Origin: Ahrensia sp.
Lineage (GTDB): Bacteria > Pseudomonadota > Alphaproteobacteria > Rhizobiales > Rhizobiaceae
Length of the DNA: 42,868 nucleotides
Direction of reading: 5' to 3'
Assembly (NCBI GenBank): GCA_002706335.1
Contig: PAKZ01000042.1
Span: 1 to 42,868 of the forward strand
Both the position numbers and the translations under genes were made by a program. Shown here one piece after another: positions 1-42,868 of this stretch (within the stretch, counting starts at the first letter, position 1; each line of letters opens with the position of its first letter). Below the pieces are notes generated by a model. The model saw nothing but the letters and a program-made list of their open reading frames with translations, had not been told where the DNA came from and did no database searches.

Positions 1-240
1 CGCAGTATTAACATTAGACAGAGCGATCCCCGACCGCCCGTCTTCCAGTTTTGCGTGCTCACGGCAGTTCCCGCTGCGCGTGAACGCCTCCGCATGGGCG
101 GCCAAAAGTGGCCGACGCGCGGTCGCGCTTGCGGGCTTACGCCCGGGTTCTTTGAAATGGCGTAGATCGAGGATTTGGCGAAGGGCGGAGCGACGCGCTC
201 CCACTCTCCCCCTTGGTGGGGGAGAAAGCGATTTCAACAT

Positions 241-440
241 CTTAGCGTCAGCTAAGTGTTAGAAATCGCAAGAGAGGGGGCCGCGATGTCGGCCATCAAG
301 AAATACGGGCCACCGCCCGGAGCGAAAGCGGAGGGCCGGCAGAAGCAAAAGCTTGGGTTTAGCGCAGCTAAGCCCTTAGCTTTTGCCAGTGAGGGGGTCG
401 CGATGTCGGCCACCGGGCAATACGGGCCACCACTTGGCGC
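241..440. repeat. Degenerate direct repeat, period about 120 bp
   Basis: Two imperfect copies of one segment lie exactly 120 bp apart. The best-conserved core is at 271-320 and 391-438. Both copies contain GAGGGGGYCGCGATGTCGGC and, further on, a shared AATACGGGCCACC. Each core is preceded by a short inverted repeat built from GCTAAG/CTTAGC (241-256 and about 367-382). On the minus strand the duplication yields a spurious open frame with a repeated GGPY...ADIA peptide. It resembles a dispersed intergenic element, but nothing in the window shows mobility. Confidence 0.7.
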
Positions 441-470
441 GACGGAGAGAAGGTCGGTGCAACCACAAAC

Positions 471-500
471 GAAAAACGCCCGCGGCAAGCCGCGGGCGTT
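471..500 (-). terminator. Rho-independent terminator of the secreted-protein gene
   Basis: AACGCCCGCGG (475-485) and CCGCGGGCGTT (490-500) form a perfect 11-bp stem with a 4-nt loop. Read on the minus strand the stem is followed by a T-rich run (TTTTTCGTTT). It lies 20 bp beyond the stop codon of the minus-strand gene at 520-978. Confidence 0.85.
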
Positions 501-519
501 CGAGGCGTGGTCCGGCCGA

Positions 520-978
520 TCAGTTGAGCAGCCGGTCCGCTTCCTCTTGGAGCCGGTTTTCGATGTCGGCATCGATCATGATATCTTCCATCTTCTGCTG
601 GTTGCCCAGGATATCGTTGACGCGCTGGTCGACGCTCTTTTCCAGCGGCGTGGTCGATGCGGTCTGCTCGTCGTCCGTCTGGTCCGTGTTCTTTTTCGCG
701 GCCGTGTCGGTCTTCTGCAGGTCCGGCGAGTTCGGGTCGGTCTGGTCCGGCTGCACCGCGACGTCGTTCTGGATTTCCATCGCGCCGCCATGGATCACCG
801 ACATCTGGTCGCCCGCCGGCGCCATGATGACCTTCGGCATCGTCGAGACGTCGAAATTGATGTAGACGACCGACGGAAAAGCCGGATCCTCGTCGATCGT
901 GTAGTCGGCCGCCGCAGGCGCCGCGTAAAGAAGGGCCGCCGCGCCGACCGCGGAAGCGAAAGCTGCGAATTTCGTCAT
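520..978 (-). CDS. Small secreted protein of unknown function
   Basis: This 152-residue protein starts with a clear Sec-type signal peptide: a Lys near the N-terminus, a hydrophobic Ala/Leu stretch and an Ala-rich cleavage region ending about residue 24 (AAPAAA before DYT). Mature residues 25-75 are mixed and include PSVVYINFDVS. Residues 78-110 are a hydrophilic Asp/Gln/Thr-rich linker. The C-terminus is acidic and probably helical. I recognise no domain. The reality of the gene is supported by the signal peptide, a GGGGAA sequence upstream of the ATG, and the strong terminator directly downstream. It is transcribed divergently from the Sua5-type gene and probably acts in the periplasm. The opposite-strand frames here are arginine-rich shadows. 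Confidence 0.72.
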   Translation of the reverse strand: MTKFAAFASAVGAAALLYAAPAAADYTIDEDPAFPSVVYINFDVSTMPKVIMAPAGDQMSVIHGGAMEIQNDVAVQPDQTDPNSPDLQKTDTAAKKNTDQTDDEQTASTTPLEKSVDQRVNDILGNQQKMEDIMIDADIENRLQEEADRLLN

Positions 979-1127
979 GGGTTCGTTCCCCGTGTTCTCA
1001 TCACCCGGCCGAACGCTAGCAGACGCGCCTTGAAACGGCGTTTTGGATTTCGCTCAAATTTTAACGGTGCGCCCCGGCCGCCCTATCCCCGTTGCGCAAA
1101 ATCGGGCCGGCGTGTAGCTCTCCGCCC

Positions 1128-2135
1128 ATGGACATGAACACGACAACGCCCGGCAGCCGGATCCTTCCGGCCGGCGACGCCGCCCTTTCGGCGGCGAGAG
1201 ACGCGCTTGCCGCGGGCGAGATCGTGGCGATCCCGACGGAGACGGTCTACGGGCTTGCCGCCGACGCCACCAATGGCGAGGCCGTGGCGCGGATTTTCGC
1301 CGCGAAACAGCGTCCATCCTTCAATCCGCTGATCTGCCATGTCACCGGCATCGAAATGGCGGAAAGTTTCGCTGCGTTCGATCCGCTGTCGCGCAGGCTG
1401 GCCGAAGCCTTCTGGCCCGGCGCGCTGACGCTGGTCCTGCCGTTGAAGCCGGGCCACGCCATCCATCCGCTGGTCACCGCCGGCCTCGATACGGTTGCGG
1501 TGCGCGCGCCGAAGGGTTTTGGCGCGGAGCTGATCGCGACGCTCGGCCGGCCGCTCGCCGCGCCGTCGGCGAACCGCTCGGGCAAGATCAGCGCGACCAC
1601 GGCGCGGGCCGTCGCGGACAGTCTCGGAGAAGCCGCTCCGCTCGTCATCGATGGCGGGCCGACGCCGGTCGGCGTGGAATCCACCATCGTCAAGGTCGAG
1701 GACGGCGCGATCTTCCTGCTGCGTCCCGGCGGAGTCGCGGCGGAGGAGATCGAGGCTGCCGCCGGCATGCCTCTCCGGCGCGCCGAGGCCAATGCGGCGA
1801 TCCAGGCCCCCGGCATGCTCGCCTCACACTACGCGCCGGCCGCGCGTATGCGGCTGAATGCCGGTCATGTCGCCCCCGGCGAGGCGCTGCTCGCCTTCGG
1901 GCTCGAACGCATCGCCGGTGCGGAAACCGCCAAGGCCGTTCTCGTCCTTTCGGAGACCGGCGATCTTGTCGAAGCCGCCGCGAAACTGTTCGATTACATG
2001 GGGCGGCTGGACGCCACCGGCGCGGAATGCATCGCGGTGGAGCAGATCCCTGCGACCGGGCTCGGCGAGGCGATCAACGACCGGCTGGCGCGCGCCGCCG
2101 CGCCGAGGACAATCGAATCCGGAGAGGATGCATGA
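1128..2135 (+). CDS. tsaC: L-threonylcarbamoyladenylate synthase (Sua5 type)
   Basis: This enzyme makes threonylcarbamoyl-AMP from threonine, bicarbonate and ATP, the first step of the t6A37 modification of ANN-decoding tRNAs in the cytoplasm. The YrdC fold is clear: IPTETVYGL near residue 40, KQRPSFNPL, then PSANRSGKIS. After it come a linker containing APGMLASHYAP and a C-terminal Sua5 domain. About 335 residues therefore make this the long Sua5 form, not the short TsaC. An upstream TTG at 1092 is in frame, but the ATG at 1128 (or 1134) fits the usual N-terminus better. The stop overlaps the next start as ATGA, so the two genes are probably translationally coupled. Confidence 0.92.
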   Translation: MDMNTTTPGSRILPAGDAALSAARDALAAGEIVAIPTETVYGLAADATNGEAVARIFAAKQRPSFNPLICHVTGIEMAESFAAFDPLSRRLAEAFWPGALTLVLPLKPGHAIHPLVTAGLDTVAVRAPKGFGAELIATLGRPLAAPSANRSGKISATTARAVADSLGEAAPLVIDGGPTPVGVESTIVKVEDGAIFLLRPGGVAAEEIEAAAGMPLRRAEANAAIQAPGMLASHYAPAARMRLNAGHVAPGEALLAFGLERIAGAETAKAVLVLSETGDLVEAAAKLFDYMGRLDATGAECIAVEQIPATGLGEAINDRLARAAAPRTIESGEDA

Positions 2136-3541
2136 GCAAGGACGTCATCGCGCAATTCGCGGAAATCGTCGGCGAAGCCAATGTGCTGACCGGGGATGCG
2201 GACACTGCGCCCTATCTGAAGGAATGGCGCGGCCGCTGGACCGGCAAGACAGCCGCCGTCGTCCGCCCCGGCTCCACCGGGGAAGTCTCCGCCATCCTCA
2301 AGCTCGCCTCGAAGACGAAAACCGCAATCGTCCCGCAGGGCGGCAATACCGGGCTGGTCGGCGGGCAAATCCCCGACATGAGCGGCAAGCAGGTCATTCT
2401 TTCACCCACGCGCCTGAACCGCATCCGCGACATCGATCCCGCCGGCAACACCATCACCGTCGAGGCCGGCGTCGTCCTGCAGGACATCCAGGAAGCGGCG
2501 GAGGAACATGGCAGGCTCTTTCCCCTTTCGCTCGGCGCGCAGGGTTCCTGCCAGATCGGCGGCAACCTTTCCACCAATGCCGGCGGCACCGGCGCGCTTG
2601 CCCACGGCGTCGCGCGCGATCTTTGCATCGGTCTCGAAGTCGTCTTGCCGACCGGCGAAGTGCTCGACAGCCTCAACAGGCTGAAGAAGGACAATACCGG
2701 CTACGATCTGCGCAACCTCTTCATCGGCGCGGAGGGCACGCTCGGCGTCATCACCGCCGCCGTGCTCAAACTGTTCCCCAAACCGGCGGGCCGCGCCACC
2801 GCCTTTCTGGCGGTCCCATCGCCCGAGGAGGCGCTCGGCCTTTTCGATCGTGCGCGAAGTGCCGCCGGCAACGGGCTGACCGCCTTCGAACTGATGGCGC
2901 GCATCGGCGTCGAGTTCACCACGCGCCACATACCGGACGTGCGTGACCCGCTCGACCGGCATCACCCCTGGTATGTGTTGATGGAGATCTCGTCGGGCCA
3001 GTCCGAAGACGATGCCCGCGCCACGCTGGAAGCGGTGCTCGAACACGGCATGGAGCATGGGCTGGTTACCGATGGCGCGATCGCCGAGAGCTTTCAGCAG
3101 CGGGCCGATTTCTGGCGGCTGCGCGAGAGCATGTCGGAAAGCCAGATCCCGGAGGGCGGCTCGATCAAGCACGACATCTCCGTGCCGGTCGACAGCGTGC
3201 CCGCCTTCCTCGCCGAGGCAGACCGCGCCGTACTGGCCATCGAGCCCGGCTCGCGCATCTGCGCCTTCGGCCATCTCGGCGACGGCAACATCCATTACAA
3301 CATCTCCCAGCCGGTCGGCGCCGACAAGGCTGTGTTCATGACATTGATCGAGGTTATCACACCGGCCGTCCACAAGATCGTGCGCGACTATGGCGGCTCG
3401 ATCTCGGCCGAGCATGGCATCGGCCAGATGAAGCGCGACGAACTGGCCGAGGTAAAGAACCCGGTCGCCCTGGACCTGATGCGGCGCATCAAGAAGGACT
3501 TCGATCCCAAGGGCATCATGAATCCCGGCAAGGTCATCTGA
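2132..3541 (+). CDS. FAD-linked 2-hydroxyacid dehydrogenase (GlcD / D2HGDH-like)
   Basis: A 469-residue flavoprotein of the FAD-binding_4 plus FAD-oxidase_C architecture. The PCMH-type FAD site is visible as PQGGNTGLVGG (about residues 68-78) and GGNLSTNAGG. The C-terminal substrate domain has GHLGDGNIHYN and SAEHGIGQMK, which are typical of D-lactate, glycolate and D-2-hydroxyglutarate dehydrogenases. No GlcE/GlcF partner lies nearby, and a stand-alone enzyme of this size fits best with D-2-hydroxyglutarate or D-lactate dehydrogenase; the substrate cannot be settled from sequence. The ATG at 2132 is preceded by GGAGAGG and overlaps the tsaC stop by four bases, so the gene is co-transcribed with it. 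Confidence 0.87.
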   Translation: MSKDVIAQFAEIVGEANVLTGDADTAPYLKEWRGRWTGKTAAVVRPGSTGEVSAILKLASKTKTAIVPQGGNTGLVGGQIPDMSGKQVILSPTRLNRIRDIDPAGNTITVEAGVVLQDIQEAAEEHGRLFPLSLGAQGSCQIGGNLSTNAGGTGALAHGVARDLCIGLEVVLPTGEVLDSLNRLKKDNTGYDLRNLFIGAEGTLGVITAAVLKLFPKPAGRATAFLAVPSPEEALGLFDRARSAAGNGLTAFELMARIGVEFTTRHIPDVRDPLDRHHPWYVLMEISSGQSEDDARATLEAVLEHGMEHGLVTDGAIAESFQQRADFWRLRESMSESQIPEGGSIKHDISVPVDSVPAFLAEADRAVLAIEPGSRICAFGHLGDGNIHYNISQPVGADKAVFMTLIEVITPAVHKIVRDYGGSISAEHGIGQMKRDELAEVKNPVALDLMRRIKKDFDPKGIMNPGKVI

Positions 3542-3788
3542 AACAACGGTCCGACTGTCCTCATACGGGACTTCAACTGCATTCGAACCTGTCTGATTCC
3601 GTTTTGCTAACCATTTAAAAGATCAGGATTTTTTAACGCTGTTTCTTAGGCCGAAGTCAGGGCACATCTCCTAGGGTGACATCCACGCCGGTCGCCAGAA
3701 AAACAATTCGGGCCGGCCAACAGGGACGAGAGACGCAGAGGCGAAAACGCCCGCAACTCTCAGGGATGAACAGGCGAGGCGTCCACGA

Positions 3789-4352
3789 ATGACTTCTGGA
3801 GCACAACCGGTATGGGCGGGGCATGAATTCCGTCTCGACCCGGCACAACTTCCGCAGAAACTGGTCTATGCGACCCGCAACGAAACCGGCGACGTACAGA
3901 TCACGGTCGATCAAAACGGCTGCGTCCTCAAACGCAAGCTGGATATCTCCAGCCTGCCGCTCAACATCGCGCTGCCGGTCAATGTCTTCGACGGCGTCGC
4001 CGCGCGAGCCATGTATACGGGCCCGGAGAGTGTCCTGGTGACCCTGGAGTTGCTCCACCACGATCCGGACCTCTGCGTGCCGCTTTTCGTCGGCAGCGAT
4101 CTCGAAGGCATCGCGCGCGACTGGCAGGTCTGGTCCGACCTCCTCGGCCTGCCGATGCTGATCATCGACGAGGACGGCGTTGCGCGTACGCTCGACGAAA
4201 GCGCCCGCCATGTCATCAAGGACAAGAGCCATCCGCGCCGCCAGCATGCGATGTTCGCAGATCGACGTCCGCGATTCCTGGCGCGCCGCCGCATGGGCAC
4301 GCTCGGCTGCCGCATGGTTCTCGACGGCATCGAAATCATCGCCCGGGATTAG
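3789..4352 (+). CDS. DUF6101 family protein
   Basis: A 187-residue soluble protein that I match to the rhizobial DUF6101 family, whose function is unknown. There is no signal peptide or membrane segment. The N-terminal half is beta-rich (KLVYATRN, VQITVDQNGCVLKRKL). The middle contains NVFDGVAARAM and VPLFVGSDLEGIARDWQVWSD, and the C-terminus is basic (about residues 145-170). It has its own upstream region of about 250 bp with AT-rich patches (TTTAAAAG, TTTTTTAAC) that could hold a promoter. It converges on ubiA with a two-base gap. Family assignment is from memory. Confidence 0.72.
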   Translation: MTSGAQPVWAGHEFRLDPAQLPQKLVYATRNETGDVQITVDQNGCVLKRKLDISSLPLNIALPVNVFDGVAARAMYTGPESVLVTLELLHHDPDLCVPLFVGSDLEGIARDWQVWSDLLGLPMLIIDEDGVARTLDESARHVIKDKSHPRRQHAMFADRRPRFLARRRMGTLGCRMVLDGIEIIARD

Positions 4353-4354
4353 GA

Positions 4355-5323
4355 TCAGGCTGTCAGCGCGCCGGCCAGCAAGCCGGCGAAGATCAGCCAG
4401 CCGACCACCGCATTGGATTTGAAAAGCGCCAGGCACTGATCCGCGTCGTCGATATCGAGGACGCGGATCTGGTTGCCCATGTGCAGCGCGGCGGCGATCA
4501 GCCCGGCGTAGGCAAGCGGTGGCATGCCGGCGACCGCATAGGCCGCCGCGAACAGAACCAGACAGCCGGAATAGAGACCGACAAGCCAAACCTTGGTGTT
4601 CTCGCCGAAGAGCCGTGCCGTCGACCGCACGCCAACCAGCGCGTCGTCCTCCTTGTCCTGATGGGCATAGATCGTATCGTAGCCGATTACCCAAAGGATC
4701 GAGCCGGCATAGAGCAGCGCCGGCGCGATGCCGACCTCGCCGTAGATTGCCGCCCAGCCCATCCATGCGCCCCAGGAAAAGGCAAGGCCGAGAGTCAATT
4801 GCGGCCAATCGGTGATGCGTTTCATGAACGGATAGATGGCCACGACGGCAAGCGACAGGATGCCGAAGCCTATGGCGAAGAGGTTGAACTGGATCAGCAC
4901 CAGGAAGCCGACCAAGGCCTGACAGATCAGGAAGGTCCAAGCCTGGCGGCGGGTGACCTGTCCGGACGGCAGCGGCCGCGAACGGGTCCGGGCCACCTGC
5001 TCGTCGATTTTCTGGTCGACCAGATCGTTGTAGGTGCAACCCGCGCCGCGCATGGCGATCGCGCCAATCAGAAACAGAAACAGATGCCAGGGATGCGGCC
5101 AAGGCGCGAAGGCGAGGCCTGGCGCATCCGCGCCCGCGACACCTGCCATGGCGGCGGACCACCAGCACGGCCACAGCAGCAGCCACCAACCGATAGGCCG
5201 GTCCCAACGGGCCAGTTGCGCATAGGGCCATTGCCGGCGCGGCAGCGCGCGATAGACCCAATGGCCCGACGGCGCATCGGCGACCCGGCCCTGACTATCG
5301 CGTGACTGGATTGTGTCCTGCAT
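4355..5323 (-). CDS. ubiA: 4-hydroxybenzoate polyprenyltransferase
   Basis: UbiA is the integral-membrane prenyltransferase that joins the polyprenyl tail to 4-hydroxybenzoate in ubiquinone synthesis. The first Asp-rich motif is NDLVDQKIDEQVARTRSRPL and the second is YDTIYAHQDKEDD; both bind the Mg-diphosphate. Seven to nine hydrophobic helices follow one another across the protein, and RWDRPIGWWLLLWP near the N-terminus is typical of the family. The open frame extends 20 codons further up, but the ATG at 5323 gives a sensible N-terminus. The prenyl donor is probably made by the polyprenyl synthase encoded at 8300-9316. No partner gene is adjacent on this strand. Confidence 0.92.
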   Translation of the reverse strand: MQDTIQSRDSQGRVADAPSGHWVYRALPRRQWPYAQLARWDRPIGWWLLLWPCWWSAAMAGVAGADAPGLAFAPWPHPWHLFLFLIGAIAMRGAGCTYNDLVDQKIDEQVARTRSRPLPSGQVTRRQAWTFLICQALVGFLVLIQFNLFAIGFGILSLAVVAIYPFMKRITDWPQLTLGLAFSWGAWMGWAAIYGEVGIAPALLYAGSILWVIGYDTIYAHQDKEDDALVGVRSTARLFGENTKVWLVGLYSGCLVLFAAAYAVAGMPPLAYAGLIAAALHMGNQIRVLDIDDADQCLALFKSNAVVGWLIFAGLLAGALTA

Positions 5324-5490
5324 GGCGCACTGGTGACAAGGCTGCGGACAAAGGTCAAGGGCCGGTCTGTGCGGCTTGACCACGCGCCGGGGAGACCGTA
5401 CCGCATCGCGGACTATTTCTATTTCGTCGCGTTTCCGGACGGTGAACCGGCTTCCACTTCACCTGGAAACCCTCTGGCACGGAGCGGACC

Positions 5491-6771
5491 ATGAATGTTT
5501 TGCTGATAGGATCGGGCGGACGCGAACACGCGCTCGCGGACAAGCTGTCCCTCTCTCCCGTCCTCCATACCCTTTACTGCGCGCCGGGAAATCCCGGCAT
5601 CGCCGAGGTGGCGGAATGCGTGGTTCTCGATGTGACCGATCACAAGGCCGTCGTCGATTTCTGCCGGGTGAACGGCGTCGGCCTCGTCGTCGTCGGCCCG
5701 GAAGCGCCGCTGGTCGATGGGCTGGCGGACTCGCTGAAGAGCGCCTCCGTTCCGGTCTTCGGGCCGAGCGCCGCCGCCGCGCAACTTGAAGGCTCCAAAG
5801 GCTTCACCAAGGCGCTTTGCGACCGGATGGGAATTCCAACCGCGGCCTACGCGAAATTCAACAATGCGCCCAAGGCGAAGAATTACATCCGCAGCCGGGG
5901 CGCGCCGATTGTCATCAAGGCCGACGGGCTCGCCGCCGGCAAGGGCGTTACCGTGGCGATGACGCTCGAAGAGGCCTTCGCGGCGGTCGAGGACTGTTTC
6001 GAGGGCGCTTTCGGCGAGGCCGGCGCGGAAGTGGTGATCGAGGAGTTCCTTACGGGCGAGGAAGCATCCTTCTTCTGCCTCTGCGACGGCACGACCGCCC
6101 TTCCCCTGACGACCGCGCAGGACCACAAGCGCGTCGGCGAGGGCGATACCGGTCCAAATACAGGCGGCATGGGTGCCTACTCGCCAGCCTCGATCATGAC
6201 CGAGGCGCTGATCGCCGAGACAATGGAGAGGATCATCGAGCCGACGATGAAAGGCATGGCTGAACAGGGCATGCCCTTTACCGGTGTCCTCTATGCCGGC
6301 CTGATGCTCACCGCCGACGGCCCGAAGCTGATCGAGTACAATGTTCGCTTCGGCGATCCGGAATGCCAGGTGATCATGCCGCGATTGAAGGAGGACCTGC
6401 TTCTGCTGATGAAAGGCGCCGCAGACGGCTTGCTCTCTTCGATGGGTGCGCGTTGGCGCGACGCAGCAGCCGCGACGGTCGTCATGTGCGCGCCGGGCTA
6501 CCCCGCCTCCGCCGAGAAAGGCTCGGTCATCAAACTGCCGAAATCGGTCGATTTGCCGGAGGGCGTGACGATCTATCATGCGGGCACGGCGAGGAAGGGC
6601 GATAACCTGATTGCCAATGGCGGCCGGGGGCTCAATGTCACGGCGATGGGCAAGACGGTGACAGAAGCGCTCGAGACCGCGTATCGGGCCATCGATATGA
6701 TCGACTGGCCGGAAGGCTTCTGCCGCCGCGACATCGGCTGGCGTGAGATCGAGCGGGAGGCGAACGGTTAG
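5491..6771 (+). CDS. purD: Phosphoribosylamine-glycine ligase (GARS)
   Basis: PurD catalyses the second step of de novo purine synthesis, ATP-dependent joining of phosphoribosylamine and glycine. The N-terminal domain begins [16 protein letters not shown], the ATP-grasp core has [11 protein letters not shown], and [15 protein letters not shown] plus [11 protein letters not shown] are family signatures. The C-terminal domain carries the usual AGT...[10 protein letters not shown] region. At 426 residues it is full length. A GGAG lies about 10 bases before the ATG. It stands alone, divergent from ubiA. Confidence 0.97.
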
Positions 6772-6803
6772 GCGCGCTTTCCCGCATCAAATCCGTCGCT
6801 TTC

Positions 6804-6817
6804 TTGCGCTAGATCAA
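6804..6817 (+). promoter_or_regulatory. Candidate FNR/FixK-type box
   Basis: TTGCG-CTAG-ATCAA matches the FixK/FNR palindrome (TTGAT-N4-ATCAA), with a perfect right arm and the TTGC variant on the left that is known in rhizobial FixK sites. It lies about 59 bp upstream of the DUF6455 start and in no other gene, a typical distance for activation. The match is read by eye and one half-site is imperfect. Confidence 0.5.
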
Positions 6818-6875
6818 AGAAGAAATCTCGCCATCTGCGATTCTCGCTTATCTGGAGATTTGAAAGGAACGACAG

Positions 6876-7127
6876 ATGGGTATTTTCGCACGCATCGCCG
6901 ATCGCATGGACCGCCAGTCCGGACTGATGGGCGCCATGTTGAAGCGCAGGCATGTCGATTTGGAAAACTTGGTGGGCGCAGGTTCGGACATGCAGATGGG
7001 AGCCGCCATCCGCTCGTGCATGGCCTGCCGCAGCAGCGGCGAGTGCCAGAATTGGCTTGAGAGCGACGACGGCACCGAGCCGGATTTCTGCCCCAACGCA
7101 AGGTTCTTTGACCAGTACGCCAAATAA
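6876..7127 (+). CDS. DUF6455 family small cysteine protein
   Basis: An 83-residue soluble protein. After an amphipathic N-terminal helix (GIFARIADRMDRQ) comes a four-cysteine pattern: CMACRSSGEC (residues 49-58) and FCPNARFF near the C-terminus. I match it to DUF6455, whose function is not established; the cysteines suggest metal binding or a redox role. AAAGGAA precedes the ATG. A FixK/FNR-like box upstream suggests low-oxygen induction. Neighbours (purD and a methyltransferase on the other strand) do not suggest a pathway. Confidence 0.82.
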   Translation: MGIFARIADRMDRQSGLMGAMLKRRHVDLENLVGAGSDMQMGAAIRSCMACRSSGECQNWLESDDGTEPDFCPNARFFDQYAK

Positions 7128-7142
7128 TAGGGTCTCCTGACC

Positions 7143-7925
7143 CTAAAGCATTGCCCGACCGTTGGTGATCGCATTGGCGCGCACGGAGAATTTCGTGCCT
7201 CCGTCTTCATCATGCAGGAAGAGCGGCGCAACAAGGTCCATTTGCTTGCGGCTTCCCTTGATCCCGGAGACCACTACGCGGATGGCCGGTTTGGATGGGC
7301 GCGGGTGAATGGGCAACACCGTCACCGCGCCATAGCGTTTGCGCATTGCCTGCAGGATATCAGCGATCGATTGCGGCCTGGCGATGACCGAGAGGCCGGA
7401 TCCCGGCCGCTGGATTGCGCAGGCGGTCTTGATCCAGCGCGACAGCAATTCATCGTCCATCACATGCGCGCCCGCCTTTTCGGCTTTGGGCGTGGCGCGA
7501 TCTTTCGGATCGTTGAAGGGCGGATTGGCGATCACCCAATCATAGAAGTCGCGCGGAAAACCAGCCTCCTCGCGCGCCTTGCCGTCAAGCGACACATCTG
7601 CCTCAACCGTATCCGCCCGCTCCTTCAAATGCTCGTTGCCTTCAAGGGTGAGACTGGCCCGGGCGCAGGCAGCCATCAAAGGCGACTTTTCATAAAGGAT
7701 AGCGTACGCTCGGGGACAGCGGTCGAGCACGGCAAAGGCTGCCGCTCCCGCCCCGGCGCCGAGATCGGCGAGCATGCCGGAAAAATCTGGCGGCACACTG
7801 GCGGCCAGAATCATCGCATCTATGCCTGATCGATGCGCGCCTTTCGCGGGCTGGACGAGGTGGAAACGGCCACGATGAAAGGCATCGATCGTCGTTGCGA
7901 TACCATCGATGACCGGGCCGTCCAC
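7143..7925 (-). CDS. tRNA1(Val) adenine-N6-type methyltransferase (TrmN6-like)
   Basis: A 260-residue class I SAM-dependent methyltransferase. The SAM-binding motif I is LADLGAGAGAAAFAVL and the catalytic N6-adenine motif IV is VIANPPFND, as in YfiC/TrmN6, which modifies A37 of tRNA(Val). The N-terminal HRSGIDAMILAA also fits that family. The gene is followed closely on the same strand by nothing, and preceded seven bases upstream by the DUF2007 gene, so the two probably form a small operon. Exact tRNA target is inferred from the family only. Confidence 0.85.
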   Translation of the reverse strand: MDGPVIDGIATTIDAFHRGRFHLVQPAKGAHRSGIDAMILAASVPPDFSGMLADLGAGAGAAAFAVLDRCPRAYAILYEKSPLMAACARASLTLEGNEHLKERADTVEADVSLDGKAREEAGFPRDFYDWVIANPPFNDPKDRATPKAEKAGAHVMDDELLSRWIKTACAIQRPGSGLSVIARPQSIADILQAMRKRYGAVTVLPIHPRPSKPAIRVVVSGIKGSRKQMDLVAPLFLHDEDGGTKFSVRANAITNGRAML

Positions 7926-7932
7926 GGGATTG

Positions 7933-8154
7933 TCAGCCCTTTAGCTCGTTCTCGAGCCCGGCATCGCGGACGATGCGGCGTGCCTGCTCGATCCTGTCTG
8001 CTTCGACGAGTATACGGCGGGGCAGAATGCCAAGTGATCCATCCATGATGGACATATTCTCGTCTGCGACCAGAACGAGAATTCCCGCGTCACGCATCAG
8101 CGCTTCCACGAAAGACAGCGTTACGGGGTTGTTCGTGCGCATCAACTCTTCCAT
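7933..8154 (-). CDS. DUF2007 domain protein
   Basis: A 73-residue protein that fits the DUF2007 family (putative signal-transducing, PII-like small domain). It contains RTNNPVTLSFVEALMRDAGI at the N-terminus and RRILVEADRIEQARRIV near the C-terminus, both typical. The first ATG (8154) has AGGGA four bases upstream; a second ATG at 8142 is possible. It is divergent from the polyprenyl synthase gene and lies seven bases before the methyltransferase gene. Confidence 0.85.
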   Translation of the reverse strand: MEELMRTNNPVTLSFVEALMRDAGILVLVADENMSIMDGSLGILPRRILVEADRIEQARRIVRDAGLENELKG

Positions 8155-8299
8155 TTATCCCTGATAGGATTTGCCGGTCCGCGCCACAAGCCCGCTCTTT
8201 CAGGCCATGTTGAAAGACATCGGCTGGTGCGCGCCAATTCGCCGCTTGCCGCGCGGGCAGCGAGTTTCTAATGTGCCGGCACAAACAGGAGTATCCCTA

Positions 8300-9316
8300 T
8301 TGAGCGTCGTCATTGCGCTTCGAGACAACAAGAAGGAAACACCCGGCATCTCCGCGCTGATCGCGCTCGCCGAAAGCGGCATGGAGCGGGTCAACGAACT
8401 GATCCTGTCCAAGGCGGGCTCTGATGTCGCGATGATCCCGGAGGTTGCCAACCACCTGATATCGTCGGGCGGCAAACGGCTGCGGCCGATGATTACGCTC
8501 GCGGCGGCGGACATGTTCGGCTATCGCGGCGAAGGCCATGTGAAGCTGGCGACCAGCGTCGAATTCATGCACACTGCGACTTTGCTGCATGACGATGTGG
8601 TCGACGAGAGCGACCTGCGCCGTTCGAAGCCGACAGCGCGGATGATCTGGGGCAACCAGGCCAGCGTGCTGGTCGGAGACTTCCTGCTCGGTCAGGCCTT
8701 CAAGATGATGGTGGAAGTCGGCTCGCTCGATGCGCTCGACGTGCTGTCGAGCGCCGCTTCGGTCATCGCCGAGGGTGAAGTCATGCAGCTTGCCGCGGCG
8801 AAGAATCTGGAAACGACCGAGGACGAATATCTTGCCGTCATCAAGGCGAAGACAGCGGCGCTTTTCTCGGCGGCGGCCGAAGTCGGCCCGATAATCGCCG
8901 AGGCCTCCAAGTCGGAGCGCGCCGCTCTGCGGTCCTATGGGCTCAATCTGGGCCTCGCCTTCCAGCTTGTCGACGACGCGCTCGATTATGGCGGCAATGC
9001 CCGCGATCTCGGCAAGAACACGGGCGACGATTTCCGCGAGGGCAAGATCACGCTTCCCGTGGTTCTCGCCTATCGGCGCGGCACAGACAAGGAACGCGAG
9101 TTCTGGAGAACCAGCCTCGAAAACGGCGAGAGCGACGATGCGGCGCTGGAGAATGCGCGTGGCCTGATGCTCAAATACGGCGCGCTGCCGGACACGATCC
9201 AACGGGCGCGCCATTTCGGCGAGATTGCCCGCGATGCGCTCGCGCCGCTGAAGCCCTCGCCGCAGAAGGACGCTCTGCTCGACGTGGTCGAATTCTGCAT
9301 TTCCCGCGTAAACTAG
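8300..9316 (+). CDS. ispB: Polyprenyl (probably octa/decaprenyl) diphosphate synthase
   Basis: This trans-prenyltransferase builds the long polyprenyl diphosphate used for the ubiquinone side chain. The first Asp-rich motif is in LLHDDVVDESDLRR, the second is QLVDDALDYGG, and SSGGKRLRPM binds the substrate. I place the start at the TTG at 8300 because AGGAG sits eight bases before it and the resulting N-terminus (SVVIALRDNK) resembles rhizobial homologues; the longer open frame starting at 8171 adds an unlikely arginine-rich leader. At about 338 residues it has the expected length. Chain length is not readable here with certainty. Confidence 0.92.
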   Translation: MSVVIALRDNKKETPGISALIALAESGMERVNELILSKAGSDVAMIPEVANHLISSGGKRLRPMITLAAADMFGYRGEGHVKLATSVEFMHTATLLHDDVVDESDLRRSKPTARMIWGNQASVLVGDFLLGQAFKMMVEVGSLDALDVLSSAASVIAEGEVMQLAAAKNLETTEDEYLAVIKAKTAALFSAAAEVGPIIAEASKSERAALRSYGLNLGLAFQLVDDALDYGGNARDLGKNTGDDFREGKITLPVVLAYRRGTDKEREFWRTSLENGESDDAALENARGLMLKYGALPDTIQRARHFGEIARDALAPLKPSPQKDALLDVVEFCISRVN

Positions 9317-9436
9317 GCGATGCCGGCGACGCAGGCCTCCGCGGCGTTGCGTGGCAACCACAAAAAGGCCATGCTCGCGGGGTGATTTGGCCTTCGAGCC
9401 CTCGCCTTTGAACCGGCAAAACCGATTGGTATCCCG

Positions 9437-11227
9437 ATGAAACGCTTCTCCGTCCTCCCTACCCTTCTCGTCGCTGCCAGCCTGTCGATCACGCCGGCGG
9501 CCGCCGAAGTCGGATCGGGTGAAACGCTTTCGCCGGCGAGGAACCTGTCCGGGGCCTTTCTCGCCGCCGAAACCGCGCGCGCCGAAAATGATTTCGCCGC
9601 GGCGGTACAGTATTACACCGAGGCGCTGCGCTACGATCCGGACAATCCGGGGCTTCAGCAGGAACTGCTATTGGCGCTTGTGACCAATGGCGAGTTCGAC
9701 AAGGCTCTGCCAATCGCCGAGGAACTGAAAGAGGAGCCGCAGATCGAGCGCATCTCGCGCATCGTTCTCGGCATCGACGCCATCCGCGCTCGCCGTTACC
9801 TCAAGGCGGACGGCTCGCTGATTCTGACCTTCGAGGGCGATCTCGAACGCCTGCTGACGACCGTGATGCGGGCCTGGGCGCGCTTCGGCAACAACGAGAC
9901 GGACAGTGCGCTCGACATGCTGAGCAAGCTGGAAGGGCCGGACTGGTTCGGCCTGTTCACCGCCTATCATGGCGCGCTGATCGCCGACGCGGCCGGCAAG
10001 ACCGACACCGCGGATGAGCTCTATCAATACGGCATGACCAATACGGCCGGCGGCAGCGCCTCGCCGCAGACCTTCATCCGGCTGGGCGAAGCCTATGCCG
10101 GTTTCCTGGCGCGCCACGGACGGGGCGACGAGGCGAAGCAGGCGCTCGCGAACGCGCTCGCCATCGCACCCGGCAATCCCGCACTGCTGGCGCTCACCGC
10201 CGAGGACGCCGATCTGGCGCGCGATGCGCTGCGCATCGCCGATCCGGCCCGGGGCGCATCCGAAATCCTGTTCGATCTCGGCACGGCCATAAATCGCGAC
10301 GGAGCGGAGAATTTCGCCGCGCTCTATCTTGAAATGGCCCGCGTTCTGGCGCCCGACAATGCGCAAATCTACTTTGAGCTCGGCAGCATTTCCGAACGGC
10401 TTCAACTGGCAGAGCGCGCCATTGGCTATTACGATCAGGTGCCGCAAAAATCTCCTTTCCACGATATCGCCCAGTTGCAGAAGGGTCTGAACCTCGCCGA
10501 TATCGGGGAGGACGAGGAAGCCAAGAAGATCCTTTCGGCTGCCATCGAGGAAGATCCTTCCGAATATCGCGGCTATCTGGCGCTTGGCGGCGTCTACGCA
10601 TCGCTGAAGGAATATGGAGAAGCTGCGGCGCTCTACGAACGCGCCATCGCCAATGTCGACACCAGCGGCGAAAGCTTCTGGCCGCTCTACTACCGCATGG
10701 GCATCGCGTATGAGCGCATCAAGCAGTGGGACAAAGCGGAAGCCGCCTTCAAGCATGCGCTGGAATTGTCCCCTGAACAGCCGGACGTGCTCAATTATCT
10801 CGGCTATTCGTGGATCGATATGAACATCAATCTCAACGAAGGACTCGACATGATCCAGAAGGCCGTCGACCGGCGGCCACGTGACGGCTATATCGTCGAC
10901 TCGCTCGGCTGGGCCTATTACCGGCTCGGCCGCTTCGAGGAAGCCGTGACGGAGCTTGAAAAGGCAACCGATCTGCGACCGCGTGACGCGACTATCAACG
11001 ATCATCTCGGCGACGCCTATTGGCGCGTGGGCCGCAAGCTGGAAGCGACCTATCAGTGGGCGCAAGTGCTCGACATGGAGATCGAACCTGAAGAAGCGGC
11101 AAAGGTGCAGGCCAAGCTGGACGCCAGCAACACAGCCGGCCTCCAGCCGGAAATCGCATCCAGCCGGGTCGACAACGCTTCAAAAAGCCAGACGGCCGCC
11201 TCGCCCGAGTCCGCTAATGACGGCTAG
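9437..11227 (+). CDS. Secreted tetratricopeptide repeat protein
   Basis: A 596-residue protein with a signal peptide (MKRF followed by a hydrophobic run ending at AAA about residue 23). The mature protein is built of TPR-like helical pairs throughout, clearest in the C-terminal half: YRGYLALGGVYASLKEYGEA, AGIAYERIKQWDKAEAAFKH-like repeats, LNYLGYSWIDMN, DSLGWAYYRLGRFEEAV and DHLGDAYWRVGRKLEA. Such periplasmic or lipoprotein-like TPR proteins are regularly found between the polyprenyl synthase and ispE in rhizobia, from general knowledge. It probably scaffolds envelope complexes; no enzyme motif is seen. The last 40 residues are Ser/Ala-rich and likely disordered. Confidence 0.88.
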   Translation: MKRFSVLPTLLVAASLSITPAAAEVGSGETLSPARNLSGAFLAAETARAENDFAAAVQYYTEALRYDPDNPGLQQELLLALVTNGEFDKALPIAEELKEEPQIERISRIVLGIDAIRARRYLKADGSLILTFEGDLERLLTTVMRAWARFGNNETDSALDMLSKLEGPDWFGLFTAYHGALIADAAGKTDTADELYQYGMTNTAGGSASPQTFIRLGEAYAGFLARHGRGDEAKQALANALAIAPGNPALLALTAEDADLARDALRIADPARGASEILFDLGTAINRDGAENFAALYLEMARVLAPDNAQIYFELGSISERLQLAERAIGYYDQVPQKSPFHDIAQLQKGLNLADIGEDEEAKKILSAAIEEDPSEYRGYLALGGVYASLKEYGEAAALYERAIANVDTSGESFWPLYYRMGIAYERIKQWDKAEAAFKHALELSPEQPDVLNYLGYSWIDMNINLNEGLDMIQKAVDRRPRDGYIVDSLGWAYYRLGRFEEAVTELEKATDLRPRDATINDHLGDAYWRVGRKLEATYQWAQVLDMEIEPEEAAKVQAKLDASNTAGLQPEIASSRVDNASKSQTAASPESANDG

Positions 11228-11251
11228 GCATAGTCGCGCCTGCCACACCCG

Positions 11252-12166
11252 ATGAAAGAACAGTTGCGCGTCGACGCGCCGGCGAAGATTAATCTCGCTT
11301 TGCATGTGACCGGACAGCGCGCCGACGGCTATCACACGCTGGAAACGATTGCGGTCTTCGCCAATATCGGCGACCGCATCACCGCAGAGCCCGCGGATCG
11401 AGATGTCTTCGAAATCACCGGCCCGGAAGCCGCGGCGCTCGGTAGGGAGGATCCCAATCGAAACCTCGTCATCCGAGCGCGGAACTTGCTCCGTTCCCTC
11501 CTTGCCGATGCAGGAACAGACGCCCCGCCCGTCGCCCTCACTCTCGAAAAGCATTTGCCGGCCGGCAGCGGTATTGGCGGCGGCTCGGCCGACGCAGCGG
11601 CGACGCTGCGCGCGCTGATCGCGCTCTGGGACTGCCGAGAGATATCGGACCAACTGGACCGGCATCTCGTGACGCTTGGAGCCGATGTGCCGATGTGCCG
11701 GCATGGCAAACCGCTCGTCGCTAGCGGCATCGGCGAGACGCTCACACCGCTTGCCAATTTGCCTGCCCTTGCCATGGTACTCACCAACCCGCGTCAGCAC
11801 GCCTCGACGCCGGCCGTGTTTTCGAAGCTCTCAGAAAAGCACAATCCGCCGCTTCCGCTGGACGGGGTCGCGGATATCCAAAACGCGCCCGACTGGGCGG
11901 CGTGGCTGAAGACAGCAACCCGTAACGACCTCCAGGCACCATCCCTTTCCATGGCGCCGGAGATCGACGCCTGCCTGGCCGCGCTTGAAGGGACCGGGGC
12001 GCTTCTGTCGCGCATGTCCGGCTCGGGCGCGACCTGCTTCGGCCTCTATGGAAATGCGGCCCAGGCAGAGGCTGCGGCAACGCTGCTCTTGCGCCACCAT
12101 CCCGATTGGTGGATCAAGTCATGCATGACAGGCCCCTCAGCAGGAGTCCGGCATGAGCCGCATTGA
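11252..12166 (+). CDS. ispE: 4-diphosphocytidyl-2-C-methylerythritol kinase
   Basis: IspE phosphorylates CDP-methylerythritol in the MEP isoprenoid pathway. It is a GHMP kinase: the substrate motif APAKINLALHVTG is at residues 9-21 and the ATP loop PAGSGIGGGSADAAA follows near residue 105; the C-terminal motif MSGSGATCFGLY is present. Length 304 is normal. It lies 24 bp after the TPR gene and overlaps moaB by 14 bases. Together with the polyprenyl synthase upstream this makes an isoprenoid-flavoured run of genes on one strand. Confidence 0.96.
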   Translation: MKEQLRVDAPAKINLALHVTGQRADGYHTLETIAVFANIGDRITAEPADRDVFEITGPEAAALGREDPNRNLVIRARNLLRSLLADAGTDAPPVALTLEKHLPAGSGIGGGSADAAATLRALIALWDCREISDQLDRHLVTLGADVPMCRHGKPLVASGIGETLTPLANLPALAMVLTNPRQHASTPAVFSKLSEKHNPPLPLDGVADIQNAPDWAAWLKTATRNDLQAPSLSMAPEIDACLAALEGTGALLSRMSGSGATCFGLYGNAAQAEAAATLLLRHHPDWWIKSCMTGPSAGVRHEPH

Positions 12167-12710
12167 TGAAAGCCGTCCGTTCATCCCGGTCCGTATCGCC
12201 GTTTTGACCGTCTCTGATACGCGCTCGCTGGAAGACGACAAGTCGGGCGCGACGCTTGCCGCGCGCATCGAGGAAGCCGGTCACACGCTCGCCGACCGCG
12301 CCATCGTCACCGACAATCGCGACGCAATCGCCGGCAAAGTGACCGACTGGGCGTATGATCCGAATATCGAGGTCATCATTACCACCGGCGGCACCGGCTT
12401 CACCGGGCGCGATGTGACGCCGGAGGCAATCGAACCGATGTTCGAGAAGCGCATGGACGGCTTTTCGACCCTCTTCCACCGCGTCTCCTACGACAAGATC
12501 GGCACCTCGACGATCCAGTCGCGGGCCACCGCCGGGCTGATGCACCAGACCTTCGTCTTCGTGCTTCCCGGATCACCCGGCGCTTGCAAGGACGCCTGGG
12601 ACGAAATCCTCAAGCCGCAACTCGACTACCGGCACATGCCCTGCAATTTCGTGGAGATCATGCCGCGCCTCGACGAGCATCTGAAGCGTGGCAGCGGCAA
12701 GTCGGCCTGA
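12153..12710 (+). CDS. moaB: Molybdenum cofactor biosynthesis protein B
   Basis: A 185-residue MoaB/MogA-family protein that binds and adenylylates molybdopterin. The diagnostic TTGGTGFTGRDVTPEAI (from about residue 80) and LPGSPGACKDAW (about residue 135) are both present, and VLTVSDTRS marks the first strand. The ATG has AGGAG six bases upstream and overlaps the end of ispE, implying coupling. The stop lies nine bases from the convergent glycosyltransferase gene. Confidence 0.95.
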   Translation: MSRIDESRPFIPVRIAVLTVSDTRSLEDDKSGATLAARIEEAGHTLADRAIVTDNRDAIAGKVTDWAYDPNIEVIITTGGTGFTGRDVTPEAIEPMFEKRMDGFSTLFHRVSYDKIGTSTIQSRATAGLMHQTFVFVLPGSPGACKDAWDEILKPQLDYRHMPCNFVEIMPRLDEHLKRGSGKSA

Positions 12711-12719
12711 CGCGAAGCC

Positions 12720-13244
12720 CTAATGCACTTTTGGTGCCATCTCGATCTCGGCGTCAAGCGGCGTGAGCGCCAGGCCGCGCACGAGATCTTCCGCGCCGAC
12801 CGCAGTTTCCGAAAGATTGGCGAGCGCCTGCCTCTTTGAAATGACGAGGCCGCGTGCCAGCGCTCCGCGCTTCGCGATTGCCGGACGGAACCATCGCTCG
12901 AACCAGTTGCCCTTGCGCTGCGGCTTGAACCGCGCCGCGGCCGAGCCTGGATGCATGATGTGGTCCATCACCGCGCCATGCCAGCCATCATCAAGCCGGG
13001 CGCCGGGTTCGAGCACGATCAGCCAGTCGGCGCGCGTATCCTTCACGATGTCGCGTAGCAGCGTACCGGCATTCACCGACGTGCAACCGGCACCTTCGGC
13101 GATCGCAGGCGTCGAATCGGTCGATCCCGAATCGACTACGATCACCTCGGCGACATGCCCCTCTATCGCGTCATGCACCAGCGGCGCGAGCGAGCGCGCG
13201 AGCGCATGGGCCTGATTATGCGTGAAAAACAGGAACGTGATCAT
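12720..13244 (-). CDS. Small family 2 glycosyltransferase-like protein
   Basis: A 174-residue protein with the beginning of a GT-A fold: MITFLFFTHNQAHALARSL, then VIVVDSGSTDSTPAIAE, a typical nucleotide-sugar region of family 2 glycosyltransferases. The rest (ADWLIVLEPGARLDDGW, then FERWFRPAIAKRGALARG) resembles the TIGR04283-like short transferases, but the usual acceptor domain is missing, so activity is uncertain. I start at ATG 13244; the frame extends to 13289 without a better start. It faces moaB tail to tail and is divergent from the radical SAM gene, sharing its LexA-box promoter region. Confidence 0.78.
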   Translation of the reverse strand: MITFLFFTHNQAHALARSLAPLVHDAIEGHVAEVIVVDSGSTDSTPAIAEGAGCTSVNAGTLLRDIVKDTRADWLIVLEPGARLDDGWHGAVMDHIMHPGSAAARFKPQRKGNWFERWFRPAIAKRGALARGLVISKRQALANLSETAVGAEDLVRGLALTPLDAEIEMAPKVH

Positions 13245-13302
13245 TTCTACCCCGATAAAACTGCCTATCAGAGCCGCCCCTAATTGCAAGCGCGGGAATT
13301 TT

Positions 13303-13317
13303 GTTCTTGTATTGTTC
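13303..13317 (+). promoter_or_regulatory. LexA (SOS) box, perfect GTTC-N7-GTTC
   Basis: GTTC (13303-13306), seven bases, GTTC (13314-13317) is an exact match to the alphaproteobacterial LexA operator. It lies about 65 bp upstream of the radical SAM gene and about 60 bp upstream of the divergent glycosyltransferase gene. The surrounding sequence is AT-richer than the genes, as expected for a promoter. An eight-base match can occur by chance, but the position between two divergent starts supports it. Confidence 0.65.
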
Positions 13318-13381
13318 TCTTTCTCTGGATAGGAATAAAGTCATCGAAACGAGATGATTCCCAACCGACGGGAGGCACGAA

Positions 13382-14545
13382 ATGGATGTGATCGCACAGG
13401 CAGACCGTATGGCGTTTTCGGGCTCGGCCGAACAGGGCGTGGACCGCGCCAATGCGCTGATCTCGCATTCCGGCCTGCGCGGCCACGAGCACCGGGCGCG
13501 CGGGCGCGCCAGCGCCGTCAATCCGTCGGGCCGCTACGAGGCGCTGTCGCGCACCGTGTTCGACGATGGCTGGAACAGTTTCGAGGATCTGCCGCCCTTC
13601 AAGACCGAGGTGCAGACGGAGCATGCGCGCAAGATCATCACGCGCAACGATTCGCCCGACATTTCCTTCGACCGTTCGGTCAATCCCTATCGCGGCTGCG
13701 AGCATGGCTGCGTCTACTGCTTCGCACGGCCGACCCATGCCTATATGGGCCTGTCGGCTGGAATTGACTTCGAGGCCAAGCTGTTCGCCAAGCCGGACGC
13801 GGCCAAGCTGCTGGAAAAGGAGATCACCCGCCCCGGCTATCAGGTGAAGTCGATCGCCATCGGCACCAATACCGACCCGTATCAGCCAATCGAGCGAGAA
13901 TGGCAGCTCATGCGCGCCATCCTGGAGGTGCTGGACCGGCACAATCATCCGGTCGGCATCGTCACCAAGTCGCATCTTGTGACGCGCGATGCCGACATCC
14001 TCGCCCGCATGGCCCAACGCGGCCTCGCCAAGGTGGCGCTGTCAGTGACGACGATGGACCGGCGACTCGCCCGAACCATGGAGCCCCGTGCCTCGACGCC
14101 GTCTAAGCGGCTGGAGGCAATCCGTATCCTGACGGATCAGGGCATCCCGACCTCAGCCATGGTGGCGCCCATCATTCCCGGGCTGAACGACCACGAGATC
14201 GAGAAGATCCTCGACGCTGTCGCCGGAATGGGCGCGCGCGAAGTCGGCTACGTCCTGCTCCGCCTGCCGCTGGAAGTGGCGCCGGTCTTCAAGGAATGGC
14301 TCTTGCGCCATTATCCGGAACGCTACCGGCATGTCCTGTCGCTGATCCGGTCTATGCGCGGCGGCAAGGATTACGACGCCGAATGGGGCAAGCGGATGCG
14401 CGGTACCGGTCCTTATGCATGGCAGATCGCCAGGCGCTTCGAGATGGCATCGAAGCGGCTCGGCCTCAATGAAAGACGGCTGAAACTGCGCACGGACCTG
14501 TTCGTGACGCCGAAACCGGAAAGCGAGCAACTCAGCCTTCTCTAA
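13382..14545 (+). CDS. PA0069-family radical SAM protein (SplB-like)
   Basis: A 387-residue radical SAM enzyme. The cluster motif is CEHGCVYC within NPYRGCEHGCVYCFARP (C-x3-C-x2-C, about residues 110-117), which binds the 4Fe-4S cluster. Downstream regions IAIGTNTDPYQPIE and VTKSHLVTRD are typical of COG1533 proteins related to spore photoproduct lyase. Its substrate is unknown. GGGAGG lies seven bases before the ATG. The LexA box in the promoter suggests SOS induction and hence a link to DNA damage. Confidence 0.88.
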   Translation: MDVIAQADRMAFSGSAEQGVDRANALISHSGLRGHEHRARGRASAVNPSGRYEALSRTVFDDGWNSFEDLPPFKTEVQTEHARKIITRNDSPDISFDRSVNPYRGCEHGCVYCFARPTHAYMGLSAGIDFEAKLFAKPDAAKLLEKEITRPGYQVKSIAIGTNTDPYQPIEREWQLMRAILEVLDRHNHPVGIVTKSHLVTRDADILARMAQRGLAKVALSVTTMDRRLARTMEPRASTPSKRLEAIRILTDQGIPTSAMVAPIIPGLNDHEIEKILDAVAGMGAREVGYVLLRLPLEVAPVFKEWLLRHYPERYRHVLSLIRSMRGGKDYDAEWGKRMRGTGPYAWQIARRFEMASKRLGLNERRLKLRTDLFVTPKPESEQLSLL

Positions 14546-14561
14546 GAAGATTCATCAATGC

Positions 14562-14675
14562 CTGGCGGGCGGATCATTGTCCCCCTCTCCATCCCCGGTC
14601 CGTCCGCCAGCATGACCCTGTCGATACCGCAAAGGCCAAGGCCCGCCCCGCCAAAAGCCTGAGCATAACAGGGTC
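14562..14675. other. Two inverted repeats between the radical SAM gene and rnhB
   Basis: CTGGCGGGCGGA (14562-14573) pairs with TCCGTCCGCCAG (14599-14610): a 12-bp stem with one G-U and a 25-nt loop. Immediately after, GACCCTGT (14614-14621) pairs with ACAGGGTC (14668-14675) around a 46-nt loop. No T-run follows, so this is not a normal terminator. It could be a processed 3' end of the upstream mRNA or a small RNA. Confidence 0.45.
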
Positions 14676-14730
14676 GCAGCACAGGGAATCGGAAGAGCGT
14701 ACCCGCGTTTCGTGGTAGTCTCGCCGCACG

Positions 14731-15414
14731 ATGTCGGCCACGAATAATACGCCTTCCGATTCCCTCTTGCTGCCTCTCGACGGGCTTGACATGCCCGTAC
14801 GTCCCGATTTCCGTCTCGAACATATCTACTGGCAGGATGGCCATCGCCATATCGCCGGCGTCGACGAAGCCGGGCGCGGCCCGCTCGCCGGACCGGTCGT
14901 CGCCGCGGCCGTCATCCTCGACCCGGAAAACGTGCCGGACGGTCTCAACGATTCCAAGAAGCTCACCGCGAAGGTTCGCGACCGGCTGTATCACGAGGTC
15001 ATGACGAGCGCACTCGCGGTCAGCGTCACCGGCCTGTGCTCCGAATCGATCGATGCCTCGGACATATTGCGCGCCAGCCTGACCGCGATGCGGTTGTCGG
15101 TGACGGGCCTCGCCGTCCCGGCGGACAGTGCCCTTTTCGACGGGCGCGACGTCCCGGCCGGCCTCGCCTTTCCCGTGGCCCCGAAGGCCGTGATCAAGGG
15201 GGATGGCCGATCGCTCTCGATCGCGGCGGCTTCCGTTGTCGCCAAGGTGACGCGCGACCGGATGATGACCAGGCTCGGAGCCTGCCATGCGCATTACGGG
15301 ATGGAGCGCCATATGGGCTACGGCTCGCAGGTGCATCGCGATGCGATCGGCCGGCATGGCGGCGTGCTGCGCGTCCACCGCTTCAGCTTTTCCCCGCTGA
15401 AAGCCAGACCCTGA
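14731..15414 (+). CDS. rnhB: Ribonuclease HII
   Basis: RNase HII removes ribonucleotides from RNA-DNA hybrids. The catalytic motif is GVDEAGRGPLAGPVVAAAVI (about residues 46-65), with NDSKKLTAKVR next and a further acidic residue in ALFDGRD. SIAAASVVAKVTRDRMM and MGYGSQVHRDAI complete the family pattern. Length 227 with a 35-residue N-terminal extension is usual in rhizobia. It converges with the F0 ATP synthase operon, whose terminator lies just beyond the stop. Confidence 0.95.
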   Translation: MSATNNTPSDSLLLPLDGLDMPVRPDFRLEHIYWQDGHRHIAGVDEAGRGPLAGPVVAAAVILDPENVPDGLNDSKKLTAKVRDRLYHEVMTSALAVSVTGLCSESIDASDILRASLTAMRLSVTGLAVPADSALFDGRDVPAGLAFPVAPKAVIKGDGRSLSIAAASVVAKVTRDRMMTRLGACHAHYGMERHMGYGSQVHRDAIGRHGGVLRVHRFSFSPLKARP

Positions 15415-15418
15415 CATG

Positions 15419-15450
15419 AAAAAGGCCGGGCGCCGTAAGGCGGCCCGGCC
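15419..15450 (-). terminator. Rho-independent terminator of the F0 operon
   Basis: GGCCGGGC and GCCCGGCC (15424-15450) form a GC-rich stem with a GTAA loop region, followed on the minus strand by TTTTT (15423-15419). It lies 24 bp beyond the atpF stop and directly beyond the convergent rnhB stop. Confidence 0.85.
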
Positions 15451-15473
15451 CGATATCAGTTATGAGATGCGGA

Positions 15474-15956
15474 TCAGTTCATCCGCGTCTTTACCTCATC
15501 CAGCGACTTCTTGAACAGCTCAGTGGCGGTATCGCCCTTGACCTTGTCGCCGATGATCATCGTCGCGGCGGCAAGCGCCATATCGACGGCGGAACCGCGG
15601 ACCTCATCCATCGCGTCGGCTTCGGCTTGAGCGATTTTCTGCTCGGCAAGCGCCGTGCGGCGGGCGACATATTCTTCGGTCTTTTTCTTGGCTTCCGTCG
15701 TGATCATCTCGGCTTCGCGCTTGGCGGCGTCGACGATGTCACCGGCTTCCTTTTCAGCTTCCTTGCGCTTCTTCTGGTATTCAGCCAACAGGGCCTGCGC
15801 TTCCTCGCGCAGCTTGCGGGCTTCTTCTAGCTCGTTGCGGATCTTCTCGGCGCGTTCGTCCAGCGACTTGCCGATCATCCCCGGCACCTTCAGATAGACG
15901 ACGACGGCGAGGAAGATGATCAGGGCGACGAGCGCCCAGAATGTTGCGTCACCCAT
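15474..15956 (-). CDS. atpF: ATP synthase F0 subunit b
   Basis: A 160-residue peripheral-stalk subunit. One N-terminal transmembrane helix (FWALVALIIFLAVVVYL, residues 6-22) is followed by a long charged coiled coil rich in Glu, Lys and Ala, as expected for the stator. It overlaps the upstream b' gene by eight bases and is the last gene of the F0 operon. The F1 genes are elsewhere, as is normal in alphaproteobacteria. Confidence 0.95.
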   Translation of the reverse strand: MGDATFWALVALIIFLAVVVYLKVPGMIGKSLDERAEKIRNELEEARKLREEAQALLAEYQKKRKEAEKEAGDIVDAAKREAEMITTEAKKKTEEYVARRTALAEQKIAQAEADAMDEVRGSAVDMALAAATMIIGDKVKGDTATELFKKSLDEVKTRMN

Positions 15957-16545
15957 TGGACTTCTCCTGGCCTTCCGACGCCTTCAGCGCCTTTGTGACC
16001 TCGGCCTTGGTGATGGATCCGCCGATCAACTGCGACACGACGGCCTGGGTCGTTTCCGTGGCGATTTCGCCGAGATCAGCCATGGCCTTGTCGCGAATAT
16101 CGGCGATGCGCTTTTCGGCCTCGGCGAGCTGTTCGCCCAGCTTCTTTTCGATCTTCTGACGTTCCGCTTCCGCTGCCGACTTGGCGGCGTCGCGGGCCTT
16201 GTTGCCGATCTCGTTGGCTGATGCCTTGGCGTCCGCCAGTTCCTGCTCATAGGCGGCGATCGCCTCGTCGGCCTCGGACTTCAGTTCATGCGCCTTGTCG
16301 AGGTCCTGCGCGATGCGGTCCTGACGCATCTCGAGAATACCGCCGATGCGCGGTACGATGATCTTCGACATGAACCAGAACAAAAAGCCGAAGGTCAGGG
16401 CGAGCCAGAACAGCTGCGACGGATAGGTCGATGCGTCGAAGGGCGGAAACGCGCCTTCGGCGCCATGAGCGGCCTCGGCTGCTCCATGGGCCGCCTCGAC
16501 GGCTTCCTGCGCCGCTTCCTGGGCAAATGCTTTGGTTACGAACAT
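15949..16545 (-). CDS. atpF': ATP synthase F0 subunit b'
   Basis: A 198-residue divergent b subunit. Residues 1-30 are an Ala/Glu/His-rich extension (EAAQEAVEAAHGAAEAAHG). The transmembrane helix is near residues 44-66 (LFWLALTFGFLFWFMSKII), followed by PRIGGILEMRQDRIAQDLD and a coiled coil. It pairs with subunit b as a heterodimeric stator, as in photosynthetic and many alphaproteobacterial enzymes. It lies downstream of atpE, separated by about 97 bp with two strong hairpins. Confidence 0.95.
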   Translation of the reverse strand: MFVTKAFAQEAAQEAVEAAHGAAEAAHGAEGAFPPFDASTYPSQLFWLALTFGFLFWFMSKIIVPRIGGILEMRQDRIAQDLDKAHELKSEADEAIAAYEQELADAKASANEIGNKARDAAKSAAEAERQKIEKKLGEQLAEAEKRIADIRDKAMADLGEIATETTQAVVSQLIGGSITKAEVTKALKASEGQEKSNG

Positions 16546-16567
16546 GGTCGTCCCTTAACGGAGAATG

Positions 16568-16625
16568 GCGCGGCGTTTCAGCCGCGCTTTATCCTCGGAG
16601 CGATCCGGCCGGGCGAACCGGCCGG
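16568..16625 (-). other. Twin strong hairpins downstream of atpE
   Basis: GCGCGGC/GCCGCGC (16568-16587, 6-nt loop) and CCGGCCGG/CCGGCCGG (16605-16625, loop GCGAA) lie between the atpE stop and the b' gene. Neither is followed by a T-run on the minus strand. They probably protect the 3' end of atpE mRNA, since subunit c is needed in about ten or more copies per complex; that role is inferred. Confidence 0.5.
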
Positions 16626-16642
16626 CATCGATGCAAGTGCGA

Positions 16643-16870
16643 TCAGACTGCGAAGAGCAGCAGGAGCGCGACGAGCAGCGAGAAGATGCCCAGAGCTTCC
16701 GTCACGGCGAAGCCGAAGATCAGGCGGCCGAACTGGCCGTCAGCTGCCGACGGGTTACGCAGGGCGCCGGAAAGGTAGTTGCCGAAGATGGTGCCGAGAC
16801 CGATGCCGGCTCCGCCCATGCCAAGGCATGCGATACCTGCGCCGATGAACTTTGCTGCTTCCGCTTCCAT
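16643..16870 (-). CDS. atpE: ATP synthase F0 subunit c
   Basis: A 75-residue proteolipid with two transmembrane helices. The polar loop is LRNPSA, and the proton-carrying acidic residue is the Glu in [11 protein letters not shown] in helix 2. The Gly-rich first helix ([17 protein letters not shown]) packs the ring. The ATG at 16870 has AAAGGAG upstream; the open frame extends 40 codons further but that part is not family-like. Confidence 0.97.
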
Positions 16871-16931
16871 GATGAACTCCTTTGGATGAGAATTTGCGGA
16901 TGAACTTGACGGCGTGCCGCCGGTTAAGAGG

Positions 16932-17684
16932 TCAGTGGCTCGGGTGCAATGCGTCGTTGAGATACATGCAGGTGAGCACTGCGAAAACATAAGCCTGAAG
17001 GAACGCCACGAGGAATTCCAAGCCGGTGAGCGCGATGGTCATTAAAAGCGGCAGAAGTGCGCCGCCGATGCCGAGCGCGCCGAGTGCCGAAAGCGACGTC
17101 ACGAAGCCGGCGAAAACCTTCAGCGTGATGTGTCCGGCCAGCATGTTGGCGAAAAGACGAACCGAAAGGCTGATCGGGCGCGACAGGAAGGAGATGACTT
17201 CGATCATCACGACCAGCGGCACCAGCAGACCCGGAACGCCCTCCGGTACGAAGAGGCCGAGGAACTTCAGGCCGTGCTTCATGAAGCCATAAACGACGAC
17301 GGTGCCGATCACGAGGATCGAAAGCGCGAAGGTCACGATGATCGAAGAGGTCACCGTGAAGAAATAGGGGAACATGCCGAACAGGTTGGCCACCAGCACG
17401 AACATGAACAACGAGAAGACAAACGGGAAGAAGCGCATCCCCTGCGTTCCCGCCGCGTCTCTCAACATCGATGCGACGAATTCGTAGGACATCTCGGAAA
17501 CGGACTGCAGCCGCCCCGGAACGAGGCCGCGATTGGCGGTCGTTATGTAGAGGAACAGCGACGCCGCGGCGACCGTGACGACCATGAAAAGCGACACATT
17601 GGTAAAGGAAAGATCCAGTCCCGCGACATTCTCGATCGGAATGATCTTGTTGATGTGGAACTGATGGATCGGATCGTTTGCCAC
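16932..17684 (-). CDS. atpB: ATP synthase F0 subunit a
   Basis: A 250-residue membrane subunit forming the proton half-channels. The N-terminus is [15 protein letters not shown]. The essential Arg lies in [16 protein letters not shown], and the last helix has [23 protein letters not shown]. The start is the GTG at 17684, preceded by GAGGGG; the longer frame reaching 17852 overlaps the atpI gene and is not family-like. It is followed by atpE. Confidence 0.96.
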
Positions 17685-17728
17685 CGCAAACCCCTCGGTT
17701 GTCGCGCTCCAAGCGCGGCTGGTCCCTG

Positions 17729-18118
17729 TTACCCGCCCGGTTTGTCGCCGGACCGTGTTCTTTTCTCGGGATCCGCCACAACACCGGCAGACCTGAGTAC
17801 ATTCAATATGCCAGCGACGAAACCGAGGAGCAGGAAAACGATCATGCCCCAAGGCGAAGTGCCAGCCAAACGGTCGATCAGATAACCGATGCCAGCGCCT
17901 ACAAGAATGCCGCCGATAAACTCGCTCGACAGCTTCAAGGCACTGGCGAAACCTGCTCCGCCGCTTGTCCTGCGATCCGTTGTCCCTCGTCCCTCAGCGT
18001 CATTCCTTGCCGAGAGCGCCATGTCGAGCGCTTTGCGCCGGGTCTCCAGATCGCCGACTTCTCCGGTCTTACTTTCCGCCTTCTGTCCGTCCTTTCCCTT
18101 CGGCGTGCCAGGCGCCAT
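17729..18118 (-). CDS. atpI: ATP synthase protein I (AtpI/AtpZ family)
   Basis: A 129-residue protein that starts the F0 operon. The N-terminal 55 residues are hydrophilic (charged, with [16 protein letters not shown]). Two transmembrane helices follow ([19 protein letters not shown] and [19 protein letters not shown]), typical of the AtpI/AtpZ family, thought to aid assembly of the c ring or Mg transport. A GGAGG sits eight bases upstream of the ATG. The last 15 residues are basic and Gly-rich. Confidence 0.9.
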
Positions 18119-18247
18119 ATCGCGTCCCTCCGGCCTTCATGGGTTCGGACATTTGAAAAACGGGTACCCCCGGTCAAGTCGGGCGCAACATAGTTTCGCC
18201 ACCTTGGCTAGTCAAGGCGCGTTTGCACATGCGAACAGAGGTAATTA

Positions 18248-18268
18248 AACCATTTATATCAGATGGTT
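18248..18268. promoter_or_regulatory. AACCAT/ATGGTT inverted repeat before atpI
   Basis: AACCAT (18248-18253) and ATGGTT (18263-18268) are inverted around nine AT-rich bases, about 130 bp upstream of atpI and 70 bp past the SleB stop. It could be an operator of the F0 promoter. The arms resemble the CtrA half-site TTAACCAT, but the full TTAA-N7-TTAA pattern is not present. Confidence 0.3.
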
Positions 18269-18339
18269 AGGCGCAACATAGCAAATGGTCGCAGTCTCTT
18301 TCCAGGCAACGGCCGGCGATATAGCGTCGACTCCCGCCC

Positions 18340-19518
18340 TCAGCTCCAGCCGCCGCCATAGGTGCGATAGAAGATATGCAGCCCGATCCGGGTCTTGCGC
18401 TGCATGGAACGCGCCCAGCGCGGACGCACGTAAACTGCATGGTAATGGGTCGACGAACCGACATCATCAAGCCAGATCTTGCCGGCGCTCACCGCCATGG
18501 CGATGTCCTGCGCGGTCTTCCAGTGGCTCGGCGAATTGATGCGTTCCTTCTTGCCGTCGCAGGCGAAGGAAAACTGGCAGCGATTGCGCCAGGTGACGTT
18601 CTGGTAGACGACGCCGCAGATCGTGTTCGGAAAGGTGGGGTTACGAACGCGGTTGAGAATGACCTGCGCGACGGCCGCCTGGCCCTCGAGCTTTTCGCCG
18701 CGCGCCTCAAAATAGATGCCCTCGGCGAGACATTTCTGCTCCTTGGCGGTGAAGACGACCGGCGGCAGCGGCGAGCGCGCCCAGGGGTGATCGTTCTTCG
18801 GAACCGGCGGAATGAAACGGCCCTGCTTCTCGGGCTCCGGCTCCTTCAGCAAACTGCGAAAGGGAGACTGCCTGGCAAAATCCGGCTCGGACGGCGCATA
18901 GGCGGTCGCCAGCGAATCGGCTTGGTCGTTGGTCACGAGGCTCGCCAGCATCACCGGAACCTGAGGATCGTCCGCCGGTTTCGAATGCTTATGGAACGCG
19001 GTGGCGATCTGGATTTCCTTGCCGCCGATCTTCGGGCGGGCGAAAGCCATCATGCTCTCATGATCGAAAGCGGGCTGCATCAGGCGGCTCTGGCGCTCAA
19101 GCACCGACCCGGCGGAAAAATCCCGCGGTGGCGCGGCAGGGGCGACCGAGACGATGCGGCCAGTCTTCTCGGCGCGGTTGATGCGCGCCTCGTCCGGCGT
19201 GTCGGCCACCTCCGCCTTGGCCGGCGTGACGACCACGCGGCCGATGCCCGGCGTGTCGATGCTGGTCGACGCAATGGAGCCCGTTACGGTCGGATCGATG
19301 TCGAATCGTGCTTCCGCCTGATGGATCGAGCCGGGCCCGGAAGCGGTCAGGAACGTGTTCCAGCGCGGCTGCTTCGCGTCCTCGCCGATCAGCAGGCCGG
19401 AGATATCCTGCAAGGCGATGGTGGTCGGATTGGAGATGAAAAAGGCGGCCGCAAGAACAGCCGGAGCCGACATCCTCGCCACAAGATGACGAATTGTCCG
19501 GGACTTCGTTCTACCCAC
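18340..19518 (-). CDS. SleB-type cell wall hydrolase
   Basis: A protein of about 392 residues with a C-terminal SleB (Hydrolase_2) domain, a peptidoglycan-cleaving fold. The domain starts at CLAEGIYFEARGE, with the catalytic Glu likely in that motif, then VAQVILNRVRNPTFPNTICGVVYQN, CQFSFACDGK and THYHAVYVRP. An N-terminal hydrophobic segment (APAVLAAAFFIS) is a signal anchor; the middle 200 residues are a low-complexity, Pro-rich linker. I start at the GTG at 19518 because GGAG lies seven bases upstream; a GTG at 19542 is an alternative. It probably remodels the envelope in the periplasm. Confidence 0.87.
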   Translation of the reverse strand: MGRTKSRTIRHLVARMSAPAVLAAAFFISNPTTIALQDISGLLIGEDAKQPRWNTFLTASGPGSIHQAEARFDIDPTVTGSIASTSIDTPGIGRVVVTPAKAEVADTPDEARINRAEKTGRIVSVAPAAPPRDFSAGSVLERQSRLMQPAFDHESMMAFARPKIGGKEIQIATAFHKHSKPADDPQVPVMLASLVTNDQADSLATAYAPSEPDFARQSPFRSLLKEPEPEKQGRFIPPVPKNDHPWARSPLPPVVFTAKEQKCLAEGIYFEARGEKLEGQAAVAQVILNRVRNPTFPNTICGVVYQNVTWRNRCQFSFACDGKKERINSPSHWKTAQDIAMAVSAGKIWLDDVGSSTHYHAVYVRPRWARSMQRKTRIGLHIFYRTYGGGWS

Positions 19519-19573
19519 TGCAATACTCCGTAACTGACGCACGCAACCCGTAATCGGAGATCACAATAATCGA

Positions 19574-19594
19574 TTAACCTTGATAGCCGGTTAA
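19574..19594. promoter_or_regulatory. TTAACC-N9-GGTTAA inverted repeat upstream of the SleB gene
   Basis: TTAACC (19574-19579) and GGTTAA (19589-19594) are perfect inverted hexamers about 56-76 bp upstream of the SleB start, between it and the der stop. TTAACC is the core of the CtrA half-site TTAACCAT, so cell-cycle control of the hydrolase is possible. The half-sites are inverted and not in the standard spacing. Confidence 0.35.
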
Positions 19595-19631
19595 TGACGG
19601 GGAAAAGCGTCCGGAAACGAAACAGCGCCGG

Positions 19632-21065
19632 TCAGCGCTTCTTTTTGGCGCGGCCCGCAAAAGGGTTATCGCTGGTGCGCGTCATCACTCGGATGGGCAC
19701 ACCCGGCAGGTCGAAGTCCTGGCGCAGTGCATTGGTCAGGTAGCGCAGATAGGAGGTCGGCAGTGCCTCCGGCCGCGAGCAGGACAGCACAAAGGACGGC
19801 GGGCGCATCTTGACCTGCGTTATGTATTTCAGCTTCAGGCGACGGCCGGCAACGGCCGGCGGCGGGGGATGCTGGACAACGCCGTCGAGCCAGCGGTTGA
19901 GCCGCCCGGTGGAGATGCGCCGGTTCCAGACCCTGTGCGTGTTGACGATCTCCGTCATCAGCTTGTCGAGGCCGGAGCCGGTCTGGCCGGAAATCGGCAC
20001 GGCGCGGATGCCGCGCACCTGCGGTAGCAACCTTTCGGTCTTCTCGCGCAGATCGGCGAGCGCCTGCTGGCGATCCTCGATCATATCCCACTTGTTGAAG
20101 GCGATGACCGGCGCCCTGCCCTCGCGGATGATCAGGTCGGCAATCTGAAGATCCTGCTTCTCAAAGGGGATCTGCGCGTCGAGAACGACGACCACAACTT
20201 CGGCGAAGCGGATGGCGCGCAGCGCGTCGCCGACGGACAGCTTCTCCAGCTTTTCCTGCACACGCGCCTTGCGGCGCAGGCCGGCCGTATCGAAAAGCCT
20301 GATCTTGCGGCCCTTCCACTCCCAGTCGACCGAGATGGAATCGCGGGTGATGCCGGCCTCGGGACCGGTCAGCAGCCGATCCTGGCCGATCAGCTTGTTG
20401 ATGAGTGTCGACTTGCCGGCATTCGGCCGCCCGACAATGGCGATCCTGAGCGGCTTGGTGTCGTCATAGTCGGGGATATCCTCGTCGGTCTCGTCATGGA
20501 CGTCCTCGCCGATATCCTCGGCAATCGCGAACTCTTCTTCGTCGTCCTCGTCTTCGGAAAGGGCGCGCCCCTCACCGACAGCCGCGACGATGGCGTCACG
20601 CAGATCGGCGAGGCCGAGGCCGTGTTCGGCGGAAATGCCGACCGGCTCGCCAAGCCCAAGCGCATAGGCCTCGTAGGTGCCAGCCTCGGCGCCGCGCGCC
20701 TCTGCCTTGTTGGCGATGAGAACGACCGGCTTGCCGGATTTGCGCAGAATGTCGGCGAAAGTAGTGTCGTCCGGCGTGAGACCGGCCTTGGCGTCGAGCA
20801 TGAAGAGCGCGACATCGGCGTCCTCTATGGCGCGCAGCGTCTGGGCGCGCATACGGCCCTGCAAGGTTTCCGCCGCGCCGACCTCGAGCCCGGCCGTGTC
20901 GATGACGTCGAAGGAAAGATCGTAAAGCGACGCCGCATGCAGGCGCCGGTCGCGCGTTACGCCGGGCGTGTCGTCGACGATCGCGATCTTGCGTCCGACA
21001 AGCCGGTTGAAAAGCGTCGACTTGCCGACATTCGGCCGCCCGACAATGGCGACGGTGAAGCTCAC
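19632..21065 (-). CDS. der: Ribosome biogenesis GTPase Der (EngA)
   Basis: A 477-residue protein with two tandem G domains and a KH-like C-terminus, needed for 50S subunit maturation. G1 motifs are [14 protein letters not shown] (residue 9 on) and [14 protein letters not shown] (second domain); DTAG, NKAE and NKWD motifs follow. The linker between the domains is unusually long and acidic ([17 protein letters not shown] and onward, about residues 172-205). The gene begins by a four-base ATGA overlap with the YfgM-like gene upstream. Confidence 0.96.
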
Positions 21066-21733
21066 CCTTCCTGGACCTCCCCGGAGGACTTGATCAGGTC
21101 GAGCATGATGGCGGCGCGCTGCTTGGCGTTGCGCGGGGCGTTCAGGTCATCGACGATCTGCTGGAACAATACCTTCGCATCGCCAAGCCGGCCGTCTTTC
21201 CAGGCGGCGAGACCAAGCGCCTCGCGGGCGGCATGCCGCAACGGGCTCGTATCGGCAGACAGCGGCTCGGCGCGCTCAGCCACTTGATCGGCGGTACCGG
21301 TGTCGACGAGGATATAGGCAGCGCGGATCCTCGCCATGTCGCGCACGGCGTCAGGCGCGGAACCGTCGGCAGCAACTTCGTCGAAGGCGGCGACGGCGCC
21401 GGCCGCATCGCCCTTCTCCTCGAGCACGGTCGCGGCACGCATGCGCGCGAGAACCGGATAGGCACCGTAGCCGTCGTCTTCGAGCGCCTGCAAGGCGGTA
21501 AGCGCCTCGTCGGATTTGCCCTCATTTGCCAGATTGAGAGCCGCCAGGAAACGGTCACCCGATGCGGACGCCTGGCGTTCCGAATAGTATTCCCAGCCGC
21601 GCCAGGCCGCCGTACCTACCACGATCAGGATGGCCGCGCCGATGATGAAGGCGCCGAACTGGTTCCAGACCTTTTTCAGGCGGTCGGAGCGCAGTTCCTC
21701 TTCCACCTCGCGGATAAAGCTGTCGTCAGACAT
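21062..21733 (-). CDS. YfgM-like membrane-anchored TPR protein
   Basis: A 223-residue protein with a short cytoplasmic N-terminus ([20 protein letters not shown]), one transmembrane helix ([19 protein letters not shown], about residues 27-45) and a periplasmic domain of TPR-like helices. This is the TPR_21/YfgM arrangement; in E. coli YfgM works with the periplasmic chaperone network at the Sec translocon, and yfgM lies close to der there too. Here the gene overlaps der by four bases, so the pair is an operon. Confidence 0.88.
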
Positions 21734-21821
21734 GTTGTCCCGTCTTTACTTTCTCTGTGCTGGCCGCTTTTACGGGTTTTGGCGGCAAAAGAAAGGGGGC
21801 GCGGACGGCCCGCCTCTCAAA

Positions 21822-22388
21822 TCACACCGGCGAAACACCGATCAGCAATTCGTGGAGTTGGAGGACGAACCACAGCGTCACCACCGAGCCGGCCACGACG
21901 GCGATGATGTCGCCCGTCACCGAGACGCTTTCGAAGACGGGATCGCCCCGGCGCTTCTCGGCAATGCGCACGAAAACGGCCCAGCCGAGAACAGCGAGGC
22001 ACAAAACGATGGTGGCGAGATCGCCATTAGCGAGCAGATGAGCCAGCGCCCAGACCTTCACGGCGGTGATCATCGGATGCTTGATGCGTTTCTTGATGTG
22101 CCCGGTGGGGACATAGGCCGCGACCAGCAGAACCATCGCGATCCACATCAGGAGGATGACGATATGGCGCATCCAGATCGGCGACTCGTAAAAGACCGGC
22201 GCATCCGGCCGGGCCTGGGCGTATCCCCAGACCAGCAGGACGAGGCCGGCGAGAGAGATCAGCGAGTAAAGGCCCTTCCATGGCCCCTCGCCCAGCCGGA
22301 TGACCATGGCATCGCGCCAGGCGGGCGCGACGGCGCGAACGGAATGGACGCCCAGAAAGACGATCAATCCTACGATCAACCAGGTCAT
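21822..22388 (-). CDS. NnrU family membrane protein
   Basis: A 188-residue polytopic protein with about six hydrophobic helices. The family signature RIKHPMITAVKVWALAHLLANGD is at the centre, and VFLGVHSVRAVAP is near the start. NnrU is found with nitric-oxide/nitrite reductase genes, but its biochemical role is not settled and no such genes are nearby. I start at the ATG at 22388, which has AAGGAG seven bases upstream, not at the first ATG of the frame at 22415. Confidence 0.9.
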   Translation of the reverse strand: MTWLIVGLIVFLGVHSVRAVAPAWRDAMVIRLGEGPWKGLYSLISLAGLVLLVWGYAQARPDAPVFYESPIWMRHIVILLMWIAMVLLVAAYVPTGHIKKRIKHPMITAVKVWALAHLLANGDLATIVLCLAVLGWAVFVRIAEKRRGDPVFESVSVTGDIIAVVAGSVVTLWFVLQLHELLIGVSPV

Positions 22389-22434
22389 GACATCACTCCT
22401 TGTCGGTTCCGGCATCCATGGATAGCCTGCCTAT

Positions 22435-22767
22435 ATGACAGTCGATCCGGAAAAGGCAAAGCGGCGGCTCGCCGAAAAACGTGCGGAGATCGAGACGCAT
22501 TCGGCGATGAGCGCGGAAGCGCGCGCGACGGTAGAGCTCGACCAGGTCGCCGTCGGCCGGCTGTCGCGCATGGACGCCATGCAGCAGCAGGCGATGGCCG
22601 AGGCGAGCGAGCGCGCCCGCCAGCGCGATCTCGTCCGCATCGAAATGGCCGAACGCCGCATCGCGTCGGGCGGCTACGGCTTTTGCGAGGAATGCGACGA
22701 GGAAATCCCTGACGGCAGGCTCGCCATCGACCCGATGGCGACGCATTGCGTCCGGTGCGCGCGATAG
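22435..22767 (+). CDS. DksA/TraR-family zinc finger protein
   Basis: A 110-residue protein with a helical N-terminal part and a C-terminal four-cysteine zinc finger: FCEECDEEIPDGRLAIDP then THCVRC. This is the TraR/DksA fold; such proteins bind the RNA polymerase secondary channel or act as small regulators. It lacks the long coiled coil of full DksA, so it is closer to the short TraR-like form. It is divergent from NnrU and 49 bp upstream of the YihY gene on the same strand. Confidence 0.9.
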   Translation: MTVDPEKAKRRLAEKRAEIETHSAMSAEARATVELDQVAVGRLSRMDAMQQQAMAEASERARQRDLVRIEMAERRIASGGYGFCEECDEEIPDGRLAIDPMATHCVRCAR

Positions 22768-22816
22768 TGCTTTCAGGCCCGAGGGAACCTTCCCGCGCTA
22801 CGCGGCTTTCCTTTTC

Positions 22817-23836
22817 ATGAACAAATACGGGCATGGCGCGCGCACACCTCTGCATATTCCGCCCCGGGGCTGGTTCGATATCGGGAAAAGCGTCTTCGCC
22901 AACATCGGCGAGGACAATGTCAGCCTGATCGCGGCCGACATCGCCTTCTACGGGCTGCTGGCGGTCTTTCCCGGCATTGCCGCCTGCATGGCGATCGCCG
23001 GCCTTGTGACCGAACCCTCTGTGATCGTCGATCAGCTTGAGCGCTACGGACAATTGCTGCCGCAGCAGGCGGCCGAGATCATCATCGGGCAAGCGACCGA
23101 AGTCGCGGGTTCGCGCGAGGGCGGCCTCGGGCTCGCGGCGCTGGCCGGTGTGCTGATCGCCATCTACTCGTCCTCCAAGGGCATCCGCAGCATGATCACC
23201 GGACTGAACATCGCGTTCGATGTGAAGGAACGGCGCAACTTCATCATGCAATATGCGCTGACCTTTCTGATGACCCTCCTTCTGATCGTCGGCCTGCTGG
23301 CCGCCATTGCCTCGACGATTGTCCTTCCGGCGGTTTTCGCCGTGCTGCCCTTTCCCGGACAAACAGAAACAATCGTCTCGCTTCTGCGCTGGCCGATCCT
23401 CGCCGGCTCCGCGATTTTCGGCCTGTCGCTGATCTACCGCTACGGGCCAGCCCGTCCGAGGCCGCGCTGGCGCTGGATCACGCCCGGGGCGGTCGTCGCC
23501 TGCGTCTTGTGGGTCGGCGGGTCCATGCTGTTTGCGCTCTATGTGCGCAATTTTGCCAGCTACAACGAGACCTTCGGCTCGCTCGGCGGTGTCGTCATCC
23601 TGCTGATGTGGCTGTGGCTCTCGGCCTTCATCGTCCTGCTCGGCGCGGAAGTCGATTCAGAGATGGAGGCACATGCGAAGACCGAGCCCGCCGACGTCCG
23701 GTCGGCACCGGACGCCATGGAATATCCGAAAGAGGCCGTGGCGAACGCAGCCGAAACGCTGGCTGAAGCCAGAAAAGCCATTGAGACCGCCGAGCAAGCG
23801 GTCAGGAATGCGCCACGCGAGAGACATCCCGGCTGA
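22817..23836 (+). CDS. YihY/virulence factor BrkB family inner-membrane protein
   Basis: A 339-residue polytopic protein with about six transmembrane segments. Family landmarks are AADIAFYGLLAVFPGIAA, LIAIYSSSKGIRSMITGLN, and the last segment YNETFGSLGGVVILLMWLW. The C-terminal 60 residues are hydrophilic and Ala/Glu-rich. The function of the family is not established; it was once mislabelled RNase BN. The gene runs towards bacA/sbmA on the other strand and stops 26 bp from it. Confidence 0.93.
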   Translation: MNKYGHGARTPLHIPPRGWFDIGKSVFANIGEDNVSLIAADIAFYGLLAVFPGIAACMAIAGLVTEPSVIVDQLERYGQLLPQQAAEIIIGQATEVAGSREGGLGLAALAGVLIAIYSSSKGIRSMITGLNIAFDVKERRNFIMQYALTFLMTLLLIVGLLAAIASTIVLPAVFAVLPFPGQTETIVSLLRWPILAGSAIFGLSLIYRYGPARPRPRWRWITPGAVVACVLWVGGSMLFALYVRNFASYNETFGSLGGVVILLMWLWLSAFIVLLGAEVDSEMEAHAKTEPADVRSAPDAMEYPKEAVANAAETLAEARKAIETAEQAVRNAPRERHPG

Positions 23837-23862
23837 GAGCCGGGGTCCGGGATCGGGTACGG

Positions 23863-25158
23863 TCAGACGCCGGGCCCGACCGGCTCGATCGCGTCGCCAT
23901 CCGACGCGCCGTGGATCGCCAGCCATTCCTTGTCGATATCGGGCAGATCCTCGCCGGTGATGGCCGACTCGAAGGCCTTCAGGCGTTTGTAGATCGACAG
24001 CAGCTCGACGATCGTGGTCCAGGAATTGACCAGATACTGGAACGAATTCGAGACCTGGCTGAAGGCGGTCAGGACCTGCTGCATGATGCCGAAGGTGAAG
24101 CCGACGGTTCCTGCCGCAACGATGGTCGGGATCAGCAGGAAATAGGCGAAGATGTTGTCCGCTTGCAGGTAGAGCGAACGGAACACGTTGAAATACATGT
24201 AGTGGAAATAAAGCCGGAAATAGTTGTAGCGGACGTGGCCGAACAGCTCCCGCACGGTCATCGGCTGGGCTCGGTCGTAATCGTCTTCGCCATAGACCAG
24301 TTCCTTGCGGTAGGCCGCCTCGACGCGCTGGTTGCGGAACTCCAGCCCCGGCAGCTTGATACCGACAAGCGCGAGAAGCGCCGTGCCGAAGGATGCCCAG
24401 AAGAGAACCGCAATAAAGAGCGGAGCAGGAATTTGACCGACAACCGGCAGTTCGGTGATGTAGCTCGATAGCGACCAGAGCAGCGGGAGGAACGCGATAA
24501 GTGTCATGACGGAATCGATCATGGAGACGCCGAGCCCCTCCATGATGCCCGCGAAGCGCATCGTGTCTTCCTGCACGCGCTGAGACGCGCCTTCGATGTG
24601 GCGCAACTGTTTCCAGCGGTCCATGTAGTAGTCGTTCATCGCTGTGCGCCAGCGGAAGATCCAGTGGCTCACGAGGAAGCGCGTCGCGACGAAAATGAAG
24701 ATCGCCATGAAGGCGATGGAGGCGAAGACGCCGATCAAATCGTAAAGCTGCCCCGCCGTGACGGTCGAGTCAGGCTCGAAGGCGTTCTGCACAAGGTCGA
24801 AAAAGGGCCGGCGCCAGTTGTTGAGCGCGACCGAGATCTGAACGCCGAAATAGGTGGTGAACAGGATGACCGACGAGCCGACGATGGACCACCACTGCCA
24901 GGGATGCGGCGACCATTTGAACCAGAAGGCGGCGAAGAGCGCGACGGCGATCACGTAATAGATATAAAGCCAGAGGAAGGATGGCGACCAGAAGTAATGG
25001 ATGCCGACAATCGTCTCGTCTTCGGGAGACGGCACGCCGAGGCCGAGATACTGGCCCCACTGGTGTCCGCCCAGATACCAAACGGTCATCGCGACCGCGG
25101 TCCACAGGATGACGGATAGGAAAAAGATTTTCGGCTTGGGGAAAAAAGATTGGAACAC
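23863..25158 (-). CDS. sbmA: BacA/SbmA peptide transporter
   Basis: A 431-residue proton-driven importer of antimicrobial peptides; the rhizobial/Brucella homologue BacA is needed for chronic host infection. Landmarks are [28 protein letters not shown]-type segments, [40 protein letters not shown] and [21 protein letters not shown]. These match the SbmA_BacA family and the N-terminal part of ABC-D transporters without a nucleotide domain. About seven hydrophobic helices are present. It stands alone with a 126-bp upstream region. Confidence 0.94.
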
Positions 25159-25284
25159 GGAGTTGATCCTCAGTGCGTTGGAATTCTGTGATTCCGATAG
25201 TTAAAGCAAACGGCGCGAAAAGCCATGTGGCATTGATTACGCCCTATCACGCCTTGGTGTGGCGGGAGAATGACGTAACGGCGT

Positions 25285-26499
25285 TTAGTCCGTTGCGAGG
25301 ATCATGTTGCGGACGACCGGGTAGATCTCGCGTTCCCAGCGTTTGCCATTGAAGACGCCGTAATGGCCGACATTGGCCTGCAGGTGATGGCGCTTCAGGT
25401 GCGGGCGCAACGTGTTGCAAAGATCGTGGGCGGCCGAGGTCTGGCCGAGTGAGCAGATATCGTCTCGCCCGCCCTCCACCGTGAGAAGGGCCGTGTGACG
25501 GATGGCGCCGGGATCGACCTTGCGGCCGCGATAGGTGAAGTCGCCGGTGGCGAGTTCCGCCTTGTGAAAGATGCGATCTATCGTCTCGATGTAGAATTCC
25601 TCGGTCATGTCGAGGACGGCGAAATACTCGTCATAGAAGGTCTTGATCTTCTCGGCCCCCTCGGTGTCGCCGGCCGCGAGATGGTCGTAGAGCTTGCGGT
25701 GGGCGGTGCTGTGACGGTCGATGTTCATGGCCATGAAGGCGAAAAGCTGAAGGAAGCCGGGATAGACCGTCCGTCCGCCGCCGGGATATCGCGCGGGAAC
25801 CGTGGAGATGACCGAGCTCTGGAACCAGCCGAGCGACTTTGACACCGCGAATTCGTTGACCTCGGTCGGGCTCTCGCGCGGATCGATCGGCCCGGCCATC
25901 AGCGTCATGGAATGCGGCGTTGCCGGATGCTTGTCCTCGGACATGACGGCGACGGCGACCAGCGCCTGCACGCAGGGTTGGCAGACGGCGAGGATATGCG
26001 CGCCCGGCCCGATCTCCTCGAGGAATCGAATAATGTATTCGACATAGTCCTCGACGCCGAACGACCCGGCCTCGATCGGCACATCGCGGGCGTTCGTCCA
26101 GTCGGTGATATAGACCTCATGGTCCTGCAAGAGCGTGGCGACCGTGCCGCGCAGCAGAGTTGCGAAGTGACCCGACAGCGGCGCGATGACGAGGACCCTC
26201 GGCTGGCGCGTGTCGACGTCCTTCGAGAATTTCAGCAGCTTGCCGAATGGCAGGTCGAGGGCAACATCCTCGATGACCGGCACGTCGCGATTGCCGACGC
26301 GGACGCTGTCGATGGCGAAATCCGGACGCTCATGCGAGAGCTTGTAGCGCGAGATCAGTTCCCAGGCGGCAGCAAAGCGGCGGAGCGGATGATTGGCGGG
26401 CAGCGGCGAGAAACTCTGCAATCCGCTGTTCATGAATTGCGCGAGATCGCGCAGCGGCGCCAGCAGATCGTCCTGGAACTGGTAGGTCTGATAGAGCAT
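25285..26499 (-). CDS. phaZ: Intracellular polyhydroxyalkanoate depolymerase
   Basis: A 404-residue PhaZ of the intracellular (PhaZ1) class, which mobilises PHB granules. The nucleophile region is AVCQPCVQAL: in this class the catalytic residue is a cysteine, here most likely Cys173 in VCQP. The HFATLLRGTV, YITDWTNARDVP and YGVFNGKRWEREIYP segments are typical. I start at ATG 26499 (LYQTYQFQDD); the frame runs on to 26532 without a family-like N-terminus. It is divergent from the GST gene. Confidence 0.92.
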   Translation of the reverse strand: MLYQTYQFQDDLLAPLRDLAQFMNSGLQSFSPLPANHPLRRFAAAWELISRYKLSHERPDFAIDSVRVGNRDVPVIEDVALDLPFGKLLKFSKDVDTRQPRVLVIAPLSGHFATLLRGTVATLLQDHEVYITDWTNARDVPIEAGSFGVEDYVEYIIRFLEEIGPGAHILAVCQPCVQALVAVAVMSEDKHPATPHSMTLMAGPIDPRESPTEVNEFAVSKSLGWFQSSVISTVPARYPGGGRTVYPGFLQLFAFMAMNIDRHSTAHRKLYDHLAAGDTEGAEKIKTFYDEYFAVLDMTEEFYIETIDRIFHKAELATGDFTYRGRKVDPGAIRHTALLTVEGGRDDICSLGQTSAAHDLCNTLRPHLKRHHLQANVGHYGVFNGKRWEREIYPVVRNMILATD

Positions 26500-26527
26500 T
26501 CGCGCGCCTTGTAAACCGCCGAAAATG

Positions 26528-26550
26528 TGCACTGCAAAAAAGCTAGTGCA
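26528..26550. promoter_or_regulatory. TGCAC/GTGCA palindrome between phaZ and the GST gene
   Basis: TGCAC (26528-26532) and GTGCA (26546-26550) are inverted around 13 bases, with an extra TGCA at 26533-26536. PhaR repressors of alphaproteobacteria bind TGCA-containing palindromes near PHA genes, so this may be a PhaR operator for phaZ. It lies 29 bp upstream of the phaZ start. Confidence 0.4.
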
Positions 26551-26589
26551 AATTCGTGTGCGATGCGAGAAGATTGTGCGGGAACGAAA

Positions 26590-27273
26590 ATGTCAAGCAG
26601 CGAAGCGAGCGGCTCTATGAGCGGTGCAATCCTCACAATATCCTCCAAGAACTACTCCTCGTGGTCGCTGCGCGGCTGGCTGCTGTGCAAGATGGCCGGG
26701 CTTGATTTCGACGAGGTCCAGGCCGATCTGGACAGCCCGGAAATGCGCCAGGAACTGTTGCTCCTGTCGCCCTCGGTGCTGGTCCCGCGCCTTACCAATG
26801 AAAGCGTGACCGTGTGGGATACTCTGGCGATCGCGGAATATCTCGCCGAGATCCGCCCGAAGGCGGGTCTCTGGCCAGCCGACATGGTTGCGCGCGCGCA
26901 TTGCCGGGCGGTCTCCGGCGAGATGCATTCCGGCTTCGCCAATCTACGCTCGGCGCTGCCGATGAACCTCAAGGCGCGCCACAAGACCTTCAAGATCTTC
27001 TCCGGCGCGCGGCCGGACGTGGAGCGTATCAAGACGATCTGGCGCGAATGCCTCGACACCTATGGCGGCCCCTATCTCTTCGGCGAACACCCGACCGTCG
27101 CCGACGCGATGTATGCGCCGGTCTGTACACGGTTCCGCACCTATGCGGTCGAGCTCGAGCCCGCGCTCGCCGCCTATTGCGAGACGATCTTCAGCTGGCC
27201 GCTGATGACCGAATGGGAAGAAGGCGCGCTGGCCGAACCCGACGAGATCGTGGAACTGGAAGTCGAGTTCTAG
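26590..27273 (+). CDS. Glutathione S-transferase family protein
   Basis: A 227-residue two-domain GST. The N-terminal thioredoxin fold starts LTISSKNYSSWSLRGWLL, the Ser-rich active-site region of this bacterial subfamily, and VPRLTNESVTVWDTLAIAEYL is the glutathione-binding turn. The C-terminal helical domain has GEHPTVADAMYAPVC. Substrate is unknown. ATG 26590 has GGGAAC upstream; ATG 26617 would give a shorter, more family-like N-terminus. Confidence 0.88.
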   Translation: MSSSEASGSMSGAILTISSKNYSSWSLRGWLLCKMAGLDFDEVQADLDSPEMRQELLLLSPSVLVPRLTNESVTVWDTLAIAEYLAEIRPKAGLWPADMVARAHCRAVSGEMHSGFANLRSALPMNLKARHKTFKIFSGARPDVERIKTIWRECLDTYGGPYLFGEHPTVADAMYAPVCTRFRTYAVELEPALAAYCETIFSWPLMTEWEEGALAEPDEIVELEVEF

Positions 27274-27288
27274 CCGGAGCGCGCCAGT

Positions 27289-28491
27289 TCAGACGGCTTC
27301 CAGTGCGATGGCGATGCCCTGGCCGACGCCGATGCACATGGTCGCGAGCGCGCGTTTGCCGCCGCGCATCTGCATTTCCAGCGCTGCTGTCCCCGTGATG
27401 CGCGCACCCGACATGCCGAGCGGGTGACCGAGCGCGATCGCGCCACCATTCGGATTGACGTGTCCGGCGTCCTCGGCGATGCCCAGATCACGCAACACCG
27501 CAATGCCCTGGCTGGCGAAGGCTTCGTTCAACTCGATGACATCGAAATCCTTCGGCGCAAGGCCGATGCGGGCGCAGAGCTTCTTCGTCGCCGGCGCCGG
27601 GCCGATCCCCATGATGCGCGGCGGAACGCCCGCCGTCGCGCCGCCGACGATGCGCGCGATGGGCGTCAGGCCGTATTTCTTCGCGGCCTGTGCCGACGCA
27701 ATGATCAGCGCCGCCGCGCCGTCATTGACGCCGGACGCGTTGCCGGCGGTCACGCTGCCGTTCTCGCGGAATGGCGTGCGCAGTTTGGCCAGCGCCTCCA
27801 TCGACGTCTCGCGCGGATGCTCGTCCGTGTCGACGACAAGCGGGTCGCCCTTGCGCTGAGGAATGGAGACGGGACCGATCTCCCTTGCCAAGCGTCCGTT
27901 CTTCTGCGCCGCCGAGGCCCTGGCCTGCGAGCGGAGCGCGAAGGCGTCCTGATCCTCTCTGGAGACCTTGAACTCCTCCGCGACGTTCTCGCCGGTCTCC
28001 GGCATGGAATCGACGCCGTACTGCTTCTTCATCACCGGATTGACGAAGCGCCAGCCGATCGTGGTGTCGTGGATTTCGGCATGACGCGAAAAGGCGGTCT
28101 CGGCCTTCGGCATGACGAAGGGAGCGCGGCTCATCGATTCCACGCCGCCTGCGACAGCCAGTTCGATCTCGCCCGCCTTGATCGCGCGCGCCGCCATGGT
28201 GACGGCATCCATGCCGGAGCCGCATAGCCGGTTGATCGTGGTGCCGGGCACGCTGACCGGCATTCCGGCGAGCAGAAGGCTCATGCGCGCGACATTTCGA
28301 TTGTCCTCGCCGGCCTGATTGGCGCAGCCGTAATAGACCTCGTCGACCGCCTCCCAGTCGACGCCGGCATTGCGCTTCATCAGTTCCCGGATCGGGATCG
28401 CGCCGAGGTCGTCGGCGCGCACAGAGGAAAGCGCACCGCCGAAGCGGCCGATGGGAGTGCGGATATAGTCGCAGATAAAGGCGTCGGTCAT
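27289..28491 (-). CDS. pcaF: 3-oxoadipyl-CoA thiolase
   Basis: A 400-residue thiolase that splits 3-oxoadipyl-CoA into succinyl-CoA and acetyl-CoA, the last step of the protocatechuate branch of the 3-oxoadipate pathway. The acyl-enzyme Cys lies in NRLCGSGMDAV, the His in NGGAIALGHPLGMSGAR and the second Cys in MCIGVGQG. Full length. It follows pcaJ by 10 bp in the order pcaI-pcaJ-pcaF. Sequence alone cannot exclude a general acetyl-CoA acyltransferase, but the context is decisive. Confidence 0.94.
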   Translation of the reverse strand: MTDAFICDYIRTPIGRFGGALSSVRADDLGAIPIRELMKRNAGVDWEAVDEVYYGCANQAGEDNRNVARMSLLLAGMPVSVPGTTINRLCGSGMDAVTMAARAIKAGEIELAVAGGVESMSRAPFVMPKAETAFSRHAEIHDTTIGWRFVNPVMKKQYGVDSMPETGENVAEEFKVSREDQDAFALRSQARASAAQKNGRLAREIGPVSIPQRKGDPLVVDTDEHPRETSMEALAKLRTPFRENGSVTAGNASGVNDGAAALIIASAQAAKKYGLTPIARIVGGATAGVPPRIMGIGPAPATKKLCARIGLAPKDFDVIELNEAFASQGIAVLRDLGIAEDAGHVNPNGGAIALGHPLGMSGARITGTAALEMQMRGGKRALATMCIGVGQGIAIALEAV

Positions 28492-28501
28492 TCAAGAATC
28501 C

Positions 28502-29188
28502 TCAGAGTTCCGGTACGGCGAGATCGGCGAAATCGCCCTCGACCTTCAGTTCCGCGCCGGTCACCGCCTGAAGGTCGTCGAATGAAATCTGCAGCAGCTT
28601 CTCGCGCAAAACGAAATGGCCGTTCTCAATATCGACAACGGCGAGCGAGGTATAGATACGGGTCACGCAGGCAAGGCCGGTCAGCGGCATGCTGCATCGC
28701 TGTACCAGCTTCGGCTCTCCCTTTCGCGTGACATGGTCCGTGACGACGGCGACACGCCTGGCGCCGTGGACGAGGTCCATCGCGCCACCTACGGCCGGCA
28801 CACCACCCTTGCCCGTAGACCAATTGGCAAGATCGCCATTCTCGGCGACCTGATAGGCGCCGAGTACCGCGAGGTCGAGATGGCCGCCGCGCACCATCGC
28901 GAAACTGTCGGCATGATGGAAGAAGGCGGCGCTCGGCTTGAGCGTGACCGCCTTCTTGCCGGCATTGATCAGATCCCAGTCCTCTTCGCCTTCCGCCGGC
29001 GCCGCGCCGAAGCCGAGCACTCCGTTTTCGGTGTGATAGATTACGTCGCGGCCTTCCGGCTGGAACTTCGCAATCATCTCTGGAAAGCCAATGCCCAGAT
29101 TCACATAGGCGCCGTCCTCGATATCCTGGGCTGCGCGCCAAGCGATCTGCGCGTTGGACAGCTTGATGGCGTCGAGTTGTGCACTCAT
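28502..29188 (-). CDS. pcaJ: 3-oxoadipate CoA-transferase subunit B
   Basis: A 228-residue beta subunit that with PcaI moves CoA from succinyl-CoA to 3-oxoadipate. The catalytic glutamate is in YHTENGVLGFG, and NLGIGFPEMIAKF is the usual first motif. VGGAMDLVHGARRV and VVDIENGHFVLRE complete the family. The start overlaps the pcaI stop by four bases. Confidence 0.94.
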   Translation of the reverse strand: MSAQLDAIKLSNAQIAWRAAQDIEDGAYVNLGIGFPEMIAKFQPEGRDVIYHTENGVLGFGAAPAEGEEDWDLINAGKKAVTLKPSAAFFHHADSFAMVRGGHLDLAVLGAYQVAENGDLANWSTGKGGVPAVGGAMDLVHGARRVAVVTDHVTRKGEPKLVQRCSMPLTGLACVTRIYTSLAVVDIENGHFVLREKLLQISFDDLQAVTGAELKVEGDFADLAVPEL

Positions 29189-29892
29189 GGATAGACCGCT
29201 CCCTCACGGTTGAGGACTTCTTCCTGCTTCGGCTCGGAAATCTCGACGACGCCATCGACGAAGATGCCGGGCGTGACCACATGCTCAGGATCGATGGAGC
29301 CCGCCGGTACGATGCGCGAGACCTGGGCAATGGTCTTTTCCGCCGCCATGGCCATCAGCGGATTGAAATTCAGCGCAGCCATCCGGTAGGTGAGATTGCC
29401 CAGGGGATCGCCGAGCTCAGCCTTGATCAGGGCGAAATCGGCCTTCAGCCAGCGCTCCTGCACATAGTGCCGCCCGTCGAATTCGGCGACGGGCTTACCC
29501 TCTGCGAGTTCTGTGCCGTAGCTCGTCGGCGTGTAGAACGCGGGGATGCCCGCACCGCCGGCGCGAATACGTTCCGCGAGCGTGCCTTGCGGTACGATTT
29601 CCAGCTCGATCTTTCCGGCGAAGTACAGATCCGTGAACACTTTCGGGTCAGTGGACCGGGGAAACGAACAGATAAGCCTGGCGACCTGTCCCTGCTCGAT
29701 CAGCGCGGCAAGCCCGACATGGCCATTGCCGGCATTGTTGTTGACGACGGTCAGGTTCCTCGGCCCCGCGTCAACCAGCGCGTGGATCAGTTCGACCGGC
29801 GCGCCAGAGCCGCCGAACCCGCCGATCATCACTGTCGCGCCATCGCCGATATCGGCCACGGCCGCTGCCGGAGAAACAATTGTTTTGTCCAC
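29185..29892 (-). CDS. pcaI: 3-oxoadipate CoA-transferase subunit A
   Basis: A 235-residue alpha subunit of the CoA transferase. GGFGGSGAPVELIHALVD is the CoA-binding glycine-rich motif, and VVNNNAGNGHVGLAALIEQG follows. The start is the GTG at 29892, with GGGAGGAAG upstream; the frame reaching 29952 is out of character. First gene of pcaIJF, divergent from the IclR regulator, with a 113-bp shared promoter region. Confidence 0.93.
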   Translation of the reverse strand: MDKTIVSPAAAVADIGDGATVMIGGFGGSGAPVELIHALVDAGPRNLTVVNNNAGNGHVGLAALIEQGQVARLICSFPRSTDPKVFTDLYFAGKIELEIVPQGTLAERIRAGGAGIPAFYTPTSYGTELAEGKPVAEFDGRHYVQERWLKADFALIKAELGDPLGNLTYRMAALNFNPLMAMAAEKTIAQVSRIVPAGSIDPEHVVTPGIFVDGVVEISEPKQEEVLNREGAVYP

Positions 29893-29957
29893 CGAGGCTT
29901 CCTCCCGAGGATAATGCTCTCGTGTCTTCCTCTTGCAAGCTCCGGAATGCAATGGCG

Positions 29958-29983
29958 TTTGTTCACATATTGATATTTGTTCA
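29958..29983. promoter_or_regulatory. TTTGTTCA direct repeats between pcaI and pcaR
   Basis: TTTGTTCA occurs at 29958-29965 and again at 29976-29983, in phase at 18 bp, inside an AT-rich patch between the divergent pcaI and pcaR starts. It is a likely operator for the IclR-type regulator or part of the two promoters. Position and AT-richness are the only evidence. Confidence 0.4.
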
Positions 29984-30005
29984 AATACTGCTAGTTCCTG
30001 TGCGG

Positions 30006-30764
30006 ATGTTGAACAAGACGGATATCATTGCCTCGCTGGGCAAGGGACTTCGCGTTCTGGAGTGCTTTGGCGCCGACAGTCCGCGCCTAGCCATCGCGGA
30101 GGTTGCAGAAGCGTCCGGTCTCGACCGCGCCACGGCGCGTCGATGCCTGCTGACGCTGCACGAATTCGGCTATGCGGATTATGACGGAAAATTCTTCAGC
30201 CTGACAACGCGGGTCCTGCGGCTCGGCATGGGTGCGCTGGCCGCCCTGCCCCTGCCCCAGATCGTCCAGCCGTGGCTCGACCATCTGTCCGAGCAGATCG
30301 ACCAGTCGGTGTCCGTCGCGATCCTTGATGAAACCGAGATCGTCTATGTCGCCCGCGCGGCGCAGCGGCGGGTCATGTCGATCGGTCTGATGCCGGGATC
30401 GCGGCTGCCCGCCCATTGCACGTCGATGGGGCGCGTGCTGCTCGCGGCCTTGCCGGAGAACGAGGCGCGCGCCGTGGTCGAAGCCTCTGACCTCACCCCG
30501 CGCACGCCGCATTCGCGGACCGACCCGGAGGAGATCATGGCCTTCATCGCCGGGACGCGGGCGGCAGGCCACGCCGTTGTCGACCAAGAGGTCGAACTCG
30601 GGCTACGATCGCTGGCCGTGCCGGTGATCAATTCGCGCGGCCAGACAGTGGCGGCCCTCAATACGGGCGTAGCGGCGGTTCAGCAGAATGCGGATGAAAT
30701 CGTGCAACTCTACCTGCCAGCCTTGGTCAAGGTGCAAGACGGATTACGCCGCGTGTTGAATTGA
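30006..30764 (+). CDS. pcaR: IclR-family regulator of the 3-oxoadipate genes
   Basis: A protein of about 252 residues with an N-terminal winged helix (SLGKGLRVLECFG, then LAIAEVAEASGLDRATARRC as the HTH) and a C-terminal effector domain (GSRLPAHCTSMGRVLLAAL, VDQEVELGLRSLAVPV). These are IclR hallmarks. PcaR in relatives activates pcaIJ in response to 3-oxoadipate. I start at ATG 30006; a longer frame begins at 29880, overlapping pcaI, and a further ATG at 29952 is possible. Its position divergent to pcaIJF supports the name. Confidence 0.88.
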   Translation: MLNKTDIIASLGKGLRVLECFGADSPRLAIAEVAEASGLDRATARRCLLTLHEFGYADYDGKFFSLTTRVLRLGMGALAALPLPQIVQPWLDHLSEQIDQSVSVAILDETEIVYVARAAQRRVMSIGLMPGSRLPAHCTSMGRVLLAALPENEARAVVEASDLTPRTPHSRTDPEEIMAFIAGTRAAGHAVVDQEVELGLRSLAVPVINSRGQTVAALNTGVAAVQQNADEIVQLYLPALVKVQDGLRRVLN

Positions 30765-30881
30765 AGCGCGGCGTGAAGACGGACACCGCTCGGCTCTCGC
30801 CATTGTCGGGGTGATTGCGGATATGTTCGATCAGCCCAACCGTACCGGGGAGTGAGAAACTAACTGGAGAGGAAAACCGTC

Positions 30882-30903
30882 TGCGCGCTCATTCGAGCGC
30901 GCA
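30882..30903 (-). terminator. Hairpin between convergent pcaR and the deaminase gene
   Basis: TGCGCGCTC (30882-30890) and GAGCGCGCA (30895-30903) form a perfect 9-bp stem with a 4-nt loop. On the minus strand a short GGTTTTCC follows. It lies eight bases past the deaminase stop and is probably the terminator of that gene, possibly acting for both directions. Confidence 0.6.
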
Positions 30904-30911
30904 ACTGTTCT

Positions 30912-31400
30912 TCACGAAGAGACCCAGAAACCTTCATGCACGACAGAGGACTCCTCTGACAGGAGAGGTCCGACCCCCTCGATCTTGCGTTGCCCCGCCG
31001 CCACGACCTGCGCACAGGGCAAGTCCATTGTGAGGTTCTCCGGATCCGGACCGATTAGATCCTTCAAATCCTTTTCGCTCATGCCGTGAACGATGCGACC
31101 GACGCCTGCCCAATAGACCGAACCGGTGCACATCACGCAAGGTTCCGCGCTAGTGTACATGGTGCATCTCGACAAGAAGTCGGCATCGTATTTCATAGAG
31201 GCTTCCGTCATCAGATTGCGTTCGGCATGGCCCGTGCGATCGCCCTTGGTGCCGCATGTGTTCATGGCTTCGAGGAGGATCGTACCATCGCGGTCGGCGA
31301 GCAGCGCTCCGAACGGATGGTCGCCGCGCTCGCGGGATAGGCGCGCCAGTTCGATGGTGCGGCGAAGCAGGTCGAGATCGCGCTCGGGGCTGATGGTCAT
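30912..31400 (-). CDS. Guanine/nucleoside deaminase of the CDA fold
   Basis: A 162-residue zinc deaminase. The zinc and catalytic motif is GHAERNL (HAE) and EPCVMCTGSVYWAG gives PCxxC; HPFGALLADRDG is the N-terminal strand pair shared with bacterial guanine deaminase. The family covers guanine, cytosine and guanosine deaminases. Next to xanthine-type riboswitches, conversion of guanine (or guanosine) to xanthine (or xanthosine) is the likely role; this is inference. The ATG at 31400 has GGAG eight bases upstream. Divergent from the transporter operon. Confidence 0.85.
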   Translation of the reverse strand: MTISPERDLDLLRRTIELARLSRERGDHPFGALLADRDGTILLEAMNTCGTKGDRTGHAERNLMTEASMKYDADFLSRCTMYTSAEPCVMCTGSVYWAGVGRIVHGMSEKDLKDLIGPDPENLTMDLPCAQVVAAGQRKIEGVGPLLSEESSVVHEGFWVSS

Positions 31401-31591
31401 TGTAGTTTCTCCGTATCTGGCAACCGTTCCACCTAAGGGCTCGCGCGCGGCCGCGCAACCGGCTTTGCACATTCGAAAAGCAGGAGTTTGTTCTGCATAT
31501 TTCTTGTGCATGCGATAGCATCTGGTGCCGCTCTCCAAGGCAAACCAGCCCGAAAAAACTACTTGGAATGGCTATATTCCGGGAATCCGGC

Positions 31592-31608
31592 TTGGCACGC
31601 CGCATGCA
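31592..31608 (+). promoter_or_regulatory. Sigma-54 (RpoN) promoter
   Basis: TTGGCACG (31592-31599), four bases, ATGCA (31604-31608) matches the -24/-12 consensus YTGGCACG-N4-TTGCW with one mismatch and has the invariant GG and GC at the correct spacing. The predicted start is about 31619, exactly at the first base of the riboswitch (31620). A TGGTGC at 31523-31528 resembles one NtrC half-site, with no second arm. This suggests nitrogen-regulated expression of the transporter. Confidence 0.72.
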
Positions 31609-31619
31609 GGGGCTATTCG

Positions 31620-31661
31620 CGAGTAGAAGCGGTCAGGACAAGGCGTCCGGGACATTGCTCG
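31620..31661 (+). promoter_or_regulatory. Xanthine-I (NMT1-motif) riboswitch, copy 1
   Basis: The sequence GAGTAGAAGCGGTCA, a small hairpin, then GGGACATTGCTC matches the NMT1 motif as I remember it: P1 is CGAG/CTCG (31620-31623 with 31658-31661), the hairpin is GGAC/GTCC (31636-31639 with 31645-31648). The blocks GTAGAAGC and CATTGCTC flank the hairpin and are conserved in copy 2, while the stems differ and still pair. NMT1-motif RNAs bind xanthine and urate and are named for NMT1-domain transporters, which is the gene 143 bp downstream. Two more hairpins (TCGGAT/ATCCGA at 31719-31734; GCCAC/GTGGC at 31739-31752) lie in the leader. Confidence 0.82.
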
Positions 31662-31804
31662 GCAAACGAAGGCTCATTCGGAGATCGGCCCGTGCCGCCT
31701 GCTCATATGTCCGCAATATCGGATTCTGATCCGAATCTGCCACGCAAGTGGCGGTCCGTTTCGTATGCGAAAAACAAAGCCATTAGCAGTGAGGATATGC
31801 GAAG

Positions 31805-32803
31805 ATGACAACGAAGATACTCAAGGCGCTTGCCGCCGGCACGATTGCGGCACTCGGCTCTGTCGCGGTGGCCGAAGCGGCGGATACCGTCACGTTCCAG
31901 CTCGACTGGCTACCGGGCGGCGACAAGGCACCGATCTATATCTGCATAGAGAAAGGCTTCTGCGCCGAAGAAGGCATCGAAGCGAAGGTCGAACCGGGAC
32001 GCGGCTCTTCCGAAGCCATCACCAAGCTGGCAACGGGCGTGTCCGATGTCGGCTCGGCCGATATCGGCGCGCTGATGGCAGCCAAGGTGACCGAGGATGT
32101 TCCGATCACAGCCGTCATGTCGATCTTCAACAAAGGTCCGCATGCTTTCTTTGTGCTGAAGGACAGCGGCATTGAGGACATCCCGGGCATCAAGGGCAAG
32201 GAAGTCGCCACGTCGCCCTTTACCTCGTCCAACGTGTTCCTGCCGCTGGTCCTGAAGGATGTCGGCATGACAGACGACGACATCAAGCTGACGAAAGCAG
32301 ATCCGGGCGCGCTCGGCCCGATGCTGATGACCGGCGCCACTGATGTCGTCATCGCTTGGATGACCAATGTCGCCGTCTTCACCAACCAGGCAAAGGAAGC
32401 CGGCAAGGAGATCACGGCGTTGCCGTGGGATGCCGCCGGCCTCGAACTCTATTCCGCCTCGCTACTCGCCTCCGACAAGTTCCTGACCGAGCGTCCGGAC
32501 GTCGCCAAGCGCTTCGTCAAGGCGTTCACCAAATCGCTGGAGTTCGTCAAGAACAATCCCACCGAGGCCGCCGAGGGCATGGTTGCCCAGATTCCGGAAC
32601 TCTCGGTTCCCGACATCGAAGGGTCGATCAAGGACACGATGACCCTCGAGTTCAACGATGTGACGGAGAAGGACGGTTTGGGCGCGTTCGAACCCGGCCG
32701 CCTTGCCGCCACCTGGGACCGTGTTTCCGCCGCGCAGGGCCTCGACAAGGACGCGCTCGATCCCGAGACGATCGTTGATCGCTCTTACCTGTCGGGAATG
32801 TAA
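31805..32803 (+). CDS. NMT1/SsuA-type ABC transporter substrate-binding protein
   Basis: A 332-residue periplasmic binding protein with a signal peptide (to about AEA at residue 25). The mature start VTFQLDWLPGGDKAPIYICI and the GVSDVGSADIGALMAAK region are typical of the NMT1 (PF09084) family, which binds pyrimidines, thiamine precursors, sulfonates and purines. A GAGGA is nine bases before the ATG. The upstream xanthine-type riboswitch points to an oxidised purine as ligand. It opens a three-gene importer operon. Confidence 0.9.
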   Translation: MTTKILKALAAGTIAALGSVAVAEAADTVTFQLDWLPGGDKAPIYICIEKGFCAEEGIEAKVEPGRGSSEAITKLATGVSDVGSADIGALMAAKVTEDVPITAVMSIFNKGPHAFFVLKDSGIEDIPGIKGKEVATSPFTSSNVFLPLVLKDVGMTDDDIKLTKADPGALGPMLMTGATDVVIAWMTNVAVFTNQAKEAGKEITALPWDAAGLELYSASLLASDKFLTERPDVAKRFVKAFTKSLEFVKNNPTEAAEGMVAQIPELSVPDIEGSIKDTMTLEFNDVTEKDGLGAFEPGRLAATWDRVSAAQGLDKDALDPETIVDRSYLSGM

Positions 32804-32808
32804 ACAAC

Positions 32809-33585
32809 ATGACGGCCACGCCAGCAGCGATCCGCTTTGCGGGCGTCGGACAGGTCTTCCAGACCCAATCCGGCGCGCTCGAAGCGCTCCGGGGCGTCGA
32901 CATGACAATAGACCGCCACGAATTCGTGGCGGTCCTTGGCCCGTCGGGCTGTGGAAAGTCTACCTTGTTGCGCCTGACCTCGGGACTGCTCATGCCGACG
33001 CGAGGCACGATCGAAGTCTTCGGCAAGAAAGTCACGGAGCCGCGTGATGATATCGGCATCGTCTTCCAACGCCCGACCCTGCTGCCTTGGGCGACGATCG
33101 AGGACAATGTGTTGTTCCCGGTACGCCACAAGACCGGTTCCGTCAGTCCCGACGACCGGAAAACGGCGCAGGCACTGATTGAGAAGGTCGGACTCAAGGA
33201 CTTCGAGAAACGTCTTCCCGACGAACTGTCGGGCGGCATGCAGCAGCGCGTCGGCATCGCGCGTGCCCTTTTCATGAACCCGGACATCCTCTTGATGGAC
33301 GAGCCCTTTTCCGCGCTCGACGCATTAACCCGCGAGGAGATGGGTTTCGAATTGCTGCGGATCTGGGAAGACCAGCCGAAGACGGTAATGTTCATCACCC
33401 ACTCGATCAGCGAAGCGGTCTTGCTCGCCGACCGCATTCTGGTCATGGGCGAAAGGCCGGGTTCCATAGTCGAGAATTTGAAGACAGACATTCCTCGTCC
33501 CCGCGACATGGAGACGAGCAACAACCAGTTGATGCATGACTATGTCGGACACCTCCGCAGTCTCCTCCTCAAGCGCGCCGCCTGA
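32809..33585 (+). CDS. ABC transporter ATP-binding protein
   Basis: A 258-residue importer ATPase. Walker A is GPSGCGKSTLL, the signature is LSGGMQQRVGIARAL, Walker B is ILLMDEPFSALD, and the switch His follows in FITHS. It is of the SsuB/TauB subfamily that pairs with NMT1-type binding proteins. The start is five bases after the preceding stop; the 3' end overlaps the permease gene by 50 bases. Confidence 0.95.
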   Translation: MTATPAAIRFAGVGQVFQTQSGALEALRGVDMTIDRHEFVAVLGPSGCGKSTLLRLTSGLLMPTRGTIEVFGKKVTEPRDDIGIVFQRPTLLPWATIEDNVLFPVRHKTGSVSPDDRKTAQALIEKVGLKDFEKRLPDELSGGMQQRVGIARALFMNPDILLMDEPFSALDALTREEMGFELLRIWEDQPKTVMFITHSISEAVLLADRILVMGERPGSIVENLKTDIPRPRDMETSNNQLMHDYVGHLRSLLLKRAA

Positions 33586-34384
33586 GCCGGAAGCAGTTCC
33601 CGCGGCACGGCCGCTTATGGCGCGCGCCATGGTGACACCGGCTCTTCTGCCGGTCGGCACGTTTGTCGCGATCATCGCCGTGTGGGAGATTTCCTGCCAC
33701 CTGTTCGCGATTCCGTCTTTCGTTCTGCCTGCACCCAGCCGTATTCTGGGCGGCTTCGGATCGATCGATATCTTACGCTGGTTCGAACATGTCTGGGGGA
33801 CGTTGCGGGTGGCGATGATCGGCTATTTCGTTTCGATCGCCGTCGCCATACCGATCGCCATCGCGCTTGCCCGGTCGCAGGTTCTGTCACGCGCATTCTA
33901 TCCGATACTCGTCATCGTACAGTCGACCCCGGTCGTCGCGATCGCGCCGATCATCATCGTCGCGCTCGGCTCAGGCGACCTGCCGCGCGTGGTCATCACA
34001 TGCCTGATCACCTTCTTCCCGCTGGTCGTCTCGACCACCACGGGCCTTATGGCGACGCCGCCGGAACTGATCGAATTGTCACGGAGCCTGCGGGCTCCGG
34101 TGTTTCGCGAGATCAGCCAGATCCGCCTGCCCTATGCGATCCCCTATATTTTCTCGGCGCTGAAGATCTCGGTCACTTTGGCCGTCATTGGAGCGGTCGT
34201 CGCCGAGTTCGTCGCCGCCGAAAAGGGGCTCGGCTATTTCATCCAGTTCTCGACCTCCATGTTCAAGGTGCAGCAGGCTTGGGCCGGGCTCGTCATCCTC
34301 GTGCTGATGTCACTGGTGCTGTTCCAGGCCGTCATCGCGGTGCAACGCATTTGGTTCCCGTGGAGCCTGCCGAAGGACAAGTAA
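33536..34384 (+). CDS. ABC transporter permease
   Basis: A 282-residue inner-membrane permease with about six helices. The cytoplasmic coupling (EAA) loop is SRSLRAPVFREISQIRLP, and AVVAEFVAAEKGLGYFI is typical of SsuC/TauC permeases. The N-terminal 30 residues are Ser/Pro-rich and cytoplasmic. The start lies 50 bases inside the ATPase gene, so translation is coupled; a second ATG two codons later is possible. It completes the importer. Confidence 0.93.
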   Translation: MTMSDTSAVSSSSAPPEPEAVPAARPLMARAMVTPALLPVGTFVAIIAVWEISCHLFAIPSFVLPAPSRILGGFGSIDILRWFEHVWGTLRVAMIGYFVSIAVAIPIAIALARSQVLSRAFYPILVIVQSTPVVAIAPIIIVALGSGDLPRVVITCLITFFPLVVSTTTGLMATPPELIELSRSLRAPVFREISQIRLPYAIPYIFSALKISVTLAVIGAVVAEFVAAEKGLGYFIQFSTSMFKVQQAWAGLVILVLMSLVLFQAVIAVQRIWFPWSLPKDK

Positions 34385-34466
34385 GACCAATCCGCTCGGC
34401 GGAGAGAAAGCGAAAAGTCAGGAGTTAATGCGGGCACTGGTTCAGGGACCGCCCGTCCCGGCGAAT

Positions 34467-34511
34467 AGGAGTAGAAGCAGTCAACGCCGTCCGGCGCGGG
34501 TCATTGCTCCT
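34467..34511 (+). promoter_or_regulatory. Xanthine-I (NMT1-motif) riboswitch, copy 2
   Basis: AGGAG/CTCCT forms P1 (34467-34471 with 34507-34511), and CGCC/GGCG (34485-34488 with 34493-34496) forms the inner hairpin with a GTCC loop. The conserved blocks are the same as in copy 1: GAGTAGAAGC, GTCA, and GGGTCATTGCTC. Stem sequences differ from copy 1 but still pair, i.e. covariation. It lies 45 bp before the first oxygenase start. GGAG of the ribosome site (34545-34548) could pair with the P1 3' strand CTCC, a possible but weak switch. A TGG-N10-GC at 34438-34452 may be a poor sigma-54 promoter. Confidence 0.82.
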
Positions 34512-34555
34512 TCACGATCGCGGCTACGGCCGTATTCAGGAATTGGAGATTAACA

Positions 34556-35557
34556 ATGGAAACGACAGCAAATAAACACGACTATTCCCTCGCAGAACTG
34601 AACAAGGAAGCGACCTTCGGCGGCATGGGTCGCGAGAAGGTGCGCGAGGTTCCGCAGATCGATCTCTCGGATTTCGCCAACCGCAAGGCCGAGATCGCAG
34701 ACCAGCTTTGGGCGGCCTCGACCGAGATCGGCTTCTTCCAGCTTATCAATCACGGCATCCCGCAGGCCCAGATCGACGAAGCCTTCCTCTATTGCGAAAA
34801 GTTCTTCGACATGCCGATGGACGTGAAGGCGAAATACCCGCTCGAAAAAGGCACGAATTCCGGCTGGGAATACAAGGCACAGGTGCGCCCTTCCACTGGA
34901 ACGGCGGACAACAAGGAATCCTACCAGATCACACTTCCGCGGATGGGCAAATTATGGCCGACCGGCAAGGAAGCTCCGGGCTTCAAAGCCGTCATGCTGG
35001 CCTTCGAGCGCGCCAACTGGGCGCTTGGCATGAAGGTACTTTCCTGTTTTGCCATGAAGCTCGGCTTTTCGGAGGATTTCTTCACCGAGGCGCATGACCC
35101 GATGTCGCCGCAATACCAGAGCACGCTGCGGATGATCCATTACATGCCGATGGACAACGCCAAGCCGGAGGACTTTACCGGCTGGCGCGCCGGCGCGCAT
35201 ACGGACTTCGACTGCCTGACGCTGCTGCACCAGCGCACCGGCCAAGGCGGCCTGCAGCTCTGCCCCGGCAAGGAAGCAACCAGCGGCGAGCTCGAATGGA
35301 CAGACGTGCCGCCATTGCCGGGCGCCATCACCTGCAATATCGGCGACATGCTGATGCGCTGGAGCGACGACCAGCTTCAGTCGACGCTGCACCGGGTGCG
35401 CATGCCGCGCCAGGACGAGTATATGGGGCCGCGCTACTCGCTCCCCTTCTTCTGCCAGGCCAACAAGGACGTCATCATCCAGGGTCCGGGCAAGAAATAC
35501 GACCCGATCACCGCACAGGACTACCTGCTGCAGCGAATCGCCGCCAACTCTCTCTAA
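34556..35557 (+). CDS. Isopenicillin-N-synthase-like Fe(II) oxygenase 1
   Basis: A 333-residue non-haem iron oxygenase of the IPNS/DAOCS-like family, normally 2-oxoglutarate dependent. The iron ligands are His215 and Asp217 (AGAHTDFDCLT) and His279 (STLHRVRMP); the co-substrate-binding pair is Arg293/Ser295 (GPRYSLPFF). The N-terminal DIOX_N part has VPQIDLSDFANRK and IGFFQLINHGIP. Substrate is unknown; control by a xanthine-type riboswitch suggests a purine or related heterocycle, as for thymine-7-hydroxylase in the same superfamily. GGAG is seven bases before the ATG. No beta-lactam genes are near, so penicillin synthesis is unlikely. Confidence 0.9.
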   Translation: METTANKHDYSLAELNKEATFGGMGREKVREVPQIDLSDFANRKAEIADQLWAASTEIGFFQLINHGIPQAQIDEAFLYCEKFFDMPMDVKAKYPLEKGTNSGWEYKAQVRPSTGTADNKESYQITLPRMGKLWPTGKEAPGFKAVMLAFERANWALGMKVLSCFAMKLGFSEDFFTEAHDPMSPQYQSTLRMIHYMPMDNAKPEDFTGWRAGAHTDFDCLTLLHQRTGQGGLQLCPGKEATSGELEWTDVPPLPGAITCNIGDMLMRWSDDQLQSTLHRVRMPRQDEYMGPRYSLPFFCQANKDVIIQGPGKKYDPITAQDYLLQRIAANSL

Positions 35558-35579
35558 CAGCCTGGCGCTAAGGCGAACT

Positions 35580-35600
35580 GGCGGCCCCGACAGGGCCGCC
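35580..35600 (+). other. Hairpin between the two oxygenase genes
   Basis: GGCGGCCC (35580-35587) and GGGCCGCC (35593-35600) form a perfect 8-bp stem with a CGACA loop, in the 80-bp gap between the oxygenases. No T-run follows; it may stabilise the upstream mRNA or attenuate the downstream gene. Confidence 0.55.
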
Positions 35601-35637
35601 TCCTCTGCGTCCCGCAAATTATCAAGGAGCCGTTCCG

Positions 35638-36621
35638 ATGAACACGTCTCTCGATGCCAAACGCGTCACCAGCGAAGCCTTGCCAGTTGTCGATGTATCC
35701 GGCCTTTCCTCCTCAGATCCGGTACAACGCAAAGCGGTCGGCGCCGCTCTCCGGACCGCGTGCCTCGACAAAGGCTTCTTCTACTGCGTCGGCCACGGCG
35801 TTCCGCAGGGCCTGATCGATGCCGTCTTCACTGAAACGAAGCGATTTTTCCACCAGCCCGTCGAAATGAAGATGCTCTACGAGAAATCGCAGGTTTCGAA
35901 GTGCAATCGCGGCTACGAGGTACTTGGCGGCCAGGTTCTGGAGGCAGGCGCTCCGCCGGACAGGAAGGAAGGCTACTACATCGGCCTCGAATTGCAGGAG
36001 GACGATCCACGGGTGGCAGACGGCCGCTTCAATCGCGGGCCGAATGTCTGGCCGACCGATCTTCCCGGTTTTCGTCCGACGATGAGCGCCTATTACGCAG
36101 CCATGCGCAGCCTCAGCGAACTCCTGATGAATGGAATCGCCCTGTCTCTCGAACTGCCCGAAGACTATTTCGAGATATACAAGCGCGATCCGATCGCCAC
36201 ACTACGCCTCCTCCATTATCCGCCGCAACGCGAGAATGCCGAACCCAACGAGAAGGGGGCCGGCGCGCATACCGACTGGGGCGCGTTGACACTGCTGCTC
36301 CAGGACCAGGTTGGCGGCTTGCAGGTCTTCGACCAGGCGACCGACGGCTGGATCCATGCCGAACCGATCGCCGGAAGTTTCGTTGTCAATCTTGGCGACA
36401 GCCTGGCCCACTGGACGAACGACCGCTACAAGTCGACGCGGCATCGCGTGGTCAATTCATCCGGCCACGAGCGCTATTCGATCCCCTATTTCTACGAGGG
36501 CGATGCCGACTACGAGGTGACCTGCATTCCAACTTGCCTGAAGCCCGGCGAGGAGCCGAAATACGCTCCAATCACGGTCGAGGGGCATCTGATGAAGATG
36601 TACAAGCAATCCTATGGCTGA
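35638..36621 (+). CDS. Isopenicillin-N-synthase-like Fe(II) oxygenase 2
   Basis: A 327-residue paralogue-like oxygenase of the same superfamily but clearly different from the first. Iron ligands are His211, Asp213 (GAGAHTDWGALT) and His269 (STRHRVVN); Arg279/Ser281 (HERYSIPYF) bind the co-substrate. The N-terminus has LPVVDVSGLSSSDPVQ and KGFFYCVGHGVP. AAGGAG precedes the ATG. It follows oxygenase 1 in the same riboswitch-led unit and overlaps the hydrolase by eight bases. Substrate is unknown. Confidence 0.9.
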   Translation: MNTSLDAKRVTSEALPVVDVSGLSSSDPVQRKAVGAALRTACLDKGFFYCVGHGVPQGLIDAVFTETKRFFHQPVEMKMLYEKSQVSKCNRGYEVLGGQVLEAGAPPDRKEGYYIGLELQEDDPRVADGRFNRGPNVWPTDLPGFRPTMSAYYAAMRSLSELLMNGIALSLELPEDYFEIYKRDPIATLRLLHYPPQRENAEPNEKGAGAHTDWGALTLLLQDQVGGLQVFDQATDGWIHAEPIAGSFVVNLGDSLAHWTNDRYKSTRHRVVNSSGHERYSIPYFYEGDADYEVTCIPTCLKPGEEPKYAPITVEGHLMKMYKQSYG

Positions 36622-37360
36622 TCCGGTCGTCTTGATACACGGCGCATGGCAGGGCAGTTGGGGATGGGCGCGTCTCATCCCGTTGCTCGAAGACGGCGGG
36701 CTGGAATGCCTGGCGGTGGACCTTCCGGGCAGCGGCACGGAGACCGTGCCGCCGAGCGAAATCACGCTCGAAACCTGTCTCGACTATCTCGAAGGAGTCC
36801 TTGCGGAGATCGGCCGGCCGGTCTCGCTGGTCGGCCATTCCGGCGGCGGCATTATCGCCAGCGCCGCCGCCGAACGGTTTCGCGACCGCATCAACCGGAT
36901 CGCCTATGTCGCCGGCATGATGCTGCCGTCCGGGATGGCCTTCGGCGACTTGCAGAAAGAGCTGCAGGAACAGGAAGGTTTTTCGCAGGGGATCAGCGAC
37001 CGCATCGTCTATTCCGATGACCGGCAGAGCAGCACCGTTCCACCCGAGGAAGCGGCGGCGATCTTCTTCAACGACTGCCCGCGCGACGTCGCCATGGAGG
37101 CGGCGATGAAGTTGACGTCGCAGGCGGAAGGCGCGCGGGCCATTCCGCCCGAATTGACGCCCGAGCGCTTCGGTACGCTGCCCCGCCTCTACGTGGAAGC
37201 GACCGACGATCGCTCCGTCGTCCTGCTTGCGCAACGTCGGATGCAGGAGCTGGTGCCAGGCGCCAAGGTCAGATCGCTGCCCGCCGGGCATGCGCCGCAA
37301 TTGAGCAAACCGGCCCTCCTCGCCGAAGCCCTGATTCCTTTTCTGGTAGGTAAGGCCTGA
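36614..37360 (+). CDS. Alpha/beta hydrolase (esterase-like)
   Basis: A 248-residue alpha/beta hydrolase of the plant-methylesterase/hydroxynitrile-lyase-like group. The oxyanion region is VLIHGAWQGSWGW; the nucleophile is Ser76 in VGHSGGG, the acid is Asp198 or Asp199 (EATDDRSV) and the base is His226 (PAGHAPQLSKP). No signal peptide. The start overlaps oxygenase 2 by eight bases, so the two are co-translated. It may hydrolyse an oxidised or ring-opened product of the oxygenases; that is inference. Confidence 0.88.
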   Translation: MADPVVLIHGAWQGSWGWARLIPLLEDGGLECLAVDLPGSGTETVPPSEITLETCLDYLEGVLAEIGRPVSLVGHSGGGIIASAAAERFRDRINRIAYVAGMMLPSGMAFGDLQKELQEQEGFSQGISDRIVYSDDRQSSTVPPEEAAAIFFNDCPRDVAMEAAMKLTSQAEGARAIPPELTPERFGTLPRLYVEATDDRSVVLLAQRRMQELVPGAKVRSLPAGHAPQLSKPALLAEALIPFLVGKA

Positions 37361-37711
37361 GGGTAACTTGAGGACATCGTAGGCTGGCTTCCGCGGATCG
37401 CTGACAAAAAGGCTCATCATTTGCAGACCCATAGCCGTCTGCGGGCACGCTTGATGAGAGCGATATGGTGTTCGTCACGTCTTTTCCTATCGGGTAGCAG
37501 ACGGATTTGGCGCAGAGCTAGCCGCCGTGCGCCTTTTCCTTCACTAGCTGACGCGATGTGTCACTATCAGGGGCTATCGGCACACAACACTTTGCCCGTA
37601 CCGATTCTCTACCGCATGTCGCCGTAGTCCATCCGGGAAATCACGGAGCTTGGTATAACCGGGGCTCCTCGACCAGGGTGAACGCATTTTTGGTTGTCTC
37701 CCTTGCGGGAT
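37361..37711. other. Intergenic region between the hydrolase and ALDH genes
   Basis: About 350 bp between convergent genes. I see no gene: the short frames here have no recognisable motif. By eye it is AT-richer than the flanks. A weak GGAGC/GCTCC stem lies about 37651-37673, without a T-run. It probably holds the ends of both operons, or is the remains of a lost gene. Confidence 0.5.
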
Positions 37712-39214
37712 CTAGAAGTCGAACTTGACACCCTGTGCGAGCGGTAAACGGTCCGAATAATTGATCGTGTTGGTCTGGCGGCGCATGTAGCCGCGCCATG
37801 CATCAGAACCGCTCTCGCGGCCGCCGCCGGTTTCCTTCTCGCCACCGAAAGCCCCGCCGATTTCGGCGCCCGAAGGACCGATATTGACGTTGGCGATGCC
37901 GCAATCCGATCCAGCGTGCGAAAGGAAGGTCTCCGCTTCCCGCATGTTGAGCGTAAAAATACAGGATGAGAGACCTTGCGGGACGTCGTTCTGCAGCGCG
38001 ATCGCCTCGTCGAGCGTGTCGTAACCCAGCAAATATAGGATCGGTGCAAAGGTTTCCGTGCGAACGATCTCGGACTGCGTCGGCATTTCCGCGATGGCCG
38101 GCTCGACATAGGCTCCGCCCTGCGGCACGCCGGAAGACACCGTTTTACCGCCATGTACCGTGGCGCCTTCGGAGCGAGCCTTTTCCAGCGCAGCCAGCAT
38201 TTTGTCCCGGGCAGCATGATCGACGAGCGGACCGACGAGCGTCTTGCCATCGCGCGGGTCGCCGATCGGCAGGCTCGAATAGGCCTTGGCGAGCTTGGCA
38301 GCGAGTTCCTCGCGAATGCTGTTGTGAGCAATGACGCGGCGCAGCGACGTGCACCGTTGCCCGGCCGTACCGACCGCCGAGAAAACGATCGCACGCACGG
38401 CCATGTCGAGATCAGCGGACGGCGCAACGATCATCGCATTGTTGCCGCCCAGTTCGAGGATGGGGCGTCCCCACCGCGCCATCACCTTCGGCCCGACAAC
38501 CGAGCCCATCCGGGTAGAGCCAGTGGCCGAGATAATCGGCACATCCTTCGATGACACCAACGCTTCGCCGATTTCGACACCGCCGATCACCAGTTGGACA
38601 AGTCCTACAGGTGCCTCGGAGCCGAAGCGATCCAGCGCGCGCTGCATGACCTTCATTGTGGCAATGGCTGTCAGCGGCGTTTTCTCGGATGGCTTCCAGA
38701 TAACCGGATTGCCGCAGACCAGAGCCAGCGCGGTATTCCACGACCAGACCGCGACCGGGAAGTTGAACGCGGTGATCACACCGCAAGGCCCAAGCGGATG
38801 CCAGGTCTCCATCATGCGGTGGCCGGCGCGTTCGGAAGCAATCGTGAGACCGTAAAGCTGCCGCGACAATCCAACGGCGAAGTCGCAGATATCGATCATC
38901 TCCTGAACCTCGCCAAGACCTTCGGACACGATCTTGCCGGCCTCGAGCGTTACTACCGCGCCGAGTTCTTCTTTCGATTTGCGCAGCTCTTCGCCAAGCA
39001 GACGAACGAGTTCGCCACGGCGCGGTGCCGGCACTTGCCGCCAAGCGCGGAAGGCTTCCTGCGCCTTCGCGATGATCGCCATCATATCGGCGGCATCGGT
39101 CTCGTTCACGCGGGCGACCTCGGCTCCGTCGATCGGCGAATGAACGGCCAGCGTGCCTCCGGTCAGATCGGCTTCGGTCAGCCCGGCTGCCTTGAGAACA
39201 TCCGTGTGCGTCAT
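37712..39214 (-). CDS. amaB: 2-aminoadipate-semialdehyde (piperideine-6-carboxylate) dehydrogenase
   Basis: A 500-residue ALDH7/antiquitin-type aldehyde dehydrogenase. It oxidises 2-aminoadipate semialdehyde (in equilibrium with piperideine-6-carboxylate) to 2-aminoadipate in lysine catabolism. The catalytic Cys is in GTAGQRCTSLRR, the Glu in LELGGNNA, and the C-terminal NIGPSGAEIGGAFGGEKETG and YMRRQTNTINYS segments are ALDH7 hallmarks. AAAGGAG precedes the ATG at 39214, which overlaps the previous stop by four bases. Last gene of the operon. Confidence 0.92.
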   Translation of the reverse strand: MTHTDVLKAAGLTEADLTGGTLAVHSPIDGAEVARVNETDAADMMAIIAKAQEAFRAWRQVPAPRRGELVRLLGEELRKSKEELGAVVTLEAGKIVSEGLGEVQEMIDICDFAVGLSRQLYGLTIASERAGHRMMETWHPLGPCGVITAFNFPVAVWSWNTALALVCGNPVIWKPSEKTPLTAIATMKVMQRALDRFGSEAPVGLVQLVIGGVEIGEALVSSKDVPIISATGSTRMGSVVGPKVMARWGRPILELGGNNAMIVAPSADLDMAVRAIVFSAVGTAGQRCTSLRRVIAHNSIREELAAKLAKAYSSLPIGDPRDGKTLVGPLVDHAARDKMLAALEKARSEGATVHGGKTVSSGVPQGGAYVEPAIAEMPTQSEIVRTETFAPILYLLGYDTLDEAIALQNDVPQGLSSCIFTLNMREAETFLSHAGSDCGIANVNIGPSGAEIGGAFGGEKETGGGRESGSDAWRGYMRRQTNTINYSDRLPLAQGVKFDF

Positions 39215-40254
39215 GAATTTTCTCCTTTGGATACGGTTGCCCGCTGGTCCGGCATTCCCATGGAAGCCAGCAGCGGCGTTTCGTCCTGACGGGCCCGGAA
39301 ATCGTCCTTGCCGCCCATGCCGCGCCATCCGGCGAGGATCAGCGACTGGGCCACCGCCCCGCCCAGTGACGTGCCGGGGCCGGTGATGATGAACAGGTCG
39401 GGCGCAAATTCGCGGGCGGCTACTGTCACCGCTCGCGTGAAGTCATAGGTGTCGGTCACCTGCGCGCCGAGCGTGTAGTCCCACAAGTCGTATGTGTCGC
39501 TCGCGCCTGGCCACCAGATCGCGCCGCGGCCGTCAATGAGCGGCAGACGGGGTTGCGCGAAAAGGGCTGACGAAAGCCTTTCACGCCCGTCCGCGGCCAC
39601 AGGCGCTTGCAGAGCGGTGTGAAAAGCGGCGTGATTGCCAAGCCGCATTGGAAAGCGCTCCTGCACCGGATCGACGGCCGACTCGAAGGCACTCAGTCCG
39701 GCCTCGTTTCCCGCCAGAACCAGCATGCCGCCCAACGCAATGGAAAGTGCAAGCGCATGATCCGCCCTGGACGCGATATCATCGACCAGCGCCAAAAGGG
39801 CAGCGCGGCGCTCCGGGTTCGGCCGCCAGTCTTCGCCGACAAACGGGTAAATCAACTGCCCGCCGATCAGCGATCGCTGCATCAGCGTACCCATCGTATT
39901 GGAGACATGGAAGCCGTCCTGAGCCGACAGTGCGCCGCCACAGGCGAGCGCCGAATACCACCCCATCGAATTGCCGGTAACCGCGACGATCTCAATATTG
40001 TCGCGATCGATCGACAGGAAATCACCCAGCGTTGCCGCGTAGATGAGCGCAGAGGCATTGTCGCCGCGCGTGTGAGTCGCCAACGAGAAACGCGATGCGC
40101 CATCCAATTCGCTGAGCGTCGGCTGACCCTGAGCACGACGCTGGCTGTCGAAGGCTTCCAGGAGCGACCTGTCGGGAAAGTGGCGCGCCAGATACCCCAA
40201 TTCCGCCTTGTTGTAGGTACCCCTGCCAGGGCAGATCAGGACGGCGGTTTTCAT
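39211..40254 (-). CDS. FabD-like acyltransferase, malonate-binding Arg absent
   Basis: A 347-residue protein of the FabD/acyltransferase fold. The nucleophile is Ser96 in VTGNSMGWYSALACGG and the partner His212 is in NHAAFHTALQAP. Aligned without gaps to E. coli FabD from its GHSLGEYSAL motif, the malonate-binding Arg117 falls on Met121 (NTMGTLMQ). So malonyl-CoA is an unlikely substrate. It is coupled by ATGA overlaps to the E1 gene before and the ALDH gene after. Most annotation pipelines would name it ACP S-malonyltransferase; I think the role is in lysine breakdown but cannot tell which acyl group. Confidence 0.85.
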   Translation of the reverse strand: MKTAVLICPGRGTYNKAELGYLARHFPDRSLLEAFDSQRRAQGQPTLSELDGASRFSLATHTRGDNASALIYAATLGDFLSIDRDNIEIVAVTGNSMGWYSALACGGALSAQDGFHVSNTMGTLMQRSLIGGQLIYPFVGEDWRPNPERRAALLALVDDIASRADHALALSIALGGMLVLAGNEAGLSAFESAVDPVQERFPMRLGNHAAFHTALQAPVAADGRERLSSALFAQPRLPLIDGRGAIWWPGASDTYDLWDYTLGAQVTDTYDFTRAVTVAAREFAPDLFIITGPGTSLGGAVAQSLILAGWRGMGGKDDFRARQDETPLLASMGMPDQRATVSKGENS

Positions 40255-42440
40255 GACGCCGCTCCGGACAGCTTTCGGGCGGCTTCTACAATTCCGTCTG
40301 TGGACGGCATCGTTGCGGCATAGGCCGGCCCCGTCGCGATGAAGCTGTCCTCAGCGCTTAGACGAGTGTGTGGCAGGTCGGTCCGTTCGGTCAGAAGGGT
40401 CATAAGCGCCTCTCCCAGTCCGCCGGTGCGCCGGGTCTCGTCGACGACAAGCACGTTCCGGCATCCCGATATGGCGTCCAGAATGGCGTCTTCGGGCAAT
40501 GGCGAGAGCCAGCGTATGTCGACAACGCGGGCGTTGATCCCTTCGGCCTCCAGCCGCTTCTGAGCCTGGCACGACAGGTAGAAGCCGTTGGCGAAAGTGA
40601 GGATCACCAAATCCTCGCCATCCCCATGCCGCCCAACTTCACCGAAGCCGATCCGCTCCGACGGGTCCGGGTAACGCGTCATCCAGCCGCCGTCGCCCGC
40701 CTCGTGCAGGTCACGCATCGGATAGAGCGCAATCGGCTCCAGGAAGACCACAAGTCGTTGTTCTTCGCGAGCCAGCCTCACGCATTCTCGTAGCATCATC
40801 GCCGCATCCGACCCGCTCGACGGGCAAGCCAGGATGAGACCAGGAATGTCGCGCAGCACGGCGACCGAATTGTCATTGTGGAAGTGTCCGCCGAAGCCCT
40901 TTTGATAACCAAGTCCCGCAATCCGGACGATCATCGGATTCGTGTACTGGCCGTTGGAAAAGAACGGGAGCGTCGCCGCCTCGCCGCGCAGTTGGTCTTC
41001 CGCATTGTGCAAATAGGCGAGGAACTGGATCTCCGGAATAGGCAGGAAGCCGTTATGTGCGAGCCCTATACCAAGCCCGAGGATCGATTGCTCGTCGAGT
41101 AGCGTATCGATTACCCGTGACGGTCCAAAGCGTGACATGAGCTTCTGAGTCACGCCGTATACGCCGCCCTTGCGCCCTACATCCTCGCCCATCAGCGCGA
41201 TCTCACCATGAGTGAGCATCAGGTCGGTCAGCGCCCAGTTGATCAGGCGCGACATGATTTGCGGTTCTTGCATAGCCTTGAGATCGCTGGCGAAAGCCGC
41301 CGCCCGCGCTTCTGCCGTCGGACCGTTGCTGGGTTTGCAGGCACGCGGCGGCGGAATGAGGCTCGCCATGACGTCCTTCGCCGACTTCAGCCGCGGACGC
41401 GTCACCACTTCGTCCGCAACACGCTCGACGCGCGCGTTGGTTTGCTCGTAGATCGCCAATGCGTCTGCGGTATCCAGCGCACCGGCTTCAGACAGCAACC
41501 GTGCCGAGTGGAGCAGCGGATCATTCGCCTCCTCAGCCTCGACCTCCTCGCGCTTCATATAGGTGGTCGGCATATCCGCGCCGGCATGGCCGTAAAGACG
41601 AACGGTACGCACGTGCAGAAAGGCCGGCCGGCGGCGCTTGCGAACGTAATCGGCAGCCTGCGAAGCCACACGGAACGTGTCGTAGATATCGAGCCCGTCG
41701 CACGGGAAGTATTTCAATCCCGGCCGATCCGCAAAATTCGCGCCGATCCAGCCCTTCGGCGTCTTGGTGGAAATGCCGATGCCGTTGTCCTCGCAGACGA
41801 AAAGCAGCGGCATGGGGACGGACTGATAGGCCGTCCATTGCGCCGTATTGAAGGCGCCCTGCGCGGTCGAATGGTTCGCGGACGCATCGCCGAAGGAACA
41901 CATTATTATCGCGTCGTCGGGAAGCGCCTTGTGCTCGGGTGGATGTCTCCGGGCAAGGCCGAGCGAATAGGCCGCGCCGACGGCCTTCGGCAGATGCGAG
42001 GCAATGGTCGAGGTTTGCGGCGGAATGTTCAGCGCCTTGGAGCCAAGAACCTTGTGCCTGCCGCCCGAAATCGGATCATCCGAGGAGCAGGCAAAGGACA
42101 GAAGCATATCCCAGGCGATCGACTGGCCGGGGACCTGCTCGGCCCGCTGGATCTGGAAAGCCGCATCCCGGTAGTGGAGGAAAGCCATGTCGGTCGGTCG
42201 CAGCGCGGCGGCGACGGCCGCCATGCCCTCGTGCCCCGACGAGCCGATCGTGTAGTAGCCCTGCCCCGCCGCCTGCATGGCCCGACTCTTGCGATCAAGC
42301 GCCCGGCAGAGACAGCCTGATCTGTAGATGGAAACGGCCTCCGCTTGCGACAACGGTCCGACAGGTGCGCGGCCCGGCGGCAGGTCCACCTCGGACAAAC
42401 GCCGAAGGAAATTCTCGTGTACAATGGCGGACCGATCCAT
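40251..42440 (-). CDS. Fused alpha-beta E1 2-oxoacid dehydrogenase
   Basis: A 729-residue thiamine-diphosphate enzyme with an alpha half (to about residue 340) and a beta half (about 385-729) in one chain. The ThDP motif is CSFGDASANH (residues 181-190) ending in CEDNGIGIS; the beta half has LMGEDVGRKGGVYGVT, GLGYQKGFGGHFHNDNS and VVDIRWLSPLPEDAI. It resembles branched-chain and 2-oxoadipate-type E1. Next to glutaryl-CoA dehydrogenase and an aminoadipate semialdehyde dehydrogenase, 2-oxoadipate is the likely substrate. No E2 or E3 gene is in the window. The start lies 10 bp after the gcdH stop with GGGAGA upstream. Confidence 0.88.
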   Translation of the reverse strand: MDRSAIVHENFLRRLSEVDLPPGRAPVGPLSQAEAVSIYRSGCLCRALDRKSRAMQAAGQGYYTIGSSGHEGMAAVAAALRPTDMAFLHYRDAAFQIQRAEQVPGQSIAWDMLLSFACSSDDPISGGRHKVLGSKALNIPPQTSTIASHLPKAVGAAYSLGLARRHPPEHKALPDDAIIMCSFGDASANHSTAQGAFNTAQWTAYQSVPMPLLFVCEDNGIGISTKTPKGWIGANFADRPGLKYFPCDGLDIYDTFRVASQAADYVRKRRRPAFLHVRTVRLYGHAGADMPTTYMKREEVEAEEANDPLLHSARLLSEAGALDTADALAIYEQTNARVERVADEVVTRPRLKSAKDVMASLIPPPRACKPSNGPTAEARAAAFASDLKAMQEPQIMSRLINWALTDLMLTHGEIALMGEDVGRKGGVYGVTQKLMSRFGPSRVIDTLLDEQSILGLGIGLAHNGFLPIPEIQFLAYLHNAEDQLRGEAATLPFFSNGQYTNPMIVRIAGLGYQKGFGGHFHNDNSVAVLRDIPGLILACPSSGSDAAMMLRECVRLAREEQRLVVFLEPIALYPMRDLHEAGDGGWMTRYPDPSERIGFGEVGRHGDGEDLVILTFANGFYLSCQAQKRLEAEGINARVVDIRWLSPLPEDAILDAISGCRNVLVVDETRRTGGLGEALMTLLTERTDLPHTRLSAEDSFIATGPAYAATMPSTDGIVEAARKLSGAAS

Positions 42441-42450
42441 ACCGTTCTCC

Positions 42451-42868
42451 CTAGAAGAACGCCTGCAGGCCGGTCTGGGCGCGGCCGAGGATCAGGGCGT
42501 GCACATCATGCGTGCCCTCATAGGTGTTGACCGTCTCGAGATTGGCCATGTGGCGGAACACCTGGAACTCCTCGGAGATGCCGTTGCCGCCATGCATGTC
42601 GCGCGCGGTGCGGGCGATCTCGAGCGCCTTGCCGCAATTGTTGCGCTTGATCAGCGAGATCATCTCGGGCGCGGCATTGCCCTCGTCCATCAGCCGTCCG
42701 ACGCGCAACGCCGCCTGAAGGCCGAGCGCGATCTCCGTCTGCATGTCGGCGAGCTTCTTCTGGAACAGTTGCGTCTGCGCCAGCGGCTTGCCGAACTGCT
42801 TGCGGTCGAGCCCGTATTGGCGCGCCGCCTGCCAGCAGAACTCGGCGGCGCCCATCGCGCCCCATGAA
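42451..42868 (-). CDS. gcdH: Glutaryl-CoA dehydrogenase, C-terminal part (cut by window edge)
   Basis: The last 139 residues or so of an acyl-CoA dehydrogenase; the gene continues beyond position 42868. [52 protein letters not shown] and [19 protein letters not shown] match glutaryl-CoA dehydrogenase, which oxidises and decarboxylates glutaryl-CoA to crotonyl-CoA. It is the first gene seen of the lysine-degradation operon. An in-frame ATG at 42855 is internal. Confidence 0.92.

Follow-up and report, generated by a model that had tools for sequence, protein, structure and literature searches.

A candidate xanthine-sensing purine import and processing locus in Ahrensia sp., with two riboswitches, two oxygenases and a paired hydrolase

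In the 42,868-nucleotide stretch of Ahrensia sp. DNA analysed here (contig PAKZ01000042.1; “the window”), a guaD-like, guanine/TadA-type deaminase gene (30912..31400, minus strand; PF00383, 63.6 bits) lies divergent from an importer operon, and everything beyond it up to 37360 is on the plus strand. A xanthine riboswitch (31616..31665; RF03054, 54.5 bits, E 1.5e-9) precedes the importer genes, and 26 nt behind this aptamer starts a short leader ORF (31692..31808) with a GTG start and a Shine-Dalgarno sequence, joined by an ATGA overlap to the start of the binding-protein gene. The importer, taken as one component in the preliminary description, consists of three genes: an NMT1/THI5-type substrate-binding protein (31805..32803; PF09084, 128.9 bits), an ATPase (32809..33585; PF00005) and a permease (33536..34384; PF00528) of the ABC type. 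A second xanthine riboswitch (34464..34514; RF03054, 49 bits, E 5.3e-8) precedes two 2-oxoglutarate (2OG)/Fe(II) oxygenases, OXY1 (34556..35557) and OXY2 (35638..36621), both with PF14226 and PF03171, and the end of OXY2 overlaps by 8 bases an alpha/beta hydrolase of the methylesterase/hydroxynitrile-lyase type, HYD (36614..37360; PF12697, Abhydrolase_6, 100.6 bits). Both riboswitches exceed the curated RF03054 cut-off of 36 bits and keep the conserved core; with that scoring and a Pfam search, every part named in the preliminary description was found.

The deaminase ORF is open to 31538, but a start near 31400 (MTISPERD) is more likely because a relative, in locus L018, has the same start. 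Its best PDB relative is the CMP/dCMP-deaminase-like 5xkq (73.5 bits), ahead of guanine deaminase (1wkq/1tiy, 57 bits), and guanosine deaminase (7dbf) is also related; identity with the tRNA adenosine deaminase TadA was rejected, at 49.3 bits against an NCBIfam NF008113 cut-off of 150. The binding protein has THI5 and the pyrimidine-binding protein 3ix1 among its PDB relatives. A sulfonate/taurine importer was likewise rejected (SsuA, 93.1 bits against a cut-off of 163.5; taurine-binding protein, 30.9 against 304.25). Deaminase and importer stand side by side again in related loci.

Both oxygenases have the HxD...H iron triad and RxS 2OG-binding motif (H215, D217, H279, R293 and S295 in OXY1; H211, D213, H269, R279 and S281 in OXY2), with Pfam DIOX_N and 2OG-FeII_Oxy above cut-off, and they fall into separate clades, each with support 100/100. 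Both have thymine-7-hydroxylase (PDB 5c3p) among their PDB relatives, at low similarity and with other oxygenases of the family scoring equally well or better. That enzyme too is a 2OG/Fe(II) oxygenase, and of its free-base pocket, as far as the positions were drawn from its published description (PMC4787775), part is kept: Asn87 and Arg190 each in 28/28 OXY1 and 75/76 OXY2 sequences, Phe292 in 28/28 and 76/76, and an aromatic residue after HxD, at the Tyr217 position, in all of both. The base-contacting Glu122, in contrast, gives way to Gln or Tyr in the two window proteins, and at the position of Asn294, also a base contact, OXY1 has Gln and OXY2 no fixed residue; with these two replaced in both proteins (in an alignment made partly by eye), membership in the thymine-7-hydroxylases was rejected for either. 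At the level of search results, the literature yielded no relevant report of a substrate or gene cluster.

In HYD, S76, D199 and H226 are invariant in 43 sequences and are called a Ser-Asp-His triad by family resemblance. The protein resembles plant methylesterase/hydroxynitrile-lyase alpha/beta hydrolases (SABP2 1y7h; 3dqz) in sequence and triad, but differs from them in being bacterial and in its company: the neighborhood search of oxygenases with hydrolase, proposed as a check in the preliminary description, placed it directly behind OXY2 in 62 of the best 80 of 286 related loci, from alpha-, beta- and gammaproteobacteria. The importer and guaD are also present in 21 of these 62, and OXY1 in 10 of those 21. 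Given this adjacency, OXY2 and HYD probably catalyse consecutive steps. The pairing looks new, and it offers a handle on the OXY2 reaction, whose product would then be cleavable by a serine hydrolase.

The same gene set recurs, in altered orientation, in Zhengella, Roseibium, Rhodobacterales and others; the deaminase and importer are therefore linked to the oxygenases, in keeping with the earlier proposal that these genes form one unit of purine metabolism. Among 27 OXY1 loci (the window left out), 23 have the ABC importer, 22 a deaminase of the family AH1 and 18 guaD. Purine markers, some scored loosely (BMP from 25% and AH2 from 36% identity), surround OXY2 in 63 of the best 80 of 286 loci; because of this selection, and because the loci are mutually related, the counts are not independent. 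Scored purine neighbors are absent from the other 17, several of which are short contigs. In Marinomonas (L105) the OXY2-HYD pair lies among genes that seem unrelated to purines; in Moraxella an OXY2 relative adjoins an annotated nucleobase symporter and an OmpK porin. The AH1 representative in L018 is PRK12393 (654.9 bits, cut-off 543), and the AH2 representative in L019 is an 8-oxoguanine deaminase (NCBIfam, 625.5 bits, cut-off 532). AH2 adjoins a third oxygenase clade, OXY3, in L018, in L019 and on contig C32 of the window genome, so that pairings by clade (AH1-OXY1, AH2-OXY3, OXY2-HYD) appear as a tendency.

The preliminary description had called the locus undescribed. This does not stand, because Yu and Breaker (2020; PMC7373994), in the parts of their article drawn on here, already report the broad association: the same riboswitch family with the same types of downstream genes, namely NMT1/tauA importer, pcbC-type oxygenase, TadA-type and PRK12393 amidohydrolase genes. 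Those parts also state that the precise function of the oxygenases is not established and that oxidised-purine degradation genes were not observed among the associated genes. Two features differ: the main text mentions no esterase and, at the places found for “hydrolase”, no alpha/beta hydrolase, while in the present loci HYD goes with OXY2; and the riboswitch is treated there, in the passages drawn on, as one OFF class, members other than these binding xanthine or urate and repressing translation, while here it comes in two forms according to the downstream gene. Urate binds 7-fold more weakly (PMC8266621).

A search of the whole genome for RF03054, with 150 of 665 first-look candidates scored, gave just the two riboswitches of the window; 14 control genomes gave none, a search of 385 genomes of the class under stricter filters found 2, and further searches around genomes G100 and G048 added no new genome. 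Of 27 OXY1 loci (the window left out), 26 have a riboswitch ahead of OXY1 (24, directly) or of the operon that holds it (2), a count that is new here; among OXY2 loci lacking OXY1, L085 is the only one with a riboswitch. From their sequences, the importer riboswitch (form A: G16, A43, P1 3' strand CUCG) and the OXY1 riboswitch (form B: A16, U43, P1 3' strand CUCC) look like two distinct forms sorted by downstream gene, a division that also looks new. The P1 stem ends in CUCC in 33/35 riboswitches of the OXY1 form and in 0/23 of the importer form, being absent from all 23 that precede importer or AH1 genes, and later-fetched sites, though related, agree with the split (15/15). In the window, the CUCC of form B (34507-34510) is complementary to the OXY1 Shine-Dalgarno GGAG (34545-34548). 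At form-A sites, a start codon preceded by a Shine-Dalgarno sequence stands 23-29 nt behind the aptamer in 13 of 18.

The absence of classical purine-degradation genes, reported in the preliminary description, holds for the genes listed there within the window but not for the genome: contig C37 carries xdhA- and xdhB-type genes, with genes for hydroxyisourate hydrolase and OHCU decarboxylase next to xdhB, and contig C32 a PuuD-type urate oxidase domain. XdhB is over its cut-off, and the PuuD-type domain present, in 5/5 riboswitch genomes (the window genome and four relatives; a sixth, G100, was left out). The earlier suggestion that the oxygenases replace xanthine dehydrogenase is therefore unsupported; OXY1 and OXY2 need not do so. 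A related comparison is HpxDE of Klebsiella, cited in PMC7373994 for oxygenase-based oxidation of hypoxanthine and xanthine and tied by those authors to the same riboswitch class, a likeness taken from their description only; unlike that case, the window genome has xanthine dehydrogenase and PuuD-type urate oxidase available for those steps.

On balance, the locus is probably a xanthine-sensing module for purine import and processing that feeds the ordinary xanthine dehydrogenase/urate oxidase pathway encoded elsewhere in the genome. The ABC importer would take up a guanine-type free base, which the deaminase, to judge from its family, would convert to a xanthine-type base; OXY1 would hydroxylate a free purine base either at an N-alkyl group, then lost, or at a ring carbon, and would thereby form xanthine or urate; OXY2 and then HYD would oxidise and hydrolyse a related purine; and the two riboswitches would report the xanthine/urate pool separately to importer and OXY1. 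Xanthine or urate is the likely product.

The oxygenases may also take purines that carry methyl groups or other modifications. One version, appreciable but short of even odds, is that the module degrades methylated or N-alkylated guanines and xanthines, for example from RNA turnover: OXY1 and OXY2 would hydroxylate an N-methyl group in the way that thymine-7-hydroxylase acts on the methyl of thymine, and HYD would remove an over-oxidised (N-formyl) group or open an activated ring. The distant kinship with thymine-7-hydroxylase and its partly kept pocket fit, as do the pairing of oxygenase clades with deaminases or hydrolase and a product, xanthine, that is a riboswitch ligand; no gene specific for methylated purines was identified, however, and the similarity to thymine-7-hydroxylase is low and matched or exceeded elsewhere in the family. 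Use of 7-methylguanine is reported for Klebsiella, although nothing here rests on it.

It is rather unlikely that the oxygenases attack ring carbons instead, for example turning guanine into 8-oxoguanine for AH2 to deaminate to urate, which would bypass xanthine dehydrogenase by a side route that needs no molybdenum. The NCBIfam cut-off places AH2 among the 8-oxoguanine deaminases, AH2 adjoins OXY3, and urate too is a ligand; but the window has neither AH1 nor AH2, a side route has no obvious use when all five genomes examined encode xanthine dehydrogenase, and the fungal 2OG xanthine hydroxylase XanA belongs to another subfamily. A non-purine substrate for the oxygenases and HYD, with the purine importer a neighbor and nothing more, seems improbable: the OXY2 loci without scored purine neighbors would fit, but the riboswitch ahead of nearly every OXY1 and the purine markers around most OXY2 loci argue against it.

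Do the two riboswitch forms then work in opposite directions? Tentatively, form A, before importer or AH1 deaminase genes, would stop xanthine supply, while the CUCC strand of form B would act as an anti-Shine-Dalgarno sequence, which would release the OXY1 ribosome-binding site when xanthine binds and so turn OXY1 ON; OXY1 would be a xanthine-responsive consumer, and the pair would exert push-pull control on the xanthine pool. Folding, a weak method, points to a possible switching ON of OXY1 by xanthine, contrary to the published OFF effect. An initial run, which picked the Shine-Dalgarno more crudely, covered 24 form-B sites: in the bound state the Shine-Dalgarno was more open at 10 of them and less open at 1, and the start codon more open at 10 and less open at 5. 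Form A, with results for 13 of 18 sites, showed no clear OFF sign in that run either (the Shine-Dalgarno was more open at 4 sites and less open at 3; at the 12 sites with a start, the codon was more open at 8 and less open at 1), so folding alone cannot settle the direction. Genome-by-genome matching of the form-B strand to its own OXY1 start got no support from a permutation test (in 3357 of 5000 permutations the value was as low), with the start not found in 2 of 24 loci (L064, L111) and mispicked in at least L011, L020, L056 and L069. Because the forms follow the downstream gene, reporters could ask directly: does the same aptamer class repress supply and induce consumption within one locus? 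In same-genome comparisons, the form-B strand pairs with the OXY1 start more stably than the form-A strand does in all 15 pairs (-9.8 vs -5.5 kcal/mol).

In the window's 30.9-37.4 kb region lie a divergently oriented guanine/TadA-type deaminase gene (guaD), a three-gene NMT1-type ABC importer, two 2-oxoglutarate (2OG)/Fe(II) oxygenase genes (OXY1 and OXY2) and an alpha/beta hydrolase gene (HYD) with an 8-base overlap with OXY2. RF03054 xanthine riboswitches precede the importer (54.5 bits) and OXY1 (49 bits); no further one turned up when the 5.1 Mb genome was searched. Yu and Breaker (PMC7373994) describe 649 xanthine riboswitch RNAs whose associated genes encode pcbC-type oxygenases, importers of the NMT1 and tauA types and PRK12393-type amidohydrolases, with tsx and, rarely, tadA also among them, so the window locus belongs to a published kind; the functions of the oxygenases are described there as not established.

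On the best reading, the locus would import and process guanine-type purines, its putative substrates, as one module under xanthine control, and its output may feed the classical pathway. The preliminary description had suggested that the oxygenases could replace xanthine dehydrogenase, of which there is no sign: XdhB (TIGR02965, cut-off 849.5) is above cut-off in 42 of 61 genomes, the window's own (1121 bits) counted, including all five riboswitch carriers (a sixth, G100, is outside the count). Downstream of xdhB in the window's own genome come genes for OHCU decarboxylase (223 bits) and for hydroxyisourate hydrolase (128.7 bits). All five riboswitch genomes have a urate oxidase domain of the PuuD type.

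OXY2 and HYD appear to form one enzyme pair, whose joint action is without mention in the available parts of the literature compared. An OXY2 alignment searched against a species-genome collection yielded 286 relatives. In 62 of the best 80, HYD immediately follows OXY2 on the same strand, and in 65 it is present anywhere in the locus; importer and guaD are present in 21 of the 62, and at least one scored purine marker, some loosely scored, is nearby in 63 of the 80. HYD is uncommon: 17 places, at 31-39% identity, came out of a search (E 1e-30) through 385 genomes of the class (own excluded). The best three (L113-L115) again have a 2OG oxygenase of this type upstream; none was found within 1.5 kb either side of the remaining 14. 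The layout in Roseibium marinum (L027) matches that of the window, with the seven genes 77-87% identical, and G026 (apparently Zhengella mangrovi, L041) and G048 carry the same genes with the OXY2-HYD pair in a different orientation, together with AH1 (a PRK12393 family deaminase), the 8-oxoguanine deaminase AH2 and OXY3, a third oxygenase. Genomes G024 and G057 carry OXY1 and the importer but lack the pair. Elsewhere, a Moraxella osloensis plasmid (L021, 5968-10065) has an OXY2 relative (54%), a second 2OG oxygenase, an OmpK porin and an NCS2 nucleobase symporter; in Marinomonas foliarum (L105, 10001-11727), the genes surrounding an OXY2-HYD pair have no purine-related look.

In the tree, OXY1 (29 rows) and OXY2 (27 rows, sampled at roughly one in three) fall into separate, fully supported groups, the groups having been set beforehand by similarity. 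Among 27 OXY1 loci (duplicates L018, L025, L026 and the window excluded), a riboswitch stands immediately before OXY1 in 24, of which five had served to build the model, and before the operon in two; L083 has none, and the L014 site is weak (26.3 bits, E 0.0016). Importer genes occur in 23, AH1 in 22 and guaD in 18; the counts for OXY2 (18) and HYD (13) are inflated because 17 loci came from the OXY2 search. On Klebsiella (L015) and Rahnella (L016) plasmids, a riboswitch, AH1, OXY1 and an additional substrate-binding protein adjoin a second importer and genes for a creatininase-family protein, RidA, a cytosine-deaminase-like protein and a PDR/VanB oxidoreductase (names from the Rahnella annotation).

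The riboswitches fall into two forms. A model from 11 sites found 44 in 91 sources: 25 before OXY1, 15 before a binding protein, three before AH1, and one (L085) excluded because no scored gene is nearby; at L015 and L016, a binding protein missed by the reference set stands between the site and the scored AH1, which is 1.1 kb away. Before importer or AH1 (form A), position 16 is G in 18 of 18 sites, position 43 is A in 17, and the 3' strand of the P1 stem is CUCG or CUCA in all. Before OXY1 (form B), 22 of 25 have U43 (exceptions L012, L013, L014) and 23 have CUCC (exceptions L062, L014), to which the OXY1 GGAG is complementary. OXY1 is present in 14 of 397 genomes of the order, and the rule was tried on 11 previously unused OXY1 genomes, where ten of the 11 loci yielded 15 sites: CUCC is in 10/10 before OXY1 (U43 in eight) and absent from 5/5 before the importer, although these are not independent, three being from G057 congeners and L162 repeating the Rhizobium/Agrobacterium form. 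Fisher's test on CUCC (33/34, L014 excluded, vs 0/23) gives 4.5e-15, again for non-independent sites. A crystal paper (PMC8266621) reports a 7-fold loss of xanthine affinity for a G12A mutant; this corresponds to A at position 16 here, where 18 of 21 parsed form-B sites have A or U.

Folding predicts that form B may act as an ON switch. In 30 of 35 form-B leaders (L012, L013, L014, L158 and L162 excluded), Shine-Dalgarno openness never falls by >0.2 with P1 formed. In 11 leaders with the start at least 28 nt behind the aptamer, the mean unpaired value is 0.54 with P1 formed vs 0.05 with P1 prevented, ten rising by >0.2; in 19 shorter leaders it is 0.41 vs 0.31, five rising as much. When the P1 closing pair alone is replaced by one of the form-A type, the free-state mean of the long leaders rises from 0.05 to 0.38, with no response in L041 and L043. 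Form-A leaders show no net Shine-Dalgarno change (mean +0.02, n=12); the window's own value drops from 0.55 to 0.12, in line with the published OFF effect, and the start codon opens in 8/12 (mean +0.24), contrary to that effect. Because preventing P1 frees its 3' strand, the method generally favours ON, and the evidence on direction is the contrast between forms at the Shine-Dalgarno. The OFF effect in PMC7373994 comes from one reporter (wild type vs aptamer mutant), and would conflict with the form-B prediction if that site is form B.

A Shine-Dalgarno-preceded start codon lies 23-29 nt behind the aptamer in 13 of 18 form-A sites (in L111, that of AH1 itself), suggesting riboswitch action on a leader to which the more distant gene is coupled. 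The leader ORF in the window (31692-31808) is short; it starts 26 nt downstream of the importer riboswitch and overlaps with the start of the binding-protein gene. The leader frame of L027 and of L011 continues into the binding protein.

Both oxygenases retain the iron and 2OG residues. Of the pocket residues of thymine-7-hydroxylase (PMC4787775), whose numbering is used here, Asn87 (28/28 OXY1, aligned by eye; 75/76 OXY2), Arg190 (28/28; 75/76, one not parsed), Phe292 (28/28; 76/76) and an aromatic residue after HxD (all sequences compared) are shared, whereas Glu122 and Asn294 are not retained. This sequence pattern fits a free-base oxygenase of other specificity, and no more. HYD keeps Ser76, Asp199 and His226 in 43/43 sequences.

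The window's genome has a second purine cluster on contig C32 (L140, 5660-10547), with AH2, OXY3 and a BMP-type ABC importer, 72-83% identical to their G026/G048 counterparts. AH1 was not found above the PRK12393 cut-off in this genome, the best scores (384, 357) belonging to AH2-type genes. Beside the window locus, ORFs at 27289-30764 resembling, by eye, a thiolase and two CoA-transferase subunits adjoin a PcaR/PcaU-type regulator (318.3 bits, cut-off 284.75), and are probably the end of a beta-ketoadipate pathway. Convergent with HYD is an L-piperidine-6-carboxylate dehydrogenase gene (37712-39328; 810.7 bits, cut-off 730).
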